From a virus, in IMG/VR virus record IMGVR_UViG_3300050821_004597, positions 1 to 57,597 of that record: a stretch of 57,597 nt of DNA. The stretch is one strand, 5' to 3'. Within the stretch, counting starts at the first letter, position 1; each line of letters begins with the position of its first letter. Position numbers and translations under genes: made by a program. Positions 1-57,597 of this stretch are shown one piece after another. The notes under the pieces were generated by a model. It was not told where the DNA came from, did not search any database, and saw only the letters and a list, made by a program, of their open reading frames with translations.

Positions 1-347
1 TGAGCCACCGGCAAGGCCAACACGACGAACTCCCCTGAAGCATGGTTGCGCGTGAGGCCCATGACGGTGATGTTGCTGGCAGTTAGATTGACAGCCACGA
101 CCGGGCCACCATCCGGCTGAATCAGGCTTCCCTGAGAGAATGTGTTGGAAGCGCCGATCATCACGCGATCGCCCTTGCGGAAGATGTTCTGCGACACAGG
201 CACAACGGCCTGCGAGGGGTTGGATGCCGGAGTGAGGCCACCGGTCTGCATATCGGGCGTCGGGACTACGGCAGCCGTAAGGGTCGCGCCAAAAACAGGC
301 TGCGGGGTCGTGCCGAGGGTCTGTATGCCGAATCCGCGAAGGCTCAT
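1..347 (-). CDS. Virion-type hypothetical protein, 3' end off the window
   Basis: The frame is open from an ATG at 347 to the left edge, giving at least 115 residues, so the C terminus is missing. The protein is rich in Gly, Thr, Val and Pro with alternating hydrophobic residues, as in beta-rich structural proteins. Its start overlaps the stop of the upstream gene (TAATG), indicating translational coupling. It lies downstream of the head genes in the leftward late operon, so a neck or tail role is possible, but I recognise no family. Confidence 0.6.
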   Translation of the reverse strand, partial: MSLRGFGIQTLGTTPQPVFGATLTAAVVPTPDMQTGGLTPASNPSQAVVPVSQNIFRKGDRVMIGASNTFSQGSLIQPDGGPVVAVNLTASNITVMGLTRNHASGEFVVLALPVA

Positions 348-616
348 TACTTCTCCTTGCCTGCCATGCGCTCGCTGCGCGGCTTGAGGTCGCCGTCAAA
401 CTGCATCGCGCTGGGCCGGTTGTAGACTCGCTCCATCGTGCGGCGGGTGACGGGCTCTTGTGTGGTGTCCTCGGTGTACCCTTCTGGAGTCCACCGGTAG
501 CGGGAACCCTGGGGCTGCCAGTCGGACGCCTTATGCTCGTACTCTGCCTCGTTGTGGCTGTTGCAACTCGCGGAGACGCCATTTTCATCTTCGACCCGTC
601 GGAACATATCGGCCAT
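347..616 (-). CDS. Hypothetical protein, 89 aa
   Basis: Short hydrophilic protein without membrane segment or recognisable motif. The start has a GAGGTG ribosome site and lies about 10 nt below a predicted promoter whose spacer contains TTGCGCCAAA, so it probably begins a transcription unit that continues off the left edge. It is translationally coupled to the next gene through a TAATG overlap. Confidence 0.6.
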   Translation of the reverse strand: MADMFRRVEDENGVSASCNSHNEAEYEHKASDWQPQGSRYRWTPEGYTEDTTQEPVTRRTMERVYNRPSAMQFDGDLKPRSERMAGKEK

Positions 617-633
617 ATAGCACCTCGCGGAAC

Positions 634-662
634 AGTGTAAGCCAACTTTGGCGCAAAGGCAC
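634..662 (-). promoter_or_regulatory. Predicted late-type promoter
   Basis: On the minus strand a TACACT -10 element lies at 639-634, and 17 nt upstream is a poor -35 (GTGCCT). The spacer begins with TTGCGCCAAA, the same 10-mer found at the same place in the promoter before the capsid gene. That shared element, rather than the -35, is the reason for the call. Confidence 0.45.
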
Positions 663-692
663 TAAAAACTGTCTGCGGTTTTTCATTAACTC

Positions 693-722
693 TTGACATC
701 GTACCGCACGACGCGCTACATT
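693..722 (+). promoter_or_regulatory. Sigma70-like promoter, leaderless
   Basis: A consensus TTGACA (693-698) is followed after 18 nt by TACATT (717-722). Only six bases separate the -10 from the ATG of the ribbon-helix-helix gene, so transcription should begin at or next to the start codon. No Shine-Dalgarno sequence precedes that ATG, which agrees with a leaderless mRNA. Confidence 0.6.
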
Positions 723-728
723 TACGTC

Positions 729-875
729 ATGGAACGAAAGGCTACAAGCTTCCGTCTCAGCACGACAGCGCTCGCACTGATCTGCGCTTTGGCTTCCGCG
801 TTGGGGTTGTCCCAAGTGGCAGTCCTTGAGCAGGCAGTGAGGGAGTTGGCGCGGCGTCACAAAATTCAACCCTAG
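729..875 (+). CDS. Ribbon-helix-helix DNA-binding protein, 48 aa
   Basis: The start FRLSTTALALICALASALGL fits a ribbon-helix-helix fold: a short strand (ATSFRLS), a first helix, the turn LGLSQVAV and a second helix (LEQAVRELARR). Such dimers repress small operons, often their own. The ATG at 729 is chosen because the promoter at 693-722 leaves no room for an upstream start. It is transcribed against the late operon, and its mRNA would run into the pentamer array at 876-1254 and then the 215-residue gene, so it may control that unit. A second leaderless RHH gene is found at 40539. Confidence 0.6.
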   Translation: MERKATSFRLSTTALALICALASALGLSQVAVLEQAVRELARRHKIQP

Positions 876-1254
876 CGGCAGGCCGTGTCGTGGTAGTGCA
901 TGGCATGTTGAGCTATGGCGGGTTGCGGCATGGTTTCAAGAGACGAGTCACGGCGAGCATGGGTCAGGTGCGGCAAGTCGTGGTTTGGTGCGTTAATGTC
1001 CGGCATTGCGAGTTGTGGTCAGGCCGGGCGCGGTACGGTGAGGCGCGGGTATCGCATTCATACTTTTCGAGGCACGGCCTGCTGTGTTGGGGTACGGCCT
1101 GGTCGGTCGAGGCATGGTTAGGCGGGGTGAATTAAGTCTTGGCATTGCGGGATGAGTCGCGGTGTGGCATGGCAATGCTGGGCAAGACAAGAAATGGCTT
1201 GGCGGGCTGGGGTTGGTTCTGGTCTGGTTGGGCAGGATAGGGTAAGGCAAATTC
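876..1254 (+). repeat. Array of degenerate NGGYN pentanucleotides (A)
   Basis: About 75 consecutive five-base units fit NGGYN or close variants (for example tggca, cggta, gggtc, aggtg, tggtt). The register holds from 876 to about 1049, is broken by an irregular stretch near 1050-1068, and resumes shifted by one base to the ribosome site of the next gene. Because five is not a multiple of three, open frames inside it are repeat read-through, not genes. The G-rich strand is the sense strand of the flanking genes. Confidence 0.8.
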
Positions 1255-1263
1255 AAGGAGAGA

Positions 1264-1911
1264 ATGATGGCAAGGAATAACGGAACAGCAACAGCAATCA
1301 GTGAGCCGACGAACGGCGCACGAGAGGCAATCGAAACCGGATTGCCGTTTATCGCACACGTAACCATCGAAGGCACAGCAGACTTGCTGCTGCACGCTTG
1401 GAACTGCGAAGCAGTCCAAGAAAAGGCCGATTCGAAGAAGGGCTCGGCAGCGAAGAAATCAGACAACTTGGAGTCCTACGTGAAGCGCAACGATGACGGC
1501 GTCATCTGCCTGCCATCCGAGTATCTGCGTATGAGCGTCATTGGTGCCGCGAAGTTCCGACAAGACCCGCGTAGCCCGCGCAAGAGCGCGATGGATCTTT
1601 TCAAGGCTGCGGTAGTCTCCCTGCGCCCCTTGTCGCCGATCACTACGGTTGCTGGTGAACTGCCGACGGCTTGGGACTACGAGCATCGATGCCGCGTTCA
1701 AATTCAGAGAAACGGCATCACTCGCTGCCGTCCGGCTTTCCGTGAAGGATGGCGGTGTGAGGTAACGCTCATGGTGAACCTTCCGGAGTACATCAGCCCC
1801 GCCGATTTGCTTGAAGTGGTTGGGTCTGCCGGCCGACTCATTGGCGTTGGTGATTTCCGGCCGACATACGGCAGGTTCAACGTGACGAAGTTTGAGATTC
1901 AGAAAGATTGA
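1264..1911 (+). CDS. Conserved phage protein of unknown function within the pentamer array
   Basis: This 215-residue protein looks like a conserved phage family with no assigned role. The N terminus reads as a beta strand (HVTIEGTADLLLHAWN), the centre carries FRQDPRSPRKSAMDLFK, and the C terminus carries GRLIGVGDFRPTYGRF, a glycine-rich loop. The strand near the start and the glycine-rich loop near the end resemble RAMP (Cas5/6/7-type RNA-binding) proteins, but this is a speculation from pattern only. AAGGAG at 1255-1260 favours the ATG at 1267 over the one at 1264. Pentamer repeats lie on both sides, so protein and repeats probably work together. Confidence 0.7.
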   Translation: MMARNNGTATAISEPTNGAREAIETGLPFIAHVTIEGTADLLLHAWNCEAVQEKADSKKGSAAKKSDNLESYVKRNDDGVICLPSEYLRMSVIGAAKFRQDPRSPRKSAMDLFKAAVVSLRPLSPITTVAGELPTAWDYEHRCRVQIQRNGITRCRPAFREGWRCEVTLMVNLPEYISPADLLEVVGSAGRLIGVGDFRPTYGRFNVTKFEIQKD

Positions 1912-1980
1912 TTTGGGCACGGCTGGTTACGGAAGGGTCAGCCTGGGTGCGGTTGGTTAAGGCAAGGTCCGTTATGGATT
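1912..1980 (+). repeat. NGGYN pentamer array (B), 3' of the 215-aa gene
   Basis: Immediately after the TGA at 1911, about 13 five-base units such as gggca, cggct, ggtta, gggtg, aggca and aggtc continue in one register up to the terminator hairpin. They would form the 3' untranslated part of the mRNA. Sense orientation is the same as in array A. Confidence 0.75.
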
Positions 1981-1989
1981 GCAAGCAAA

Positions 1990-2022
1990 AGAGGCTCGGG
2001 TGACCGAGCCTCTTTCTGTTTC
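1990..2022. terminator. Bidirectional terminator with GNRA tetraloop
   Basis: A perfect ten-pair stem (1990-1999 with 2004-2013) closes a GTGA tetraloop. It is followed by a T-rich run on the plus strand (2014-2022) and by a weaker T-rich run on the minus strand (1989-1981). It sits between converging transcripts, each ending in pentamer repeats. The core GGCTCGG/CCGAGCC recurs in the terminators at 27783 and 30433. Confidence 0.85.
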
Positions 2023-2028
2023 CCATGC

Positions 2029-2104
2029 CATAACTAGCCATGCCCTGCCTGACCGATCCTGACCGGACCCAGCCGAACCTCGACTCGCCTGACCTTGCCA
2101 CACC
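2029..2104 (-). repeat. NGGYN pentamer array (C), minus orientation
   Basis: On the minus strand this reads as about 15 units of the same pattern (tggtg, tggca, aggtc, aggcg, cggct, gggtc). It begins just after the stop of the 137-residue minus gene and ends at the shared terminator. The G-rich strand again coincides with the transcribed sense strand, although the gene runs the other way; orientation follows transcription, not one replication direction. Confidence 0.75.
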
Positions 2105-2112
2105 ATGTACTT

Positions 2113-2526
2113 CTATTCTAGTTCGCCTTCTCGCTCCATGTCACGAGCAATATTCTCAGCAATTTCTGGATAAAGCCAGTGACTTTGATGATAGTTTCCC
2201 TCTGCATCACGAAAAGGCTGATTCATCTGTTCGGCAAGAGACTTGGGCTGAAGTTGAGGTGGTTTATTGTGATCCGCCGAATCCACATTCGCAACAAGCG
2301 ATCGGAATCCGTAGCGCTTTTCGGCATCTTGAAGTTGCTTTAGACTGGTCACTCTTACAGGATTACTGTACTCGTCATGAACGTGATCTAATTCTAGAGA
2401 AGCAAACGGGTTTGCGACGCTTTCGCGCAACCTCGGTGACCGGCAGTTTCGACAGATACGTCGGACGCCCACTGGGGATATCTTGACGGTGTAGCATGGG
2501 CTTTCGTGACCGCAGTCGAGAACCAT
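2113..2526 (-). CDS. Hypothetical protein with N-terminal zinc-binding motif, 137 aa
   Basis: The N terminus holds CGHESPC and CRNC, which could bind one zinc ion; the remainder is polar with no known motif. It is the last gene before the pentamer array C and the terminator, so its mRNA would carry the repeats in the 3' end. It follows the neck-like gene by 9 nt. Function unknown. Confidence 0.6.
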   Translation of the reverse strand: MVLDCGHESPCYTVKISPVGVRRICRNCRSPRLRESVANPFASLELDHVHDEYSNPVRVTSLKQLQDAEKRYGFRSLVANVDSADHNKPPQLQPKSLAEQMNQPFRDAEGNYHQSHWLYPEIAENIARDMEREGELE

Positions 2527-2535
2527 AGATAAATC

Positions 2536-3558
2536 CTACCATCCATCCCCGCCGCCCGCATATACGGCGTGGTTTACATCCCAGACAGCATTCCGTCCGC
2601 CAGCGAGCAGGTCCGGCGCTAGTTGCATCGCGTCTACAGGCAAGAGGACATCTTGTCGATAAAGATCCTCATCAGCCTTCGCCATATACCGCAGTTCCCG
2701 GTTCGCCTCGGCCTTCAATTGTGTCGCCATCTGCGCATCGTAATACTTGTTCCACTTAGGCCCGCGGTAGGTCTTCGCTTGGGCAATCGCCAGCATAGTC
2801 ACAATATCCGAACGGATGGCGGCCGGCAGAGCATTGTTATCCTCAACCAGATTCGGCGGCTGCACGGCGGCGATGAACGGCAAAGCCTGCACGATCGAGG
2901 GAACCGGCCAGAGTTCGACCATATAGTTTCCGTTTGAATCGGGCGGCATCTGGGCTAGGGCGGTCGGGGTAAACACAGTCGCGCGCCACGGATCGATCGA
3001 ATCAAGCGTCTGCTGCGTGTAGTTCAGCCGCAAGCGCCACGCCATGATCATGTTTTTGGCCACGTGGATGTAACGGATTGACGGTCCTAGCGCGTAATAA
3101 TATTGCGCAATGAAGTATCCGGCAGAGTTGTACGTGATCCCAGCCCACGGCATTTCGATGGTCAGGACTTGGTTAGTCGAGTCGCAATCCGTGATCGTGT
3201 ACGGCGGCGTGTTGAATCCAAGCCGGAACTGCTGGCCGACCACCGATGGATTCCAGTTGGTATTCGCGCCGTAAATCTGGTTGCTGGTCTGAGCCACGCT
3301 GACGCTGCCGCCGATGGTAAAGCCGGTCGTCGCGATCTGACCGCGGATCATCAGACCATACCAGGTGCGGCGATCGTAGATCGACCGGACGATGTTATTC
3401 AGCCACAGCTTGATGGTTTCGTAGTCGATGTCGGGGTTTTCTGTGCTCACTTCGCCAATCATCGCGGCCAGCGAGTTCTGATTCCGGATCGGCGTGACGC
3501 CTTGGTTGGGCAGTACGAGGTTCTGCTGATTTGGGTAAGGTACGCTGAATCCGCTCAT
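2536..3558 (-). CDS. Putative head-tail adaptor / neck protein, 340 aa
   Basis: A 340-residue protein with a helical N-terminal section (near YETIKLWLNNIVRSIYDRR), a beta-rich centre and a helical C-terminal section rich in Ala, Lys and Tyr. Length, composition and place downstream of the capsid gene suit a connector or tail-completion protein that joins head and tail; I see no diagnostic motif. The ATG at 3558 is chosen over a TTG at 3561. Confidence 0.5.
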   Translation of the reverse strand: MSGFSVPYPNQQNLVLPNQGVTPIRNQNSLAAMIGEVSTENPDIDYETIKLWLNNIVRSIYDRRTWYGLMIRGQIATTGFTIGGSVSVAQTSNQIYGANTNWNPSVVGQQFRLGFNTPPYTITDCDSTNQVLTIEMPWAGITYNSAGYFIAQYYYALGPSIRYIHVAKNMIMAWRLRLNYTQQTLDSIDPWRATVFTPTALAQMPPDSNGNYMVELWPVPSIVQALPFIAAVQPPNLVEDNNALPAAIRSDIVTMLAIAQAKTYRGPKWNKYYDAQMATQLKAEANRELRYMAKADEDLYRQDVLLPVDAMQLAPDLLAGGRNAVWDVNHAVYAGGGDGW

Positions 3559-3561
3559 CAA

Positions 3562-3661
3562 ACCACCATCCTCGTCAGACTACGATGCCCGCCTGCCAGC
3601 CGCCCCAAGGAGATGAAAGGCGAAAGACAGAGCGGGCATCACAGCACCCTTCGCAGGGAAG
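3562..3661. other. Short non-coding gap
   Basis: One hundred bases between two virion genes. It ends with the ribosome site for the downstream gene (GGATGGTGG). I see no repeat or strong hairpin. Confidence 0.4.
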
Positions 3662-3997
3662 TTAGAACCCGAAAGCAAGCAGCCGCAGGCTCCCGCCGTT
3701 GCCGGAGAAATCCGTGTTCGAAGCCGTCTGCTCGAATGCCGTATTGCTCGCTCCGGGCTGATAGGCATAGAGACTGCTGGCAGATGGGCTGTATTGCCAC
3801 AGATAGCCGAGAGCGTTGCCGCTCAGACCGGTTACGACCGCGCCACGAATGCGGCGAAGGCCGAACCACTGAGGATCGACAAAGTACCCGCCCGTGACGT
3901 AATCGGATGCCCCGAAAGTAGCCAGGCTCTGCTGCTGGATAGTGGACGGTCCGAGGTCTGCCCGGCTGTCTGTATCTTCGGTCCAAGTGATTGCCAT
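3662..3997 (-). CDS. Putative virion protein, 111 aa
   Basis: Gly-, Ser- and Ala-rich protein with many aromatic residues and short beta-like stretches, typical of small decoration or tail-shaft-associated proteins. The start has AAGGAG at ideal distance. It lies between two other structural-type genes in the late operon. No family recognised. Confidence 0.55.
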   Translation of the reverse strand: MAITWTEDTDSRADLGPSTIQQQSLATFGASDYVTGGYFVDPQWFGLRRIRGAVVTGLSGNALGYLWQYSPSASSLYAYQPGASNTAFEQTASNTDFSGNGGSLRLLAFGF

Positions 3998-4033
3998 CGA
4001 TTTCTCCTTCCTCTCGCGTCAGTCCGGACCGAG

Positions 4034-4657
4034 TTAGCTGCCCCAGAAAGTGCTCTGCCCGTTGACCAGAACGTCGCACACGCCGGAAGCGATTGCGGAG
4101 AACTGGACACCGAGTTGCTTGCTGACCGATGCCGACGCGCTGGACGAGGAAGCCCACGAACCGGTAGTCAGGCCGACAATCGGAACGCCAACCCCCGCGC
4201 CGGTCGTAGTCGTCGGGGCCAGTGCGCCGGGCAGGAATCCGCCAATCTGAATCCAGCCATAGGATTGGACAAATTGCAGATACCAGGCCGCCGCCGTGTT
4301 GGATGTTCCGAGCGACGTGGTGTTCGGCATCCAGTAGCCTGCAACGCAAGCGCCATTGACTGTGAAGAATGCGTCGGCAGCGTTCGGCGTGACAGTCGTG
4401 AACGACTCGTCGATGTAGTAGACCGGGGCCGGAGCGATCTGAGCAGTTCCGGTCAATGCGGCCGAGTCGTAGAAGTAAACATACTTGAAGACCGGGGGCG
4501 CGCCGTAACCCTTGGTCGAGTTGCCGGCAGTCGTCGAGAACACGGCGCTGTTGGGATACGAACCCCATGGCGGCGAGTAGACGAAGCCCAAAGGATTCTT
4601 GGCGGTGTTGTCAAGCTGCGTAAGCGGGTTTGCAAAACGAGGATAAGGACCGTACAT
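4034..4657 (-). CDS. Putative virion protein, 207 aa
   Basis: The protein is rich in Tyr, Thr, Ser and Ala and has no charged coiled coil or membrane segment; the C-terminal half contains low-complexity Thr/Gly and Ser/Ala stretches. Its place directly downstream of the major capsid gene suggests a head-decoration or head-completion role. GGAGG precedes the ATG. The 117 bases before it, up to the capsid stop, contain two short hairpins but no gene. Confidence 0.55.
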   Translation of the reverse strand: MYGPYPRFANPLTQLDNTAKNPLGFVYSPPWGSYPNSAVFSTTAGNSTKGYGAPPVFKYVYFYDSAALTGTAQIAPAPVYYIDESFTTVTPNAADAFFTVNGACVAGYWMPNTTSLGTSNTAAAWYLQFVQSYGWIQIGGFLPGALAPTTTTGAGVGVPIVGLTTGSWASSSSASASVSKQLGVQFSAIASGVCDVLVNGQSTFWGS

Positions 4658-4774
4658 TGCTGTTTGCCTCCGTTGAAGCCGCTCTTGCTGACCGGCGTTC
4701 TGGCTCCCTTTAAGGCGGGGAGCGGGCCTGCTGCATTACGGAGGCCGGCTAGATGCCGGTCCCCATTCCGAAAC

Positions 4775-5761
4775 TTAGGTGTTCTGCACGTTCGCCAGAA
4801 TGAAGCTGACGCGGGGCTGGGCGTTGACGATATCCCCGAGGAAGACCGTCTGACCAGAACCGTCGAGCGAATCCGGCAGTTCCTTGAACCCGGTGAAGCC
4901 GAACTGGAACAGCTTGTCTTCGGTCACGTAGGCTTGCAGGAATTCGTCGCGGTTGCCGAAGACATAGCCGGTCGGGATGTACTGATCGACCAGAAGCCGC
5001 TTGTTGCCGTAGAACTTGAGCGAAGTGGCGCCGAAACTGATCACGCCCGGATCGTCATCCATCACGCGCTGCGCCGGGAACATGCGAAGCCACATCGTAT
5101 CCCAGATATTCTGCGTCATGAACGCCAGATTGGGCTGCGTGTTACCGAAGCTGCCCTGACCGAAAGCGAACTGGAGCAACTGTGTCGAGATTGGCGCATT
5201 GACGCTCTGGTAGTAGCCGTCGATTCCGGCGTTGGGGCCGGTGCCGATCGCAGCGCGGGCCAACTGGCCATACTGCGGATAGTTCGTGCCATCGTCGTTC
5301 GCGGCAAGCAGGCCGTCGAGAGCGTTGACGCCGGAGACCGTTCCCTGACCATCGCGGAAGGTGTCCTGCGCCAGATACTGCATCATCGACTGGTAAAGGT
5401 TCGTGACCTTCACCTGCACGTAGCTCATCGCGGCCTGGTTGCCCTGGTTGAGGGCGATGCGCTGGCGGCTCAGAGTGACGTTGGTGTAGTACTCCTTGGG
5501 CACGAAGATCATCGCCGTGTCGGTCTCGAAGGACGAGATGTCGAACACGCCGCCATCGACCGTCGGACCGCCCTTGAGAGGCGCGTACTGGATCGGCACC
5601 TGGATCTGGTAGCCGGAAAAGGTCTTGAAGTTGTCGGGCCGGAAGAGGATCGGGAAGATCGTCGACACCTTGAAATAGACATCCTGCACCCGAGGCACGA
5701 TCCACTGGTAAGTGAATGTCGTGAGATCGTTGTAAATGGTCTGATTGCCGGTTGCTGGCAT
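4775..5761 (-). CDS. Major capsid protein (HK97-fold type), 328 aa
   Basis: This 328-residue protein forms the icosahedral shell. Features typical of capsid proteins include a helical N terminus, a central P-domain-like section (YYTNVTLSRQRIALNQGN) and a C-terminal section with MTQNIWDTMWLRMFP followed by VISFGATSLKFYGNKRL, which resembles the A-domain of HK97-fold proteins. It follows the scaffold gene and has its own promoter at 5808-5836 and an AGGAGG ribosome site, consistent with high expression. No protease gene is seen in the window, and the short N terminus argues against a long delta domain. Confidence 0.8.
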   Translation of the reverse strand: MPATGNQTIYNDLTTFTYQWIVPRVQDVYFKVSTIFPILFRPDNFKTFSGYQIQVPIQYAPLKGGPTVDGGVFDISSFETDTAMIFVPKEYYTNVTLSRQRIALNQGNQAAMSYVQVKVTNLYQSMMQYLAQDTFRDGQGTVSGVNALDGLLAANDDGTNYPQYGQLARAAIGTGPNAGIDGYYQSVNAPISTQLLQFAFGQGSFGNTQPNLAFMTQNIWDTMWLRMFPAQRVMDDDPGVISFGATSLKFYGNKRLLVDQYIPTGYVFGNRDEFLQAYVTEDKLFQFGFTGFKELPDSLDGSGQTVFLGDIVNAQPRVSFILANVQNT

Positions 5762-5807
5762 CGCTCAAATCCTCCTGAATCTTCCGGAACTTCTGCAATC
5801 GAATCTG

Positions 5808-5836
5808 TTGTTACATCACTTTTGGCGCAAGGTCAA
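5808..5836 (-). promoter_or_regulatory. Predicted promoter of the capsid gene
   Basis: Minus-strand TTGACC (5836-5831), a 17-nt spacer beginning TTGCGCCAAA, then TAACAA (5813-5808). Transcription would start about 40 nt before the capsid ATG. The same spacing and related sequence occur before the micro-gene at 7791-7856. Confidence 0.55.
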
Positions 5837-5853
5837 TGAATCCTGCGTTTTTC

Positions 5854-6606
5854 TTACATCGTCCAGTTGCCGCGCATGGCCTGAAATGCCTTCGCTGCGT
5901 CGTTCGCGTCCGCGGTCGGAGCCTTGCCGCCGCTCTGCTTCACGTTGTAGTCGATGAATCCGGCCAGCGGGGAATCGGAGGCGGGAAGCGAGGTGCCCGG
6001 GACATTGTTGGTCGCGGCGGCTGCGAGCCCTTCATCGACGCCCTTCTTGACGCGGGCCTCAATGCGCTTTTCAGACACGAAAGCGGCGTGTGACCTTACC
6101 AGGTCGTTCCCGTAAACAGGGCCTTCCTTGGCATAGAATTCTTCGAACTTGGCCGAGTCGAGCGGTTCGCCGAACTCCGCGCGATGGCTTTCACGAATCG
6201 TCGCGATGGTGTCGGCAATCTTTGCGCCGCGCCCGATGAGATTCGGAGTAACTGCGGCGATGGCTGCGTCCGCGATCTGCTTGGCGCGCGCTTCGACGGC
6301 GGTCCCGAACTCCGGCGACTCGAACATGCTGCGCTGGAAGCCAGCCAAGCGCGCATCGAGCGCGGCGAGGTCGATTCCGAGGGGCTGAGTGGCGGCGGGA
6401 GGGGGTACGACTGCTGGCGGCGGGGTCACGCTGCTCGCAGCACTGGCCAACCTCACCGGATCGCCGTCGACGAAAGCCTTGTAAACGGTGTGCTGGCTGG
6501 TCAGAAGGGTTGCCGCGTTCGGATTGCGGGTCAGAGCATCGCGCATTGCGGGGCGATCGGCCTCCGCGAAACTGTTCAGAAGTTCGTCAAGCTCTTCGAA
6601 TGCCAT
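5854..6606 (-). CDS. Capsid scaffold protein, 250 aa
   Basis: An acidic, Ala/Pro-rich, mostly helical protein directly upstream of the major capsid gene, the usual site of scaffold genes. It starts with a charged helix (EELDELLNSF), has a Pro/Val linker at about residues 60-75, a helical centre and a short C-terminal tail ending RGNWTM. Scaffolds guide assembly of the procapsid and leave before packaging. Identification rests on composition and position. Confidence 0.7.
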   Translation of the reverse strand: MAFEELDELLNSFAEADRPAMRDALTRNPNAATLLTSQHTVYKAFVDGDPVRLASAASSVTPPPAVVPPPAATQPLGIDLAALDARLAGFQRSMFESPEFGTAVEARAKQIADAAIAAVTPNLIGRGAKIADTIATIRESHRAEFGEPLDSAKFEEFYAKEGPVYGNDLVRSHAAFVSEKRIEARVKKGVDEGLAAAATNNVPGTSLPASDSPLAGFIDYNVKQSGGKAPTADANDAAKAFQAMRGNWTM

Positions 6607-6638
6607 GTTCTCTCCTTGGTGCTACTAAACTTTTGCGG

Positions 6639-7076
6639 CTAGGCCGCGATTTTCTCTTCGTATTCCGAGTTGTACCAGCGCACGATACGGTCAAATTCAT
6701 CGCGTTCATATCGCAAATAAATGTCCGTACCGGCACGGCCGTGGTGATGGATATGTATTGCGCGAAGAGTGTGGGCATGGAAGTCATTTGGAGGCGTTAT
6801 CGACGCTCCAGCTTCCCATTCGCGCCCGAAATCCTGCTTTATTTCGCCTTCCTCTTTGCCCCAAAAGTCGTTGCTGCCCCGGTCGCCATACCAATCGACA
6901 ATGCAATCCCACACCCGCCGAGGCATTTGAACGTGGCAGAATGAAAGCGCGTCGCCTGCTCTTAGCACGACGTTGCCTCGCTTCGAGCCCATCACAAAAA
7001 CACGCGCGTTGTACTCGAACCCCATATGCCGGGGATAAGAAGCCGTGTTTTTGGCGTTCACGTCTCGCGGTCGCAT
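6639..7076 (-). CDS. Hypothetical protein, 145 aa
   Basis: Soluble protein with a His-rich central stretch (HAHTLRAIHIHHHG) and many Trp and Tyr residues. No membrane segment or signal. It sits between the scaffold gene and a Pro/Ala-rich gene in the head cluster. The His cluster might bind metal, but no catalytic pattern is clear. Confidence 0.55.
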   Translation of the reverse strand: MRPRDVNAKNTASYPRHMGFEYNARVFVMGSKRGNVVLRAGDALSFCHVQMPRRVWDCIVDWYGDRGSNDFWGKEEGEIKQDFGREWEAGASITPPNDFHAHTLRAIHIHHHGRAGTDIYLRYERDEFDRIVRWYNSEYEEKIAA

Positions 7077-7084
7077 AACTCTCC

Positions 7085-7459
7085 CTACATCCCCGGCGCA
7101 GCGGTTCCCGGCGTGCCTTGCGGCGGCGCGGTTGCTGCCCCGGTCGTTCCCGGCACGGCTGGTTCGGTTCCGGTTGCTTCGGCGGTTTCCGTGCCCTCAA
7201 ACGCGTCATCGCGGGCGCTCTTGATTGCCTCAGCCGCCGCCTTCATGTTTTTGGAAATATCCTTGCCGTTCGGCGTCATCTTCTCCATCTTTCCGAGGAT
7301 AGAGAGGAGCTTGACGACGGCTTCCGAGAATTCGGTGTTTTGCTTGGTGTAATCCGGCTTCGCGGGGCCAGCAGGGGCTTTAGCGGCCTGCTCGTAGAAG
7401 TTCGGAGGCGCAGCGCCGGGTTGACCGGACGAACCATCGGGCATTGGGGAAGTCGCCAC
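7085..7459 (-). CDS. Hypothetical Pro/Ala-rich protein, 124 aa
   Basis: The N terminus and C terminus are low-complexity Pro/Ala/Gly/Thr, and only the middle (about 35-90) looks like a charged helix. Such disordered small proteins are common next to scaffold genes. Six bases separate it from the next gene's stop. Function unknown. Confidence 0.55.
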   Translation of the reverse strand: MATSPMPDGSSGQPGAAPPNFYEQAAKAPAGPAKPDYTKQNTEFSEAVVKLLSILGKMEKMTPNGKDISKNMKAAAEAIKSARDDAFEGTETAEATGTEPAVPGTTGAATAPPQGTPGTAAPGM

Positions 7460-7464
7460 TTAGA

Positions 7465-7692
7465 TTACCCGATGTTCTTGGCGTTTTCCTCTACGGAATC
7501 GCCGAAAGTCGTGGTGCGGACACCCTGGACGGACGGAGCCGACTCGCCAGAACCGGCCAGAATTCCAAAAGCCACGAAATCGCCCTTCTTCTGCGACGGC
7601 TGCGGAATGTGCTTGCCATAGCTGACTTCGAGGTCGCGCTCATCGCGAGGGCCACCCTTCTCTACGCTCATCTTGTCTGTGGGCATGGGCAT
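7465..7692 (-). CDS. Hypothetical protein, 75 aa
   Basis: Small polar protein with a good AAGGAG site. It begins MPMPTDKM and may start at the first or second ATG. No known motif. It lies between the micro-gene and the Pro/Ala-rich gene. Confidence 0.5.
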   Translation of the reverse strand: MPMPTDKMSVEKGGPRDERDLEVSYGKHIPQPSQKKGDFVAFGILAGSGESAPSVQGVRTTTFGDSVEENAKNIG

Positions 7693-7790
7693 TTCGCTGC
7701 TCCTTGGTACCTTGAGATTTTGAGTGTTCCGCGAGCGGACCCGAAAGCCCGCCCGTGGAGTGGAACAGTTGGAGCGCCAAATAGGCGCAA

Positions 7791-7856
7791 TTAACCCCTG
7801 CGGGACTTGCGCTCAGACTTGCGCTCCTTGGACCGACGACGAGAATGACGGCTCAT
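7791..7856 (-). CDS. Arginine/serine-rich micropeptide, 21 aa
   Basis: The reading frame encodes only 21 residues, more than half of them Arg or Lys (RHSRRRSKERKSERKSRR). It is called because a near-perfect AAGGAGGT stands eight bases before the ATG and a promoter lies upstream at 7942-7970. Such a peptide could bind nucleic acid or the acidic scaffold. The downstream 98 bases hold a GCGCC/GGCGC hairpin (7774-7788). Confidence 0.5.
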   Translation of the reverse strand: MSRHSRRRSKERKSERKSRRG

Positions 7857-7941
7857 AGTCAGGTACCTCCTTCTGTTGAAGTAGGGGGGTTTTTTCGAGA
7901 GGCCCTCCGCCTCAGCAGGGCATTGCTGCCCGACGCGATAG

Positions 7942-7970
7942 AGTTAACATCACTTTTTGCGGAACGTCAA
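7942..7970 (-). promoter_or_regulatory. Predicted late promoter before the micropeptide gene
   Basis: TTGACG (7970-7965), 17 nt, then TTAACT (7947-7942) on the minus strand. The surrounding 40 bases match the capsid-gene promoter closely (both contain a stretch reading aaaagtgatg before the -10 and share CGCAGGATT upstream). The leader is about 80 nt. Confidence 0.5.
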
Positions 7971-8055
7971 CAAATCCTGCGGCGGAATTTCGTGCTATTC
8001 TTCTCGCAATGCCAACGGAGTAGCAACGATCACCGTTAGGCCGGAGGGTAAAATT

Positions 8056-8331
8056 ATGCAAATTGGACACGGAAAGCAAGGTGTTTTGATTGGGCAGTAC
8101 GAGGGCGACCGGAGCACCGCCGAGCCATCTTTGATTGAAAGCCCCAGCCTAGCCGATATAGAACATCGCACCGACCAGAATCGCATTCTTGGCTACATTG
8201 AACCCGCCTGCGACAATCCCCAGTGGATTCTGTGGTTCACCGCAAAAGGTGATGCAATCCTCTACACCAAGAGGGGGCCAGATGGGGCGGTCGAAGGTGA
8301 CGCAGTCGAGGTCAAGGGTCGGCAAGAATAG
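8056..8331 (+). CDS. Plus-strand hypothetical protein inside the late operon, 91 aa
   Basis: This gene runs against its neighbours and ends one base from the stop of the converging minus gene, so it is a self-contained insertion, like morons in other phages. GGAGGG stands before the ATG at 8056, which I prefer to an upstream start at 7957. The product is soluble and acidic-basic mixed, with ILGYIEPACDNPQWILWF in the centre. No family recognised. Confidence 0.5.
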   Translation: MQIGHGKQGVLIGQYEGDRSTAEPSLIESPSLADIEHRTDQNRILGYIEPACDNPQWILWFTAKGDAILYTKRGPDGAVEGDAVEVKGRQE

Positions 8332-8332
8332 C

Positions 8333-8554
8333 CTACAGCCTCCGAAAACCGGACCGCCGCGCCTGCATCCGGCTGGCCTGCCGACTTGCCCTGCGCAGTC
8401 CGCGCTTCGGGCCGACGCGGTTGGGGAGTTTGCGAAGATTGGGGGTTTCATTCGCCCATCGCTGGGCCGTCCCGCGTTTAAGTTCGCCCCGATTTTGTTT
8501 AGCAAACATGAGCCTTTGTTGAGCCTTAGATCGAAATCCGCGTCCGTTCGGCAT
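8333..8554 (-). CDS. Conserved basic phage protein (SKAQQR motif), 73 aa
   Basis: A very basic protein starting with a segment (FRSKAQQRLMFAKQN) and continuing RWANETPN that recurs in many phage genomes just after portal-proximal genes. The role is not known; the strong positive charge suggests DNA or capsid contact. The ATG at 8554 follows a GGGAGG site and lies next to the stop of the upstream gene. Confidence 0.65.
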   Translation of the reverse strand: MPNGRGFRSKAQQRLMFAKQNRGELKRGTAQRWANETPNLRKLPNRVGPKRGLRRASRQASRMQARRSGFRRL

Positions 8555-8555
8555 G

Positions 8556-8849
8556 TCAATCCTCCCAATCTGGAATTTCGACTGTCTGACCCGCGAGTCT
8601 ATGCGTGCAATCGGAAAGAAATTCGATCTTCCCATCTCGGATAAACGTGTGGCATATGGGCTGTGTCGGATTAGCCCCGCCTACATTGACGAGCACTGAA
8701 GGGGAGAGCGTGGGCGAGTCAAATGACCTGTTCCATTGCCACGCCTTGCCTGACTTATGTCCGTTGACCGGAACCCCATGGTCACCTTCGCATCCCGGGC
8801 AATGCCATGCCACGTACTCTGACTCTATTTCGTGGAATTTAGCCATCAC
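8556..8849 (-). CDS. DUF6527-like phage protein, 97 aa
   Basis: The sequence has the hallmarks of this family: a CxxC pair near residue 17, a segment with SPTLSPSV, then CHTFIRDGKIEFLSDCTH and a C-terminal AGQTVEIPDW. These Cys and His residues probably bind zinc. It overlaps the 3' end of the portal gene by 4 nt (stop and start overlapped), so expression is coupled. Its role in the phage is unknown. Confidence 0.7.
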   Translation of the reverse strand: MMAKFHEIESEYVAWHCPGCEGDHGVPVNGHKSGKAWQWNRSFDSPTLSPSVLVNVGGANPTQPICHTFIRDGKIEFLSDCTHRLAGQTVEIPDWED

Positions 8850-10714
8850 TTCTTTCCTTTCTTGCCAGCCGCCTGCCCGGCCAGCGCCGCCATTGCCAAC
8901 TGCTGGAGTGCCTCCGCCGCCATTTCCTTCTCGTTTTCGGCCAAATCGATATTGGCTCCGGCAGCATTCAGGGCTCTGAGCACGTTCTTTTTGGAAATCA
9001 GTCCGCCGCGCTGAAGCGTCACGGCCAGTTGCGCCCTCTGCTCCCGGTCAAACGACAGCGCCGACCCTGGCCGGATGGAGAACTGGAACTTGCGCACGAA
9101 CTTCTCCGGCAGCATCCCGCCCTGAATCATCGACCCATACATCGGCGAGAAGTCCCACGACGTCATGCCCTTTTCGCCAAGAATCGCCGTCCGATGGCCA
9201 ATTGAATAGAACTGGAGCATGTTCGAGACGACCATCTGGCCGGATCGGTTCATGAAGTTTTCGAGCCGTCTTCCCATCAGCCGGACCATGCCGGAGCGCG
9301 CATTCTGAATCAATTCCATCGTGTCGTGCGACGGAATCTGCTCCTTCTGCGCAGCCGCATCGATCGCCGCTGAACCTGTGGTCTGGTCCATCTCCCGCAT
9401 GAGCATCTGGGTATACCACTGCGCCGCGGTCGGGAACTGAGGTTGCTCGCGGAACTTGGGGCTCTGGCCGCCGGATCGGAGCGGGTTATACTCGATCTTT
9501 CCGCCCGAAATCGTCGTCGACAGATTGTCTAGGTCAGATCGGGACACGGCATCGGTTGGGGTGATGATCGTCGGCGTCAGTCCGGCCTTGATCGTTTCGA
9601 GCATCCCGGCCATGAGGCGGTTCAGGATGTCCTGCGGGCCGATGAGGTTGCCGGTAACAGACATCGACCCCGAAAGCCACGCAGTGCGCAGCGGCAGGAA
9701 CTCGACATACGGCCCTGGCCCCATGTTGTGAAAGTAGGGGTTGCAGGTATCCTCCATGACGCGACCGCCGGCCACCGAAAAGCATCGACCCCTCGGGAAA
9801 AGCGGCATCCCCGGCTCGACCCAGTACGACCAGTTCGCGCCCTTGCGGCCTACCAGTTTTGTCGTCGAAGACTCATTTTTCGCGCCATCCCGCAGCCAGA
9901 AGATGCGCTCCTCGACGGTTGGGTAAAGCGTATCCGTGACCCCAAGACCGCCCTTGACCCCCAAAACCTGCTGCATCTGCGGCGAGAACTTGCCCCATTG
10001 CTCCGACGAAACAGAAGATGGCCGCATCGGACGGAGCGCGCTTGAGTCTGCCCCGGTATCCGGCTTGACCAGTTTGGCCACATCGCCATAGCGGCGCCGC
10101 AGGGCTTCAATCGTCACCTGGCGCGTCTCGATCAGGCATTCGCAGTTCTCGATAGGACCATCGCCGCCGAGTTTGTAAAGTTGAAGCGGGTTGATCGCCA
10201 GCAATTCGACGTCGCCCATGCCGCCCGACCGGTGCGGGTTCCACTGAACCTTGCCGACGCCGTAGGCCAACAGGCCGAAGCCGATGATGTCCTGCAATGC
10301 GTCGTGGTAATCTGGCGTTACCCCCCACGGTTCGAGCAGTTCGCCGATGATTCGCTGGACTTCGGAGTAACCGTCTTTGGTGTCGTATACCTTGATCTGC
10401 GGCTCCGGCTTGCCGTCTGTCAGGAGCGAAACCAGTTCCCAGTATTGGCGGAACATGCGGTTCGTGACGGGCCGGGAATTGCCGTAGGCGGTCGGTCTGG
10501 CGGGCCACTGGCTGCCGGAAAGATACTGGACGATTCGGGGGATGAGCTTGGAATAAGGCTGCTGACCCTGCTTTTCCTTCGCCTGAGAGAATGCCGTGTC
10601 GGACCACTGGACTACGTCGCGCTCAAGCCGGTCCCAAGGAAGCGGCAAGTCGCGCGTCATGCGCTCCGGGGGTGGAGGCTGGTTGCCGGGGCGGAGAATT
10701 GCGGGAGTCGCCAT
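8846..10714 (-). CDS. Portal protein, 622 aa
   Basis: The portal forms the twelve-subunit ring at one capsid vertex through which the terminase motor pumps DNA. This 622-residue protein has the expected place between the large terminase and the scaffold, the expected size, and a clip/stem-type central part (YQDIIGFGLLAYG-like section, then GPYVEFLPLRTAW and MLETIKAGLTPTI). The C-terminal part is helical (ALNAAGANIDLAENEKEMAAEAL). No obvious Shine-Dalgarno precedes the ATG at 10714. Confidence 0.75.
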   Translation of the reverse strand: MATPAILRPGNQPPPPERMTRDLPLPWDRLERDVVQWSDTAFSQAKEKQGQQPYSKLIPRIVQYLSGSQWPARPTAYGNSRPVTNRMFRQYWELVSLLTDGKPEPQIKVYDTKDGYSEVQRIIGELLEPWGVTPDYHDALQDIIGFGLLAYGVGKVQWNPHRSGGMGDVELLAINPLQLYKLGGDGPIENCECLIETRQVTIEALRRRYGDVAKLVKPDTGADSSALRPMRPSSVSSEQWGKFSPQMQQVLGVKGGLGVTDTLYPTVEERIFWLRDGAKNESSTTKLVGRKGANWSYWVEPGMPLFPRGRCFSVAGGRVMEDTCNPYFHNMGPGPYVEFLPLRTAWLSGSMSVTGNLIGPQDILNRLMAGMLETIKAGLTPTIITPTDAVSRSDLDNLSTTISGGKIEYNPLRSGGQSPKFREQPQFPTAAQWYTQMLMREMDQTTGSAAIDAAAQKEQIPSHDTMELIQNARSGMVRLMGRRLENFMNRSGQMVVSNMLQFYSIGHRTAILGEKGMTSWDFSPMYGSMIQGGMLPEKFVRKFQFSIRPGSALSFDREQRAQLAVTLQRGGLISKKNVLRALNAAGANIDLAENEKEMAAEALQQLAMAALAGQAAGKKGKK

Positions 10715-10758
10715 GTCGCGGGGTAGTATCGCATGGCGATTGCCTTACCACAATGGAA

Positions 10759-10947
10759 TCAACTCAAGGGGTTCGTTGAATTTGGTGCGCTTTCGACCGG
10801 CGCGGGGGGCACTGGCCGACGCGGAGCCGAAATAATGCCCGCAATTTTTCCTTCAACACTCATGCGCCACCGTGCCTGAGTGCATTCGTGACAATCGCAG
10901 CGATTATGCTGCTGATTCATAATGTTATCGATCCATCCATTTGCCAT
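10759..10947 (-). CDS. Small Cys-containing hypothetical protein, 62 aa
   Basis: The N-terminal part holds CDCHEC, enough for a small zinc site; the C-terminal half is Pro-rich. GAGGAGG is well placed before the ATG. It lies between the portal gene and the gene for a 232-residue protein. Confidence 0.55.
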   Translation of the reverse strand: MANGWIDNIMNQQHNRCDCHECTQARWRMSVEGKIAGIISAPRRPVPPAPVESAPNSTNPLS

Positions 10948-10958
10948 GATTAGCCTCC

Positions 10959-11657
10959 TCAGTGCAGATTCCGCGTCACAAACCCCGGCGTCGCGCTCGC
11001 CGCAGGCTTCGGCCCGGCAAAGGTGAAGTCGCCCGCCTGCTCCCGGCCATCCGAGGGCATCAGCAGGCCACTGTCGCTTTCGACCAGGTTCGCGAACTGC
11101 GCGCGCGGTGGCTGCTTCTGGCCATTCGCGCCTTCCATCGGCGCAGCCCCGGCATTCGCATTGATCCCCATGGCCGCAAAGATTGGCGCAAGGGCTTCCA
11201 TCTGGATTTCGGCGCGCTCCAGCTTTTTGCGCAATTCGATCACTTCCCGCGCCAGCCCAAGAACCTCACGGCCGCGCTTGATGCCGAGTGAAGCAATCTC
11301 CCGAGCGTGCTCGCCTTCGATCAGGACCGTATCCGGATCGGCAAGCGCCGTGACTGCGGAACACATCGTCGTATTGAGATTATGCTCGAACTTCTGGCGC
11401 AGTGATTCCAATACTTCCGGGTAGACCCAAAGAGTGAGCGTGACTGTGTTCGGCGGCTGCTTCTCCACGAAGTCGGGCTTGTCCATGCGCGGATGGAGCT
11501 GCATCAGCTTGCCGTAAGTGAAGGTGTGCAGTTGGTTCGCGCATCGCGCCGCCATACCTTCTGTCCGGTGGCCGCCTTGCTGCGCGATCATTCGCGATGG
11601 ATTCCCCGCGCGGTCGCACGCTGGACACCAAATCGTTTCCATCTTCGCATTGCTCAT
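10959..11657 (-). CDS. Hypothetical zinc-ribbon and coiled-coil protein, 232 aa
   Basis: The N terminus (CPAC near residue 11 and a later Cys-Ala-Asn) is a likely zinc site, followed by a beta stretch and then a charged helix (EVIELRKKLERAEIQMEAL) that should form a coiled coil. The last 60 residues are disordered. It separates the large terminase from the portal gene. Function unknown. Confidence 0.55.
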   Translation of the reverse strand: MSNAKMETIWCPACDRAGNPSRMIAQQGGHRTEGMAARCANQLHTFTYGKLMQLHPRMDKPDFVEKQPPNTVTLTLWVYPEVLESLRQKFEHNLNTTMCSAVTALADPDTVLIEGEHAREIASLGIKRGREVLGLAREVIELRKKLERAEIQMEALAPIFAAMGINANAGAAPMEGANGQKQPPRAQFANLVESDSGLLMPSDGREQAGDFTFAGPKPAASATPGFVTRNLH

Positions 11658-11671
11658 GGCTACATCCTAAC

Positions 11672-13912
11672 TCAAAAATCGCCCAAGTCGCCCAACGAAC
11701 TATCCCAAAGCGATTCATCCGCCCCAGGGCTCGCCGCGCCATAGTTCCGGCCAGTCGCAATCCCGTACTGGGAAACCAACTCCGGCGTGATGTCGCGATC
11801 CACCATGCCCGCCTGATACAGCTCCCGCTCGATCCCCTGGCCGTGATGGATGACCGAAAATGCGGTGTTGGCCTTTGATACCATGATCGGTTTGATCTGG
11901 AAACCGGGGTTCTTCTCTACGATTTCCTCGGCCTCGCGTAAGGTTCGCTTCTGGGCGCGCAGACGGAATAATTGGTCGTAGACGCCGTAGATGACTGCGC
12001 CGACGGGGGGGTGGAGGTGGCGGACGGCCGGTGATCCCGCCGTCTTGTCTCCATCGGTCGCCGGTCTGCGGAGTTCGAGCATCGTCTGGCGAAGACAGTA
12101 TAGGCCGATGCATATCGAGATTGCGGCGTCGTCGTGCCCTTCCAACGCGGCGAATGACTCACCCTCTACCTCGCAGGCCCGGAGTTCTGCCAACGTGTAC
12201 TCGCTCTGGATGATGATGCCATTTTCGAGCAACGTTTCGTTCATCTTGGCGCGAAGCAATGGCTTCGTCTTGGACGTGGTCTGCCAGTGGAGGAAGGGCT
12301 TAAATGGATTCTTCACGCGGTCCGTATTGCGCGGCGTGTAGAGGTTTGGGTACTCCAACTGATTCATCAGATAGTCTGCCGTCGCAGTGCCGGGGCCGTT
12401 GTACTCGATTGCCACCTCGGCCCGGTTGAAGTAGTGGCCAATCGCGTACACGATGCGCCCGAATGCCTCTGGTGGCTCGTACCCGACCCATTCTCCGACC
12501 TGCACATCCGGCTCATTGAGGAACCCTGCACGGATGATCTCGACCACGCTGGGGTCTTGCCCGATGCCTTCGCCCGCATCGCCGGAGATATAGTAAATCT
12601 TGCCGGGGTCGGGTTGCTCCCATAGATACAGCCTTCCACCTACGCTCTCACGCGGCGGCAGGTTAACATCCCGATAGCTTCCGTCTTTGGCTATCATATA
12701 TTCCAAGAGGACTTTAGGAACTACGCCGCGACCTTGGAAGATGATTTCTCCAACCCAATTCGGCTTACGGACGTTTGCCTCCTGCTCATCCAACTTGTGC
12801 CGAGCGAAGGCACCCATGCCGGAGGACTGAAAGGCTTCTCTCGGGCTGATGGGAAAGCATTCCAGGTGGCCGTAAGCGAATCCAGACTCCTTGATCGAGT
12901 CCTTCATTCCCCGGCGCCGGAAGTTCCAGAACTCATTCGGGATGTCGAAACCTTCCTCCATCTTGACCCGTGTCGTTACTTTCTTCTCCGCGTCGGTCAG
13001 AATGAATGGCTGCTGCTTTGGCCGGATGATGCGGCGGTTTTTGCCATCGCGATAGCCGGGGAGAAACAGCGGCTTCCAGTCGCCGTCGTCGTCTTCTGGA
13101 TCGTTAGCCCCTTGCCATAGGTTATAGAAGAATCCATTGGACCCCCACGCGGTCGACTCGGCGATGGCGATTGTATCCGGCGCGTTCATGGTGGGCTTGA
13201 TGTCGGAGACATATAGGTCGGAACTTGGCCAGCGCGACACTTCGGTGAGATGAAGACTGCGAATCGATTTGCCAATGGCAACGCCGGTATCGCGCATTGC
13301 GTGCGTCGTAACTAGAATTGTGCCGAGACCCGGATCGGAGGAGCGCATCGTCTCATCTTTCCTGCCGAATTCGAGGTACTCTCCACGATTGTGATACATT
13401 CTTTCCGGCCGCATCCACCAAGGTAGCCTATCGTAGGCCACGTTTACCTTGCGCTGCACCCACGCCGCTGTTGGCGGGTCTTGCGCTACGGTGAGAGTAA
13501 AGGCGTTGGGCAGAAAGAACGTGCGCCAGCACATGACTCCGTTAGAATACTCGGTGATACCCGACTGGCGCGGCTTGAGGATAACGAGAAACGACCGCCC
13601 ATTTTCAGCAACAGATGTGCTAATGGCATCCTCAACCATAAGTTGAAGATCAAAGAGCGGATTCATGCATGTGAGGATGCCGCGATCGGTCTGAATGACA
13701 TGATAGTTATTCAGGTAGTAGATGCGCGATTCTATACATCGTCCGATTTCCTCTTGAATGAACGATGATTCCGCTGGAGACAGGAATTGCCACGCAAGCG
13801 CCCGTTGCTCTTCCGCACTACCTTTTGGAAGTTGCTTCTTTGCTTCTAGCAGTCGCTGGTCTAAGGCTGTGATGCCTTGATCCAGGTACGGGTCTGCGCG
13901 ATTGTACGTCAC
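11672..13912 (-). CDS. terL: Terminase large subunit, 746 aa
   Basis: The large terminase drives DNA packaging with an N-terminal ATPase and cuts DNA with a C-terminal RNase H-like nuclease. The Walker A-like sequence is LKPRQSGITEYS; Walker B with the catalytic Glu is in SLHLTEVSRW. Nuclease acidic residues are likely in ISGDAGEGIGQDPS, VAIEYNGPGTATADY and EGHDDAAISI. At 746 residues it is longer than many (450-650), with a C-terminal extension beyond the nuclease. It starts at GTG with AAGGAG upstream. A homing endonuclease gene lies directly upstream. Confidence 0.85.
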   Translation of the reverse strand: MTYNRADPYLDQGITALDQRLLEAKKQLPKGSAEEQRALAWQFLSPAESSFIQEEIGRCIESRIYYLNNYHVIQTDRGILTCMNPLFDLQLMVEDAISTSVAENGRSFLVILKPRQSGITEYSNGVMCWRTFFLPNAFTLTVAQDPPTAAWVQRKVNVAYDRLPWWMRPERMYHNRGEYLEFGRKDETMRSSDPGLGTILVTTHAMRDTGVAIGKSIRSLHLTEVSRWPSSDLYVSDIKPTMNAPDTIAIAESTAWGSNGFFYNLWQGANDPEDDDGDWKPLFLPGYRDGKNRRIIRPKQQPFILTDAEKKVTTRVKMEEGFDIPNEFWNFRRRGMKDSIKESGFAYGHLECFPISPREAFQSSGMGAFARHKLDEQEANVRKPNWVGEIIFQGRGVVPKVLLEYMIAKDGSYRDVNLPPRESVGGRLYLWEQPDPGKIYYISGDAGEGIGQDPSVVEIIRAGFLNEPDVQVGEWVGYEPPEAFGRIVYAIGHYFNRAEVAIEYNGPGTATADYLMNQLEYPNLYTPRNTDRVKNPFKPFLHWQTTSKTKPLLRAKMNETLLENGIIIQSEYTLAELRACEVEGESFAALEGHDDAAISICIGLYCLRQTMLELRRPATDGDKTAGSPAVRHLHPPVGAVIYGVYDQLFRLRAQKRTLREAEEIVEKNPGFQIKPIMVSKANTAFSVIHHGQGIERELYQAGMVDRDITPELVSQYGIATGRNYGAASPGADESLWDSSLGDLGDF

Positions 13913-13921
13913 GCCGCTATT

Positions 13922-14569
13922 TTACTCCTTCTTATTTCTGGGGCCTTTTCTGTGGTCAATCTTGCTATATGGCGGCACATCGCCGTAGTCCTCTCTTGGG
14001 AAATTTAGTGAGGCGAATTCTCCGTGCAGTTGGATGGCACCAATATCCCTCGCCCTAGCCGCTGGAATCGGATCTGAAAAGCTTCCAAAGGTGTATTTCT
14101 TGCCTTCGTGGTGCAAATACGCAGTATAAGCCGCGGGGCGAAATCTAACCCCTTTAAGTTTACTCACTGAGCTGTTTCTGACTTTTGTATTGTAGTTCTG
14201 TTGGGAGCGAGTTGCGAAGCGTAGGTTTCTTCGCGTGTTGTTCAGCGTCTCGTTCCGTTTGACGTGATCCACTTCTTGATCTGGTCCAGCGTCCATGATT
14301 AAGCGATGCATCAGGACCGTATCCATGCATGAACGTCCACGTTGATACGCGTAAACTCTTTTGCTCTTTTTTGGTACAACAACAGTCCACGCCTTCGTTC
14401 CTATCTTAGGAAGGTCTTCCGCATCAATCTTCGCAAAATACCCACGCGTCAGAGGGATCAGGAAGCACTTTCCATCGTCAGTTGGTATCGGGGTTATGTC
14501 GCGTCCCGTCATAGGAGCGATCCATCGGCCATCAATAATGCGTGTTACTATCGGCTTGCGGGGTGTCAT
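13922..14569 (-). CDS. HNH homing endonuclease with AP2 domain, 215 aa
   Basis: The central HNH motif (HRLIMDAGPDQEVDHVKRN, then NNTRRNLRFAT) supplies the catalytic His and the metal-binding His and Asn. The segment after it (LKGVRFRPAAYTAYLHHEGK) is an AP2-type DNA-binding region. Such free-standing enzymes cut phage genomes lacking the gene and spread by repair; sitting next to terL is typical. A related gene stands at 55271. The ATG at 14569 is preferred to the TTG at 14578. Confidence 0.8.
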   Translation of the reverse strand: MTPRKPIVTRIIDGRWIAPMTGRDITPIPTDDGKCFLIPLTRGYFAKIDAEDLPKIGTKAWTVVVPKKSKRVYAYQRGRSCMDTVLMHRLIMDAGPDQEVDHVKRNETLNNTRRNLRFATRSQQNYNTKVRNSSVSKLKGVRFRPAAYTAYLHHEGKKYTFGSFSDPIPAARARDIGAIQLHGEFASLNFPREDYGDVPPYSKIDHRKGPRNKKE

Positions 14570-14637
14570 GCGAGTCAACCTCTCGTATGGTCAGATTATC
14601 GCCGGGTGTGCCACCATCCGACACCCCAATTATATCC

Positions 14638-14952
14638 TCATACCGTAATGCTTTTTACAGCCTTCTCTCGCCACTCATCCTCGCTCATCGCCCCCGGATG
14701 GTCGGCATCGTGGTGCTGCCATATCCGCCACCGCATGACCGTTCCATCCTCCGAGCGCGCATCCAGCGGGAAGTCGGGATCGCCGCCGTACTCCAGAAAT
14801 GGATGGCACGGGCAGTCGGCAGAAAGCGTATGCGCTCCGGACATCTCGGGTTCCGCTCCGGAATCGAAGCGCACCATCGGGACTACGTGGTAGGCGATAA
14901 ATGCTCCGCTCTCGTCGTTACGCTCTTCGAATGCTCCCCATGCCATCGCCAA
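14638..14952 (-). CDS. Hypothetical protein, 104 aa
   Basis: Acidic protein with a central CPCHP and histidines (GAHTLSADCPCHPF, WQHHDADHPG) that might bind metal. Its start overlaps the stop of the zinc-finger gene upstream by 35 nt; a start at 14946 would shorten the overlap. No family recognised. Confidence 0.5.
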   Translation of the reverse strand: MAMAWGAFEERNDESGAFIAYHVVPMVRFDSGAEPEMSGAHTLSADCPCHPFLEYGGDPDFPLDARSEDGTVMRWRIWQHHDADHPGAMSEDEWREKAVKSITV

Positions 14953-15109
14953 TCTCCTTTTCGTACTTCCATGAAGTTAGTCTACCCGCGCATTGGTCCG
15001 AGCAGGTCGCCTTCAGCCTTCTCGCCTGGCCGGGGCTGTGCGGCTGCCACGCGAACAGGCGCTTGCACCACTCGCAGCGCAGGTTGAGTTGCGGGATCGG
15101 CTTGCCCAT
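14918..15109 (-). CDS. Small zinc-finger protein, 63 aa
   Basis: Two Cys pairs, CEWC and CSDQC about 25 residues apart, look like a four-Cys treble-clef or HNH-type zinc finger. The protein is basic, as DNA-contacting fingers are. It overlaps the downstream gene, which suggests translational coupling. Confidence 0.5.
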   Translation of the reverse strand: MGKPIPQLNLRCEWCKRLFAWQPHSPGQARRLKATCSDQCAGRLTSWKYEKEIGDGMGSIRRA

Positions 15110-15113
15110 CGCC

Positions 15114-15323
15114 TCAGCCCTCTTTCGCCATGCACGAGAACAGCCAGAACTTGAACTTGTCTACGAGGAAGTTCGCCTGCGCCACAGTCAAACCATTGTC
15201 TAGCGAGTAACCCCGGCCAGTGCTCTTGAGAGTGTAAATAACGAAAACCTCTTCGATATCATCGGCCTTGGCTGCCACCGTCGCGGCGAGGTCTACGATG
15301 CTGTCTATCTGCTCATGATCCAC
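15114..15323 (-). CDS. Hypothetical protein, 69 aa
   Basis: Helix-strand pattern with a polar N terminus and a C-terminal segment ending FWLFSCMAKEG. Its ATG overlaps the TAA of the small-terminase gene by one base. The family is not recognised. Confidence 0.5.
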   Translation of the reverse strand: MDHEQIDSIVDLAATVAAKADDIEEVFVIYTLKSTGRGYSLDNGLTVAQANFLVDKFKFWLFSCMAKEG

Positions 15324-16003
15324 TATTCGCCGTCCTCATCTTCAGAATCCTCGTCTTCGTCTAGTTCATCGCCATCCTCATCCCCCTCTGCATCTTCGGC
15401 ATCCGTCGCATGGGCCACCACTGCATCGATAGTCGCCGCCTGTACCCCATCCGCCAGCGCCAAACCTCTCTGCGCCCGGATCGCACGAATCACCGCCTCC
15501 GGAGACGTCAGGCTGTTCGGCGTAACCGGCGTAGCGGTGTTCATGATGTTCGTCTGGCTGCGCTGATCGATGCTCACCAAGGGCTCTCGCGGCTGGACGG
15601 CCACAGCCACCCCGCGCCACTCGTTCACGGCCTTGAGTTGGGTATCGTGGTCCGCCTCGCGAATCGATTCCTGCAACTGGACTGCATTCCCGGTCAGCGA
15701 GTCTAGCGCCACGACTTGCCGCGTCACCAACTTAGTCGCCGTCATCCCTCTGGACAGCGCCTCACTCACTTGGGGCAGATGCTGAAGCAGAATCTTGCGG
15801 ACCTGAATCGCCGTTTCCTCACCCGAATATCGCTGATTGTCGGCGCGGACCTTGCGGATGGATTCTTCGACGGTCGATTCCTTGACGCCCTCCTGTGCTG
15901 CGATGTCCGCGACGATCATGCCCGACTTGAAAGCATGGTATCGGCGACGGTCGGCGGCGCCGGGTTCGGCGGTGTGGCGCGCGCGTTGGGCTTTAGGAGG
16001 CAT
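15323..16003 (-). CDS. Putative terminase small subunit, 226 aa
   Basis: The N-terminal third contains a helix-turn-helix (AFKSGMIVADIAAQEGVKE), as in small terminases that recognise the packaging site. The middle is helical, and the C-terminal 25 residues are almost all Asp and Glu. Position upstream of the large terminase supports the call, though a few small genes and an endonuclease stand between. A different DNA-binding role cannot be ruled out. Confidence 0.55.
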   Translation of the reverse strand: MPPKAQRARHTAEPGAADRRRYHAFKSGMIVADIAAQEGVKESTVEESIRKVRADNQRYSGEETAIQVRKILLQHLPQVSEALSRGMTATKLVTRQVVALDSLTGNAVQLQESIREADHDTQLKAVNEWRGVAVAVQPREPLVSIDQRSQTNIMNTATPVTPNSLTSPEAVIRAIRAQRGLALADGVQAATIDAVVAHATDAEDAEGDEDGDELDEDEDSEDEDGE

Positions 16004-16241
16004 ATGCTCTCGCTCCCAACTTCTTTCTCTGGGTCTTCGACATCAGGAGCATCATCGAGGCGAGCTTTTCGCACTCCGCATGTCCCATTTCGCGGGCATA
16101 TTCGACGCAGAATTTCACATTCCCATCTTCGATATTCCCATCATCTAGAACAATGTGCAGACAACATCCCACGCAACTGCGGCGATATAGATCGCGCACG
16201 AACGGCTCAATTTCCGGGATGGTCGGCTTGGCGACGCTCAT
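15993..16241 (-). CDS. Hypothetical Cys-containing protein, 82 aa
   Basis: Contains CVGCC and further Cys residues within RSCVGCCLHIVLDD and KFCVEYARE, so zinc or disulfide chemistry is possible. Its stop overlaps the start of the small terminase by 11 nt and its start overlaps the upstream stop by 4 nt. Confidence 0.5.
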   Translation of the reverse strand: MSVAKPTIPEIEPFVRDLYRRSCVGCCLHIVLDDGNIEDGNVKFCVEYAREMGHAECEKLASMMLLMSKTQRKKLGARAYAS

Positions 16242-16924
16242 TCCCCCAACTCCCCTTTACCGCTCAAGTCTAAGCCATCCTCAGCCGCCATATCATCGAA
16301 ATCCGCCATCGGCTTCATTGGTGGGGCCACCTGCTGCGCCTCTTCGAGCAAGGAAGCATACGCGCCAGCGCCGGCCGCCGGAGGTGCCGAACCAAAATGG
16401 CTGATCCCGTTGCGCTGCCGATTCTGGAAATACTGCTGAACGCGAGCATTCTTTTCCTCTTCCGTCAGCCCGGCGAATGGATCTGGTTGCGCGGCCCATC
16501 GGTTCTGTTCGGCCAACATCCGGGCATCGTCCGCCGCTTCATCCTCAATGCCGAAGGTTTCCGGGCCGGTGTCGATGGCTGGTTGCGCGTAGATCGCCTT
16601 GGTCAGGGTCGCTACCGCCGCGCTCATCTGCTTCGAGGACCGCTGAATCGCGAGCGAAGCGTCATGCAGGCGTTCGGCGTCCATTCGGGAGAGGGCCAGA
16701 GCGACTTCGCTGCGCAGCTTCTCGATCTGCATCGTATTCTCACGCCGGAACATATCGAGCGCATTCCGGCTGGCCTTGAAATGGTCGAGGATGAGCGTGG
16801 CGTAGTTCTTTGACTCGGTGCGCTGCATCGATGCTTCGCGCCAAAGGGCAAAGGCGAGGACGGCGACCACGGCAAGCACGAGCCCGAGGAGAAAGCCGAT
16901 TGCGATTAGGGCTAGATCGTTCAT
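16238..16924 (-). CDS. Single-pass membrane protein with coiled coil, 228 aa
   Basis: Starting at the ATG at 16924 (AAAGGTG upstream, ATGA overlap with the preceding gene), the protein opens with one membrane helix (ALIAIGFLLGLVLAVVAVLA), then a charged coiled coil up to about residue 120 and a Pro/Ala-rich C-terminal region. A spanin or minor head role is possible; nothing is diagnostic. An upstream in-frame start would hide the membrane segment and lacks a ribosome site. Confidence 0.55.
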   Translation of the reverse strand: MNDLALIAIGFLLGLVLAVVAVLAFALWREASMQRTESKNYATLILDHFKASRNALDMFRRENTMQIEKLRSEVALALSRMDAERLHDASLAIQRSSKQMSAAVATLTKAIYAQPAIDTGPETFGIEDEAADDARMLAEQNRWAAQPDPFAGLTEEEKNARVQQYFQNRQRNGISHFGSAPPAAGAGAYASLLEEAQQVAPPMKPMADFDDMAAEDGLDLSGKGELGE

Positions 16925-17205
16925 GCAATCACCTTTACTTTCGGCCACGCCGCCGACCCATCCGCGAATACCAGCGCGGGAAAGGTCGGCTTGCCATCTA
17001 TCGGGATTCCGCTCGCCCAAAGTATCTGCGACGAAGCCTTTTCAATGATGACTTGCTGGCTGCGATATTCGCACTCTTCATTCCTGCAAATCGTAACGAT
17101 GAAGGCGCTCTTTTCGTTCATGCAGTTGCGATTAAGTTGGCCGCAGGACGGACAGGGAATTTCGTCCTTTAAGTAGATAGTGCCGCCGATACTTAACATG
17201 CTCAT
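16921..17205 (-). CDS. Zinc-ribbon hypothetical protein, 94 aa
   Basis: Two Cys pairs, CPSCG at residue 18 and a CRNEEC further on, fit a zinc ribbon. It overlaps both neighbours by 4 nt, so it lies in a tightly coupled operon. Function unknown. Confidence 0.5.
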   Translation of the reverse strand: MSMLSIGGTIYLKDEIPCPSCGQLNRNCMNEKSAFIVTICRNEECEYRSQQVIIEKASSQILWASGIPIDGKPTFPALVFADGSAAWPKVKVIA

Positions 17206-17519
17206 TGCTTTCGCGCCTCCATCATGGCGTTAGCCATCAAATAGCATCGCCTTGCCATCTCTGAGTATGTTTCAATCCTGTCTTTCATCCAGTCCGGAGA
17301 TGCTTGGAGCGCCGCCATTGCGAACTGGTCGCGGAGGTTCGCTTGGGGCTCCATGACCTCAATGGCGACGTGATTGCTGAAGTCTAGGCTGTAGAACCGT
17401 TCACGGCATAGGGTACATTTCCATATGTTTAGGTATTCATTGGTGACGTCGAGTATTCGCTCTACGTGGGCATGGGTGCAGTAGCCTGCCGGGTCGATTC
17501 TTTGGGATTCTTCGCTCAT
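17202..17519 (-). CDS. Conserved phage accessory protein, 105 aa
   Basis: The protein has a CTLC pair with a nearby His and Cys at the N terminus and ends with the helix pattern FAMAALQASPDW, then ARRCYLMANAMMEAR. This C-terminal pattern is frequent in phage accessory proteins of unknown role. ATGA overlaps occur at both ends. Confidence 0.55.
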   Translation of the reverse strand: MSEESQRIDPAGYCTHAHVERILDVTNEYLNIWKCTLCRERFYSLDFSNHVAIEVMEPQANLRDQFAMAALQASPDWMKDRIETYSEMARRCYLMANAMMEARKQ

Positions 17520-18253
17520 GATGACGTCTCCTTTTCCGATTCATACATCCGCGCTATGCGCCGATCATACTCCGGTGAGCCGATGGCGAAGCCCCACTTC
17601 TTGGCAAAGTAGTCGCGGTCCCTGTCCGCCTGCCGGTGAACCTCAGCCCAGTTTGGCGCGAGCCGATGGCTCGCCCCGCCATAATGCCAGCACTGGATGT
17701 CGAGCTGCGCCGTGGGGATGCCCGCATCGATCAGCCTTAGCTTCAGGTCGCAGTCGGAAGCGTAGTTGAAGAATCCTGGATCGAAGAAATGGCCGTGAGC
17801 TTCCACTAAAGCCTTCCACGTCCAGCCGCGAATCAGAGGGACGGCCATGTGAACATCGCCATGAATGCGGTGAACGTCCTCCATGACCATCGGCGGGTTC
17901 TGCCCATCCATGCTCGCGGCGACTACGCCTTGCGGCCATTCCAGCATCTTGCGGTAGAGATTCGGAGGAAGAACAACATCGTTCGGGATGCCGAGGAAGT
18001 ATCCATGCTTGTCGATCAGCGATTCGCCGTGATGGTTGGCGAGTTTCAGTGGCGATTGGTTCTCAGCCCTGTTGAAGATAAGGGCGCGCGTCTCGCCCGC
18101 CAGCCATTGCAGCGTATCGGGACACGTCGACCCGTTGTTTAGGATGCGTATCTCGACCGGGATATCCTGGGCGATCGCCGATTCGAACGCAGCCCGGCTC
18201 AGTTGGCTTTGCCGCGGCGTCCGGTCGTAGACCACCATCAGAATCGGGTTCAT
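17516..18253 (-). CDS. Glycosyltransferase family 2-like protein, 245 aa
   Basis: A GT-A fold enzyme that would move a sugar from a nucleotide donor to an acceptor. The N terminus reads PILMVVYDRT, then a strand, IRILNNGS; the donor-metal motif may be IPNDVVLPP, followed by the acceptor part with DCDLKLRLIDAG. It is fused to nothing and is coupled to a methyltransferase upstream (ATGA overlap). Together with the GT-B enzyme at 20471 it suggests modification of a virion or host glycan. Confidence 0.7.
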   Translation of the reverse strand: MNPILMVVYDRTPRQSQLSRAAFESAIAQDIPVEIRILNNGSTCPDTLQWLAGETRALIFNRAENQSPLKLANHHGESLIDKHGYFLGIPNDVVLPPNLYRKMLEWPQGVVAASMDGQNPPMVMEDVHRIHGDVHMAVPLIRGWTWKALVEAHGHFFDPGFFNYASDCDLKLRLIDAGIPTAQLDIQCWHYGGASHRLAPNWAEVHRQADRDRDYFAKKWGFAIGSPEYDRRIARMYESEKETSS

Positions 18254-18837
18254 GCCAGCAAGCTCCGAGATACCGCGTCATCGGCGAACCAGAGGCATAT
18301 CCATGAGTCCTCGATGTGGAAGACTCTGCGCCCCTGCTCGAACTCGACCAGATACTTCGCCACGCCGGGAAAGTCCGCATTGCTGTAGTCGTGCCATGCG
18401 ACGACTTTGGGATTGAGCCGCAATGCCGCTTCCGTGTCCGCCTTGATGCCTTCGTAGGAGTGGTCGCCGTCGATGAAAACCATGTCTAGTCGGCAACCGG
18501 CGCGAGCATTGGCGAACTTCGGGGCTGTCGTGAGGAGTTGCGAAATGCGAGTCTCGCACGGCTCGCCAGCGTATGCCTTGGGCTTGTCTTCGATGTCCAG
18601 TGTGAACACGAAAGCCTCGGTATTCATCGCCAGATGCATCGACGTCCACCCGCAGGATGTGCCGACTTCGAGGATCGTCTTGGCCTCAACGACTCTTGCC
18701 GCCGAAATCAGGACCAGCGTCTCAAGCGAAAATATTGTCAGCGACTCGCGGCCCGGAACGGAAGGGATGACGAGGTGCGCATGGTTCTCTGTCCCGAGTA
18801 GGCAGAATAGCTTGTATGGGCGAATGTCATGGATCAT
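18250..18837 (-). CDS. SAM-dependent methyltransferase, class I (Methyltransf_24-like), 195 aa
   Basis: Motif I that binds S-adenosylmethionine is ILEVGTSCGWTSMHLA. Further elements are LDIEDK and DMVFIDGDHSYEGIKAD, followed by WHDYSN. This set is typical of the cephalosporin hydroxylase / O-methyltransferase-like family that methylates sugars or small molecules. It sits between two glycosyltransferase genes, so it may finish the same glycan. Confidence 0.7.
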   Translation of the reverse strand: MIHDIRPYKLFCLLGTENHAHLVIPSVPGRESLTIFSLETLVLISAARVVEAKTILEVGTSCGWTSMHLAMNTEAFVFTLDIEDKPKAYAGEPCETRISQLLTTAPKFANARAGCRLDMVFIDGDHSYEGIKADTEAALRLNPKVVAWHDYSNADFPGVAKYLVEFEQGRRVFHIEDSWICLWFADDAVSRSLLA

Positions 18838-18974
18838 TTCTGGGCTGCTTTCTCGTTGCGTAGTAGGCCGATTCCGAGGACGGACGGCTTCTTTGGGGCG
18901 GATGTGCCCTTGCGGAGTTGGGGCACTATCGCAGTGCCGTGTGGACTATGGAGAGTGGGAACAGTGTCAGCCAT
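18834..18974 (-). CDS. Hypothetical protein, 46 aa
   Basis: Short basic protein with AAGGAG seven bases before the ATG at 18974. The stop overlaps the methyltransferase start (ATGA), and the start overlaps the upstream stop by 8 nt. These overlaps and the ribosome site are the evidence; no motif is visible. Confidence 0.45.
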   Translation of the reverse strand: MADTVPTLHSPHGTAIVPQLRKGTSAPKKPSVLGIGLLRNEKAAQK

Positions 18975-19701
18975 TGGCATTCTCCTTGGAATGCTGCCCA
19001 CGGCGGTAGGCTTCGATAATCTGCACATCATGGATGTCGTTTGGAACGGTGAAATTGGTATGTATCCCCGGCGGGGCCAGCAAGTCTTTGACCGCTTCTG
19101 GAACTTCCGGTTCTGGCGCGATGAACATGCGGCGCTGCCATGCTTCGCATAGCACCCATGCCTTGTCGGTTACAAATTCCCGTGACATATTGATGCGTTG
19201 AGGGGGTGAGGGTAAAATCGGATTCTCCGACAGCCAGCGCAGGGCGGCTTCGAGAGTGGCCATAACATGCGCCTTATCTTCCATGCAGCGAATAGGCCAA
19301 TTCTCACTAACCGCCTTCAACATCCCATCCGGCACTTTTATCCTTCGCTCTCCCATTTCAAAGCCTCCATCATTGCTTCCCGCCAACTGTCGAACATCCG
19401 CACGTTGGACTGCCTCCGGCGCTTCAGATCCTGAAGCGAGGAACATGCGGCGCTGCCATTCGATAGGAAGTTCCCGATATAGAGACGCATTGCTTAATCC
19501 CACGCCTCTCGCATGTAGATTTCCGCACATCTCCGCTATATGTAACTCGCTCGGCAAAATCGGATTCTCCGACAGCCATCGCAGAGCGGCTTCGAGCATC
19601 TTGTCTAGAACTTGATCATCCCACTTATTCCCATGGTGGTTTTCCGCATGATGGAACACCTTCAGCATCCCTTCTGGGGCTACGATCTTCTTTTCACTCA
19701 T
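18967..19701 (-). CDS. Hypothetical protein with an internal duplication, 244 aa
   Basis: Two copies of a unit of about 85 residues follow one another: each has PEGML or PDGML, then LEAALRWLSENPILPS, then EWQRRMF or AWQRRMF and PEAV. The DNA copies also match (near 19211-19262 and 19553-19600), so the duplication is recent. The start at 19701 has GGAGGG and an ATGA overlap. The unit's function is unknown. Confidence 0.6.
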   Translation of the reverse strand: MSEKKIVAPEGMLKVFHHAENHHGNKWDDQVLDKMLEAALRWLSENPILPSELHIAEMCGNLHARGVGLSNASLYRELPIEWQRRMFLASGSEAPEAVQRADVRQLAGSNDGGFEMGERRIKVPDGMLKAVSENWPIRCMEDKAHVMATLEAALRWLSENPILPSPPQRINMSREFVTDKAWVLCEAWQRRMFIAPEPEVPEAVKDLLAPPGIHTNFTVPNDIHDVQIIEAYRRGQHSKENANG

Positions 19702-20105
19702 AACTTCCCTCCATGCCCAATCAACCTGCGCATCCAGCACCAAACCGGCGTCATCGGCACCCGCTCAACTGCCATCGGCGCGCACTCCTTGTACCTCCGA
19801 AACGCCGGAAACTCAAATCCTTCCAGCGGGTTCTTTCTTCGGACCACCGGAGGCTCGGCCCTGTAAAGCGGCTTGCCAACACCCTTCTTGCACTTCCGCT
19901 TCGGGTTCTTCTTTACTTCGCGCTTGACGCCCAGCAAGTCCCGCAAGGTGTGCAGCGCATTCGCCCAGGCCCGATAGTCCGACGGCGTTGCCGGAACTGT
20001 GAAAATCTTGCCGTCGGAGAACTTGTAAATCAGGTGGTTCTTAGAGCGCACCAGAACCGCGCCATGCGCCTTCAATAGTCGTTCAACTTCGTCCTGTGCG
20101 CTCAT
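19698..20105 (-). CDS. HicA-like (YcfA fold) protein, 135 aa
   Basis: The first 60 residues (VERLLKAHGAVLVRSKNHLI, then FTVPATPSD and LRDLLG) resemble HicA-type dsRNA-binding proteins, in which the conserved histidine cleaves mRNA. A basic linker (KKNPKRKCKKG) and an extra C-terminal part make it longer than HicA (about 60-80 residues). No HicB antitoxin gene is adjacent, so an RNA-binding rather than toxin role is likely. Confidence is limited. Confidence 0.4.
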   Translation of the reverse strand: MSAQDEVERLLKAHGAVLVRSKNHLIYKFSDGKIFTVPATPSDYRAWANALHTLRDLLGVKREVKKNPKRKCKKGVGKPLYRAEPPVVRRKNPLEGFEFPAFRRYKECAPMAVERVPMTPVWCWMRRLIGHGGKL

Positions 20106-20335
20106 GGTTCAGATGGCTCGGATTGTGGGTCCACGAACAATATCGCCTCATCAAAGGTCATGCCTCGATAGTGCAGCATCGCAGATAGAGCAACCCAAAA
20201 TGACATGTCTCTGATGTACTGATGGTCGTGCTCGCTGAATCTCCAATGCTTCTGCAAACCCGCCACTCGCGCCATCCATCCGCACGCGCGTATCAGAAAT
20301 GTTCTTACGATACCGTGTTTTCCGGCCATGGCCAC
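20102..20335 (-). CDS. Hypothetical protein, 77 aa
   Basis: Mixed helical protein with amphipathic segments and no clear motif. Two adjacent ATG codons are possible starts. Its stop overlaps the start of the HicA-like gene. Confidence 0.45.
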   Translation of the reverse strand: MAMAGKHGIVRTFLIRACGWMARVAGLQKHWRFSEHDHQYIRDMSFWVALSAMLHYRGMTFDEAILFVDPQSEPSEP

Positions 20336-20470
20336 ACCCCACTTCTTTAGTAGTCCCTTTCTTTACCCCACCGCTGCCGCCCCAGCCAGTCCTGCCTCAG
20401 ATTCCCCGTAGATGCTAAGGATGTTCGCTCGTCCTGCGAGCCTAGACTGTGAGCGGCAACGGCAAGCTTG
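20336..20470. other. Non-coding gap before the glycosyltransferase stop
   Basis: These 135 bases contain a short perfect hairpin (GCTCG and CGAGC near 20429-20443) and no open frame with a ribosome site. The break in an otherwise overlapping operon suggests an RNA-processing site or weak terminator; no T run is visible. Confidence 0.35.
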
Positions 20471-21742
20471 CTATGACCCAGAGAGCCAATCGGCCCAGTC
20501 TGGCCATGCATTATTCCAGTCGATGTAGCCGGGCAGCGTGGCGCCTGCCTTACCTTCCGGCGTCAAGGCCAACTCGACCTTATCGGCCCAATCAGAAGGC
20601 TTGAACGTCGGGCGATGTATACACCATCCAGGCTCCTGCCGATACCCGACCGGCTCAACCTGTAACCATTCCGGCGTGAAGTCGGCGCCACCAGCATAAG
20701 TCATGTGAACGACCGGAAGGCCGCAACCCAAGGCTTCGCTCAGAGGATAACCCCAGCCTTCTGACCCAATACCAAGCGCAGCATCGCACGCCGACAGCCC
20801 CCACGCCATATCCTCATCCGAGATACGATCCATGGTGATCATCACGCGCTTGTCCATGCCGTACTGCCGGATCAACGCGAGAATGTCCCAGTAGAGCGAA
20901 GTGCCCATGCGAGGCTGCAGGCCGTCCGTGTGACCCCACAGCAGCACGTCATGGCCGCGCCGGATCAACTGCGCGCAGGTCTCGAAGGCCAGGCCCCAGT
21001 CTTTGCGGAATGAGTTCGTGGCGACCACAGACAAGAGCACCTGCTCATCGTGGATCAGCCCCGACTTCGCTCCATTGGTCAGCCGCGAGATCATCGTTTG
21101 CCGCGCTAACTTGCGGTCGCGAGGGTAGAAGACGGACGTGTCGAGGCCGTGCGGCAGATGCGGAATCTCCAAATCAACTCCGCCCCAGTGCAGCATCGTC
21201 TTCTCGATCACGTCAGCCCCGTAGCACGTATACGCCAGCACGCGGTCGAATCCGGAGAGCGCATCGGCCCCCTGAAAGCCTAGGGTGCCGTCCGAGCAGT
21301 TGCCGTCCACCGGACAGTAGAGCCACTTCTCGAATGGGTTGCTTTCGAGGAACGTGCGGATCGGGTGGCCTTCGGGGAGGATTTCGGGCTTGGATAGCCA
21401 CAACACCCAACTTGGATTCCAGCAGGTGAAAAGAATGCCCTTGCGCACAGTGCCCGGCAACGCGTCAAGCGAATCTTCCTGCCTGCCGTCTCCCACTCGT
21501 CCGGCGAAATCTTCCCATACCTGGGGCAGGTCCAGCGGGATCATTCGATCAAGATGCTGGATGGTGTAGTTGGGGAAAGGATACTTCGACGAAGTGGATA
21601 TCGGGCCACCGACTCCGTATGTGCCGATTCGATATTGAGGCAGCTCGGCATGGGCGCGAACAGCGATGTCGCGAAATATCCGAGCAAGCCCAGTCGTGCT
21701 TGAGATCGCATCGGAAAGCATTAGCATCGGGGTCTGGATCAC
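20471..21742 (-). CDS. Glycosyltransferase family 4-like protein (GT-B), 423 aa
   Basis: A retaining GT-B enzyme is indicated by the C-terminal nucleotide-sugar site GIGSEGWGYPLSEALGCGLP, the usual EX7E-like region, and an N-terminal Rossmann-like half. The GTG start at 21742 overlaps the upstream stop. It belongs with the GT2 and methyltransferase genes to a glycan cassette inside the late operon; the acceptor is not visible from the sequence. Confidence 0.75.
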   Translation of the reverse strand: MIQTPMLMLSDAISSTTGLARIFRDIAVRAHAELPQYRIGTYGVGGPISTSSKYPFPNYTIQHLDRMIPLDLPQVWEDFAGRVGDGRQEDSLDALPGTVRKGILFTCWNPSWVLWLSKPEILPEGHPIRTFLESNPFEKWLYCPVDGNCSDGTLGFQGADALSGFDRVLAYTCYGADVIEKTMLHWGGVDLEIPHLPHGLDTSVFYPRDRKLARQTMISRLTNGAKSGLIHDEQVLLSVVATNSFRKDWGLAFETCAQLIRRGHDVLLWGHTDGLQPRMGTSLYWDILALIRQYGMDKRVMITMDRISDEDMAWGLSACDAALGIGSEGWGYPLSEALGCGLPVVHMTYAGGADFTPEWLQVEPVGYRQEPGWCIHRPTFKPSDWADKVELALTPEGKAGATLPGYIDWNNAWPDWADWLSGS

Positions 21743-22113
21743 TTGTCTTCCTCCTGCCGCTTCTGCGCAGCCCTGACAAATGCTTGGGCCACAGGTCCGA
21801 CAATCTTCGGGTCAACTTCGCCTGTGCCTTTTGCTGGGAATACCGCTTTATCCTTGTCGGTCCTACCCAATGATCCATCGAACCCATAGAGGCTTTCCTC
21901 GATGGCGTTGAACTCTTTGGCTAAATTGCTCATTTGGTCACGGCCAAGCGTATGCATGAGGAACGCGTAGAACTTATTGGACCATTCCTGACGCTCTGCA
22001 AACGCGCGATGCTCGTTCATGGCTTTTGCCATCGCGTGCCACCTGTCTGCTTCGGCGCGTAGCGCGACAAATTGCGACCATGGCCAGATTTTGTTAATCC
22101 AGTTGATATTCAT
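21739..22113 (-). CDS. Hypothetical protein with IWPWS N terminus, 124 aa
   Basis: Begins MNINWINKIWPWS and then has a long charged helix; the C-terminal half is polar. The start resembles that of the next gene upstream (MNWLLTRIWPWS), so both carry the same N-terminal tag, probably a membrane-surface anchor. Function unknown. Confidence 0.5.
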   Translation of the reverse strand: MNINWINKIWPWSQFVALRAEADRWHAMAKAMNEHRAFAERQEWSNKFYAFLMHTLGRDQMSNLAKEFNAIEESLYGFDGSLGRTDKDKAVFPAKGTGEVDPKIVGPVAQAFVRAAQKRQEEDK

Positions 22114-22442
22114 GCGTCTAAATCTACCTTTCCTTTGTCCTGAAGCTCAACCGAAACTTGCTCGGGACTCTTGGCAACAAACTCTTCAATACCTTCATCG
22201 GTGCGATAGAAGACCACCGATGCGTCGCACCGCTCCATAACTGACGTGGTATCGACGCCCATGATGTATAACTTTCCGTCCAGCCGAATATGCCGCCATG
22301 GCGTGTGGACTTGATCCAACAGTGCACAGCACGCATCGCCGAATTCTTGAGCTTTGAGGAAATGGCCGTTGACCGAATCGCGCTGGCGGCGCAGATCGCG
22401 AATCTCGGACCATGGCCAGATACGAGTGAGTAGCCAGTTCAT
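22110..22442 (-). CDS. Hypothetical protein with IWPWS N terminus, 110 aa
   Basis: Starts MNWLLTRIWPWS followed by a basic helix (IRDLRRQRDSVNG). The remainder is a mixed alpha/beta domain. It overlaps both neighbours by 4 nt. It shares the N-terminal tag with the downstream protein but not the rest. Confidence 0.5.
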   Translation of the reverse strand: MNWLLTRIWPWSEIRDLRRQRDSVNGHFLKAQEFGDACCALLDQVHTPWRHIRLDGKLYIMGVDTTSVMERCDASVVFYRTDEGIEEFVAKSPEQVSVELQDKGKVDLDA

Positions 22443-22678
22443 AATTCCCCGCCTTCCTCTTCAGTGCGTTCGAACAACTCAAATCTCTGGTAACGAAGCC
22501 GCTTCCACATTCGCTCTGACAGCCTCGCCGCGCCACGCACGACGTCCGACACCTGCTGAGGCGATATCCCATACTTCCGCGCCGTCACCGAAAGGCCGTT
22601 GGCCTCAACCTCCGAACGCAGCGCATCGATCACTTGCTCGCGGGTGAGGAGGACGCGCTTTGTGGGGGTGTCAGTCAT
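22439..22678 (-). CDS. Helix-turn-helix DNA-binding protein, 79 aa
   Basis: The centre (LSVTARKYGISPQQVSDVVR) is a clear helix-turn-helix of the XRE/HTH type, as in small phage regulators. The N-terminal helix VIDALRSEVEANG precedes it. It sits in the middle of the late operon, so a local regulatory or transcription-timing role is possible. No target site was found. Confidence 0.6.
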   Translation of the reverse strand: MTDTPTKRVLLTREQVIDALRSEVEANGLSVTARKYGISPQQVSDVVRGAARLSERMWKRLRYQRFELFERTEEEGGEL

Positions 22679-22947
22679 TTGATGAGCGTGTAGCCTTCTT
22701 CGAATGCGGCGGCGGGGCTGAAGGATTCGTAGCCGTCTGGATACACCACGTAATACCAGCCAGCGGCGGGCGTCGGCTTGCCGCGCAGATTGAACCGCTT
22801 CGGCGCAAATGGCGCATCGAAGTGAACCATCGCTATCGGATTTTCATCCGTGGTTGTATCTGTGCCGAGGTCTTCGACTCGCACAATTTTCAGAGCCCAG
22901 ACTTTCTTGTGCGACTGATACTGCGGCATTGGCGTAGTTGCGCTCAT
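22675..22947 (-). CDS. Conserved phage protein (KVWALKI family), 90 aa
   Basis: Pattern YQSHKKVWALKI near the start and YYVVYPDGYESFSPA then FEEGYT at the end mark a widespread small phage protein of unknown function. GAAGGAG precedes the ATG at 22947 and the ATGA overlap joins it to the tiny gene upstream. Confidence 0.65.
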   Translation of the reverse strand: MSATTPMPQYQSHKKVWALKIVRVEDLGTDTTTDENPIAMVHFDAPFAPKRFNLRGKPTPAAGWYYVVYPDGYESFSPAAAFEEGYTLIK

Positions 22948-23048
22948 TGCTTCTCCTTCGCGTCCGGCATCTTCGACCACAGACGAATGACCTCTTCACG
23001 CCGTGTGCGTTCCTGCCGGGCCAGTTCGCGCTTTTGTTCTTCGGTCAT
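22944..23048 (-). CDS. Small charged helical protein, 34 aa
   Basis: The frame encodes a single charged helix (EEQKRELARQERTRREEV) of 34 residues. It is included because its stop overlaps the next start exactly (ATGA) and its ATG stands seven bases after the stop of the Acb2-like gene, making translation coupling likely. No own ribosome site is evident. Confidence 0.4.
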   Translation of the reverse strand: MTEEQKRELARQERTRREEVIRLWSKMPDAKEKQ

Positions 23049-23052
23049 CGGG

Positions 23053-23283
23053 CTAGATGTTCTGCGGGGGTTCGACGTAGCAGGCGACGGCCAAGTTTGC
23101 AGCCATCACCGACTCGCGAATCTTGCGGATTGCGGCCGTCTTGTCGGCGCACTCGGGAACGTGCTTGTTGACCGTCTCCGCATAAATCTTCGCGGCAGTG
23201 CGGATGTCGTTGTACGCGACCAGTTGCTCTGGCGTGGGCGCGTGATAGGTGAACCAGTTGTTAATGTCTGCTTGTGATGGCAT
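23053..23283 (-). CDS. Acb2-like cyclic-nucleotide sponge (anti-CBASS), 76 aa
   Basis: Acb2 proteins form hexamers that bind cyclic dinucleotides and trinucleotides, blocking CBASS and Thoeris-type immunity. The family pattern of an N-terminal YHAPTPEQ, a helical YNDIRTAAKIYAETV, a Pro turn, then AAIRKIRESVMAANLAVA is present here, with MWANAA changed to MAANLA. Length (76) fits the family (about 80-95). AAAGGAG lies before the ATG. The assignment rests on pattern recognition and needs a fold search. Confidence 0.65.
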   Translation of the reverse strand: MPSQADINNWFTYHAPTPEQLVAYNDIRTAAKIYAETVNKHVPECADKTAAIRKIRESVMAANLAVACYVEPPQNI

Positions 23284-23322
23284 CGTCTTCTCCTTTGTGC
23301 CTTCGTGGCATGGTGGTTACTC

Positions 23323-23526
23323 CTACGGATTGGCTACGACTACAGATTCGTTCCGTCGCTTGAGTCCCTGAATGTCGTTCTCGCCGACGTCTACCCAGTG
23401 CTGCTTTTGCTGCTGGATGTACGAGACCGAAAGGGCAAGCGCTTCCTTGAAGTTGCTCGCAGCCACATTCGCATACTCCACGGATGATCTGCCCCACTGA
23501 AGTTCCCAAATCGATAGCGTAGTCAT
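23323..23526 (-). CDS. Hypothetical protein, 67 aa
   Basis: Helical protein with a Gln-rich centre (SYIQQQKQHW). AAGGAGG precedes the ATG at 23526. The RBS lies just downstream of the 3' end of the tRNA-like element at 23550-23624, so the element occupies the leader of this gene. Confidence 0.5.
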   Translation of the reverse strand: MTTLSIWELQWGRSSVEYANVAASNFKEALALSVSYIQQQKQHWVDVGENDIQGLKRRNESVVVANP

Positions 23527-23549
23527 GATTGATTGCCTCCTTAACTTCT

Positions 23550-23624
23550 GCGCGGGGCCGGACTCCTACCGGCATCTCCTGCCCGGCGTCCCGGGCTCGC
23601 TCTCTCTGCTTAAGCTACCCGCGC
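23550..23624 (-). ncRNA. tRNA-like element lacking an anticodon loop
   Basis: On the minus strand 75 nt fold as a tRNA outline: a seven-pair acceptor stem (GCGCGGG with CCCGCGC), bases TA, a four-pair D-arm with nine-base loop, an arm of six pairs with a four-base GACG loop where the anticodon arm should be, a seven-base variable stretch, and a five-pair T-arm closing the loop TAGGAGT. The usual TTC of the T-loop is TAG. No anticodon can be read, so it is not a decoding tRNA. It may be an RNase P/Z processing site or a decoy. Confidence 0.6.
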
Positions 23625-23649
23625 ATTTTCCGTGACGCACCCACGGAAC

Positions 23650-23844
23650 TCAATCCTTGCCAAACATCCTAACTCGCGTGCGGTGACCACAGCCGGAACA
23701 CTGTGCCCACTTCTGACCGCCATCGAATCCAACATCCTTGCCGCAGAAGGTGCAGGTAAATTTTCCGCCTAAATGTGGCTGGGCAACAGCAAATAGGACC
23801 ATTAAGGAGAAGATCAGCGCTACCACTAACACAGCTTCTATCAT
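23650..23844 (-). CDS. Membrane-anchored zinc ribbon, 64 aa
   Basis: One N-terminal membrane helix (AVLVVALIFSLMVLFAVA) is followed by a zinc ribbon with CTFC and CSGC. Such small proteins are common in phage late operons. It lies just before the tRNA-like element. Function unknown. Confidence 0.55.
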   Translation of the reverse strand: MIEAVLVVALIFSLMVLFAVAQPHLGGKFTCTFCGKDVGFDGGQKWAQCSGCGHRTRVRMFGKD

Positions 23845-23845
23845 C

Positions 23846-24193
23846 TCAATACCCTCGCAACTGCTTCATCTTCTCTTCAAGCTCGGTGCGGTTTGTCCGG
23901 CCTACGTTAGCGCACTCGTGATACACCTCGCGCATAAAGTTTTCTGCGAGACGGACAATCTGGCCGGCATTGTCCTGGTGGCGCTGAAGGGCCGTCTTGA
24001 GGTCCAATTGATACCTGACATTGGCATCCTTGTTCATGCACTCTTCGAGGAGCCGCTTACTCGTTCCAGCATCTGCACGGGCAGCAGCCACGCGCTCATT
24101 GGCATCTCGCACAGCCTTTTCTGCCACTCCTGCGAGTTGACCGTATTCAACAATCGTCAATGTTACGGTTTGTCCATCGTCGCTGAATGTCAT
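23846..24193 (-). CDS. Hypothetical coiled-coil protein, 115 aa
   Basis: Almost wholly helical with a heptad-like centre (EKAVRDANERVAAARADAG and downstream). It stands between the GroEL-like gene and the membrane zinc-ribbon gene. No motif suggests enzymatic activity. Confidence 0.5.
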   Translation of the reverse strand: MTFSDDGQTVTLTIVEYGQLAGVAEKAVRDANERVAAARADAGTSKRLLEECMNKDANVRYQLDLKTALQRHQDNAGQIVRLAENFMREVYHECANVGRTNRTELEEKMKQLRGY

Positions 24194-24202
24194 ATGAGTT
24201 CC

Positions 24203-25975
24203 TCAATACCCCAACATCTGCTGCTGGCCACCGGGCATCACCGGCACCAGCGACTTGCGTACCTCGCTCGCCGCCTCAACGTCATCGGCCACGATAGCCT
24301 CATTGGTCAGCAAGAGACCTGCGATGCTGCCAGCCGCCTGCAATGCCGTGCGGGTCACGCGGGCTGGGTCTATGACGCCAGACTTGAGTAGGTCTTCAAA
24401 CTCTCGCGTCGCGGCGTTGTAGCCGAAGAAGTTGTTTTGGCGAAGCTCCAACGGAATATCCGTCTTGACTGACCTGACGTGCGCCTTTCGCCTACGCAAC
24501 TCCGCCACGATCTCGCCACCTTCGCCGCCAGCATTCGACACGATCCGCTTCAACGGCGCTTCGCAAGCCTTCGCAACGATCCTGAATCCGGCCAACTCAT
24601 CCTCGTTCGCCACATTCATCGCCGCTTGCATGAACGCATGCGAGTCCACCGCCAGGATCAGCGCGGTCCCGCCGCCAGGCACGATACCCTCAGCGACAGC
24701 CGCCCGGGTCGCGTACATCGCATCCTCGGCGCGATCCTTCCGCTCTTTCATCTCGGCTTCCGTCTGGCCGCCAACCTTGACGACTGCAACCCCGCCCGTC
24801 AACTTCGCCAGCCGCTCGGTCAGACGCTCCCGGTCGTAGTCCGAAGTCGTCCGCTCGATCTGAGCACGAAGGTCATTGCGCCGGCCATTCAGGATCGTTT
24901 CGTCGCCCATGCCGCCAACGATGGTCGTGTCATCCTTCGTCACCGTCACCCGCTTCGCCCGGCCCAGCATCCCGAGGGTTACCGACTCCATCTTGATTCC
25001 GAGGTCGGGGCTGATGACGGTTGCGCCGGTCAGGACGGCCAAGTCATCGAGCAACGCCTTCTTGCGGTCGCCGAAGCCGGGGGTCTTGACTGCGATCGAT
25101 CGGAACCGGCCCTGCATCCGGTTGACCACCAGCCATGCGAGCGCGGACTCGGCGATGTCTTCGGCGATCACGACAAGGCTTCCGCCCGCCTGATGCACGA
25201 TGGTCGCTACCGGCGTAAGGTCGGTGTGGTAGACGAGGCGCTTTTCGTGGAGCAGCAGGAACACCGGCGCAGAATCATCCCCGGAAAGCATCGCCTCCAT
25301 CCGCTCGCCATCGGTGATGAAGTAAGGCGACAGATACCCCTGATTGAACTGCATGCCCTCGACCACATCGAGCGTCGTCTCCATCGACTGCGATTCCTCG
25401 ACCGTGACCGTGCCGTCCTTGCCGACCTGCGCAATGGCCGCGGCGATCATGTTTCCGATGTCGGGGTCGGAGTTGGCCGACAGCGTGCCGACCTGGGCGA
25501 TGACATTGGGGTCTTCGACGGGCAGGATCAGCGGCGCCAAAGTTCCGCCCTGGTAGTTGCCCTTCTCGTCCTTGGTCCCGACGATGGCCGTGATGGCTGC
25601 ATCGATGCCGCGCTTGAGGGCGACAGGATTCGCACCTGCCGCAACCTGCCGGACGCCGCCTTTGTAGATGGCCTGGGCGAGGACAGTTGCGGTCGTGGTG
25701 CCGTCGCCGGCGGAGTCACCGGCCCTTCGTGCAACCGAAATGACGAGTTGTGCGGCGAGATTGGCGATTGGGTCGGAGAGGGCGATCTTCTTGGCTACCG
25801 TCACACCGTCGCGCGTGGACCTGCCTTCCCGGAACGGGCCTTCATCCAGCAGGACATTCCTTCCGCCCGGCCCCAACGTTATCGAAACCACATCGGCTAC
25901 GGCGTCGACGCCCTTCATGATGGCGGCGTGGCATTCATCTTTGGTGACAATCTGCTTTGGGTTCAAACTCGGCAT
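24203..25975 (-). CDS. groEL: GroEL-like chaperonin (phage-encoded), 590 aa
   Basis: This 590-residue protein has the group I chaperonin layout: ITLGPGGRNVLLDEGPF with the Asp equivalent to Asp52, the nucleotide loop GDSAGDGTTTATVLAQAI with the Asp87 equivalent, and EDAMYATRAAVAEGIVPGGG with the Asp398 equivalent. It is about 40 residues longer than E. coli GroEL (548), and lacks the GGM tail, ending MPGGQQQMLGY. It would fold phage head proteins, as Hsp60-dependent capsids need. Its start overlaps the upstream stop (TAATG). A GroES-like gene lies 1.2 kb upstream in the same transcript. Confidence 0.9.
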   Translation of the reverse strand: MPSLNPKQIVTKDECHAAIMKGVDAVADVVSITLGPGGRNVLLDEGPFREGRSTRDGVTVAKKIALSDPIANLAAQLVISVARRAGDSAGDGTTTATVLAQAIYKGGVRQVAAGANPVALKRGIDAAITAIVGTKDEKGNYQGGTLAPLILPVEDPNVIAQVGTLSANSDPDIGNMIAAAIAQVGKDGTVTVEESQSMETTLDVVEGMQFNQGYLSPYFITDGERMEAMLSGDDSAPVFLLLHEKRLVYHTDLTPVATIVHQAGGSLVVIAEDIAESALAWLVVNRMQGRFRSIAVKTPGFGDRKKALLDDLAVLTGATVISPDLGIKMESVTLGMLGRAKRVTVTKDDTTIVGGMGDETILNGRRNDLRAQIERTTSDYDRERLTERLAKLTGGVAVVKVGGQTEAEMKERKDRAEDAMYATRAAVAEGIVPGGGTALILAVDSHAFMQAAMNVANEDELAGFRIVAKACEAPLKRIVSNAGGEGGEIVAELRRRKAHVRSVKTDIPLELRQNNFFGYNAATREFEDLLKSGVIDPARVTRTALQAAGSIAGLLLTNEAIVADDVEAASEVRKSLVPVMPGGQQQMLGY

Positions 25976-26205
25976 TACTTGGTCGTCCTTCTGGTCGCAC
26001 TGGACCTCTTGCGCTTGATTGGTGCATCTGTGAGGGTGATAGCATACTCACGACCGACTTCCACCCCATCGAATACCTCTTTCGGCACCGTGAGTTGTGC
26101 CGACGGAATAAAGCGGAGGACATACTTCCGCTCTCCCTGAGACGGGTTGACCAGCATGTGGGCGTGTTCGATAAAAACTTGCTTGTCGATGAGCATGTTG
26201 GGCAT
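25975..26205 (-). CDS. Hypothetical protein upstream of groEL, 76 aa
   Basis: Strand-rich N terminus (QVFIEHAHMLVNPS, VLRFIPSAQLTVP) and a basic C-terminal tail (PIKRKRSSATRRTTK). The start ATG at 26205 is chosen because of the TAATG overlap with the upstream gene and AAGGAG at 11 bases. The frame can be extended upstream but would overlap two genes without a ribosome site. Confidence 0.5.
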   Translation of the reverse strand: MPNMLIDKQVFIEHAHMLVNPSQGERKYVLRFIPSAQLTVPKEVFDGVEVGREYAITLTDAPIKRKRSSATRRTTK

Positions 26206-26345
26206 TACTTGGCTTGCTCCTTCTTGGCCTTCTTTTTCTTTGGGGTGGGGAGTGGGACGGCTTTGTGTAATCGCTTCCGCGTGGCCTCGTCGCTTTCGGG
26301 AGGGGTTTTCCAAGCGCTCTTGCCGGTTCCATCGGTGATGCCCAT
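26205..26345 (-). CDS. Lys-rich small protein, 46 aa
   Basis: Starts MGITDGTGKSAWK and ends in a Lys-rich segment (PTPKKKKAKKEQAK). AAGGAGG stands seven bases before the ATG at 26345; the ATG at 26351 is too close to it. Stop and next start overlap (TAATG). Role unknown. Confidence 0.5.
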   Translation of the reverse strand: MGITDGTGKSAWKTPPESDEATRKRLHKAVPLPTPKKKKAKKEQAK

Positions 26346-26347
26346 CT

Positions 26348-26632
26348 TCATTCCTCCTTTTCGCCTTCTTCTGCGCGGACATACCTAGCGACCCGCAACT
26401 CGCATGTCCAACCTTTGTCAAGGATGCTCTTTTTCAGTTCTTCCATCCTACGCGTTGCGCCTTCGAGGGTCAGTGAAACCTCTGCGAGTATGCCTCCCCA
26501 CTCCTCGGGTTCTCGCACATTCAAGACTTCAACAAGAAACAAATCGCGATCTCCAAGTGCAACGCCTTGGATACCGTCCTCTGGCCACGAATGTTTTAGT
26601 TCGTTTCTCACATCTGTCCTTTTCGCCTCCAC
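26348..26632 (-). CDS. Hypothetical protein, 94 aa
   Basis: Alternating polar and hydrophobic residues with a helical segment (LEGATRRMEELKKSILD). The start is uncertain: a GTG at 26632 is used but its ribosome site is close, and a later GTG at about 26608 is also possible. No family recognised. Confidence 0.45.
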   Translation of the reverse strand: MEAKRTDVRNELKHSWPEDGIQGVALGDRDLFLVEVLNVREPEEWGGILAEVSLTLEGATRRMEELKKSILDKGWTCELRVARYVRAEEGEKEE

Positions 26633-26698
26633 CCCTCCATCCGCGCTAGCTCGGAATTACAGGAGGGGATTCGGCCTTCGTCGTCGTTTGAAATTCTG
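26633..26698. other. Short gap
   Basis: Sixty-six bases with no clear element; the leader for the GTG start at 26632. Confidence 0.3.
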
Positions 26699-27136
26699 TT
26701 AGACCGGCAACTCTTCGTCTTCGCTGTCGGCTGGTTCCTCGTCGTAGCCATCGATTTCAGATTGGGGCATCGGCAAGACCGGCTGCGCGCCTTCCGGAAC
26801 CGAGATCACTTTGACCGTGCGGCGTTCGCTCGCGGCTACGGCGGTGCGGACCGCTTCCTCTGTCGCCGGGTTGATGGCGTAGACAGCCGAAGGATTGACC
26901 AGACGGGTGCGGCCCGGGATGGCTTGGCGGGAAATGACCGACCCTCTGGGCAATAGCTTCTCGCCTTCCCATCTCGGGACCGTCAACGTCTCCTCGCGCT
27001 CCGGTATCTCAGGCACGTCGATTTGAAACATGGCTTTGTCGCCGAAATACTGGGTTGTCACGAATCCTGCCTCGCGCTGGTGCCCCATGAGTTCGACCAG
27101 ACACCATCCCGTAAAAGTCGCTCCGGTCTGCTCCAT
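26699..27136 (-). CDS. Conserved phage protein, 145 aa
   Basis: The N terminus (WCLVELMGHQREAGFVTTQ, then KAMFQIDVPEIPEREE) is a recognisable pattern seen in many phage genomes near recombination or chaperonin genes, but without known function. The middle contains PGRTRLVNPSAVYAI, and the C terminus is acidic. It stands next to the GroES-like gene. Confidence 0.55.
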   Translation of the reverse strand: MEQTGATFTGWCLVELMGHQREAGFVTTQYFGDKAMFQIDVPEIPEREETLTVPRWEGEKLLPRGSVISRQAIPGRTRLVNPSAVYAINPATEEAVRTAVAASERRTVKVISVPEGAQPVLPMPQSEIDGYDEEPADSEDEELPV

Positions 27137-27138
27137 GA

Positions 27139-27711
27139 CTACTCTCCACCCTTGCCGTGCTTGCGCAGGAACTTTTCCGTCAACTCTTCGGCGCGCTGCT
27201 TGTCGGAAAGATCGGCGTCAGATTCCACGGGCGGATGGCTTTCTCCTCGCGCGGCGAAATCAAGCTCTGCTCTCATCTTCGCTTTCACCTCTTCCTTGGT
27301 CGCGAGCTGTGCGGGTATCGGCGTCGTGTAGTCATTCAGCTCGCGTGGGATGCCGCCGTAGGTTAGCTTCGTCTGAAGCGCCTGACTGTCGGATATCAAG
27401 CCTTCGAACTGGACCGGCGTAGCGGGCTTAGGTTCCACCGCCAGCAATTCGTCCCACCTGACAAAGAGCAACTCTTCGCCATCAACCTTATGCTCGGACC
27501 CGGAATACTTTCCGATGAGCACGCGCTGGCCGACTTTGACTGGCGGCAAAAACCGGATGCCGTACTCGGACATGTAGCCGGTTGAGATAGCCACGACCTC
27601 GCACTCGGTCGGTTTCTGCTTGGCCGTCTCGGGATCGATGAAGGGGGATTCTTTCTTGACTTGCTCGACACGGCGCAAACAGACCCGGTCGCGGAGTGGA
27701 ACGAAACTCAT
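27139..27711 (-). CDS. groES: GroES-like co-chaperonin with a C-terminal extension, 190 aa
   Basis: The first 95 residues match the GroES fold: PLRDRVCLRRVEQV, a mobile loop (KESPFIDPETAKQ) with hydrophobic PFI in place of IVL, and a dome region with KVGQRVLIGKYSG then ELLFVRWDELLAV. GroES caps GroEL and promotes folding. About 95 further residues, helical and highly charged (LSDKQRAEELTEKFLRKHG), are not part of ordinary GroES (97 residues). The start at 27711 has AAGGAG; a promoter -10 TATACT is at 27755-27750. Confidence 0.85.
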   Translation of the reverse strand: MSFVPLRDRVCLRRVEQVKKESPFIDPETAKQKPTECEVVAISTGYMSEYGIRFLPPVKVGQRVLIGKYSGSEHKVDGEELLFVRWDELLAVEPKPATPVQFEGLISDSQALQTKLTYGGIPRELNDYTTPIPAQLATKEEVKAKMRAELDFAARGESHPPVESDADLSDKQRAEELTEKFLRKHGKGGE

Positions 27712-27749
27712 AGACTCTCCTTGTTGAAAATCAGTCTTACACGGTTTCA

Positions 27750-27778
27750 AGTATAGCGCAAGGGGAATCGGCGGAAAA
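27750..27778 (-). promoter_or_regulatory. Possible promoter for the chaperonin genes
   Basis: A good -10 (TATACT) at 27755-27750 follows the terminator at 27783. The -35 17 bases upstream (TTTTCC) is poor, so the call is weak. It would separate chaperonin expression from the genes upstream. Confidence 0.35.
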
Positions 27779-27806
27779 ATAAAAGCCCCGGATTTCTCCG
27801 AGGCTT
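27773..27806 (-). terminator. Terminator with GAAA tetraloop
   Basis: On the minus strand a ten-pair stem with one G-U pair (27806-27797 with 27792-27783) closes a GAAA loop, followed by a TTTT-ATTTTT run (27782-27773). It ends transcription from the Ig-like genes. The stem core AGCCTCGG/CCGGGGCT is shared with the terminator at 30421. Confidence 0.8.
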
Positions 27807-27826
27807 GAGGTTACTCCGGCCAGAGG

Positions 27827-28105
27827 CTAGACCACGGTGAACTTCCACGGGCCGCCGACAGCCTGCTTGAAGTCGGGATTGGTGTACACGCACCAGACGA
27901 TGATGGTAGACCCAACCTTCGTACTGGCCGGAATCTTCAGCGTGGCCGTCATGCCGGTTGCGTCCGATGTGTTCGACGTCATCGTGACCGCCGACCCATC
28001 CGAGACTTCGGCGGCCCAGCCAATGTTTGCGATGGAGGTGGGAATCCCCGCAGGCTCGGGGGTAAGCCTGAATTGCGGGGATTGTCCTGGGGCGATCGGC
28101 AGCAT
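27827..28105 (-). CDS. Ig-like domain protein, 92 aa
   Basis: Beta-rich protein with a bacterial Ig-like pattern: IAPGQSPQFRLTPEP at the start, a central TATLKIPASTKVGSTIIV and a C-terminal YTNPDFKQ. It begins MLPIAPGQ one base after the TAG of the upstream gene and is a paralogue of that protein's C-terminal domain. Such domains decorate phage surfaces and bind host glycans. Confidence 0.6.
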   Translation of the reverse strand: MLPIAPGQSPQFRLTPEPAGIPTSIANIGWAAEVSDGSAVTMTSNTSDATGMTATLKIPASTKVGSTIIVWCVYTNPDFKQAVGGPWKFTVV

Positions 28106-28106
28106 A

Positions 28107-28739
28107 CTACTGAGTCTGCTCGATGGTGAAACTCGTAATGTCCGGCGACGGCGCGGATACGATGGTCTGAGTGGTCGAGCCAGTCGCAACCGTGCCGTCC
28201 GCATTCGTATACGAAATCTCCAGCGTGAAGGACGTGCCAACCACTGCGGTCGACGGAATCGCCACAGTCGCAATCAGGCCGGTCGGGTCAACCGTGATCG
28301 GCGCATTGGTCGTGTCGCTGGAGGTCCAGGTGGGCGGGGTCGAGGGAACACTGGTCGCAGGGACCGGCGTTGCGGTGAAGACGGGCGAATTTCCGGGAGC
28401 GATGGAAACCATGGGATTCTCCTGTTGGATCTGAAATGTGGTTATGGAAGTGGAGGGTGGTGGAGGACTCTCTCGCTTTGCGATCCTCCGAAGGATTTGC
28501 AGAATTTCCTGCTCGTAGCCGGCAGACTTCGACTCAAGGCTCACGACCGCCGTTTCGAGCTTCTGGATGACCCGATAGACGATTGTCTCGGAGAAGTTGG
28601 CGCTGGAGCTCTGGCGCAGGAGGCTGAGTGCGTCCCTCACCGCCGCGACTTCATCCTTGATGGCTTCGGTCAGGCCGGACACTCGGTTGATGTCTTTTTC
28701 CGCTTCGGCCAGAAGTTGAGCGGTCGTTACGTCGGTCAT
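28107..28739 (-). CDS. Coiled-coil plus Ig-like domain protein, 210 aa
   Basis: The first 95 residues form a coiled coil (LESKSAGYEQEILQILRRIA), and the last 100 form an Ig-like domain (IAPGNSPVFTATPVPATS, then TGLIATVAIPS and ISYTNADG). The Ig part resembles the whole of the 92-residue protein immediately downstream, suggesting tandem duplication. A trimeric fibre or head-decoration role is likely but unproven. Confidence 0.6.
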   Translation of the reverse strand: MTDVTTAQLLAEAEKDINRVSGLTEAIKDEVAAVRDALSLLRQSSSANFSETIVYRVIQKLETAVVSLESKSAGYEQEILQILRRIAKRESPPPPSTSITTFQIQQENPMVSIAPGNSPVFTATPVPATSVPSTPPTWTSSDTTNAPITVDPTGLIATVAIPSTAVVGTSFTLEISYTNADGTVATGSTTQTIVSAPSPDITSFTIEQTQ

Positions 28740-28796
28740 TCGGGTTCGCCTCCACTGGAAATCATACGCTGCTTTGGTTGTGGGTAAATGAGCAAA

Positions 28797-29060
28797 TCAG
28801 GACTTGCGCTTCAACTCCCGCTTCAGCTTCGCCCGCTCTTTCTTGCTCACCTTCGGCTGGGCGCGCCGGATCGGGAGTGTCTCGACCATCTGGCCGGTCA
28901 GCGCCGCCTTCATCGCCTCATCCGCATTCTTCGGGTGCGCGTGAATCTTGACCCCTCGGATGGCGCTCTCGTAGCGAAGTTCGCGGCGGCCGGAGGTATG
29001 CGTCTTCGGCGGCTCGTACTCGGCGAGGTCGGTGAACGGGTTGAGGGACTTGTCGTTCAT
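28797..29060 (-). CDS. Hypothetical basic protein, 87 aa
   Basis: Starts MNDKSLNPFTDLAEYEPP and ends in a Lys-rich helix (KVSKKERAKLKRELKRK). The stop codon TAG precedes a 57-base gap before the next gene. It overlaps the HTH gene upstream by 4 nt. No family recognised. Confidence 0.5.
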   Translation of the reverse strand: MNDKSLNPFTDLAEYEPPKTHTSGRRELRYESAIRGVKIHAHPKNADEAMKAALTGQMVETLPIRRAQPKVSKKERAKLKRELKRKS

Positions 29061-29269
29061 GGCTGGACTTTCGGCCGGCGCCCGCGCAAACCTCCGCGGC
29101 CCGACTGCCCGGTAATCCCCAACTCCGCCGCCAACTGCCTTACGCGCTCGCGGCTCACGCCAACCATTTCGCCGATCTGGGAAAAGTTCAACACCGGCTT
29201 TTGCGCCAGCAGCCGCTTGATCTGATCGCGCCGCTCGTCGTTGCGGACTCCGGAACCTTTACCGCCCAT
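29057..29269 (-). CDS. Helix-turn-helix DNA-binding protein, 70 aa
   Basis: The centre (FSQIGEMVGVSRERVRQLAA) matches sigma-70 region 4-type or related helix-turn-helix domains, and the protein begins with a glycine-rich basic segment. Such small proteins may act as transcription regulators. It overlaps both neighbours. Confidence 0.6.
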   Translation of the reverse strand: MGGKGSGVRNDERRDQIKRLLAQKPVLNFSQIGEMVGVSRERVRQLAAELGITGQSGRGGLRGRRPKVQP

Positions 29270-29639
29270 GCTTATCCCCCGAACACTCGTGTTGCATTGC
29301 CGCCGGAATCTCGTCTGGAACCTTGACGGAATCCGGCAGAAGGTAAATCTGCCCGCACCGCTGACATTTATAGCCGAAGAAGTATAGCTCTGGTGGCGGC
29401 TGGGGCGGAGGAAACTTTGACCCAGCGATGGGCATGAATTGCCTTTGTCTTGACCACATCAGCAAACCTTGGACCGGGACTGGGGTATGAAACATCGTCA
29501 ACTCCATCAGCCACTGGTAGGTACTGTCGACGGAGATCACGCTAAAGTCATCACCGGCGCACATTGCTCCACCTGGAACCCTGTACGGTTCGTGCAAGAT
29601 GACAAACCTCGGCAGTCCGCAAATCTCCTCAGCGCCCAT
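29259..29639 (-). CDS. Hypothetical zinc-binding protein, 126 aa
   Basis: Starting at 29639 (GGAGG upstream), the protein has beta strands and a C-terminal zinc site (YKCQRCGQIYLL, then HECSG). It overlaps the next start by 11 nt. Function unknown. Confidence 0.5.
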   Translation of the reverse strand: MGAEEICGLPRFVILHEPYRVPGGAMCAGDDFSVISVDSTYQWLMELTMFHTPVPVQGLLMWSRQRQFMPIAGSKFPPPQPPPELYFFGYKCQRCGQIYLLPDSVKVPDEIPAAMQHECSGDKHGR

Positions 29640-29955
29640 GCACTCGTCCCTCCTTCCGCACAAACACCCTCCAGAACATCTTGGGGTGCCGGATCGCAAA
29701 CATCCACTTTGGCATGCACCGCATCTTCGGCCACTCGTCCAACTTCGCGTCCTTCGACCACCAGAGCATCTGCGGCTCGGGGTCGGGATAGTATGCGACG
29801 TACTCGGTCGTTTCGCAGCCGATGCATATCGTATCCGTCGCGCCGCAATAAACGCAGGTCTCTTTCGAGAAGTAGTTCTCCTGCTTCCATTCCCGCTGGC
29901 AGGCTCGGCAGGCGTAGAGGTACATTGTCGGGCGCTGGATAACTTCGTCGCCCAT
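29629..29955 (-). CDS. Zinc-ribbon protein, 108 aa
   Basis: Contains CRAC and CVYC at residues 16-37 and a third CIGC pair, enough for one or two zinc sites. The rest is aromatic (WWSKDAKLDEWPKM). Start overlaps the upstream stop (TAATG). Role unknown. Confidence 0.5.
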   Translation of the reverse strand: MGDEVIQRPTMYLYACRACQREWKQENYFSKETCVYCGATDTICIGCETTEYVAYYPDPEPQMLWWSKDAKLDEWPKMRCMPKWMFAIRHPKMFWRVFVRKEGRVHGR

Positions 29956-30110
29956 TAATCAACCCCCTCGGGATTCTTCCGCTGCTCGCACTTGCACGGC
30001 TCCCAGCCACACAGCACGCAAGGCGGCTCGCCCGGGATCGGTCGCGGGATATCCTCGGCGGCGTACTGACCCGGCCTGGTGCGCAGAATGGGGAGAGGTT
30101 GATTGGGCAT
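29955..30110 (-). CDS. Small Pro-rich Cys protein, 51 aa
   Basis: Begins MPNQPLPILRTRPGQ and ends with a compact CVLCGWEPCKC cluster that could bind one zinc. The 50-residue frame is supported by the TAATG overlap and position between two coupled genes. Function unknown. Confidence 0.45.
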   Translation of the reverse strand: MPNQPLPILRTRPGQYAAEDIPRPIPGEPPCVLCGWEPCKCEQRKNPEGVD

Positions 30111-30112
30111 GG

Positions 30113-30385
30113 CTAGGTCAGCACTCCCGGCTTTTGCATTGGCGCGGGCCTCAGGCTCGCCGCATTGGCAATCTCGGCCTGAACCATGCTTCGAAGCCAT
30201 TCCTTGTCTTCAGCCGAAAGCCGTCCGTGCATCAGGTTCAGCAGTGTCGCGGCGTGGCCCGGCCCGTTGACATGGCAGTTCTGGACCGAAACCTGACCAT
30301 GGATGCACAGGTGGCAAATGATCTCATGGATACACCGGATTGTCAGAGGGCCGCCGCCGAGGTTGATAGTGTTTGATTCGTTCAC
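30113..30385 (-). CDS. Hypothetical Cys/His-rich protein, 90 aa
   Basis: N-terminal CIHEIICHLC and nearby His could form a metal site; the C-terminal part is helical (EDKEWLRSMVQAEIANA). GTG start at 30385 without an obvious ribosome site, so start is uncertain. Confidence 0.45.
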   Translation of the reverse strand: MNESNTINLGGGPLTIRCIHEIICHLCIHGQVSVQNCHVNGPGHAATLLNLMHGRLSAEDKEWLRSMVQAEIANAASLRPAPMQKPGVLT

Positions 30386-30420
30386 CTACACAGGATCATG
30401 TAAGCCGCGCAGATTGTCAA

Positions 30421-30456
30421 GGAGAAAAAGAAAGCCCCGGCGATTAAGCCGAGGCT
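30421..30456 (-). terminator. Terminator after the regulator gene
   Basis: On the minus strand AGCCTCGGC pairs with GCCGGGGCT across a six-base loop (30456-30433), with one G-U pair, then TTTCTTTTTC. It would end the first transcript of the leftward operon, or attenuate it. Same stem core as the terminator at 27783. Confidence 0.75.
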
Positions 30457-30477
30457 CCCAACAACTTCAATTCGGTT

Positions 30478-31206
30478 TTAAGCCGCCGCCTTCTTCGGCC
30501 GGCCGCGCGTCGCCTCCCACCCTTCCGGGATTTCGGCGGGCTTCACCATCTGGGCCTTGACCACCTTCGCAGCCTTCATCAACAGACCCGACAGCCGGAC
30601 AATCCACTTCGCCTGAGACTTCAGTGGCAATCGGTTCAGTCGGCGCACGATCAGCACAAAGGCTTCGTGCATCAGCTCCTCCTCGTCGACCTCCCTGGCG
30701 GGCGCTGGCGGCGAAGCGTCCGGAGGTTTTCGGGAAACCCGGTAATCCTCGATATTCCTCAACCACGCCGTCGCCGTCTTCACGGTGGCCTTTTTGGGTG
30801 GAGGAACATTCTCAATAGCTTCCGTGTATACCCCGAACGGCTTGGCGTCGGAGGAGCCGATAATCTCCATCCCATGCCGCAAAGCCTGGGCAAGCGCCAC
30901 CTGCGGGATCTTCTCGTGGGCATACTTCCACCCTGAGATATACCGGTAGGCCGTCCGCTGCGAGAACTTCCGGTGACTGAACTGGTTGCGATACTTGAGA
31001 TAGGCGAGAAACAGCCCCTTCGATTCCAGAATGTTCTGAATCTCGGCGAGCGACTTGCCGATCGCCAGGCGCCCCTCTCCCTCCCGCATCAGACCTTCGT
31101 TCAGGTGCTCGTCTTCGAAGGTGGTTTGTTTCTGTTCGGCTTCGGACAGCTTTACCCACCAGTCCTGCCCGGTGAGCGAATATACGACTCCAGATTGTTT
31201 GGTCAT
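30478..31206 (-). CDS. DUF3102-like regulator, first gene of the leftward operon, 242 aa
   Basis: The N-terminal half (LAIGKSLAEIQNILESKGLF, then FSQRTAYRYISGWKYA) matches DUF3102-type phage proteins with helix-turn-helix. The C-terminal half has a Pro-rich linker and ends GRPKKAAA, an AT-hook-like basic tail. It probably binds DNA, perhaps its own promoter with palindromes at 31212-31251, as a switch protein. No assignment to Cro or CI type. Confidence 0.6.
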   Translation of the reverse strand: MTKQSGVVYSLTGQDWWVKLSEAEQKQTTFEDEHLNEGLMREGEGRLAIGKSLAEIQNILESKGLFLAYLKYRNQFSHRKFSQRTAYRYISGWKYAHEKIPQVALAQALRHGMEIIGSSDAKPFGVYTEAIENVPPPKKATVKTATAWLRNIEDYRVSRKPPDASPPAPAREVDEEELMHEAFVLIVRRLNRLPLKSQAKWIVRLSGLLMKAAKVVKAQMVKPAEIPEGWEATRGRPKKAAA

Positions 31207-31211
31207 TGCTT

Positions 31212-31264
31212 ACCGTCTCCCAAACGGTTACCAACAAGGTACCTCCGTACCAGGTGTGTGTCAA
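31212..31264 (-). promoter_or_regulatory. Regulated promoter of the leftward operon with two palindromes
   Basis: Minus-strand TTGACA (31264-31259), 17 nt, then TACCTT (31241-31236). A perfect palindrome GGTAC-CTCC-GTACC (31238-31251) covers the -10 and spacer, and ACCGT-N7-ACGGT (31212-31228) lies just downstream of the likely start. Both look like operators. The distance to the ATG at 31206 is about 22 nt. Confidence 0.6.
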
Positions 31265-31311
31265 TAGAAAAATAGACCTAACCCATTTGGACTATGCCAT
31301 TTATCCTTGAG

Positions 31312-31320
31312 TTATCCACA
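31312..31320 (+). promoter_or_regulatory. DnaA box
   Basis: TTATCCACA, the consensus DnaA-binding sequence, in the non-coding region beside the small RNA. A single box proves little; it is counted together with the AT-rich region further right. Confidence 0.5.
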
Positions 31321-31338
31321 GGAAAAATGATTTCAGGT

Positions 31339-31370
31339 ATTGCCAAAATGGCAATATGGGATGGTATATT
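31339..31370 (+). promoter_or_regulatory. Promoter of the small RNA, with operator
   Basis: An inverted repeat ATTGCCA-AAA-TGGCAAT (31339-31355) lies before an extended -10 (TG-G-TATATT, 31362-31370). Transcription would start near 31376. The operator could block RNA polymerase. Confidence 0.5.
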
Positions 31371-31375
31371 GAACC

Positions 31376-31445
31376 TGCCGGTGTCCTCCGGCAACCGTCT
31401 CCCAAAGACGCAAGGGCCGATCCGAAAGGGTTGGCCTTTTGTTTT
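31376..31445 (+). ncRNA. Predicted small RNA of about 70 nt with intrinsic terminator
   Basis: Three consecutive hairpins: TGCCGG/CCGGCA with a six-base loop (31376-31393), CGTC/GACG with a seven-base loop (31396-31410), and a nine-pair stem with GAAA loop (31415-31436) followed by TTTTGTTTT (31437-31445). The last is a complete intrinsic terminator, so a short transcript is well supported. No open frame or ribosome site is inside it. It may act as antisense or protein-binding RNA. Confidence 0.6.
31415..31445 (+). terminator. Intrinsic terminator of the small RNA
   Basis: Nine-pair stem (31415-31423 with 31428-31436), including two G-U pairs, GAAA loop, then TTTTGTTTT. Confidence 0.75.
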
Positions 31446-31534
31446 GCGCAGCAGAAGACGCACCCCGTCGCTCGCTGATTTGAGTCTTTTTGTGCCAGGG
31501 TGTAGTGCGACAGGTTGCTGCTGGAGGATAGGAC

Positions 31535-31603
31535 TGCGGGGTGCCATGTGACGTTGCTTGGACGTTCGCATGGATTTGGGGTGTGTGGGCCAAGCACCCC
31601 GCA
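31535..31603. repeat. Inverted repeat TGCGGGGTGC/GCACCCCGCA
   Basis: Ten-base arms at 31535-31544 and 31594-31603 are perfectly complementary. A competing seven-pair helix (TGCTTGG with CCAAGCA) lies inside and shares bases with the right arm. The pair could form alternative structures in DNA or RNA. The sequence TTGCTTGGACGT recurs at about 31647. Confidence 0.45.
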
Positions 31604-32129
31604 TACAGAAAGTATTGACGATTTCCGAAATCCGTGCAAGTCTATTTTTGCTTGGACGTATCGAAATGGACATTCGCCCGAAAAATTCGGCCCTCGAATC
31701 TCCCGCATTCTTTGCGCCTATGTACCCGTGCGAAAGCGCGGCGAGGTGGTACGAGCTGGTGTGTCTCAGCGGGGCCTCGTTAATTCGGACCAACGCCTAA
31801 ACCCCTTCGCCGGGGCATCTGGGTTGTTCAGCTATTTGGCGCGCGGCCGTTTTGCCGCAAACCGTAGGGCTGGATTCTGAGGCGGCATCTCTTTAGGTGC
31901 TGTGGCGTCAAACCGACTCGCGGCAATCACTCATTCCCGCCAGAGATGGCGGCTCTGCACCTGGCTCCGTTACCAGTCAGTTTCAGCGAAAGAATGCGGC
32001 GCTAGCCAAGTTACGGTTAACCCGCATTCCATTCTCTCCCCTCCACCACCCCAGTCAGGTGAAAAGCAACAACAACTACATAGATCAGTGTAAGAAGTAT
32101 GCTGCCGACCGCGATTCAAAATAAAGTCG

Positions 32130-32207
32130 CCGCGAAATTTGAAATTCAACAGCGAAATTAGGATTTTTGCTCGCTGTAAGTCATTGAAAACAATATCCAC
32201 CGCGAAA
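32130..32207 (+). repeat. CMGCGAAA repeats in AT-rich DNA
   Basis: CCGCGAAA at 32130-32137 and 32200-32207 and CAGCGAAA at 32150-32157, with another at 31984-31991 and one at 37313-37320. Copies are in the same orientation and lie in the most AT-rich stretch of the window, like weak iterons. Confidence 0.4.
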
Positions 32208-32633
32208 AGACATTTCGAGCAATGCGAGTAGGTTGTTGAAAGTGAGGGATTTAATGAGAGTAAATTTCCGCCCTAAACCGGCAAAATCTGGATTTGGTAA
32301 AAGTCAAGAGAAAAATTGAAAAAGTTGAAAATTTATTTTGGCTCTTTGTGGCATCAACATCTTAGCCGGAGGGGTGGATTCGACCCGACCCCCTGAGAAC
32401 GCATTGCCGACTGCGCCGATCCAATCAATGGAATCAACATCCTGCAGGCTATACGCCGGACTCCTGGCACCGACCGGGGCGGCCCGCGGTAGATCCCCGG
32501 CAGTCGGGGGCCATCAAACTGCGGCCTGTAAAGTGGGGGTATATCGCGTGCCAATAAATGCTCGTTAGATGGCGCGGTGATTTCGGGCTCTGAGGTCCAC
32601 GCCAATCGCGAGTTTGGAAGTACCCGTTATTTG

Positions 32634-33113
32634 TTACGCGGGTTGCTTCTTCTTTGCGATCTTCTCCGACCGTCGAAGTTGAGCTGCGCGGTATAGCTGA
32701 TCAGCAGAGAGCCGCGCCAACTTCCGTTCGGCGATGTGAACCGACCTGGGCGTGACGCACGGCGAGCTCATGCTCTGAATGATTTCTCGGAACGCGAGGA
32801 ATGCGTCTATTGCTTTCAGGCACTTATCCAACTCGGCAGTGACCGCGCTATTCGCGAATCGAAGGATCGGGTACCCAGAAAGCGCGTCCTCGCGATCACG
32901 GTCGTATTGCTGAACTGTTTTCTGGTTGTGATATGCGCCGTCAATCTCGACAATGATCCCGTGGCCGTAGAAGTCAACCACAAACGGGCCGATGATGGTT
33001 TGGAAGTGGAAATCCCTTTCCAGCAGGTGCGGCAGGATCAGCGCCTCGGCCGGCGTTGGGTTGTCACGTAGTTTTTGCGCGAACTCTTGAATAGGTAAAC
33101 GCTCTGTTGTCAT
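32634..33113 (-). CDS. DUF559-type endonuclease-like protein, 159 aa
   Basis: The core (MRDNPTPAE-like LRDNPTPAEALILPHLLERD, FVVDFYGHGIIVEIDGAYH, then YDRDREDALSGYPILRF) fits the DUF559 / Vsr-like PD-(D/E)XK nuclease family, with Asp and Glu of the catalytic site in VDFYG and VEIDG. A 45-residue basic C-terminal tail is added. It stands alone with its own promoter, so it may be a moron. Whether it cuts host or mismatched DNA is not evident. Confidence 0.7.
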   Translation of the reverse strand: MTTERLPIQEFAQKLRDNPTPAEALILPHLLERDFHFQTIIGPFVVDFYGHGIIVEIDGAYHNQKTVQQYDRDREDALSGYPILRFANSAVTAELDKCLKAIDAFLAFREIIQSMSSPCVTPRSVHIAERKLARLSADQLYRAAQLRRSEKIAKKKQPA

Positions 33114-33378
33114 GCACTTATTGTAAACTCACGCGTAGTCGATGAATATAGAATCTACTGTGTAAACTTTACATCTGTGCTACCCTATTCAGCAATACTT
33201 CACTGCGATCCTTTAGAGGCAACAGCCACTATGCATCACAGCGTCTGCACGAATCGCCCTGCGGGCAATGCGAGCCGACTTCCCAACCAACGCACCAGCG
33301 AAGGCTAGAAGCGCTTGCATTTTCCCGCCGTTTCGCTGCGAAGTTAGCCCTTATCACACAATTCACACGGTCGATGTC
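33114..33378. other. Intergenic region with operator
   Basis: No gene. The left part holds the promoter and palindrome at 33145-33173. The right part is GC-mixed, with no terminator for the minus gene at 33379 that I could recognise. Confidence 0.4.
33145..33173 (-). promoter_or_regulatory. Promoter with palindromic operator
   Basis: A -10 TATATT (33150-33145) lies 17 bases from a weak -35 (TGTAAA) that is the half of a perfect 13-bp palindrome TGTAAACTTTACA (33161-33173). TGTAAACT also occurs at 33122. It would serve the DUF559-type gene. Confidence 0.4.
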
Positions 33379-33894
33379 CTAAAATTCCCGATTCGGCGAA
33401 TTCGGACATGACATTGCGATTGTGGCCTTCAAGGCAAGCATTCTTCGGCGCGGAAACCGGCTGACAAGCGCTCTGGCGAGCTCATCTGGCCGCTGAATCA
33501 GCCGCTCCATCCGGCTATTGCGGATCTGCGCCGATCGATGGGTTAAATTGTGGCAATGCGAGCACCGAAAGTCGGTTTTGCCGATGGGCAAGAATAGCTT
33601 GCATGTGCGGCGCCCGCATTCGCAGGTAAACCACTGCTGAATTCCGTTATTGTCGGGCTGAGTCGTTGCTTCGAGTTTAAACCGATGTTCGCCGACGCTT
33701 CGCGATTGCGGCCTTAGTGAAATCACTTGGGCTCGGATGTGGACTTCGTCTTGGCTGCGCTCGTATTCGAGGCTTGCGACTTCCGATTCGCCGATCTTCC
33801 ATCGCAGGATGTTGCGGCCTTTGGGCATCTTGTGTATCCAGAGGCTGAGGCAATCGTCTACGACTCCGCGCTTGGTTGGGTATCGGCTTGGCAT
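33379..33894 (-). CDS. Zinc-finger protein, 171 aa
   Basis: The centre has CECGRRTCKLFLPIGKTDF and CSHCHNLTHRSAQ, four-Cys zinc-ribbon with surrounding basic residues, as in a widespread uncharacterised bacterial and phage family. No ribosome site stands before the ATG at 33894, so the start is uncertain; an internal ATG at residue 23 is possible. Function unknown. Confidence 0.55.
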   Translation of the reverse strand: MPSRYPTKRGVVDDCLSLWIHKMPKGRNILRWKIGESEVASLEYERSQDEVHIRAQVISLRPQSRSVGEHRFKLEATTQPDNNGIQQWFTCECGRRTCKLFLPIGKTDFRCSHCHNLTHRSAQIRNSRMERLIQRPDELARALVSRFPRRRMLALKATIAMSCPNSPNREF

Positions 33895-33961
33895 GGAAAC
33901 AGTGTATTCCTGCCTGTTTTTGCGTGTGCCAATTAATCTCTAATATTTGTTACGATTTCTC

Positions 33962-33990
33962 TTGACATTGAATCAGGGTAGGCGCATGAT
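33962..33990 (+). promoter_or_regulatory. Early promoter for the antirestriction gene
   Basis: TTGACA (33962-33967), 17 nt, then CATGAT (33985-33990). The sequence TCTTGACATT is shared with the promoter before 54221. The leader is about 25 nt. Confidence 0.5.
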
Positions 33991-34019
33991 TGCTACATCG
34001 ATTCAGAGAGGTGAAAGCA

Positions 34020-34823
34020 ATGACTGAGGTATCTGCCAAGTTGAACAATAAGGACATAATCGCGGAAGGAATTAAAGCCTTGACCGCACAACTAGATGCG
34101 GGCAACAGTGCGGCGCTCGCTGCTTACATCGGCACGATGGGCCGGTTTCACAACTACAGTTTCGGCAATATTATGGCGATTGCCATGCAGCGACCTGACG
34201 CAGTTCGCGTTGCCGGGTTCCATACATGGAAAGACTTGGGCCGCAACGTCAAGAAGGGCGAGAAAGCAATTCGCATTTTGGCGCCGCTGGTAGGCAAGGC
34301 GAAGAATTCCGAGACGGGCGAGGATTCGCCGCATGTATACGGCTTCCGTGGGGTTTGCGTGTTCGACATATCTCAGACCGAAGGCAAAGACCTGCCAGAG
34401 TTCTCGCGGGTATCGGGCAATGTCGGCGATTCTCTGGCGAAGTTGGTTCGGTTTGTGAACGAGGATTTATTCATCGTGATTGAATTCGCAGATGACTTGG
34501 GTGGTCCGGAAGGCTTGTCTATGGGCGGCCGAATCAAGTTGCTGACCGGCAAGTCGGATGCTGAAACGTTCTCGGTTCTCACTCACGAACTCGCGCATGA
34601 GTTGCTCCACAAACAGAACCGCAAGAATGCTGGAGATAAGAACCGGCGCGAGTTGGAAGCCGAGACAGTCGCCTTCATTGTCGGCAATGCGATTGGCTTG
34701 AATGTCGGCACCGCATCTGCCGACTACATCAGGTTGTACGATGGCAACTCTGAAATGTTGGCTGAAAGTCTGGAATCGGTGTCGAAAGCGGCGAAGGTTA
34801 TTTTGGATGCAGTCGCCGCGTGA
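34020..34823 (+). CDS. ardC: ArdC-like antirestriction protein with metallopeptidase motif, 267 aa
   Basis: The N-terminal domain (MGRFHNYSFGNIMAIAMQRP, then WKDLGRNVKKGEKAIRIL) matches the ArdC single-stranded DNA-binding domain, and the C-terminal domain has THELAHELLH, an HExxH zinc peptidase motif with a later Glu-rich helix. ArdC proteins protect incoming DNA from restriction. It is the first early gene; MTEVSAK at 34020 follows a GAGGTG site. Early position agrees with an anti-defence role. Confidence 0.75.
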   Translation: MTEVSAKLNNKDIIAEGIKALTAQLDAGNSAALAAYIGTMGRFHNYSFGNIMAIAMQRPDAVRVAGFHTWKDLGRNVKKGEKAIRILAPLVGKAKNSETGEDSPHVYGFRGVCVFDISQTEGKDLPEFSRVSGNVGDSLAKLVRFVNEDLFIVIEFADDLGGPEGLSMGGRIKLLTGKSDAETFSVLTHELAHELLHKQNRKNAGDKNRRELEAETVAFIVGNAIGLNVGTASADYIRLYDGNSEMLAESLESVSKAAKVILDAVAA

Positions 34824-34879
34824 ATCGTAGTTTGGGCTCCTGATTCCAACATCACAATTCTCTAAGGAGGGACAATCCA

Positions 34880-35017
34880 ATGACACTCTTAGCTCACAAA
34901 ATGTGCGAACTCTATAAGCATGGCGTAAGCCTTGACGAAATCGCTGCGGAAACCCAGAACACTCGCCAGTACGTGATCTACGTTCTGATGGGATGCTCGG
35001 TGATGGGCGCACTTTAG
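34880..35017 (+). CDS. Small HTH-like protein, 45 aa
   Basis: Starts MTLLAHKMCELYKHGVSLDE and contains a helix-turn-helix-like segment (LDEIAAETQNTRQYVIYVLM). AAGGAGG stands nine bases before the ATG. Perhaps a small regulator of the early genes. Confidence 0.5.
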   Translation: MTLLAHKMCELYKHGVSLDEIAAETQNTRQYVIYVLMGCSVMGAL

Positions 35018-35088
35018 CAGGTGCCCGCAATGCAGCCGTTGCCCGTTCCAAGCCGGGATGAGAAATGCAGAGGACGGAGGAAATCATG

Positions 35089-35292
35089 AACTACGGAGTT
35101 TTGCTGGCAATCGGAGCGGATGGATCGGCGCAAGTGGTCGGAGTAGTCGACTCCTACAAAGAAGCGCAAGAGTTGATGAATGAGTATATCGCGCTCGGAC
35201 CTGAGCACGATTGCCTTGCGCCCGAAACCTTCGAGATTCAGCGCCGTGACCAGAATGGTTTTTACACCATCCGCGAAACTGTCTACTGCTAA
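35089..35292 (+). CDS. Hypothetical protein, 67 aa
   Basis: Mixed alpha/beta protein (NYGVLLAIGADGSAQVVGVV) with GGAGG before the ATG at 35089. No family recognised. Confidence 0.5.
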   Translation, partial: NYGVLLAIGADGSAQVVGVVDSYKEAQELMNEYIALGPEHDCLAPETFEIQRRDQNGFYTIRETVYC

Positions 35293-35326
35293 CGTCTTTC
35301 CTCCCCCAAGGAGGAGAAAGGTGTTT

Positions 35327-35476
35327 ATGACATTGGAAGCGCGCATCAACGCTATCTGCGACAAATACGAGGTTTGCAACCCACTTCAAAAGGAGAAGCC
35401 CATGCATCACGTGATTCTTCCAGCCGCGCTGCTGATCTTCGTCGGCCTGTATTGCTTCCGGACCCGGATTCGGTAA
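35327..35476 (+). CDS. Small membrane protein with two possible starts, 49 aa
   Basis: The C-terminal half is one membrane helix (HHVILPAALLIFVGLYCF) followed by basic residues. An internal ATG at 35402 with its own AAAAGGAG would make a 24-residue version, so a dual-start arrangement is possible. Its stop overlaps the next start (TAATG). Confidence 0.5.
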   Translation: MTLEARINAICDKYEVCNPLQKEKPMHHVILPAALLIFVGLYCFRTRIR

Positions 35477-35631
35477 TGCCGACGCCAGCCTACATCCGCG
35501 AAGTCGTAACCGAGTGGGCCGGGAAACAACCCGACCCGAAACCGCTAACCCAGTACGAGCGCAGCATCCTGCACGACATGCTGACCTCTCAACCCTCCCC
35601 CGGAAAGGCACATCGCCATGAATCGACCTGA
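35476..35631 (+). CDS. Hypothetical protein, 51 aa
   Basis: Soluble and charged (YIREVVTEWAGKQPDPKP). Start overlaps the upstream stop, and the end overlaps the next start by 14 nt. No family recognised. Confidence 0.5.
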   Translation: MPTPAYIREVVTEWAGKQPDPKPLTQYERSILHDMLTSQPSPGKAHRHEST

Positions 35632-35743
35632 AATCCGCTCCGGCATGGAACGCGGGTACTGGACTGGGTTTAGCCTGGCCGCAATAGCTGAATTCGCCAT
35701 CATCGGCATCATCGCCTTGGTTTGCTGGTTGGTGAAGCGATGA
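35618..35743 (+). CDS. Micro membrane protein, 41 aa
   Basis: One membrane helix (LAAIAEFAIIGIIALVCWLV) with a basic KR end, preceded by a charged N terminus (MNRPEIRSGMERG). Translation is coupled to the next gene through ATGA. First of three such genes in a row. Confidence 0.55.
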   Translation: MNRPEIRSGMERGYWTGFSLAAIAEFAIIGIIALVCWLVKR

Positions 35744-35868
35744 CCCCGGAAACCTACCTGCTCATTCTCCGGCGTGTCCAAACGGCGCTGCTGGCAACCT
35801 TGGGCATCGCGATCATCGGGTTCTTTGCCGCGGTGATTGCGCTTTACCTGACCGGAGGTGTGCGATGA
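35740..35868 (+). CDS. Micro membrane protein, 42 aa
   Basis: One membrane helix (ALLATLGIAIIGFFAAVIAL) following a short polar start (MTPETYLLILRRVQT). Coupled to both neighbours by ATGA overlaps. Function unknown; holin-like or inhibitory peptides are possible. Confidence 0.55.
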   Translation: MTPETYLLILRRVQTALLATLGIAIIGFFAAVIALYLTGGVR

Positions 35869-35972
35869 CGGTTCTTCACAAAATTCTCTGGATATCGGCG
35901 GATGTTGCCATCGTGTACGTGGCGCTGGTTGTCTGGTGTGCGGTGCGCTGGAATCACGGAAGCGAGGATTAA
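35865..35972 (+). CDS. Micro membrane protein, 35 aa
   Basis: One membrane helix (ISADVAIVYVALVVWCAVRW) of 35 residues in total. Third of the row, coupled by ATGA. Its stop lies four bases before the start of the secreted protein gene. Confidence 0.5.
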   Translation: MTVLHKILWISADVAIVYVALVVWCAVRWNHGSED

Positions 35973-35976
35973 AGCG

Positions 35977-36423
35977 ATGAAAATGCTTATTTTCGCTCTT
36001 GCTGTCGCACTGCCTTGCGCCGCTCAGATTCCCGACGCGCCGAAGCCGCAGGCGTATTTCGCGAACACGCTCAACCGATCGCTCGCGATTGGCGACATAG
36101 CTGGGCACTTTCTGGACGCCATCTCGACGTATCAGTTCGAGCACGATCCATGCGGGTGTGTTCACGAGATCGGCACTTTCTACGGCACATTCTCGCTGGC
36201 GCCGATTTCAAAGTCCATGGCGGCCAACTTCGGATACCAGCTCGGATTAGGCGCGGCCAACATCGCGGTCAGCCGGGAGCTCTGGATGGCTGGCCGGAAG
36301 CGGCATAGCTGGTTCCTGAAGTTCGCTTCGCGCGCGGTTCTCGCTTACGACATTGGCGTCGAAACGCGGGCGCCGATCAACAACTGGCGGCTGATTGCCA
36401 CTGGTGGGAAGAAAGGATTTTGA
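35977..36423 (+). CDS. Secreted hypothetical protein, 148 aa
   Basis: A signal peptide (MKMLIFALAVALPCAA) leads into QIPDAPKPQ, a start common in exported acidobacterial proteins. The mature part includes helices and CGCVHEIG, and a Trp-rich C-terminal segment. It may act at the host envelope. The phage may have acquired it from its host. Confidence 0.55.
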   Translation: MKMLIFALAVALPCAAQIPDAPKPQAYFANTLNRSLAIGDIAGHFLDAISTYQFEHDPCGCVHEIGTFYGTFSLAPISKSMAANFGYQLGLGAANIAVSRELWMAGRKRHSWFLKFASRAVLAYDIGVETRAPINNWRLIATGGKKGF

Positions 36424-36426
36424 GTC

Positions 36427-36612
36427 ATGATCACGTACAAGGAAACGCCTATTCCGTCCGCAATCAATGTGTTTCTGGACGGCAGACGAGTCGGCATTAT
36501 TCGCCGGTCAAAAGATGGGTTTTTCACCTACTATCCATCCTCAAGCCCCCGATGTGGTAGCCAAGCATTCCCGACATTGGCAGACTGCAAGCGCTCGCTG
36601 GAGCAGGAGTAA
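36427..36612 (+). CDS. Conserved small phage protein, 61 aa
   Basis: Sequence of the type NVFLDGRRVGIIRRSKDGFF, then FPTLADCKRSLEQE. This small beta-type domain recurs in phage genomes. It lies between the secreted protein and the recombinase. Function unknown. Confidence 0.5.
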   Translation: MITYKETPIPSAINVFLDGRRVGIIRRSKDGFFTYYPSSSPRCGSQAFPTLADCKRSLEQE

Positions 36613-36616
36613 AGCC

Positions 36617-37249
36617 ATGCGACAGACTACCGCCGCACTTTATGCTCGCGTCTCGACGAAAGACAAGGGGCAGGACACCGAGAACCAACTCCGCCAACTG
36701 CGCGAGTTCGCCCAGAAACAAGGCTGGATTGTCGTCGCCGAGTTCGTCGACCGGGCATCCGGCAAGCGAAGCGATCGGGAACAATTCCAGGCCATGTTCG
36801 TCGCGGCAAGCAAGCGCCAGTTCGACATTCTGCTTTTTTGGTCGCTCGACCGGCTTTCGCGCGAGGGCGTGGTCGAGACGCTGAATCACCTGCAAAGACT
36901 GACCGGCTACGGCGTCAACTGGCGCAGCTACACCGAGCAGTACCTCGACAGCACTGGGATCTTCAAAGAAGCTGTAATCGGCATCCTGGCGGCCATTGCC
37001 AAGCAGGAGCGTGTCCGGTTGAGCGAGCGCACGGTTGCCGGCCTGGAGCGAGCTCGGGTGGCCGGCAGAATCGGCGGGCGGCCAAAAGCGGAGGACGACT
37101 TCAAGTTGGTCGCGAAATGCCGCCGAATGCGGGCCGATGGGTCGCCGATCCGGGCGATTGCCGAGGAACTTGGCATCTCGCCGACGACGGTGCAGAAATT
37201 GGTGCGGACCGGCGAGAAACTGGAGCCGGAAGAATTTGCTTGCGTTTGA
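36617..37249 (+). CDS. Small serine recombinase (resolvase/invertase type), 210 aa
   Basis: The catalytic domain begins ALYARVSTKDKGQD with the nucleophile Ser in RVST, continues with RLSREGVVE and EAVIGILAAIAKQERVRLSE, and ends in a helix-turn-helix (IAEELGISPTTVQKLVRTG). These enzymes cut and exchange DNA strands at short sites for resolution or inversion. Start at 36617 (ATG). A candidate recombination site with inverted repeat lies directly downstream at 37312-37382. Confidence 0.8.
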   Translation: MRQTTAALYARVSTKDKGQDTENQLRQLREFAQKQGWIVVAEFVDRASGKRSDREQFQAMFVAASKRQFDILLFWSLDRLSREGVVETLNHLQRLTGYGVNWRSYTEQYLDSTGIFKEAVIGILAAIAKQERVRLSERTVAGLERARVAGRIGGRPKAEDDFKLVAKCRRMRADGSPIRAIAEELGISPTTVQKLVRTGEKLEPEEFACV

Positions 37250-37427
37250 CGGGGCGAGTGTTCTATTTTGAACGAGTCCGATCATCCTTGGCCGAGGACC
37301 GGACACTTCAGCCCGCGAAAAGTTCCGGGGGCGGTTAACGCCGCCCCCGCGTAACTTCCAAAAGGCTGGGGAAATTCGCGGGAACCTCATCCTCTGCGCA
37401 ATTCGTTTATTTGCGAGAACAGGATAA
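37250..37427. other. Non-coding region with hairpin and inverted repeat
   Basis: A nine-pair hairpin CGGGGGCGG/CCGCCCCCG with loop TTAACG (37326-37349) is enclosed by CCCGCGAA (37312-37319) and TTCGCGGG (37375-37382). It lies between the recombinase and the replication initiator-like gene, a usual place for a recombination site or origin. Confidence 0.5.
37312..37382. repeat. Inverted repeat with central GC-rich hairpin
   Basis: Eight-base arms CCCGCGAA and TTCGCGGG enclose the hairpin. CCGCGAAA (37313-37320) also matches sites at 32130 and 32200, so the same protein may bind both regions. Confidence 0.5.
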
Positions 37428-38423
37428 GTGCGCCCTTTTAGGGGTCTCTGGTTGGGTGATAGATCTGGATACGTTCAGTTGCGCCGCGGACTCTTCGATC
37501 ACGTGCGCGAGGGGAAAATTACGTTCATGGAAGCGTCCATTTACATCGCGATTCTGGTCGACGCCAACCCAGCAACGGGTGTGTGCTTTGGTTCGGCTGG
37601 ACTCTATAGCGTCATCTTTGGATTACCGCCACGTACCGTCCGCGATGCCCTCGAAAAACTAGAGAAGAAAGCCTACCTGAAGCGGTTCACGGTGGTCGGA
37701 AAACATGGAAGTTACCCCATCCTAATCAATAAATTTCTCTGCACTGACGGTGCCGCGAAGGGAAGGTATGTAAATGCTGTCGCTACAACAGATTACACTT
37801 CAGTTTTATTTTTTGAACGCGATGAGGATGTCGAGCTGAATGGCAATGACAGTGTCAATGAGGATGTTAATGAGAGTGCCGCAAGTAGGAGAATAGAGAA
37901 TAGAGAAAAGAAACTAGAGACAAAGCAAAAACCTTTGCGCCGGAGCAAGTCCGCCGCAGATGAACGCACCACGCCTTTCAAGGAAGATTTCGAGCGCGCG
38001 TTTAAGTACGACAACAATGCGCCAGCTCCATGGGATGGCAAAGAGGGCGCGCGGCTTTTGAGTTGGCTGAAAGCAAACCCGACCATCACCAGGCAGCAAT
38101 GGCAGATGATTTTGCAGAACCGGCATAAGAGTCCAGTGAGCAAAGCGGCGCCACTGAGTATTTGGGTGGGCAAGGCGCTGGCGTGGCTGAACGGACCAGC
38201 CGACGAATGGGGCAAACCAATCACGGGAGGACTTTTCAATGGCAAAGGAACTTACGAAAAACCAACCACAGCCGATCGGCAGGCTGCTGAGTTACTTCGA
38301 TCTATTCGCGACTTCGGAACCACTCCACGAGCAGATCAGGACAGCCGCGGCGCGCTTGGGGATGGTGGCGGATCGAGTGATCCCATCCCCGACGCTGGAA
38401 GCCTGGGCACAGACGCTTGGTAG
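37428..38423 (+). CDS. Replication initiator-like winged-helix protein, 331 aa
   Basis: A winged-helix domain at residues 35-90 (IYIAILVDANPATGVCFGSA, then GLPPRTVRDALEKLEKKAYL) binds DNA, as in replication initiators of the O or DnaD type. The middle is a charged linker and the C-terminal half has a domain around residues 185-270 with WDGKEGARLLSWL, common in phage replisome organisers. GTG start at 37428. Its last 185 nt are overlapped by the next gene in another frame. Confidence 0.6.
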   Translation: MRPFRGLWLGDRSGYVQLRRGLFDHVREGKITFMEASIYIAILVDANPATGVCFGSAGLYSVIFGLPPRTVRDALEKLEKKAYLKRFTVVGKHGSYPILINKFLCTDGAAKGRYVNAVATTDYTSVLFFERDEDVELNGNDSVNEDVNESAASRRIENREKKLETKQKPLRRSKSAADERTTPFKEDFERAFKYDNNAPAPWDGKEGARLLSWLKANPTITRQQWQMILQNRHKSPVSKAAPLSIWVGKALAWLNGPADEWGKPITGGLFNGKGTYEKPTTADRQAAELLRSIRDFGTTPRADQDSRGALGDGGGSSDPIPDAGSLGTDAW

Positions 38424-38871
38424 GTTTTCGGCTGCCGAGTTGGCTTCGGCGTTCGATACGGCCGAGTTGACAATGGAAGCCTGGCCGACTCCGGCAAAGG
38501 TGGCGAAGTTGATCATCGACGGCAGATTCTTTGCCGACTACGCCTGGCTGCTGCGCAATCTCAAGGAACATGGCCCGACGTGGAAAGATTCGCCCGAGCG
38601 GCTGGGCGAGCTGAAGCGCATTCCTGGCATGGGGCCGGACGACTTCTACCCAAGGGAAATACTTGAGCCAGCCATCCCGGCACCGCCTATGCCGCCCAGG
38701 ATCGCGAAAGCGGTGGAGATTTACGGGCATGGCAACCGCGAGAGCGCGCTGCGTGAGTTTTACGGGCATCCGGACTGCAAAGGCGGCAATAGCGGCGAAA
38801 CGTTGCGGGCGCGTCGGGATCTGGACCTGGGTTTTCGGGCGGCTTGGGATTTGGCGAGGGGTGAGGCATGA
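38239..38871 (+). CDS. Replication-associated protein, 210 aa, overlapping the previous gene
   Basis: Helical protein (LSYFDLFATSEPLHEQIRT, then WAQTLGRFSAAELASAF) similar to small phage helicase-loader or initiator-partner proteins. GGGAGG is well placed before the ATG. The 185-nt overlap with the upstream gene in another frame is unusually long. I cannot name the family, but the place between initiator and recombination genes supports a replication role. Confidence 0.55.
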   Translation: MAKELTKNQPQPIGRLLSYFDLFATSEPLHEQIRTAAARLGMVADRVIPSPTLEAWAQTLGRFSAAELASAFDTAELTMEAWPTPAKVAKLIIDGRFFADYAWLLRNLKEHGPTWKDSPERLGELKRIPGMGPDDFYPREILEPAIPAPPMPPRIAKAVEIYGHGNRESALREFYGHPDCKGGNSGETLRARRDLDLGFRAAWDLARGEA

Positions 38872-39116
38872 GCCGAACGCTTTCAGAGGCGCTGGTCGGT
38901 GCCGGGCTAGCCAAGGCCGGTGAGATTCTCCCTTTTCGCGGCGAGATGTGTGTTCTGTGGGGTGGTTTCGTCTACCCGTTCCGGACGCAGGATAGCGCTA
39001 TGGATTTCTTGGATCAACTGCGGTCGGATCGGTGGAGCGAGGTTTTGCTGAATAACTTTGAGCGATACCCAGCGAGCAGACCAGATGTCAAGGCGGCATT
39101 GCGGAGGTTGTCATGA
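38868..39116 (+). CDS. Hypothetical protein, 82 aa
   Basis: Alpha/beta protein with a start overlapping the upstream stop (ATGA) and stop overlapping the next start. No motif recognised. Confidence 0.5.
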   Translation: MSRTLSEALVGAGLAKAGEILPFRGEMCVLWGGFVYPFRTQDSAMDFLDQLRSDRWSEVLLNNFERYPASRPDVKAALRRLS

Positions 39117-39352
39117 GAATCACGCCGAAACAGAAAGCGCTACTGCTCGATTTGGATTTCGACGGCGGGATGTGGGCTGGCGCATGGGAAAGCCTCTGCG
39201 ACCAGCACGGCCAGCGGACGCTGGAGAGTTTGCTCGCCCGCGGATTGATCGAGTGCTGGCGGGCGTGCCAAGACACGGAATACTACATGCTCACAGCCCA
39301 GGGCAGGCGGGCGCTCTTGTCGCACTGGGCGGCGTTGGAAAAAGACCTATGA
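39113..39352 (+). CDS. Winged-helix-like hypothetical protein, 79 aa
   Basis: Contains a winged-helix pattern (RTLESLLARGLIECWRACQD, then YYMLTAQGRRALL) that suggests DNA binding. Overlaps neighbours by 4 nt. Role unknown. Confidence 0.5.
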   Translation: MRITPKQKALLLDLDFDGGMWAGAWESLCDQHGQRTLESLLARGLIECWRACQDTEYYMLTAQGRRALLSHWAALEKDL

Positions 39353-39636
39353 ACGTCGCCGGATGGCCTGTTATGGCTCACTGTTGCGCAACCTGCCCGT
39401 TCGGCGAGGATGGCGATCCCGACCTCCGCGAATCGGTAATCTCGCGCATCGTCACGCTTCAGGCTTCGCAGATTTGCCATCATCCAGCGCTGCATGGAAA
39501 GCGCCAAACTCATCTCTGCCGCGGCGCTCGCACTTTTCAGTTGACAATTCTTCATCGCATGGGCATGATTGCGGAACCAGCAGACCAAGCATTTAACGAG
39601 GCTTCCGCAATGGCGATGAGAGGATTGAAGGCGTGA
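39349..39636 (+). CDS. Conserved phage zinc protein (CATCPF family), 95 aa
   Basis: Has HCCATCPFGEDGDPDLRESV, ICHHPALHGK and LCRGARTFQ, an ordered Cys/His set seen in many phage proteins of unknown function. Four Cys/His residues probably bind zinc or an iron-sulfur cluster. ATGA overlaps the upstream gene; the sigma factor start overlaps its stop. Confidence 0.6.
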   Translation: MNVAGWPVMAHCCATCPFGEDGDPDLRESVISRIVTLQASQICHHPALHGKRQTHLCRGARTFQLTILHRMGMIAEPADQAFNEASAMAMRGLKA

Positions 39637-40211
39637 GCACTGAACTGCCCCAAACAAGCGAGGATTTCAGCCGCGAATGGCTGAAGCATCACGAGCGCAT
39701 CCGAGTTACGTGCCTGAAGTTCATGCATGACCCAGATATAGCCGAAGACATGACTTCGATCGTGTTCCTGCGGGCATGGGAGTATCGGGCTAATTACCAG
39801 GGCCGCTCGCTGTTCTCCACATGGCTGCATCGCATCGCTGTGAACGTATGCCTGATGCACTTGCGCCGATATAAGTTGCCGATGGCGTCCCTTGACGAGA
39901 TGGAGGCCCAATTTGCCGATGGTGACTCCGGCGCTTACATGAAAGCCATCTCGCGCCGGGACGGCGACCTGGAGAGCGTGCCGGACCGGCATACAGCCCG
40001 CGCTGGGTTGGCAGGCTTGCCGCCGTTCCTCCGAGTGCCGTTGGTGCTCACCAGTATCGAGGGTTATAGCCTGGACGAGGCCGCTAGCCTTCTGGGGGTG
40101 TCGCTAGCCGCGTTGAAATCAAGACGATATCGCGGACGCAACGAGATGAGGAAGATTCTGGGGGTTCCGGGGCACGCATCCGGAGTGGATTCCCCCGAAG
40201 ATCATGTTTGA
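39633..40211 (+). CDS. ECF-type RNA polymerase sigma factor, 192 aa
   Basis: Region 2 (FLRAWEYRANYQGRSLFSTW, then LHRIAVNVCLMHLRRYK) and region 4 (VPLVLTSIEGYSLDEAASLL, then VSLAALKSRRYRGRN) of group 4 sigma factors are both present. It would direct host RNA polymerase to particular promoters, possibly the leftward late genes. Start GTG at 39633 overlaps the previous stop. No anti-sigma gene is adjacent. Confidence 0.75.
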   Translation: MSTELPQTSEDFSREWLKHHERIRVTCLKFMHDPDIAEDMTSIVFLRAWEYRANYQGRSLFSTWLHRIAVNVCLMHLRRYKLPMASLDEMEAQFADGDSGAYMKAISRRDGDLESVPDRHTARAGLAGLPPFLRVPLVLTSIEGYSLDEAASLLGVSLAALKSRRYRGRNEMRKILGVPGHASGVDSPEDHV

Positions 40212-40227
40212 CAACAGGAGGATTGCC

Positions 40228-40491
40228 ATGAGCGACCGAACCGATAACCGCACGCTGGCCCGATGGCTGGTTGCCCGATACAAGCGCAAGAAGATGGCGG
40301 AGCGATTCGCCGACGAGATGAACAAAGAGGCTCTGACGGCGGCATTGGCTGAGTCGACTCAGGACATTGTGCCTTTGCCAGACAATCCGCCAGCCGTTCA
40401 TTTCAGCGCGGAGGATCGCTTCGACTTCGTGCTTTGCTGCCCTGCCGACGAGATTCGCGCGCATGGGATGGGCTTGGATTTAACTCTCTAA
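40228..40491 (+). CDS. Hypothetical protein, 87 aa
   Basis: Starts MSDRTDNRTLARWLVARYKR with AGGAGG before the ATG. Helical N terminus; the rest is mixed. No family recognised. Confidence 0.5.
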   Translation: MSDRTDNRTLARWLVARYKRKKMAERFADEMNKEALTAALAESTQDIVPLPDNPPAVHFSAEDRFDFVLCCPADEIRAHGMGLDLTL

Positions 40492-40499
40492 AATTTATC

Positions 40500-40530
40500 T
40501 TGACGCGCGGTACCGATGTCATGCTATGGT
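40500..40530 (+). promoter_or_regulatory. Promoter of second RHH gene, leaderless
   Basis: TTGACG (40500-40505) and, 19 bases on, an extended -10 (TG-C-TATGGT, 40522-40530). The ATG at 40539 is eight bases from the -10, where transcription should start, so the mRNA lacks a leader. Confidence 0.55.
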
Positions 40531-40538
40531 GTGAATAC

Positions 40539-40739
40539 ATGGAAAGCAACTCCAAAAAGCGCAGTACATCGCAGAGCCGAAAGGTTGGTGTGTCATGCGA
40601 CGATAAGCTGGTAAAGCAGCTTTCGGTGCGCCTGTCGATGGATGAGTATGAGCGGATTCGGTCCGCAGCTCATCGGGATGGGCGCACCGCGTCTAACTAC
40701 CTTCGGAAGTTGATTTTTGATGGAAAGCGGGTGAAGTAA
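40539..40739 (+). CDS. Ribbon-helix-helix protein, 66 aa
   Basis: Ends with a ribbon-helix-helix domain (KQLSVRLSMDEYERIRSAAH, then RTASNYLRKLIF) after a basic tail (SNSKKRSTSQSRK). ATG at 40539 is chosen by promoter position. It lies directly before the exonuclease gene (stop TAA, then ATG), so it may repress the recombination genes. Confidence 0.65.
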   Translation: MESNSKKRSTSQSRKVGVSCDDKLVKQLSVRLSMDEYERIRSAAHRDGRTASNYLRKLIFDGKRVK

Positions 40740-41765
40740 ATGGCAACCTATGAGGAAGTTGAGTCATTCTCTTCCGCCAGGATGGGCGGTGTGGGCGGCT
40801 CGGATGTTGCGGCCATAGTCGGCCTTAGCCCTTATCGCAGGCCAATCGACGTCTGGGAATCAAAGGTTCGTCCCGAGCAAGTTCCTGAGTTGGACAAAGA
40901 GTGCCTGTGGTTCGGCAACGCACTGGAGCCGGTTATTCGCGGGCGCTATGCCATCCGCAACGAGATCGAAGTTGTCGAGCCATCGGAGATCGGCAAGTAC
41001 TTTCCCAACTCCAAGGCATGGAACAATCAGACCATCGTTGTCGGTCGCTATCCGTGGATGCTGGGTACCGCCGATGGGTGGGCTCCCGCGCTCGTGGAAG
41101 GCGTGGAAATCAAGAACATCGGTCGGAAGACGGATGAATGGGGAGAGCCGGACACAGACGAGATTCCCGCGATGTACTGCGTCCAGACTCACTGGTACAT
41201 CGATATTCACAGCGCGAAAGGTTGGCGCGTAGCCCCGCTCTTTTCTGGCAATACGCTCGGCAGTTACCGCATTCCTCGCGACGAGCAGCTCATGAAAGAC
41301 TTGCGTGATGCGGTTGGCGACTTCTGGACGAGTTATGTCGTGCCGAAGAAAGAGCCGCCGATAGACGAGTCGGAGAACTATGGCAAGTATCTCGCCCGCA
41401 AATTCTCCCTCTCCACCGGCAATGTAATCAAGAATCCGTCCATCGATCTGGTCGAATGGGCCTTGAAGATGAAGCATGCGGACGACGAGGAGAGCGCGGC
41501 GGCGGATCGCAAGCGTGAGGCAAACAATCACCTGCGCGCCTTGGTCGGCGACGCCAAGAATGCCGCGATCAAAAATATCGGGACCGTGGGCTGGATTCGG
41601 CCAGAAGAGGAGCTTGTGACCGACTGGACCGCCGTAGCATCCCAACTGTCATCGCTCTACGATGAGGCCCGCGCCGCTGATGCCGTGACCGCCGCCGAGA
41701 TTGTTGCGAAGCATACGAAGCCGAAGAAGAACGAGCCCTATCTCCGGGCGTGGTGGTCCCGATGA
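40740..41765 (+). CDS. YqaJ-like viral recombinase exonuclease, 341 aa
   Basis: A lambda-Exo-like 5'-3' exonuclease: GGSDVAAIVGLSPY at the start, WFGNALEPVIRGRY, GTADGW then VEGVEIKNI with the PD-(D/E)XK Asp, Glu and Lys, and YCVQTHWYIDI. It resects double-strand ends for annealing by the RecT protein at 42344. The two are the Red-like recombination pair of this phage. Confidence 0.85.
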   Translation: MATYEEVESFSSARMGGVGGSDVAAIVGLSPYRRPIDVWESKVRPEQVPELDKECLWFGNALEPVIRGRYAIRNEIEVVEPSEIGKYFPNSKAWNNQTIVVGRYPWMLGTADGWAPALVEGVEIKNIGRKTDEWGEPDTDEIPAMYCVQTHWYIDIHSAKGWRVAPLFSGNTLGSYRIPRDEQLMKDLRDAVGDFWTSYVVPKKEPPIDESENYGKYLARKFSLSTGNVIKNPSIDLVEWALKMKHADDEESAAADRKREANNHLRALVGDAKNAAIKNIGTVGWIRPEEELVTDWTAVASQLSSLYDEARAADAVTAAEIVAKHTKPKKNEPYLRAWWSR

Positions 41766-42133
41766 GGCATGTCGGATTCCAATATGAGGTCAAGGTTCGC
41801 GTGCACATGTCTTCTGCGGAAATTGACATGCTGCGGAAATTGGCAGAGCAGCATTATGATGCCACGTGTCGCGCTGCTGCTGTTCCTGGCCCTAGCGGTT
41901 TTCTGTGGGCGGCGCATATCAAGCCCTCAATGCTTCAGGAGTCTGACGCGGTTGAGGCTTGGTCGTTTCGTGAACTGGACATAGCGCGGAAGATTTTGGA
42001 AGGCGCGAATTTCTTGGAAAACCCGATGGGGGATTGGCGCGCATCAGCATTTATGGCAAGCGCAATGAATGACTTTCTACGATCATCCCAAGATTCGATT
42101 AACAAGCGGCATTTGGAGTTGATTCGGCAATGA
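41762..42133 (+). CDS. Hypothetical protein, 123 aa
   Basis: Starts MRHVGFQYEVKVRVHM with an ATGA overlap. Helical C-terminal half. Lies between the exonuclease and RecT genes. No family recognised. Confidence 0.5.
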   Translation: MRHVGFQYEVKVRVHMSSAEIDMLRKLAEQHYDATCRAAAVPGPSGFLWAAHIKPSMLQESDAVEAWSFRELDIARKILEGANFLENPMGDWRASAFMASAMNDFLRSSQDSINKRHLELIRQ

Positions 42134-42327
42134 CCATTCACCAAGACCAAGCCATCATCTGCGTCCACGTGGGCTGCGAGATCATCTTCTCCGGTCCGAG
42201 CACAACATGCCCCGCGTGCGGCTGGCAGGGAGTAGGCTTCCGCGAATTGGAGACGGCTTTCAACGATAGCTGCGTTTACGCGCTCACGAAGCCGGAGCCG
42301 CCGATGCAAACAAACACGATTCAGTAA
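42130..42327 (+). CDS. Small zinc-ribbon-like protein, 65 aa
   Basis: A Cys at residue 11, another after 5 and CPACGW at 27-32 suggest a zinc site. ATGA overlap with the upstream gene. Function unknown. Confidence 0.5.
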   Translation: MTIHQDQAIICVHVGCEIIFSGPSTTCPACGWQGVGFRELETAFNDSCVYALTKPEPPMQTNTIQ

Positions 42328-42343
42328 GTCAAGAGAGGAACTA

Positions 42344-43330
42344 ATGGCAGAGAACAACACCCAACTCCAAGTAGCGCGCAAGCAGATCGTGCAACTGCTC
42401 GAAAGTCAGAAAGCACAAATCACGATGGCGCTACCCAAGCATCTCACCGCCGACCGGCTGATCCGGATCGCCACAACAGAGATGAGCAAGAATCCGAAAC
42501 TCTACGAGTGTTCGCAAACCAGCGTTCTCGCCTGCATCATCATGGCCGCGCAGCTCGGGCTGGAGATCGGCATCAACGGCCAAGCTTACCTTGTGCCCTA
42601 CTTCGACAAGAAGCAGAACGTGTCGATTTGCCAGTTCATCCCAGGTTGGCAGGGCTATGTAGACTTGGTCGCACGTGCTGGCCGCGCATCCGTCTGGACT
42701 GGCGCCGTGCGCGAGGGCGACGAGTTCGCGTATCAACTCGGAGCGAAGCCAAACATCCATCACATCCCATCCGACGATGACACCGGCAAGTTCACGCACG
42801 TCTACGCTTGCGGGCAGTTGAGCAACTCTCAATTCGTGTTGTGCGAGGTCTGGAGTCGCGCCAAGGTGCTCAAGCATCTGTCGGCGTACAACAAGGTCGG
42901 CGACCGGCACTATGCGCTTCAGAACGAGAATAACCTTGAGATGTACGGGCGCAAGGTGGCATTGTTGCAAGTGCTCAAGTACATGCCGAAGTCTATCGAG
43001 ATGCAGAACGTCCAGAGCCTTGAGCATCGCGCCGAGGAAGGATTGCAGCATCTTACCGTGTCGAGCGGTGGCATCATCGATGCCGAGTTTGTAGACATCA
43101 GCGATGGCGTCCAGCGCCAGGAGACGCAGGGAGCGATTGACGGCGCGGCCACACGCACGGAGCAGGTCAAGACCGTGGTGAGCGCCGCTCGCAGGGACAG
43201 CAAAGCGAAGGCTGAGACTGCGGTAGCACAGCAGGAGCAGCAGCCGCAAACGCAACAGAAGAGCGAACTGGAGCCGAAGGAAAGCGAGCCAGCAGGGGCG
43301 CAGGCGGAAGTTAGTGGATCGCTCTGGTAA
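42344..43330 (+). CDS. recT: RecT-family single-strand annealing protein, 328 aa
   Basis: RecT proteins bind single-stranded DNA and anneal complementary strands. Signature parts are ALPKHLTADRLIRIATTEMS, CIIMAAQLGLEIGINGQAYL, LVPYFDK, FIPGWQGYVDLVARAG and VWSRAKVLKHLSAYNK. The last 80 residues are low-complexity Gln/Ala/Lys, a flexible tail. It pairs with the YqaJ-like exonuclease upstream. Confidence 0.9.
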   Translation: MAENNTQLQVARKQIVQLLESQKAQITMALPKHLTADRLIRIATTEMSKNPKLYECSQTSVLACIIMAAQLGLEIGINGQAYLVPYFDKKQNVSICQFIPGWQGYVDLVARAGRASVWTGAVREGDEFAYQLGAKPNIHHIPSDDDTGKFTHVYACGQLSNSQFVLCEVWSRAKVLKHLSAYNKVGDRHYALQNENNLEMYGRKVALLQVLKYMPKSIEMQNVQSLEHRAEEGLQHLTVSSGGIIDAEFVDISDGVQRQETQGAIDGAATRTEQVKTVVSAARRDSKAKAETAVAQQEQQPQTQQKSELEPKESEPAGAQAEVSGSLW

Positions 43331-43337
43331 ACGAGTT

Positions 43338-43452
43338 TTAGGGAGGCGGCAGTCCATCGCCGTCATCCCCTAAGCGGGTGGATCGCCCAGCTAACTACTG
43401 GCACATGGCGACGGGCAGGGGAGGGCCACCTGCCGCTATGCCGATCCATCCG
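43338..43452 (+). ncRNA. Structured intergenic RNA element (1)
   Basis: Stem TTAGGG/CCCTAA (43338-43343 with 43368-43373) encloses GGCG/CGCC. Next comes an 11-pair stem CGGGTGGATCG/CGATCCATCCG (43375-43385 with 43442-43452, one G-U pair) enclosing CCAG/CTGG (43387-43401) and GGCAGG/CCTGCC (43414-43434), a three-way junction. It sits 149 bases between recT and the next gene, in the leader of the latter. Neither frame is open. A riboswitch, cis-regulator or independent RNA is possible. Confidence 0.5.
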
Positions 43453-43478
43453 TAGGCCATTGACAAGGAGAGAATAGA

Positions 43479-43769
43479 ATGTCACAGACAACGACTTACA
43501 CCTGCGATCGATGCAGAGCGCAGAAGGTTGACGAACCACAATTCCTCACTGTCGTGACCGTGCGAGTGGGCGCTGGTTGGTCACGAGACGGATACACGAA
43601 TGCCGTTATCCCGGCGCAGATGTGGTGCAACGAGTGCATCGTGCAAATGGGACTGCTTCACCCCGGCACACTTTCGATGGACTCGTCCAAGGCCCCGGCG
43701 ACACCGCCAACTCTTGAGGAAGTCATTCGCGAGATTGTGCGGGAAGAGATTCAAGCCGCGCAGACATGA
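43479..43769 (+). CDS. Zinc-binding hypothetical protein, 96 aa
   Basis: CDRC near residue 9 and a CNEC near residue 50 fit a zinc ribbon; the C terminus is a charged helix (LEEVIREIVREEIQAAQ). AAGGAG stands before the ATG. Follows the structured RNA element. Confidence 0.5.
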   Translation: MSQTTTYTCDRCRAQKVDEPQFLTVVTVRVGAGWSRDGYTNAVIPAQMWCNECIVQMGLLHPGTLSMDSSKAPATPPTLEEVIREIVREEIQAAQT

Positions 43770-43954
43770 CCCGCCGCAACCTCGCCACCGCTCGATACTA
43801 CTGGCGCAATGACAGCGTATGTCGGCGGTGTGGGCAGGCGGTTCGGTTCTACGCAACTCCAGATGGCGTGCGGGTGCTGAATCCGATGCCGAAGGACGAT
43901 AGCCCGGTGGTCGAACATCGGATGGCTTGCAAGGGAGATAAGGCGCGTGACTAA
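43766..43954 (+). CDS. Small Cys-rich hypothetical protein, 62 aa
   Basis: CRRCGQ near residue 19 and CKG near the end could bind zinc. ATGA overlap with the previous gene and an 8-nt overlap with the next GTG. Confidence 0.5.
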   Translation: MTRRNLATARYYWRNDSVCRRCGQAVRFYATPDGVRVLNPMPKDDSPVVEHRMACKGDKARD

Positions 43955-44081
43955 ACTTTGGTGGACGATCCGCGCCATTCTTTTTGGAAGAATAGAGCAT
44001 AATCCAGGTACTCTGGCGGACTGCCCTTGGTGCCAAGAAATGAATCGCAAACTCGGAAAACAAAAACTAACCGGCAAGTAG
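43947..44081 (+). CDS. Small CPWC-containing protein, 44 aa
   Basis: GTG start with GGGAG upstream; the product is 44 residues with an amphipathic start (TKLWWTIRAILFGR) and CPWCQEM, which is close to a zinc knuckle or thioredoxin-like pair. No family recognised. It precedes the structured RNA element at 44072. Confidence 0.45.
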   Translation: MTKLWWTIRAILFGRIEHNPGTLADCPWCQEMNRKLGKQKLTGK

Positions 44082-44159
44082 TGCCTTGCCGTCGCCGCTG
44101 GATAGGGAGAAGAAGTACATCTTAGCCTCATGAATATCCTGCAATGAGGCAGCGGCGAC
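44072..44159 (+). ncRNA. Structured intergenic RNA element (2), possible pseudoknot
   Basis: Hairpin CGGCAAG/CTTGCCG (44072-44091). A perfect ten-pair stem GTCGCCGCTG/CAGCGGCGAC (44091-44100 with 44150-44159) encloses AAGA/TCTT (44110-44123) and CCTCAT/ATGAGG (44126-44149). The loop of the last contains TATCC, complementary to GGATA at 44100-44104, so a pseudoknot is likely. It begins at the stop of the 44-residue gene and lies in the leader of the SbcC-like gene. Confidence 0.6.
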
Positions 44160-44195
44160 GAGAATGCACCGCAAGCAACAAGGAGAGAGGTTTTC

Positions 44196-46094
44196 ATGCA
44201 CTTCAAGTCGTTACGCATCGAGGGAGCGCTGTCCCATAAAGACACGACGCTAGAACTCGCGCCGCTCACAGTTTTCAGGGGCTTCAATGGAAGCGGTAAG
44301 TCAACCATCGTCAACTGCTTCAACGCGCTCGTCACGGGCCGCACATCGTTCACCAACGAGAAGGGTCAGTTTCTCGAATCACTGATCCGCGCAGGTGAAG
44401 ACAAGTGCGTCATCACCGCCGAAGTAGGCGATGCAGGCGAGACGCGCATCCTCCGCACCAGCATCACCGAGAAGTCTGGCCGAACACCGACATGCAAGAA
44501 GGCTGACGATGCTGGTTACACCGGCACGGACTATCTCGCCATGCTGGCCATGAAGCGCGATGTGTTGCGCGTGCTGATCGATGGTTCGTGGTTCTTCAAC
44601 CCGCTGCGATCCGAGGCAGACCAAAAGGAATTGCTGGCGTCGATCATTCTGCCCGCGACGGTCGAGTTCGACAAGTGGGTATGGGACGCAATGACCGAGT
44701 GCGGCATCGGCGCAAACATTATCCGAACCCAAAAGCCATTCGAGTTGATTCAGGAGTGCTACGACGCGGCATTCAACGAGCGCAAGGCCGTCAATCGATA
44801 CATCAAGGATTGGCGAGAACCGGAGAAGCCAGCGAATTTGGCACCAAACGCTCCAGATGACATTCGGGCACGGCTCAAGGATCGCCAGGACAAGCGAACC
44901 GAATGCGCTGTGCGGAAACAAAAGTTGGTCGGCGACTGGGATAAGCAGAAATCGGCGATGGAAAAATCCGGCCAGCAGGTCGAGGCGCTGAAGAAAAAGC
45001 TCGAATCGGAGCGGTGGAAGCGCGAGGACGCGGCTAAGGGGCTGCTGTCGGCTGCCGCGCTCAAGGAACACAAGAAGATTGCTGGCGAGGCCGATAAGGC
45101 CAGGAAGATCGATGCCGACGTGATCGCGGTTCGCGCCGAAATCGCAGCGCAACGCCGGACGCTGACCATCTTTACCGATGCAGCCGAGGCTGGTAACTGC
45201 CCGACGTGCCTGCGTGACCTGCCCGAAGACGCCGTGCTCGGAATCAGCGACCCGATTGCCGCCAAGATTCAGGAGTTGACGGAGCGCGAGCGCGAGTTAT
45301 TGAAGCAGCGCCAGGCTATCGGCGATGTCGACGGCGCGCAGAAGAACTTGGATGCGCACGCGACGGCCGAAAAGCAGGTTACGCTGATCGACGAGCATAT
45401 CGCCGAAGCCGAAAAGGATCTTGCTGAGGCGGAAAAACAGGCGAGTACCGAGATGCCAGCGCAGCCCGACACGACCGCCATCGATGCCGAGTTAGCCGAC
45501 TTCGACCGGCGCATTGAGATGGGCAATGCGGCGCTGCAAGAGGCTATCCGGGCCGAGTCCGCAGTCGAGACGCATAAGAAGGCGATGGAGGCCAAGGCGA
45601 CGCTGGACAAGAAGAAAGAGGCGCTGGAAAAGTTGCTTGATTTCTTCGGGCCGAAGGGAATCTCCGCGAAGTTGCTGGATGAATCGGTAGCGCCGTTCGA
45701 AGCGTCGATGAACAAGATTCTGGCGGGCTGGGGGTTCGAGTGCCGGCTGTCGTTCTCGCCATTCGCGTTCATGGTGAGGAATGTTGGGAGTGAACAATTC
45801 TTTCCGCTGAAAACGATGAGCGAAAGCCAGCAGCAGATGTTTCGTGTCAGTTTCCAAGTTGCGCTCGCAAAAGTGACCAAGTTTAACTTTGTCGTCATTG
45901 ACCGAGCCGATGTGTTCCTTGACTCGAACCGGGCACAACTCTACAAGAACCTGATGGCGGCGGAGTTGGAGCAAATCATCATTTTCCAGTCAGACGACCG
46001 GCGAGAGGTTCCGAAGGCTGCGAGAAGTGCATTCTACATGCTCTCACTGGACAAGAGTAATGATCCGCCGGTGACGATCACTGAAAGGCTGTAG
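44196..46094 (+). CDS. SbcC/Rad50-like ATPase with zinc hook, 632 aa
   Basis: The N-terminal Walker A is RGFNGSGKSTIVNCFN; a long coiled coil follows, with CPTC at about residue 330 as the zinc hook at its tip; the ATPase C-terminal part has TMSESQQQMFRVSFQVALA (signature-like) and NFVVIDRADVFLD (Walker B with Asp-Arg instead of Asp-Glu). Such proteins process DNA ends and hairpins with a partner nuclease. No SbcD gene lies adjacent. It has a large structured RNA in its leader. Confidence 0.8.
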   Translation: MHFKSLRIEGALSHKDTTLELAPLTVFRGFNGSGKSTIVNCFNALVTGRTSFTNEKGQFLESLIRAGEDKCVITAEVGDAGETRILRTSITEKSGRTPTCKKADDAGYTGTDYLAMLAMKRDVLRVLIDGSWFFNPLRSEADQKELLASIILPATVEFDKWVWDAMTECGIGANIIRTQKPFELIQECYDAAFNERKAVNRYIKDWREPEKPANLAPNAPDDIRARLKDRQDKRTECAVRKQKLVGDWDKQKSAMEKSGQQVEALKKKLESERWKREDAAKGLLSAAALKEHKKIAGEADKARKIDADVIAVRAEIAAQRRTLTIFTDAAEAGNCPTCLRDLPEDAVLGISDPIAAKIQELTERERELLKQRQAIGDVDGAQKNLDAHATAEKQVTLIDEHIAEAEKDLAEAEKQASTEMPAQPDTTAIDAELADFDRRIEMGNAALQEAIRAESAVETHKKAMEAKATLDKKKEALEKLLDFFGPKGISAKLLDESVAPFEASMNKILAGWGFECRLSFSPFAFMVRNVGSEQFFPLKTMSESQQQMFRVSFQVALAKVTKFNFVVIDRADVFLDSNRAQLYKNLMAAELEQIIIFQSDDRREVPKAARSAFYMLSLDKSNDPPVTITERL

Positions 46095-46096
46095 CT

Positions 46097-46678
46097 ATGG
46101 CTGAAGCATACCCGCTTTACTGGCCGGAAGGCTGGGCCAGAACCAGAAACCGCGAGCACTCCAAGTTTAAGACGGGGTTTGGCGCAGCCCGAAACCTCCT
46201 TTTTGCCGAGCTTGGCCGCATGGGCGCGTCGAAGATCATACTGTCCACGAATATCCCATTGCGCAATGACGGTCTGCCGCGCGCGAATATGAAGCCGGAC
46301 GGCGGTGATTCTGGCGTTGCCGTCTATTTTCAACGCAAGGGGAAGCCCATGGTTTTCGCCTGCGATAAGTATCGAGAGTCATGCGACAACATCTATGCTA
46401 TCGCCAAAACAATTGATGCCATGCGCGGCATTGAACGCTGGGGCGCATCGGACATGATGGAGCGGGCATTCTCTGGCTTTAAAGCTTTGTCGTCGAGCAC
46501 GAGCCGGGAATGGTGGGAGGTTCTTGGAGTTAACCGCGATGCGAGCATGGGCGACATAGACACGGCATACAGGCATCTAGCGAGGACAAGGCATCCTGAC
46601 GTGCCGGGTGGAAGCCATGAAGCCATGTCGGAGTTGAATACTGCGCGAGAACGGGCGCTGGCGGAAGTGCGACGATGA
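46097..46678 (+). CDS. J-domain protein, 193 aa
   Basis: The C-terminal 60 residues form a J domain (WWEVLGVNRDASMGDIDTAY, then RHLARTRHPDVPGG) with the essential HPD. It stimulates DnaK-type Hsp70. The N-terminal 125 residues (YPLYWPEGWARTRNREHSKF) form a domain seen in phage J proteins. With the phage GroEL and GroES it gives the phage three chaperone components. The gene follows the ATPase by two bases. Confidence 0.8.
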   Translation: MAEAYPLYWPEGWARTRNREHSKFKTGFGAARNLLFAELGRMGASKIILSTNIPLRNDGLPRANMKPDGGDSGVAVYFQRKGKPMVFACDKYRESCDNIYAIAKTIDAMRGIERWGASDMMERAFSGFKALSSSTSREWWEVLGVNRDASMGDIDTAYRHLARTRHPDVPGGSHEAMSELNTARERALAEVRR

Positions 46679-47091
46679 GCCAAATCTCCTTCACCGCATT
46701 CGCGACTCCGCAGCCACAGGGCAGCGTCAAAGCCTTCATGATCGGCGGCAAGCCGCGACTGACGACTGACAACTCGAAGCTGAAGCCGTTTCGGTCGGAG
46801 GTGACTCGCTGCGCTATGATGGCGATGCGCGATGCCAGTTATGAATTGCCGATGGCTGGTAAGCATGTGCCGGTGGAAATAAACGCCGATTTTTTCTTCG
46901 CAAAGCCAGAGAGCATCGGCAAGAAAAGGCTGTATCCTTCCGTAAAGCCCGATGTGGACAAAATTTGCCGCAGCCTGCTTGATTCCATGACCGGAGTCGC
47001 GTTCCATGACGACGCCCAGGTGATCGCCATCAACGCGCGCAAGCACTATGGTATGCCGGAGCGTGTCGAAGTTACTGTAACAACGATTTGA
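46675..47091 (+). CDS. rusA: RusA-like Holliday junction resolvase, 138 aa
   Basis: RusA cuts four-way junctions. Its pattern is TPQPQGSVKAF near the start, YPSVKPDVDKICRSLLDSM with the catalytic Asp residues, and GVAFHDDAQVIAI. Length (138) matches RusA (about 120). The start overlaps the J-domain gene stop. Confidence 0.8.
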   Translation: MSQISFTAFATPQPQGSVKAFMIGGKPRLTTDNSKLKPFRSEVTRCAMMAMRDASYELPMAGKHVPVEINADFFFAKPESIGKKRLYPSVKPDVDKICRSLLDSMTGVAFHDDAQVIAINARKHYGMPERVEVTVTTI

Positions 47092-47100
47092 AAGGGAGTC

Positions 47101-47529
47101 ATGAAAGTCTTGTCACTAACCCAACCATGGGCGCAATTGATCGCGGTCGGCGCAAAGCAAATCGAGACGCGAGGCTGGTACACGGCATATCGCGGACCAT
47201 TGCTCATCCATGCCGCCAAAGGCTTTCCAAAGTGGGCGAAAGAGACCTGCGAGGAAGATGACTTTCGCAATGCGCTGTCCGGCCTGCTGCCGAACCAACT
47301 CCCAACCGCCGCCATCGTTTGCCGATGCGAGTTACTGGCATGCGTCAGGACCGAAGACGTCCACAAACTCCGCGCTGTTGGGATTGTGCCGCTCGTGCAG
47401 GAGTTGAAGTTTGGCGACTATTCAGAGGGCCGCTGGGCGTGGGGCTTGCGCTTGGTCGAGCGATTCGTCGAGCCGATACCTGCGCTCGGAAAACTGGGGC
47501 TTTGGGAATTTCAATTTCAAGGAGAGTAA
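47101..47529 (+). CDS. ASCH-domain protein, 142 aa
   Basis: The pattern LSLTQPWAQLIAVGAKQIET, then RGPLLIHAAK and RWAWGLRLVERF is that of ASCH/PUA-like domains, which bind RNA or nucleotides and may act in RNA modification or as regulators of transcription. Phage copies are widespread and uncharacterised. It follows RusA by nine bases. Confidence 0.7.
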   Translation: MKVLSLTQPWAQLIAVGAKQIETRGWYTAYRGPLLIHAAKGFPKWAKETCEEDDFRNALSGLLPNQLPTAAIVCRCELLACVRTEDVHKLRAVGIVPLVQELKFGDYSEGRWAWGLRLVERFVEPIPALGKLGLWEFQFQGE

Positions 47530-47534
47530 ACAAC

Positions 47535-48605
47535 ATGGGCAACTTGCCAAAGGAAGTAACGAAGTATCTTCGCCGAACCTTTACCGAGGCCGAGCGCCTT
47601 CAGATGGCGGACGAGTTGGCTGCGTGCCATAGCCGCCAGGCAACCATCGACAATGAAGAGGCTGTGATCAAGCAGCAATTCAAAGTCCGCCGAACTCAGA
47701 TTGAAGGAACCATCGAAACGCTCGTGCTCAACCTTCAGCAGAAGTTCACAATGGAAAACATCAAATGCCGGATCGAATACGGAAAGCCGAATCCGCTCGA
47801 AGTGAGTTTCATTCGCATCGATACGGGAGAGGTAGTCGAGACGCGCGCCATGACCGCCGATGAGCGCCAGCAGGAGCTTCCGCTGGAAGTCCCGCCGAAC
47901 GAAGCCGCAGCCGAGGCATCCGCAGAGCAGTCTGCCGCGAACGTGGCCGAGTTCTTTGGCGCGCAGGACAGGACGGCAGCGGACCAGCCAGAGCCGATTG
48001 AGATCGAGCAAGTCGAAGTGGCGACAAACATGGTTTTCGATCGCGCGCCAGACGCTCGCCAGATTCCGATTGAGCGTGACGACAACCCGTATCTCACCGC
48101 CGAGGCCATTCAGCACGCTGAAGACCCCGCACCGAGCTTCTTCATCCAGCAAGAGCAGGACGCACTCGCGGCAATGCCAGACGAGGGGATCGATCGCCCG
48201 AGCCCGGGACCGGAACTTATCACAGCCGACGAAATGTTCGCCCAGGCCGTCCGTCTCACCGTCGAAGGCGGCAAGTGCTCAACCTCGATCCTCCAGCGCG
48301 AACTGGCCATCGGCTACGCGCGCGCCGCGCAACTGATCAACCTGATGGAGAATGCCGGCGTCGTCGGCCCAGGCGAGGGCAACGGCAAGCGCGAAGTGCT
48401 GAAAGACAAGGCATGGCTCGCCGAAGTGATGAGCGGCACTGTAGACCGCCACCCAGCCGACGAGGTGATTGCGCCGAAGGAAGCATCTCCGGTCGCCAAC
48501 ATCGCCGACGAACACAAAAAGCGTGTCGCGAACACGTTCAAACCGAAGGCGCTGCGAGAGTCGGGATTCAAGGCGGAAGAGCCGAAGTTGCCGGAGCAGT
48601 GGTAA
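47535..48605 (+). CDS. FtsK-gamma winged-helix protein, 356 aa
   Basis: Residues 235-300 match the FtsK gamma domain: EMFAQAVRLTVEGGKCSTSI, LQRELAIGYARAAQLINLME and VVGPGEGNGKREVL. In FtsK this winged helix reads the oriented sequence KOPS. Here it lacks the motor and is preceded by a helical N-terminal domain and an acidic linker, so it is a separate DNA-binding protein. ATG at 47535 is chosen by the GGAGAG site. It might recognise G-rich repeats such as those at 876-1254. Confidence 0.7.
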   Translation: MGNLPKEVTKYLRRTFTEAERLQMADELAACHSRQATIDNEEAVIKQQFKVRRTQIEGTIETLVLNLQQKFTMENIKCRIEYGKPNPLEVSFIRIDTGEVVETRAMTADERQQELPLEVPPNEAAAEASAEQSAANVAEFFGAQDRTAADQPEPIEIEQVEVATNMVFDRAPDARQIPIERDDNPYLTAEAIQHAEDPAPSFFIQQEQDALAAMPDEGIDRPSPGPELITADEMFAQAVRLTVEGGKCSTSILQRELAIGYARAAQLINLMENAGVVGPGEGNGKREVLKDKAWLAEVMSGTVDRHPADEVIAPKEASPVANIADEHKKRVANTFKPKALRESGFKAEEPKLPEQW

Positions 48606-48608
48606 GTC

Positions 48609-48896
48609 ATGACGCGACCAACCGGAAGACCAGGAGGCCGGCCGCGATCTGCCGAGATAGACAGGCTTGCCTCTGTTTTGGGCATCGACAGGAAGCGCGC
48701 CGGTCGTTTGGGTGTCCGGAAGCTCAGGGCGACTCTGCGCGTGCGCGGGGAGCGGCTTCCGGCGTTGGCGAAGGTGGTTTTGGCGGAAGTGAAGACGCCG
48801 GTTAGCGCCGAGGATTCCGCGGAACCTGATTGGCTCAGGAGAGATGCGGCGCGAGCGCAGCGAATGATGGAGTTGGCGGAAAGGTTGAGGGCATAG
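48609..48896 (+). CDS. Basic hypothetical protein, 95 aa
   Basis: The start (TRPTGRPGGRPRSAEIDR) is an AT-hook-like basic segment, followed by a helix-turn-helix-like stretch (LASVLGIDRKRAGRLG). Probably DNA-binding. It is followed by the methyltransferase gene. Confidence 0.5.
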   Translation: MTRPTGRPGGRPRSAEIDRLASVLGIDRKRAGRLGVRKLRATLRVRGERLPALAKVVLAEVKTPVSAEDSAEPDWLRRDAARAQRMMELAERLRA

Positions 48897-48899
48897 ACG

Positions 48900-49424
48900 G
48901 TGTGGCTATATCTACCTATCTCAGTTTCTTCTCGGGAGCAGGAGGGCTCGACCTTGCCGTCCGACTCGCTGTGCCAGACGCTCGCTGTATCGGCTATGTG
49001 GAGGTCGAACTTCCGGCAGCCGCGTTTCTGGTTGCGCGCATGGAAGACGGTTCCCTGGATCAAGCGCCTGTTTGGTCCGACATTCGCAGTTTCCCAACCG
49101 GGCTCTATCGTGGCCGAGTGGCTGGAGCAGTTTTCGGTTTCCCCTGCACGGATTTGTCTGTCGCAGGAAAGCAAGCGGGCCTCGAAGGAGGAACCCGAAG
49201 CGGACTCTTCTATGACGCCATGCGAGTCGTTCGCGAGGTTGGGTGCGAATGGTGCCTTCTGGAAAACGTCCCCCCAGTTCTCGCTTTTCCCGCAGGACAC
49301 GCCGTACTCCGAGAACTTGCCGAAAGCGGGTTCGATGCTGAATGGATTTCTCTACGAGCGTCCGACGTTGGCGCTCCGCACAGACGAGAACGCATCTTCA
49401 TCCTGGCCCACCGCGCTGGCCTAG
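48900..49424 (+). CDS. Possible overlapping gene in another frame of the methyltransferase, up to 174 aa
   Basis: This frame, read from an ATG at 48900, is open for 174 residues and its C-terminal half (SPARICLSQESKRAS, then AFWKTSPQFSLFPQDT and LPKAGSMLNGFLYERP) has the pattern of a phage protein family often found next to cytosine methyltransferases. Two coding frames thus share the same DNA. The start of the frame is uncertain. It may be a true overprinted gene or an old frame-shifted fragment. Confidence 0.4.
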   Translation: MWLYLPISVSSREQEGSTLPSDSLCQTLAVSAMWRSNFRQPRFWLRAWKTVPWIKRLFGPTFAVSQPGSIVAEWLEQFSVSPARICLSQESKRASKEEPEADSSMTPCESFARLGANGAFWKTSPQFSLFPQDTPYSENLPKAGSMLNGFLYERPTLALRTDENASSSWPTALA

Positions 49425-49780
49425 GACTCCGAGAGTTGCGGGAATCATCCGAACGCCACGGACTCATTGGGGGGGCGACACGTAACTGGACAACGCCACA
49501 GAGTAGAGACGCCGACAAGTGGCATAACCGGGGATCAGAAGACGGCCACCAGCAGAATCTGAGCGGGCAGACGCATCACTGGAAGACGCCGCACGGTATG
49601 GGTGGTATGGATGCAGTCGGAAAACATGGCGGGGCCGGTGGAGGCGAGTTTGCGAAGCAGGCGAACAACTGGCCGACGCCATCATCAACCGATAGCGAAC
49701 GCGGCGGGAAGCAAACCGAAAATATGTCTGGCGTGTCATTGACTCAAACCGTAGGATCATGGACCGATGATGACTGGTAA
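48902..49780 (+). CDS. Cytosine-5 DNA methyltransferase, 292 aa
   Basis: The N terminus reads TYLSFFSGAGGLDLAVRLAV (motif I), the catalytic motif IV is AVFGFPCTDLSVAGKQAGLE with Cys but Gln changed to Thr after it, the ENV motif is in CLLENVPPVLAF, and GAPHRRERIFILA is motif VIII. It methylates phage DNA to evade restriction. The C-terminal part consists of repeated WxTP units. GTG at 48902 is used. Another frame is also open across 48900-49424. Confidence 0.75.
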   Translation: MAISTYLSFFSGAGGLDLAVRLAVPDARCIGYVEVELPAAAFLVARMEDGSLDQAPVWSDIRSFPTGLYRGRVAGAVFGFPCTDLSVAGKQAGLEGGTRSGLFYDAMRVVREVGCEWCLLENVPPVLAFPAGHAVLRELAESGFDAEWISLRASDVGAPHRRERIFILAHRAGLGLRELRESSERHGLIGGATRNWTTPQSRDADKWHNRGSEDGHQQNLSGQTHHWKTPHGMGGMDAVGKHGGAGGGEFAKQANNWPTPSSTDSERGGKQTENMSGVSLTQTVGSWTDDDW

Positions 49781-50399
49781 TTGGAGCACGCCAAGCGCAC
49801 ATGACGGACGAAGGCCGGGAAATGACGATACGAGCACGCAAGGACGCAACCTCAAGCGCGAGGCCGAGAACTTTCTGGCCGACGCCGAACACGCCATCCG
49901 GGGGGGCAATTTGATGGCCACTCCTAAGCACGCGGGCGGAATTGATTTGGAAGGGGCGGCAGAGCTATGGCAGACACCGAGCACGGATTCGTTTCGGAGC
50001 CGAGGCGGGGATCGCAAGGACGAGATGGGGTTGGATCAACAGGCGAGATTTGTGCAATTCCCGACGCCAGCAGCACGGGACTACCGCAGCGAATCGGGGG
50101 GGGCAGCGACCATGAGCCACTTCAATCGCCCAGCAGGGCCGAGCCTTCCTGCAATGATCGAGCACTCTTTCCGCCAGGACCAGCCGACCGAGACGCATGG
50201 CGAAGCATCCTCGCAGCAAGAGCAGACCTCGCACCCGCCGTCAGCGCCGAAGAGACTCAACCCCAAGTTTGTGGAGTGGCTTCAGGGATTACCAGAGGGA
50301 TGGACTTCAGTCGGCAAGATCAACTCCGAAGCCTTGGTAACTTGGTCTGCCCAGAGCAGGGCGCTTTTGCGCTCCTTGTTCTCGTCGATCGAGCGCTGA
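49767..50399 (+). CDS. WxTP-repeat protein, 210 aa
   Basis: The protein starts GNWSTPSAHDGRRPGNDD and has further units LWQTPSTDSF and FPTPAARDY; the C terminus (LNPKFVEWLQGLPEGW) fits the end of the phage cytosine methyltransferase family. The upstream methyltransferase frame ends with the same kind of unit in another frame 14 nt earlier, so this may be the rest of a frame-shifted methyltransferase or a separately translated subunit. Confidence 0.5.
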   Translation: MMTGNWSTPSAHDGRRPGNDDTSTQGRNLKREAENFLADAEHAIRGGNLMATPKHAGGIDLEGAAELWQTPSTDSFRSRGGDRKDEMGLDQQARFVQFPTPAARDYRSESGGAATMSHFNRPAGPSLPAMIEHSFRQDQPTETHGEASSQQEQTSHPPSAPKRLNPKFVEWLQGLPEGWTSVGKINSEALVTWSAQSRALLRSLFSSIER

Positions 50400-50400
50400 G

Positions 50401-51714
50401 ATGACCAACGATTACGGATACGACGAGGGGTTGCCGTCGAACCCGAGCAGTGAGCGATACGTACTCGGAGCGATCCTTCTGGAAAACCACGCTCTCGCCG
50501 AAGCCCAGGAGAAGCTGAAGGTCGAGGATTTCAGCCTGGACGGGCACCAGCGCATCTACCAGCGAATGACAGAGCTCGCAGCCGGTGGCCATGCTATCGA
50601 TCTGGTGACTCTGGCGAACGAACTGGCGAGGCACAAGGAGATTGAATCAGTCGGGGGGGTCGCGTACCTCTCGGGACTCACAGAGGGACTGCCGCGGCGC
50701 CCGGCGATTGCCGAATACGCGTCTATCGTCAAAGACAAGAGCATCCTCCGAAGGCTCATCCTGACCTGCAATGCAACGATCGCAAGAGCCTCGGACCAAA
50801 GCGAAACGGCGCTGGAGGTGCTTTCCTACCACGAAGGCAAACTCGAAACCATCGCCAACTCATCGGAGGAATCAAGCGATCTGGAATCGGTCGGGCAGTG
50901 GCTTGGAAAGAATGATATCTTTGCCGAGCGTGTGCCGGGGATCATGTCGGGGATCGACGCTTACGACGAGTTGACCGGAGGATTCCAGCCGGGGGAGTTG
51001 ACGGTAATTGCCGGCAGACCTGGCGCGGGCAAGACAAGCAACGCCTGCACGCTCACATGGCAGGTGGCGCGGCAGGGAAAGAGCGTAGCGACGTTCATCA
51101 ATGAGCAGCGCAAGCATTCGTTCATGGGCCGGATGCTGTGCGGCCGATCTGGAGTGTCGTTCAAGAATTACGTGCGCGGCCAACTTGATTTTGTCGAAAG
51201 GCAGTACATCGAAGACGCCATGCGCGACTTCAAACTTTGGCCGATTTACTGGGAGAGCCGGACGCCGATGACGATTGCGAGTATACGCGCGAAGTGTCGG
51301 CGTCTGCATCGGACTGGCGACCTGGACATTCTCATCGTGGACCAGTTGAGCGGACTATCGAACGACGGGTTTGCGGAGAAGGGCAAGCGGTCGGACGAGA
51401 TCATAGGCGCGAAAGTGAAGGCGCTCAAGAATATCGGCATGGAGATGGGGATTCCCGTTGTGCTGTACGTCCAGTTAAATCGCGAAAGTACGAAGGGGAG
51501 CGACGCGCGGCCAGTGCTGTCTAGCCTGAAGGGGTCGGGCGAGATCGAGGAGCATGCCGACAATGTTGATTTGCTGCACCGGCCCAGCTACTACGACCGC
51601 GACAGCAAGGAAGATGATTTGGTCATTCGGGCCAAAAGCCGCGATGGCGAGACTGGCGATGTGCGATGCGAGTTTGTGCCAAGTATTTGTCTTTGGAGGA
51701 ATAAGAAGAAATGA
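50401..51714 (+). CDS. Replicative DNA helicase, DnaB-like, 437 aa
   Basis: The N-terminal domain (SERYVLGAILLENHALAEAQ) and C-terminal ATPase with Walker A (VIAGRPGAGKTSNACTLTW) and Walker B (LDILIVDQLSG) follow the DnaB layout. Sequence SLKGSGEIEEHADNVDLLHR is the conserved H4-like end. It unwinds DNA at the phage fork, presumably loaded by the protein at 38239. Starts two bases after the previous stop. Confidence 0.85.
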   Translation: MTNDYGYDEGLPSNPSSERYVLGAILLENHALAEAQEKLKVEDFSLDGHQRIYQRMTELAAGGHAIDLVTLANELARHKEIESVGGVAYLSGLTEGLPRRPAIAEYASIVKDKSILRRLILTCNATIARASDQSETALEVLSYHEGKLETIANSSEESSDLESVGQWLGKNDIFAERVPGIMSGIDAYDELTGGFQPGELTVIAGRPGAGKTSNACTLTWQVARQGKSVATFINEQRKHSFMGRMLCGRSGVSFKNYVRGQLDFVERQYIEDAMRDFKLWPIYWESRTPMTIASIRAKCRRLHRTGDLDILIVDQLSGLSNDGFAEKGKRSDEIIGAKVKALKNIGMEMGIPVVLYVQLNRESTKGSDARPVLSSLKGSGEIEEHADNVDLLHRPSYYDRDSKEDDLVIRAKSRDGETGDVRCEFVPSICLWRNKKK

Positions 51715-54161
51715 CGAGCTACGAAGAGTTTTTGGAGCAGAAGAGATTCACGCCGAAGGTTGCGGGGTTGACTGAAATCCCGCCGCTCAACTCATTGATG
51801 TTTCCGCACCAACACGATACATGCGCTTGGGCACTGCGGCTGGGACGCTCTGCGGCATTCTTAGGCACCGGCATGGGGAAATCATTCATCGAGTTAGAAT
51901 GGGCGCGTGTCGTGGCTGAAAAGACTGCGATGCCAGTTCTATTGCTCGCTCCGTTGGCCGTGGCGCACCAGATGATTACCGAGGCTGCCAAGTTCGGCAT
52001 CCGGGCAAAGTATTTCAAAGAGGCCAAAGGATTCGGAGACGAGCACATTATCGTCACCAACTATGAGCGCATGGATAATTTCGACGCCGAAGATTTCTCC
52101 GGAGTAGTATGCGACGAAAGTTCGATATTGAAGGCCATGGACGGAAAGACGCGGACTAGACTGATTGAGAAGTTCCGCGATACGCCATACAAACTCGCAG
52201 CGACGGCTACACCGGCGCCAAACGATCACATGGAACTCGGAAACCATGCCGAGTTTCTAGGTGTAATGACAGCCACGGAGATGCTGTCTATGTTCTTTGT
52301 CCACGATGGGGGCGAGACGCAGAAGTGGAGACTCAAGGGTCATGCGCGCAAGGAGTTCTGGAAGTGGGTATGCTCATGGGCTGTCAATATCAGAAAGCCG
52401 TCCGATGCGGGATACGATGACGGGCCATTCATCCTACCCCCATTGCATTATCATGAGCACATTGTTCAAGTGGATACGCCGAGCGAGGGGATGTTGTTCG
52501 CGATGCCTGCCGAGTCGTTGAGTGAAAGGCTCGCGGCCAGGCGTTCCACTGTTGATGATCGCGTTGCCCAGGTCCAAAGGATCATTGCCGCAGAATCGGA
52601 TGAAACGTGGCTGGTCTGGTGCAACTTAAATCGAGAGTCAGAGATGATCGCGGCTACGGTTCCGAAAGCAGTAGAGTTGACGGGCTCTGATTCCGCAGAT
52701 GACAAGGCGAATTTATCGCAACAGTTCGCCGTCGGCCTGATTCCTGTCATGGTTTCTAAGGCTTCGATTCTTGGTTTTGGAGTCAATTATCAGGCTTGCT
52801 CTCACCAGATATTCGCTGGCGTCAATGATTCATGGGAGCAATTCTTTCAGGCAATCCGGAGGTCATGGCGATTTGGCCAGACTAGGCCGGTCCACATCCA
52901 CATCATCGCCGCATCGACCGAAGGCAATGTGCTGGAGAATCTAAAGCGGAAGGAAAGAGAGGCTGAGGAAATGGCTGAGGAAATGTTGGAAAACATGATG
53001 GATATGACGCGGATGAATCTGAAGGGGACGAGCAGAACGGAAGTTTCATACGAGCGCCAAGTGAAGAAAGCCGACAATTGGGAAATGCATCTTGCCGACT
53101 GCGTAGATTTAGCAAAAGAGATTCCGAACGATAGTATTCACTACTCAATAACAAGTTTGCCGTTCGACAGCCTGTACACGTACAGCGCCTCTGATCGCGA
53201 CATGGGCAACTCCAAAAACTCCGATGAATTCTGGGAGCACTACAAGTTTCTTGTCGATGAAGAGTCGCGAATCATGATGCCTGGGCGTCTCCTCTCCGTT
53301 CATTGCATGAACATGCCTACGTCGAAGACTCGCGACGGATTTATTGGTATCCGCGACTTTCGTGGTGAGATTATCCGGGCCTATTGCGGATCGGAAGCGG
53401 CAACTTTGTACGACGCAAGGAAAGTTCTGGATCGGCTGGGCTACGACACGACAGAAATCGATGCAGCGCTGAAGGACGCTTCTCTGCGAAACGGAGGCTT
53501 TATTTATCACTCCGAGGTTTGCATCTGGAAAGATCCAGTCATCGCTATGCAGCGCACGAAAGCTATCGGTCTGCTCCACAAGCAGATTAATAAAGACTCG
53601 TGCATGAGCCGCCAGGGGGTTCCCGAATACCTCATCACCTTCCGCAAGCCTGGAGACAATCCTGAGCGAGTGGCCGGGCTGTTGCGTGATTACTACGGAG
53701 AATATGGAACGGGTCCAACTGCGGACGGAGAAGTACGCAGGAGCATCGAGATATGGCAGCGGTACGCCTCTCCGGTATGGATGGATATCAACCCGTCAGA
53801 TACGCTTCAGTATCGATCGGCGAGGGAGCATGAGGATGAGAGACACATTTGTCCTCTCGCCTTAACTGTGATCCGTAGGGGAGTGCAACTCTGGAGCAAC
53901 CCCGGAGATGTTGTCTACGATCCATTTACGGGCATCGGCTCAACCGGCTTCGTGGCCTTGGAGATGGGCCGCCGCTTCGTTGGATCGGAACTCAAGAAAT
54001 CGTATTTCGAGCAGAGCGCTAGAAATCTCGGAAACGCTTTAAGCGCGTCACGCGGCTTGTTCGCTGGAGTGGCCGAGTTACCAGAAGACCAAGACGAAGA
54101 CCTCGCCGTCGCCAGCGAACCCGAGCCCGTCCCCGCTGAACCTTCCACATCCGACTGGTAG
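51711..54161 (+). CDS. SF2 helicase fused to DNA methyltransferase, 816 aa
   Basis: Residues 1-430 form an SF2/SNF2-like helicase: FLGTGMGKSFIELEWA (motif I), VVCDESSILKAMDG (motif II), AATATPAPND (motif III) and FFQAIRRSWRFGQTRPV (motif VI). The C-terminal half is an amino-methyltransferase: TSLPFDSLYTYS replaces the usual SPPY/DPPY motif, and VVYDPFTGIGSTGFVALEMG is motif I. The order makes a beta-class enzyme. It would methylate phage DNA, with the helicase moving along it; a Pro to Leu change in the catalytic motif is unusual. Confidence 0.75.
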   Translation: MTSYEEFLEQKRFTPKVAGLTEIPPLNSLMFPHQHDTCAWALRLGRSAAFLGTGMGKSFIELEWARVVAEKTAMPVLLLAPLAVAHQMITEAAKFGIRAKYFKEAKGFGDEHIIVTNYERMDNFDAEDFSGVVCDESSILKAMDGKTRTRLIEKFRDTPYKLAATATPAPNDHMELGNHAEFLGVMTATEMLSMFFVHDGGETQKWRLKGHARKEFWKWVCSWAVNIRKPSDAGYDDGPFILPPLHYHEHIVQVDTPSEGMLFAMPAESLSERLAARRSTVDDRVAQVQRIIAAESDETWLVWCNLNRESEMIAATVPKAVELTGSDSADDKANLSQQFAVGLIPVMVSKASILGFGVNYQACSHQIFAGVNDSWEQFFQAIRRSWRFGQTRPVHIHIIAASTEGNVLENLKRKEREAEEMAEEMLENMMDMTRMNLKGTSRTEVSYERQVKKADNWEMHLADCVDLAKEIPNDSIHYSITSLPFDSLYTYSASDRDMGNSKNSDEFWEHYKFLVDEESRIMMPGRLLSVHCMNMPTSKTRDGFIGIRDFRGEIIRAYCGSEAATLYDARKVLDRLGYDTTEIDAALKDASLRNGGFIYHSEVCIWKDPVIAMQRTKAIGLLHKQINKDSCMSRQGVPEYLITFRKPGDNPERVAGLLRDYYGEYGTGPTADGEVRRSIEIWQRYASPVWMDINPSDTLQYRSAREHEDERHICPLALTVIRRGVQLWSNPGDVVYDPFTGIGSTGFVALEMGRRFVGSELKKSYFEQSARNLGNALSASRGLFAGVAELPEDQDEDLAVASEPEPVPAEPSTSDW

Positions 54162-54168
54162 TTTTCTC

Positions 54169-54197
54169 TTGACATTCACGCCGATCAGGACGAACAT
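54169..54197 (+). promoter_or_regulatory. Possible promoter before the small-gene cluster
   Basis: TTGACA (54169-54174) preceded by TCTC as in the promoter at 33962. A matching -10 17 bases on is weak (GAACAT). It overlaps the end of the helicase-methyltransferase gene's 3' flank. Confidence 0.35.
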
Positions 54198-54220
54198 TGG
54201 TACACGCAAAAGGAGAGTCC

Positions 54221-54514
54221 ATGGATGATTTAGACGAGCAACCCGGCTGGAACTGGCAGGCTATCGTAACGATCGCGGGCGCGCTGATTCTCGCCGCGTG
54301 CATAGGTGCTGGCGCTTGCTGGTTCTACATGCACAATGATCTTGCCACTGGTTACCGGCTGGGGCGCATTCAGGGGCACAAAGATGCGCTCTCGGTAGTT
54401 GGGACGTGGATGCCATGCAATTCGATTGGCGATCCATACTGGCAATGTGATCGCACTGCCGATGAGGTGTACGAGTTAATTATGCCAACCGCACAGGGAT
54501 CTGAGGTGAAGTGA
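54221..54514 (+). CDS. Single-pass membrane protein, 97 aa
   Basis: A membrane helix (AIVTIAGALILAACIGAGAC) follows an acidic start (MDDLDEQPG). The C-terminal part has CNS and QCD. AAAAGGAG precedes the ATG. Function unknown. Confidence 0.5.
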   Translation: MDDLDEQPGWNWQAIVTIAGALILAACIGAGACWFYMHNDLATGYRLGRIQGHKDALSVVGTWMPCNSIGDPYWQCDRTADEVYELIMPTAQGSEVK

Positions 54515-54738
54515 TGTACGAAGAATCCAACAACGGAGAGCTGTTTACGGCGTTCATTCAGTGTGATGCTCGCAAAGGATCAGGAATTTGTCAGAATCGC
54601 GTCTCGGTAACGATGGGACGCAAGGAAGATGCCCTAGCGCTCATCTATCAATTGGGATTCCGCCTTTGTCGTGGCCATCAAGTGTGCGGAGATTGCGCAA
54701 AGAAAAAAATAGTGTTTCCGCGAAAGGCCAACCGATGA
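54514..54738 (+). CDS. Cys-containing hypothetical protein, 74 aa
   Basis: Cys residues at CDARKGSGIC, LCRGHQVCGDC suggest zinc binding. Start overlaps the upstream stop; GTG at 54511 is an alternative. No family recognised. Confidence 0.5.
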   Translation: MYEESNNGELFTAFIQCDARKGSGICQNRVSVTMGRKEDALALIYQLGFRLCRGHQVCGDCAKKKIVFPRKANR

Positions 54739-54977
54739 CCATGGAATCAGCAATCGAGCAACTGGCCGCAGCGGTGCGGTCGCAGGGCGAAGCAAGCGCG
54801 GTCGCCGAACTCATTCGCCAGCGAGACAAGGCCGTCAAGGACAAGGAGAATGTCCAATACTGGCGCGACTGGGAAGAAAGAAGGGCGAACGAGTATAAAG
54901 GAAAACTCCAAATCGAGCGCCGTCGCACAGCCGCCCTGCGCGGCGTAATCAAGAGGATGAAGGGAAAGGGGATGTGA
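54735..54977 (+). CDS. Coiled-coil protein, 80 aa
   Basis: Start ATGA overlap; the product is mostly a charged helix (AELIRQRDKAVKDKENVQYW). Function unknown. Confidence 0.45.
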   Translation: MTMESAIEQLAAAVRSQGEASAVAELIRQRDKAVKDKENVQYWRDWEERRANEYKGKLQIERRRTAALRGVIKRMKGKGM

Positions 54978-55165
54978 TGAAATTTAGCGTGACTGGAACC
55001 GTACAAGGCGGAGTCTATCTGGGCGAAGTTGAGGCCGAAAGCCCAGAGCAGGCAGAGAAGCTAGGCTGGGCATTGCCGAACGCCTACATCATTTTATGCC
55101 ATGAATGCGCGCACAAAGTTGAAGATCTGGAAATCACAGAGATTCACGTGGCGCCTGCTTCATGA
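54977..55165 (+). CDS. Hypothetical protein, 62 aa
   Basis: Beta-strand pattern KFSVTGTVQGGVYLGEVEAE, then CHECAHKVEDL. Cys and His might form a metal site. Short overlaps with both neighbours. Confidence 0.45.
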   Translation: MKFSVTGTVQGGVYLGEVEAESPEQAEKLGWALPNAYIILCHECAHKVEDLEITEIHVAPAS

Positions 55166-55245
55166 TCCGCCGCGCCCTGAAACCGCTCGCAGTGGGATGC
55201 GCGGTGCTGCTGATCATGGCCGCGATTGTCATAACGCATCAGTAA
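55162..55245 (+). CDS. Micro membrane peptide, 27 aa
   Basis: A single membrane helix (LAVGCAVLLIMAAIVI) after a basic start (MIRRALKP). Overlaps the previous gene by ATGA. Such peptides may be toxic or affect host membranes. Confidence 0.45.
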   Translation: MIRRALKPLAVGCAVLLIMAAIVITHQ

Positions 55246-55270
55246 CCGGGCAGCTAATCTGTGAGGCATT

Positions 55271-55777
55271 ATGGGTGAAGTAAAGTATCGCGAGATTCCG
55301 TTGAGCAAAGGATTGTCTGCCACCGTAGACGCTGACAATTACGAGCGATTCAATGATCTGAAGTGGTTCGCCCGCTTCGACGCAACTAGTGGTCTTTACT
55401 ACGCTGAAGCCGCTCTGTCTAAAAATGGAAAGACTGTAAAAATATCGATGTCTCGCATGGTTCTCGGCTTGGAGAAGGGAGATCGCAGACACGCTGATCA
55501 TATTCAGCCACACTTGACTCTAGTCAATACGCGAGAGAATCTGCGCATCGCAGACCTATTCGAGAGTGCGCAAAACCGCCGTAGCAGAGCAGGAAAGAGC
55601 GGTTACCGTGGAGTGCATCCCGCACCCGACGCCAAGAATCGCTTTCGCGCTCAGTTGCAATCTAAAAACAAGGTCTATTTTGGTCCCTCTAGACCATCGC
55701 GGGAAGAGGCATACCAAGACTATTGCGATATGGCCAAAAAGCATCATGGCGATTTTGCAAGGCCAGAAGCCCGCTAG
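55271..55777 (+). CDS. HNH endonuclease with AP2 domain, 168 aa
   Basis: The HNH core reads RRHADHIQPHLTLVNTRENL and the AP2 part SGYRGVHPAPDAKNRFRAQL. The central Asn/His triad seems partly changed (ADH instead of VDH). It resembles the endonuclease at 13922 but is shorter, so is probably another mobile element of the same family inserted among the small genes. Confidence 0.7.
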   Translation: MGEVKYREIPLSKGLSATVDADNYERFNDLKWFARFDATSGLYYAEAALSKNGKTVKISMSRMVLGLEKGDRRHADHIQPHLTLVNTRENLRIADLFESAQNRRSRAGKSGYRGVHPAPDAKNRFRAQLQSKNKVYFGPSRPSREEAYQDYCDMAKKHHGDFARPEAR

Positions 55778-55782
55778 CCTGC

Positions 55783-55892
55783 GGTGTGGGCATAGGCTTA
55801 CACCGGAGCTTACCTGCTCCAATGCGCGGCGGCGTGAATCCCGGTCATCATTGACACCGCCAGAATAAGCCGTATCGGGTGGGCCCGCGCAT
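55783..55892 (+). ncRNA. Structured intergenic RNA element (3)
   Basis: Hairpin GGTGTG/TACACC (55783-55804), hairpin GGAGC/GCTCC (55805-55820, loop TTACCT), then an eight-pair stem ATGCGCGG/CCGCGCAT (55822-55829 with 55885-55892) enclosing GGCG/CGCC. It occupies the 148 bases between the HNH gene and the next gene, and no frame is open. The arrangement resembles elements 1 and 2. Confidence 0.5.
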
Positions 55893-55925
55893 GTAGCAAA
55901 CGCAAGACAGCAGAAGGAGAAAGAG

Positions 55926-56078
55926 ATGAATTGGCTGGGCTCGAAGCAAGCTCTTGATTGTGTTCCGTATCTGTTTGGTTTCCAGGCTCTACTGGTTATA
56001 GTCGGAGGGATCATACATATTCGGCTTTGTATTTTGCGGGCGCGATTGGAATCTTTGCGTCAGAAGGAGCGGCAATGA
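55926..56078 (+). CDS. Small membrane protein, 50 aa
   Basis: A membrane helix (FGFQALLVIVGGIIHIRLCI) lies in the middle; the start (MNWLGSKQALDC) begins like the IWPWS proteins. AAGGAG precedes the ATG and the stop overlaps the next start. Confidence 0.5.
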   Translation: MNWLGSKQALDCVPYLFGFQALLVIVGGIIHIRLCILRARLESLRQKERQ

Positions 56079-56431
56079 AGCACACAGCGGAAGTGAAGTT
56101 GAGGCCGTGCCCGTGGGGATCGGAACATCGACTCCAACTGACAGCCGATAAAGAGCGAGTTAGTTGCACACAAGATGGATGTCCGGTTGGTTGGTACGCG
56201 ATTCCCATTGTTGCTTGGAACACTCGCCCCCATCATGACCGGCTCGTGGAGGCGCTGCGGAAGGCTTTGGTCTTCTGTGAGGCCGAACAGGAGTGCAGGG
56301 AGGCAAGTTGCCTGCCAGAACCAACAAAGGATGAGGAGCCCTATCTGGAAGAGGCATCTGAAATCGTTGACCTTCTACGTGCCGCCCTAGCCGCCGAGGA
56401 CGCATACGAGGAGATCAATGCCAAAGACTAA
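56075..56431 (+). CDS. Lar-like restriction alleviation protein, 118 aa
   Basis: Starts KLRPCPWGSEHRLQLTADKE with a Cys-x-x pattern, then VSCTQDGCPVGWYAI and PIVAWNTRPHH: the Lar-type zinc fold (PCPFCGG, then C and WN). Here one Cys of the first pair is replaced by Gly/Ser (CPWG), so the zinc site may be incomplete. Lar proteins reduce restriction by type I systems. The C-terminal half is helical. Confidence 0.6.
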   Translation: MKHTAEVKLRPCPWGSEHRLQLTADKERVSCTQDGCPVGWYAIPIVAWNTRPHHDRLVEALRKALVFCEAEQECREASCLPEPTKDEEPYLEEASEIVDLLRAALAAEDAYEEINAKD

Positions 56432-56597
56432 CGAAAACAAGAGGTTAATTCGGGCAGAAGCGATAGTAGAGATGTTGCGAATCTTCTACCCAAATCAAGT
56501 CGAGCGAGCTGAGAATCTAGCAGACTTGGCTATGAAAACACCTGACAACTCTCCGCTCAAAGGGGAAGCATACGAAAGCGAGGTGCAGCATGGGTGA
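56418..56597 (+). CDS. Hypothetical protein, 59 aa
   Basis: A charged helical protein (LIRAEAIVEMLRIFY) with GAGGAG six bases before the ATG at 56418. Overlaps its neighbours by 14 and 8 nt. Function unknown. Confidence 0.5.
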   Translation: MPKTNENKRLIRAEAIVEMLRIFYPNQVERAENLADLAMKTPDNSPLKGEAYESEVQHG

Positions 56598-56991
56598 GGA
56601 AATTAAGATACCGGAGCGATGGAAAGAAGACTACGAGCAGTGCGGCGAGAAATCATGCCTGATTTGCACGCTGATCCGCGAAATAGCCACGCTGGAGCAG
56701 CAGCTTGCCGAGCGGGACAGGACCATTGCGCGGCTGAGTGCAGAATGGAAGGCACTTCCAGACTCGCAAGGCTACTGGTGGCACTGGGAAGGCAATCCAG
56801 ACGTCATGCCGTTCATCCACGGCGTACTGGTCAGTAAAACCGGGCCGGATCGTTATTTTATTCAGTACCCCGATAGCCGCTGGTGCGATGAGGTGGGCGG
56901 AATCTGGATGAAGATAACCCCTCGCCAAGTTCCGACTCAGGCAGAATTCGACGCCATCATCGCAGAACGAGCAAAGGAGACAGAATGCTAA
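56590..56991 (+). CDS. Hypothetical protein, 133 aa
   Basis: N-terminal C-x-x-C-like ECGEKSCLIC, a coiled-coil stretch (LEQQLAERDRTIARLSAEW) and a C-terminal domain with GYWWHWEG, FIHGVLVSKT and ITPRQVPTQAEF. No family assigned. Confidence 0.5.
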   Translation: MGEEIKIPERWKEDYEQCGEKSCLICTLIREIATLEQQLAERDRTIARLSAEWKALPDSQGYWWHWEGNPDVMPFIHGVLVSKTGPDRYFIQYPDSRWCDEVGGIWMKITPRQVPTQAEFDAIIAERAKETEC

Positions 56992-57521
56992 GTAAAGATC
57001 AGCACATGGGTGGGGGATGGGAGAAACTAGATGCCCAGCCTAAACCCACTTGTCCACATGGCAAATCACCCGATGTTTGCTGCCTGCGGTGCAATTCTTG
57101 GAGTGCGCCCGCATCGCTGCCAGAGGATGCGATTGAAGCAGCATGTGCCGTGTATCACGATGAGATACACGGCGAGCGTGGATCATGGCAGGATCTAAAG
57201 CCCAAGTTGAAGCCAGCTTTTCGAGAGGCCATGGAAGCAGCCCTGCGTAACTTCGCCCAGCGTCCGGATGTGCTGGGAGAGCCCAACGAAGATGATGAGG
57301 GCTATGCGTATTCAGCCGGGGCCGCTTTGCGTCCGTATCAGATTGTGTGCAACTTCCTCAAGCAGAGGCGCACCCGCCTGTTCGCGCCCAAGGAGCCGAG
57401 CCTGGAGCAGGAATTGAATGAAATATGTAGTTACGCCGCGACCATTGAAGAGTCGCCCCGCGAAACTAGCCGAAAGATTCTCTCCCTCATCCAGCGCCAG
57501 CAAGGGAAAGGAAAAGAGTGA
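56985..57521 (+). CDS. Hypothetical protein, 178 aa
   Basis: The N terminus has CPHGKSPDVCCLRC, a possible zinc site; the middle and end are helical (EAMEAALRNFA, EPSLEQELNEIC). Start overlaps the previous stop by seven nt. Role unknown. Confidence 0.5.
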   Translation: MLSKDQHMGGGWEKLDAQPKPTCPHGKSPDVCCLRCNSWSAPASLPEDAIEAACAVYHDEIHGERGSWQDLKPKLKPAFREAMEAALRNFAQRPDVLGEPNEDDEGYAYSAGAALRPYQIVCNFLKQRRTRLFAPKEPSLEQELNEICSYAATIEESPRETSRKILSLIQRQQGKGKE

Positions 57522-57597
57522 TGGGTAGCGTGACGGAAATACCTTCGGGAACTTATAAGGCGAAGTCATTTGAGTCGCATTGGAGCGAAACTGCATT
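57521..57597 (+). CDS. Hypothetical protein, 5' fragment
   Basis: The frame starts MGSVTEIPSGTYKAKSF with ATG overlapping the previous TGA (TGATG) and is open to the right edge. Only 25 residues are visible. Confidence 0.45.
   Translation, partial: MGSVTEIPSGTYKAKSFESHWSETA

Follow-up and report, generated by a model that had tools for sequence, protein, structure and literature searches.

A probable VIPR locus with a Cas7-like Vipr and GGYNN guide arrays in a soil phage

The left end of a 57.6-kb virus record (IMG/VR IMGVR_UViG_3300050821_004597; the whole stretch of 57,597 nucleotides analysed here is called the window) very probably carries the VIPR system of a soil phage, in which a Cas7-like Vipr protein and NN-guided vrRNAs would act against competing DNA. 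VIPR (Viral Interference Programmable Repeat) itself had already been published months before, in a bioRxiv preprint (PMC13142463, April/June 2026), and the locus adds a soil-phage example; we found no other paper on VIPR. As described in those parts of the preprint drawn on here, a VIPR consists of the Vipr protein and of vrRNAs, each with 9-16 YNNGG repeats and a 3′ tail of conserved secondary structure, that flank vipr; the NN dinucleotides recognise target DNA, one target base, usually the wobble position, being skipped per unit; there are seven types, and in some of them the vap (vipr-accessory) gene encodes a DNA-binding protein; and VIPRs are mostly phage-encoded, with competing phages, satellites, and other VIPRs as their targets. 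For the SUSP1/P. fulva VIPR, the same parts report RNA production, RNP formation, DNA binding, repression, and phage interference as demonstrated, and altering the NN dinucleotides alone redirects SUSP1 repression to a new DNA target (PMC13142463).

The window encodes terminase, portal, groEL, RecT-like, and DnaB-like genes, and is therefore phage DNA. A tblastn search of 50,697 phage records found no match for the portal protein (8846-10714), and the lineage is thus probably one without sequenced isolates. The GroEL-like chaperonin at 24203-25975 is full-length (phrog_5725, E 1e-138).

The vipr gene, its arrays, and their signals

The gene between the arrays, vipr (1264-1911, plus strand), encodes 215 amino acid residues assigned to phrog_4652, a family of function unknown, and a Pfam search of the protein returned no credible family. 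A profile built from 67 homologues has a single PDB match, the SUSP1 Vipr 36pp (E 1.8e-11), in an alignment that spans the core of the fold and takes in the G-loop motif GVGD[FW]RP..GRF; residues G190, G194, D197, R199, P200, G203, and R204 are invariant in all 67. The AlphaFold model (pLDDT 88) finds type VII Cas7 as its top Foldseek match (E 3e-7) and Csm3 as its top VIA-align match (Z 12.3 over 162 residues), in keeping with the original prediction of a RAMP-like, Cas7-related protein. Judged by profile and predicted fold, the gene product is a Vipr, a small single-RRM RAMP with a G-loop, homologous to that of SUSP1.

Three arrays of period 5 surround this gene, at 877-1250 (A, plus strand), 1916-1980 (B, plus strand), and 2104-2025 (C, minus strand), and their repeat unit is GGY followed by two free bases, NN. 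Array A, the upstream vrRNA region, falls into two phase blocks, 877-1046 with 34 GGYNN units of which 19 are perfect, and 1071-1250 with 36 units of which 22 are perfect, separated by a 24-nt interruption (1047-1070); array B, the downstream vrRNA, has 13 units (7 perfect), and array C, the convergent vrRNA, has 16 (13 perfect). Over 12 units the GG-phase scores are 8-9 for A, 8 for B, and 11 for C, whereas the highest scores in 30 Markov-shuffled versions of the window are 5-8. Five consecutive GGYNN units, with up to 2 mismatches allowed, are matched 59 times in the window where 3.75 +/- 2.13 matches are expected, no more than 11 occur in any of 100 shuffles, and 52 of the 59 lie within arrays A-C. 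The three arrays are thus where they had been predicted to be, save that C extends slightly further than had been thought, and their five-base period is far beyond chance; it is less strict in A and B than had been claimed, since only 54-61% of the units in these two arrays have a perfect GGY, and some of their units may therefore be decayed.

The repeats cannot derive from codons, given their period of 5 and intergenic position, nor from tandem duplication, since Tandem Repeats Finder reports no array at the locus and the NN are diverse. Two further array-like signals on the minus strand (20348-20416 and 54093-54161) proved in a scan for the GGY pattern not to be GGY arrays.

Arrays B and C lead into the same stable hairpin, a putative bidirectional terminator at 1988-2015, with 12 bp and T-runs on either side, which would form the 3′ end of vrRNA B on the plus strand and of vrRNA C on the minus strand; folded as RNA it reaches -24.3 and -22.4 kcal/mol on the two strands, with z-scores of -4.8 and -3.5, respectively. 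The common terminator had been predicted with a GNRA loop, which holds for B (GUGA) but not for C, whose strand reads UCAC. Array A has no clear tail; that of SUSP1 is a pseudoknot tail. An Rfam search gave nothing near the gathering score in the window and nothing at the gathering score in ten relatives, which therefore carry no hammerhead ribozyme there.

A candidate sigma-70-like promoter for the operon, TTGACA-18-TACATT, lies at 693-722 on the plus strand and matches at 10 of 12 positions; since chance alone would place 1.2 such sites in the region, the match is weak by itself, but in the close relative L005 the equivalent position holds both TTGACA and a TATACA-like box. Between this site and array A lies a 48-aa gene of ribbon-helix-helix (CopG-like) type (729-875, plus strand; Pfam RHH_1, E 0.019, under the curated cut-off). 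Homologues are found directly upstream of the array or vipr in five relatives (L002, L004, L005, L052, and L054), and in L005 the order promoter, CopG-like gene, vipr, array, hairpin matches that of the window. The 48-aa protein is a candidate Vipr-accessory protein (vap) or autoregulator by its position, and we infer that its gene supplies the accessory protein of the locus; neither the window nor the IMG/VR relatives examined contain a homologue of the gene found at the vap1 position of SUSP1-like phages.

Array C is antisense to vipr and adjoins, on the 3′ side, a minus-strand ORF (2113-2526) of 137 aa, which belongs to no family and has credible relatives, among the loci, only in L001, the same phage. 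A second sigma-70-like site, GTGACA-18-TAGAAT (2115-2144, minus strand), likewise weak by itself with a chance expectation of 1.2 per region, ends 11 nt ahead of array C, so that transcription would start at C; array C may accordingly have its own promoter and, instead of being a 3′ UTR, make a convergent vrRNA independently.

Arrays and guides among relatives

The original prediction proposed a search of homologous genes for flanking arrays in sense orientation. At a loose threshold arrays are present in 77 of the 80 homologous loci from IMG/VR and absent from three (L005, L032, and L033), although L005 has a degenerate array downstream. Under stricter criteria, with the array at most 400 nt away, arrays are found upstream of vipr in 49 of 73 loci and downstream in 55 of 74, and the downstream arrays of relatives often begin no more than 10 nt past the stop codon. 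Orientation is not random: array and vipr share a strand in 282 of 287 arrays and differ in 5, and among 50 whole records, which occur in both orientations, the 37 with perfect 6-unit arrays all have them on a single strand. The claim of sense orientation thus holds for the relatives with respect to vipr, but not for array C of the window. The idea that the arrays act as RNA together with the adjacent protein is supported. As a positive control, the detector recovered the four arrays of SUSP1, one upstream and three downstream, matching the publication; its last downstream vrRNAs, with scores of 7-8, were found to be imperfect too.

Several loci depart from the common layout. In L032 (3594-3700), and also in L033, no GG-phase array is present, and a G/T-rich tract after vipr may follow another repeat consensus. 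L073 (3648-4071) has five short GGYNN arrays separated by four near-identical 52-nt structured tails (GGGCCTTATTGC..GGGCGG..CCGCC..TGCAAT), an evident series of vrRNAs whose tails are constant and have no Rfam match. Four loci (L040, 2684-2748; L046, 634-698; L051, 3170-3234; L058, 3354-3418) contain a 13-unit GGYNN array inside the vipr coding sequence, with the identical NN series AA GG AC AA GC AA AA AC GA AG GT GC GA; their Vipr matches are longer, about 220-235 aa, so that a vrRNA-like array is embedded in the protein gene. On the 142.8-kb contig of L003 a perfect GGYNN array (L202:13170-13222; G001:C1:53170-53222) stands about 35 kb from vipr (at about 88 kb), which suggests that this vrRNA and its protein are encoded far apart. 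Finally, the Vipr match in Staphylococcus phage SA1 (GU169904.1, 91703-91924) resembles that of Felix-O1-like enterobacterial phages, and the SA1 record is possibly mislabelled or mixed.

The code was examined by comparing all 10-unit windows of 416 arrays, with skips of 0 to 3 bases, to 2.9 Mb of loci in which arrays were masked, counting as targets those with at least 19 of 20 NN bases matched. A skip of 1 gave 72 distinct targets, and skips of 0, 2, and 3 gave 1, 3, and 1, respectively; three shuffles of the guides gave 0, 2, and 1, and an earlier pass over fewer loci had given 85 matches against none. The count of 72 is slightly inflated, a few matches being circular because they fall on loci fetched with guides of the window as bait; with bait-fetched loci excluded, skip-1 targets still exceed the controls more than tenfold.

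Two of the guides, CG CC TA GT GG CG AA TC GC AG in L040 and AA CT CC TA GT GG CG AA TC CC in L068, correspond, with wobble bases skipped, to the antisense of the codons for [GA]DFRPTYGR, the Vipr G-loop, and match the vipr genes of dozens of other elements. The vipr of the window is one predicted target, its codons for the G-loop GDFRPTYGRF (1849-1877, minus strand) being matched by the L068 vrRNA in 10 of 10 units with a 1-nt skip. This convergence of guides on universal G-loop codons was seen in the present analysis and accords with the VIPR-on-VIPR targeting described in the preprint. Against their own vipr genes the L040 and L068 guides score 16/20 and 18/20, compared with 19-20 for many other vipr genes, a difference that is suggestive only of carriers of anti-vipr guides avoiding self-targeting.

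Other guides find other genes: one from L099 fits a neighbour of vipr in related Phycisphaerales elements (28 of 30 NN bases, 15 units), and one from L103 fits, at 23 of 24, the LTEKPVELAVRA stretch of a phage DNA methyltransferase that was recognised by eye through its motifs. All targets inspected are coding sequence, and the skipped base, as read from the codons, is the wobble position in both the vipr and the methyltransferase targets. Judged by these matches, which fit no other reading, the NN dinucleotides of the clade's relatives specify DNA targets with a 1-nt skip.

For the window itself, array B decodes to AC TG AC AG CA TG GC TG AA AA CC AT TT and array C to GT AA CA GA GA TC TG CC CA TC CA AG AT TA AT AT. 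Scans of IMG/VR with exact cores, 8 or 9 units long and taken from A, B, and C, returned no credible target; each scan gave 0-12 core matches, about the number expected by chance, and none extends convincingly past the core. Matches of at least 18/20 for guides of the window were set aside as circular, since they come from loci fetched by those same guides.

Comparison with known systems and competing explanations

The nearest known system is the VIPR of Escherichia phage SUSP1 (type II; PDB 36pp, PMC13142463), with which the locus shares a homologous RAMP having the same G-loop motif, phage-encoded GGY/NN arrays on the vipr strand both upstream and downstream, a length of 13-16 units (B and C), and, by prediction for B and C, a structured 3′ end. 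It differs from SUSP1 in its upstream array, which is longer, more degenerate, and in two phases (34 + 36 units); in the terminator hairpin that its downstream vrRNA has in common with a convergent opposite-strand vrRNA; in the 48-aa CopG-like gene upstream, with no vap1 homologue downstream; and in belonging to a G+C-rich phage without sequenced relatives. The Cas7 proteins of class 1 CRISPR (Csm3 of type III-A, and type VII Cas7) resemble the window's Vipr in fold (VIA Z of about 12 over about 160 residues) and, presumably, in oligomerising at periodic steps along a guide RNA, but sequence identity is about 10%, the window has no CRISPR repeats and no other Cas genes were seen in it, and its period is 5 nt and marked in the sequence, whereas that of Cas7 is 6 nt without a marker. 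A class 1 CRISPR-Cas locus does not fit: Tandem Repeats Finder reports no identical-unit array around the gene (short arrays elsewhere only), and the neighbours tested are the CopG-like protein and phage structural genes.

The sizes of arrays B and C (13 and 16 units) fit the published vrRNA range of 9-16 and therefore count in favour of VIPR. We infer that the locus is expressed and active. An operon running from the promoter through the CopG-like gene, array A, vipr, and array B to the terminator would make vrRNAs, as would the convergent transcription unit of array C; Vipr, as a Cas7-like RAMP, would oligomerise along each vrRNA, gripping every GGY and presenting every NN; and the NN dinucleotides would pair with double-stranded DNA, one target base being skipped per unit, thereby targeting the DNA of competing phages or satellites and blocking its transcription.

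Leader sequences bound by TRAP (trp RNA-binding attenuation protein) contain repeats of a triplet plus a 2-3 nt spacer. The original prediction saw in the arrays a binding array, sponge, or scaffold, and this triplet-plus-spacer geometry, together with the position of the arrays directly before the vipr start codon and after the stop codon, would suit a protein that binds GGY in the leader and trailer of its own mRNA, with the NN as mere spacers, and so autoregulates or sequesters a factor. We consider this very improbable because of the skip-1 target statistics: the order of the NN matches G-loop codons, a methyltransferase, and a neighbouring gene far above shuffled guides, and the portion of the preprint drawn on here shows RNA-guided DNA binding for the family (PMC13142463), so that the repeats are better read as guide RNAs. 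TRAP also has a different fold and spacers without information, unlike NN that encode targets, and the arrays extend far beyond an 11-mer ring. Autoregulation may nevertheless occur on top of guiding. Less probable still, indeed scarcely credible, is a DNA element lying beside the gene by chance, such as a G-quadruplex, an origin, or a packaging or single-strand-binding site; a GG every five bases could give two-tier quadruplexes, and the arrays are intergenic, but their strand tracks vipr transcription in nearly all the arrays compared, including records of both orientations, and a structural DNA element needs neither the conserved Y nor target information in the NN.

A variant compatible with the VIPR reading, unlikely though well ahead of the foregoing, is that the system is partly decayed, with vipr intact, A and B relics, and only C a live guide. 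The share of perfect GGY units is lower in A (19/34 and 22/36) and B (7/13) than in C (13/16), guides with identified targets have 10/10 or 13/15 perfect units, and the IMG/VR scans gave no target for any guide of the window; yet runs of 34 and 36 units keep both the five-base phase and the bias towards G, one G and the Y survive in most of the degenerate units, and the last downstream vrRNAs of SUSP1 are likewise imperfect.

Implications for VIPR diversity

Taking the locus as a VIPR, we tentatively raise a broader proposal, which seems to us rather unlikely as it stands: that its clade is a VIPR variant outside the published types, with a CopG-like upstream accessory, upstream arrays that are long and in two phases, and a convergent vrRNA on the opposite strand whose 3′ end is a common palindromic terminator, and that some phages of the wider family possess near-universal anti-VIPR guides directed at those G-loop codons that are invariant among the vipr genes of rivals. 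If so, wobble skipping in such guides would leave rivals no escape by synonymous change. With guides directed at the best conserved codons in the vipr genes of rivals, the arms race among VIPR carriers becomes testable from sequence.

VIPR is a minimal, PAM-free form of RNA-guided DNA recognition and a proposed relative or forerunner of CRISPR. Independent uncultivated phages now support its repeat grammar and 1-nt-skip code, by sequence alone, and the arrangement found in the window, with convergent vrRNAs on one terminator and a CopG-like upstream gene, could inform VIPR typing.
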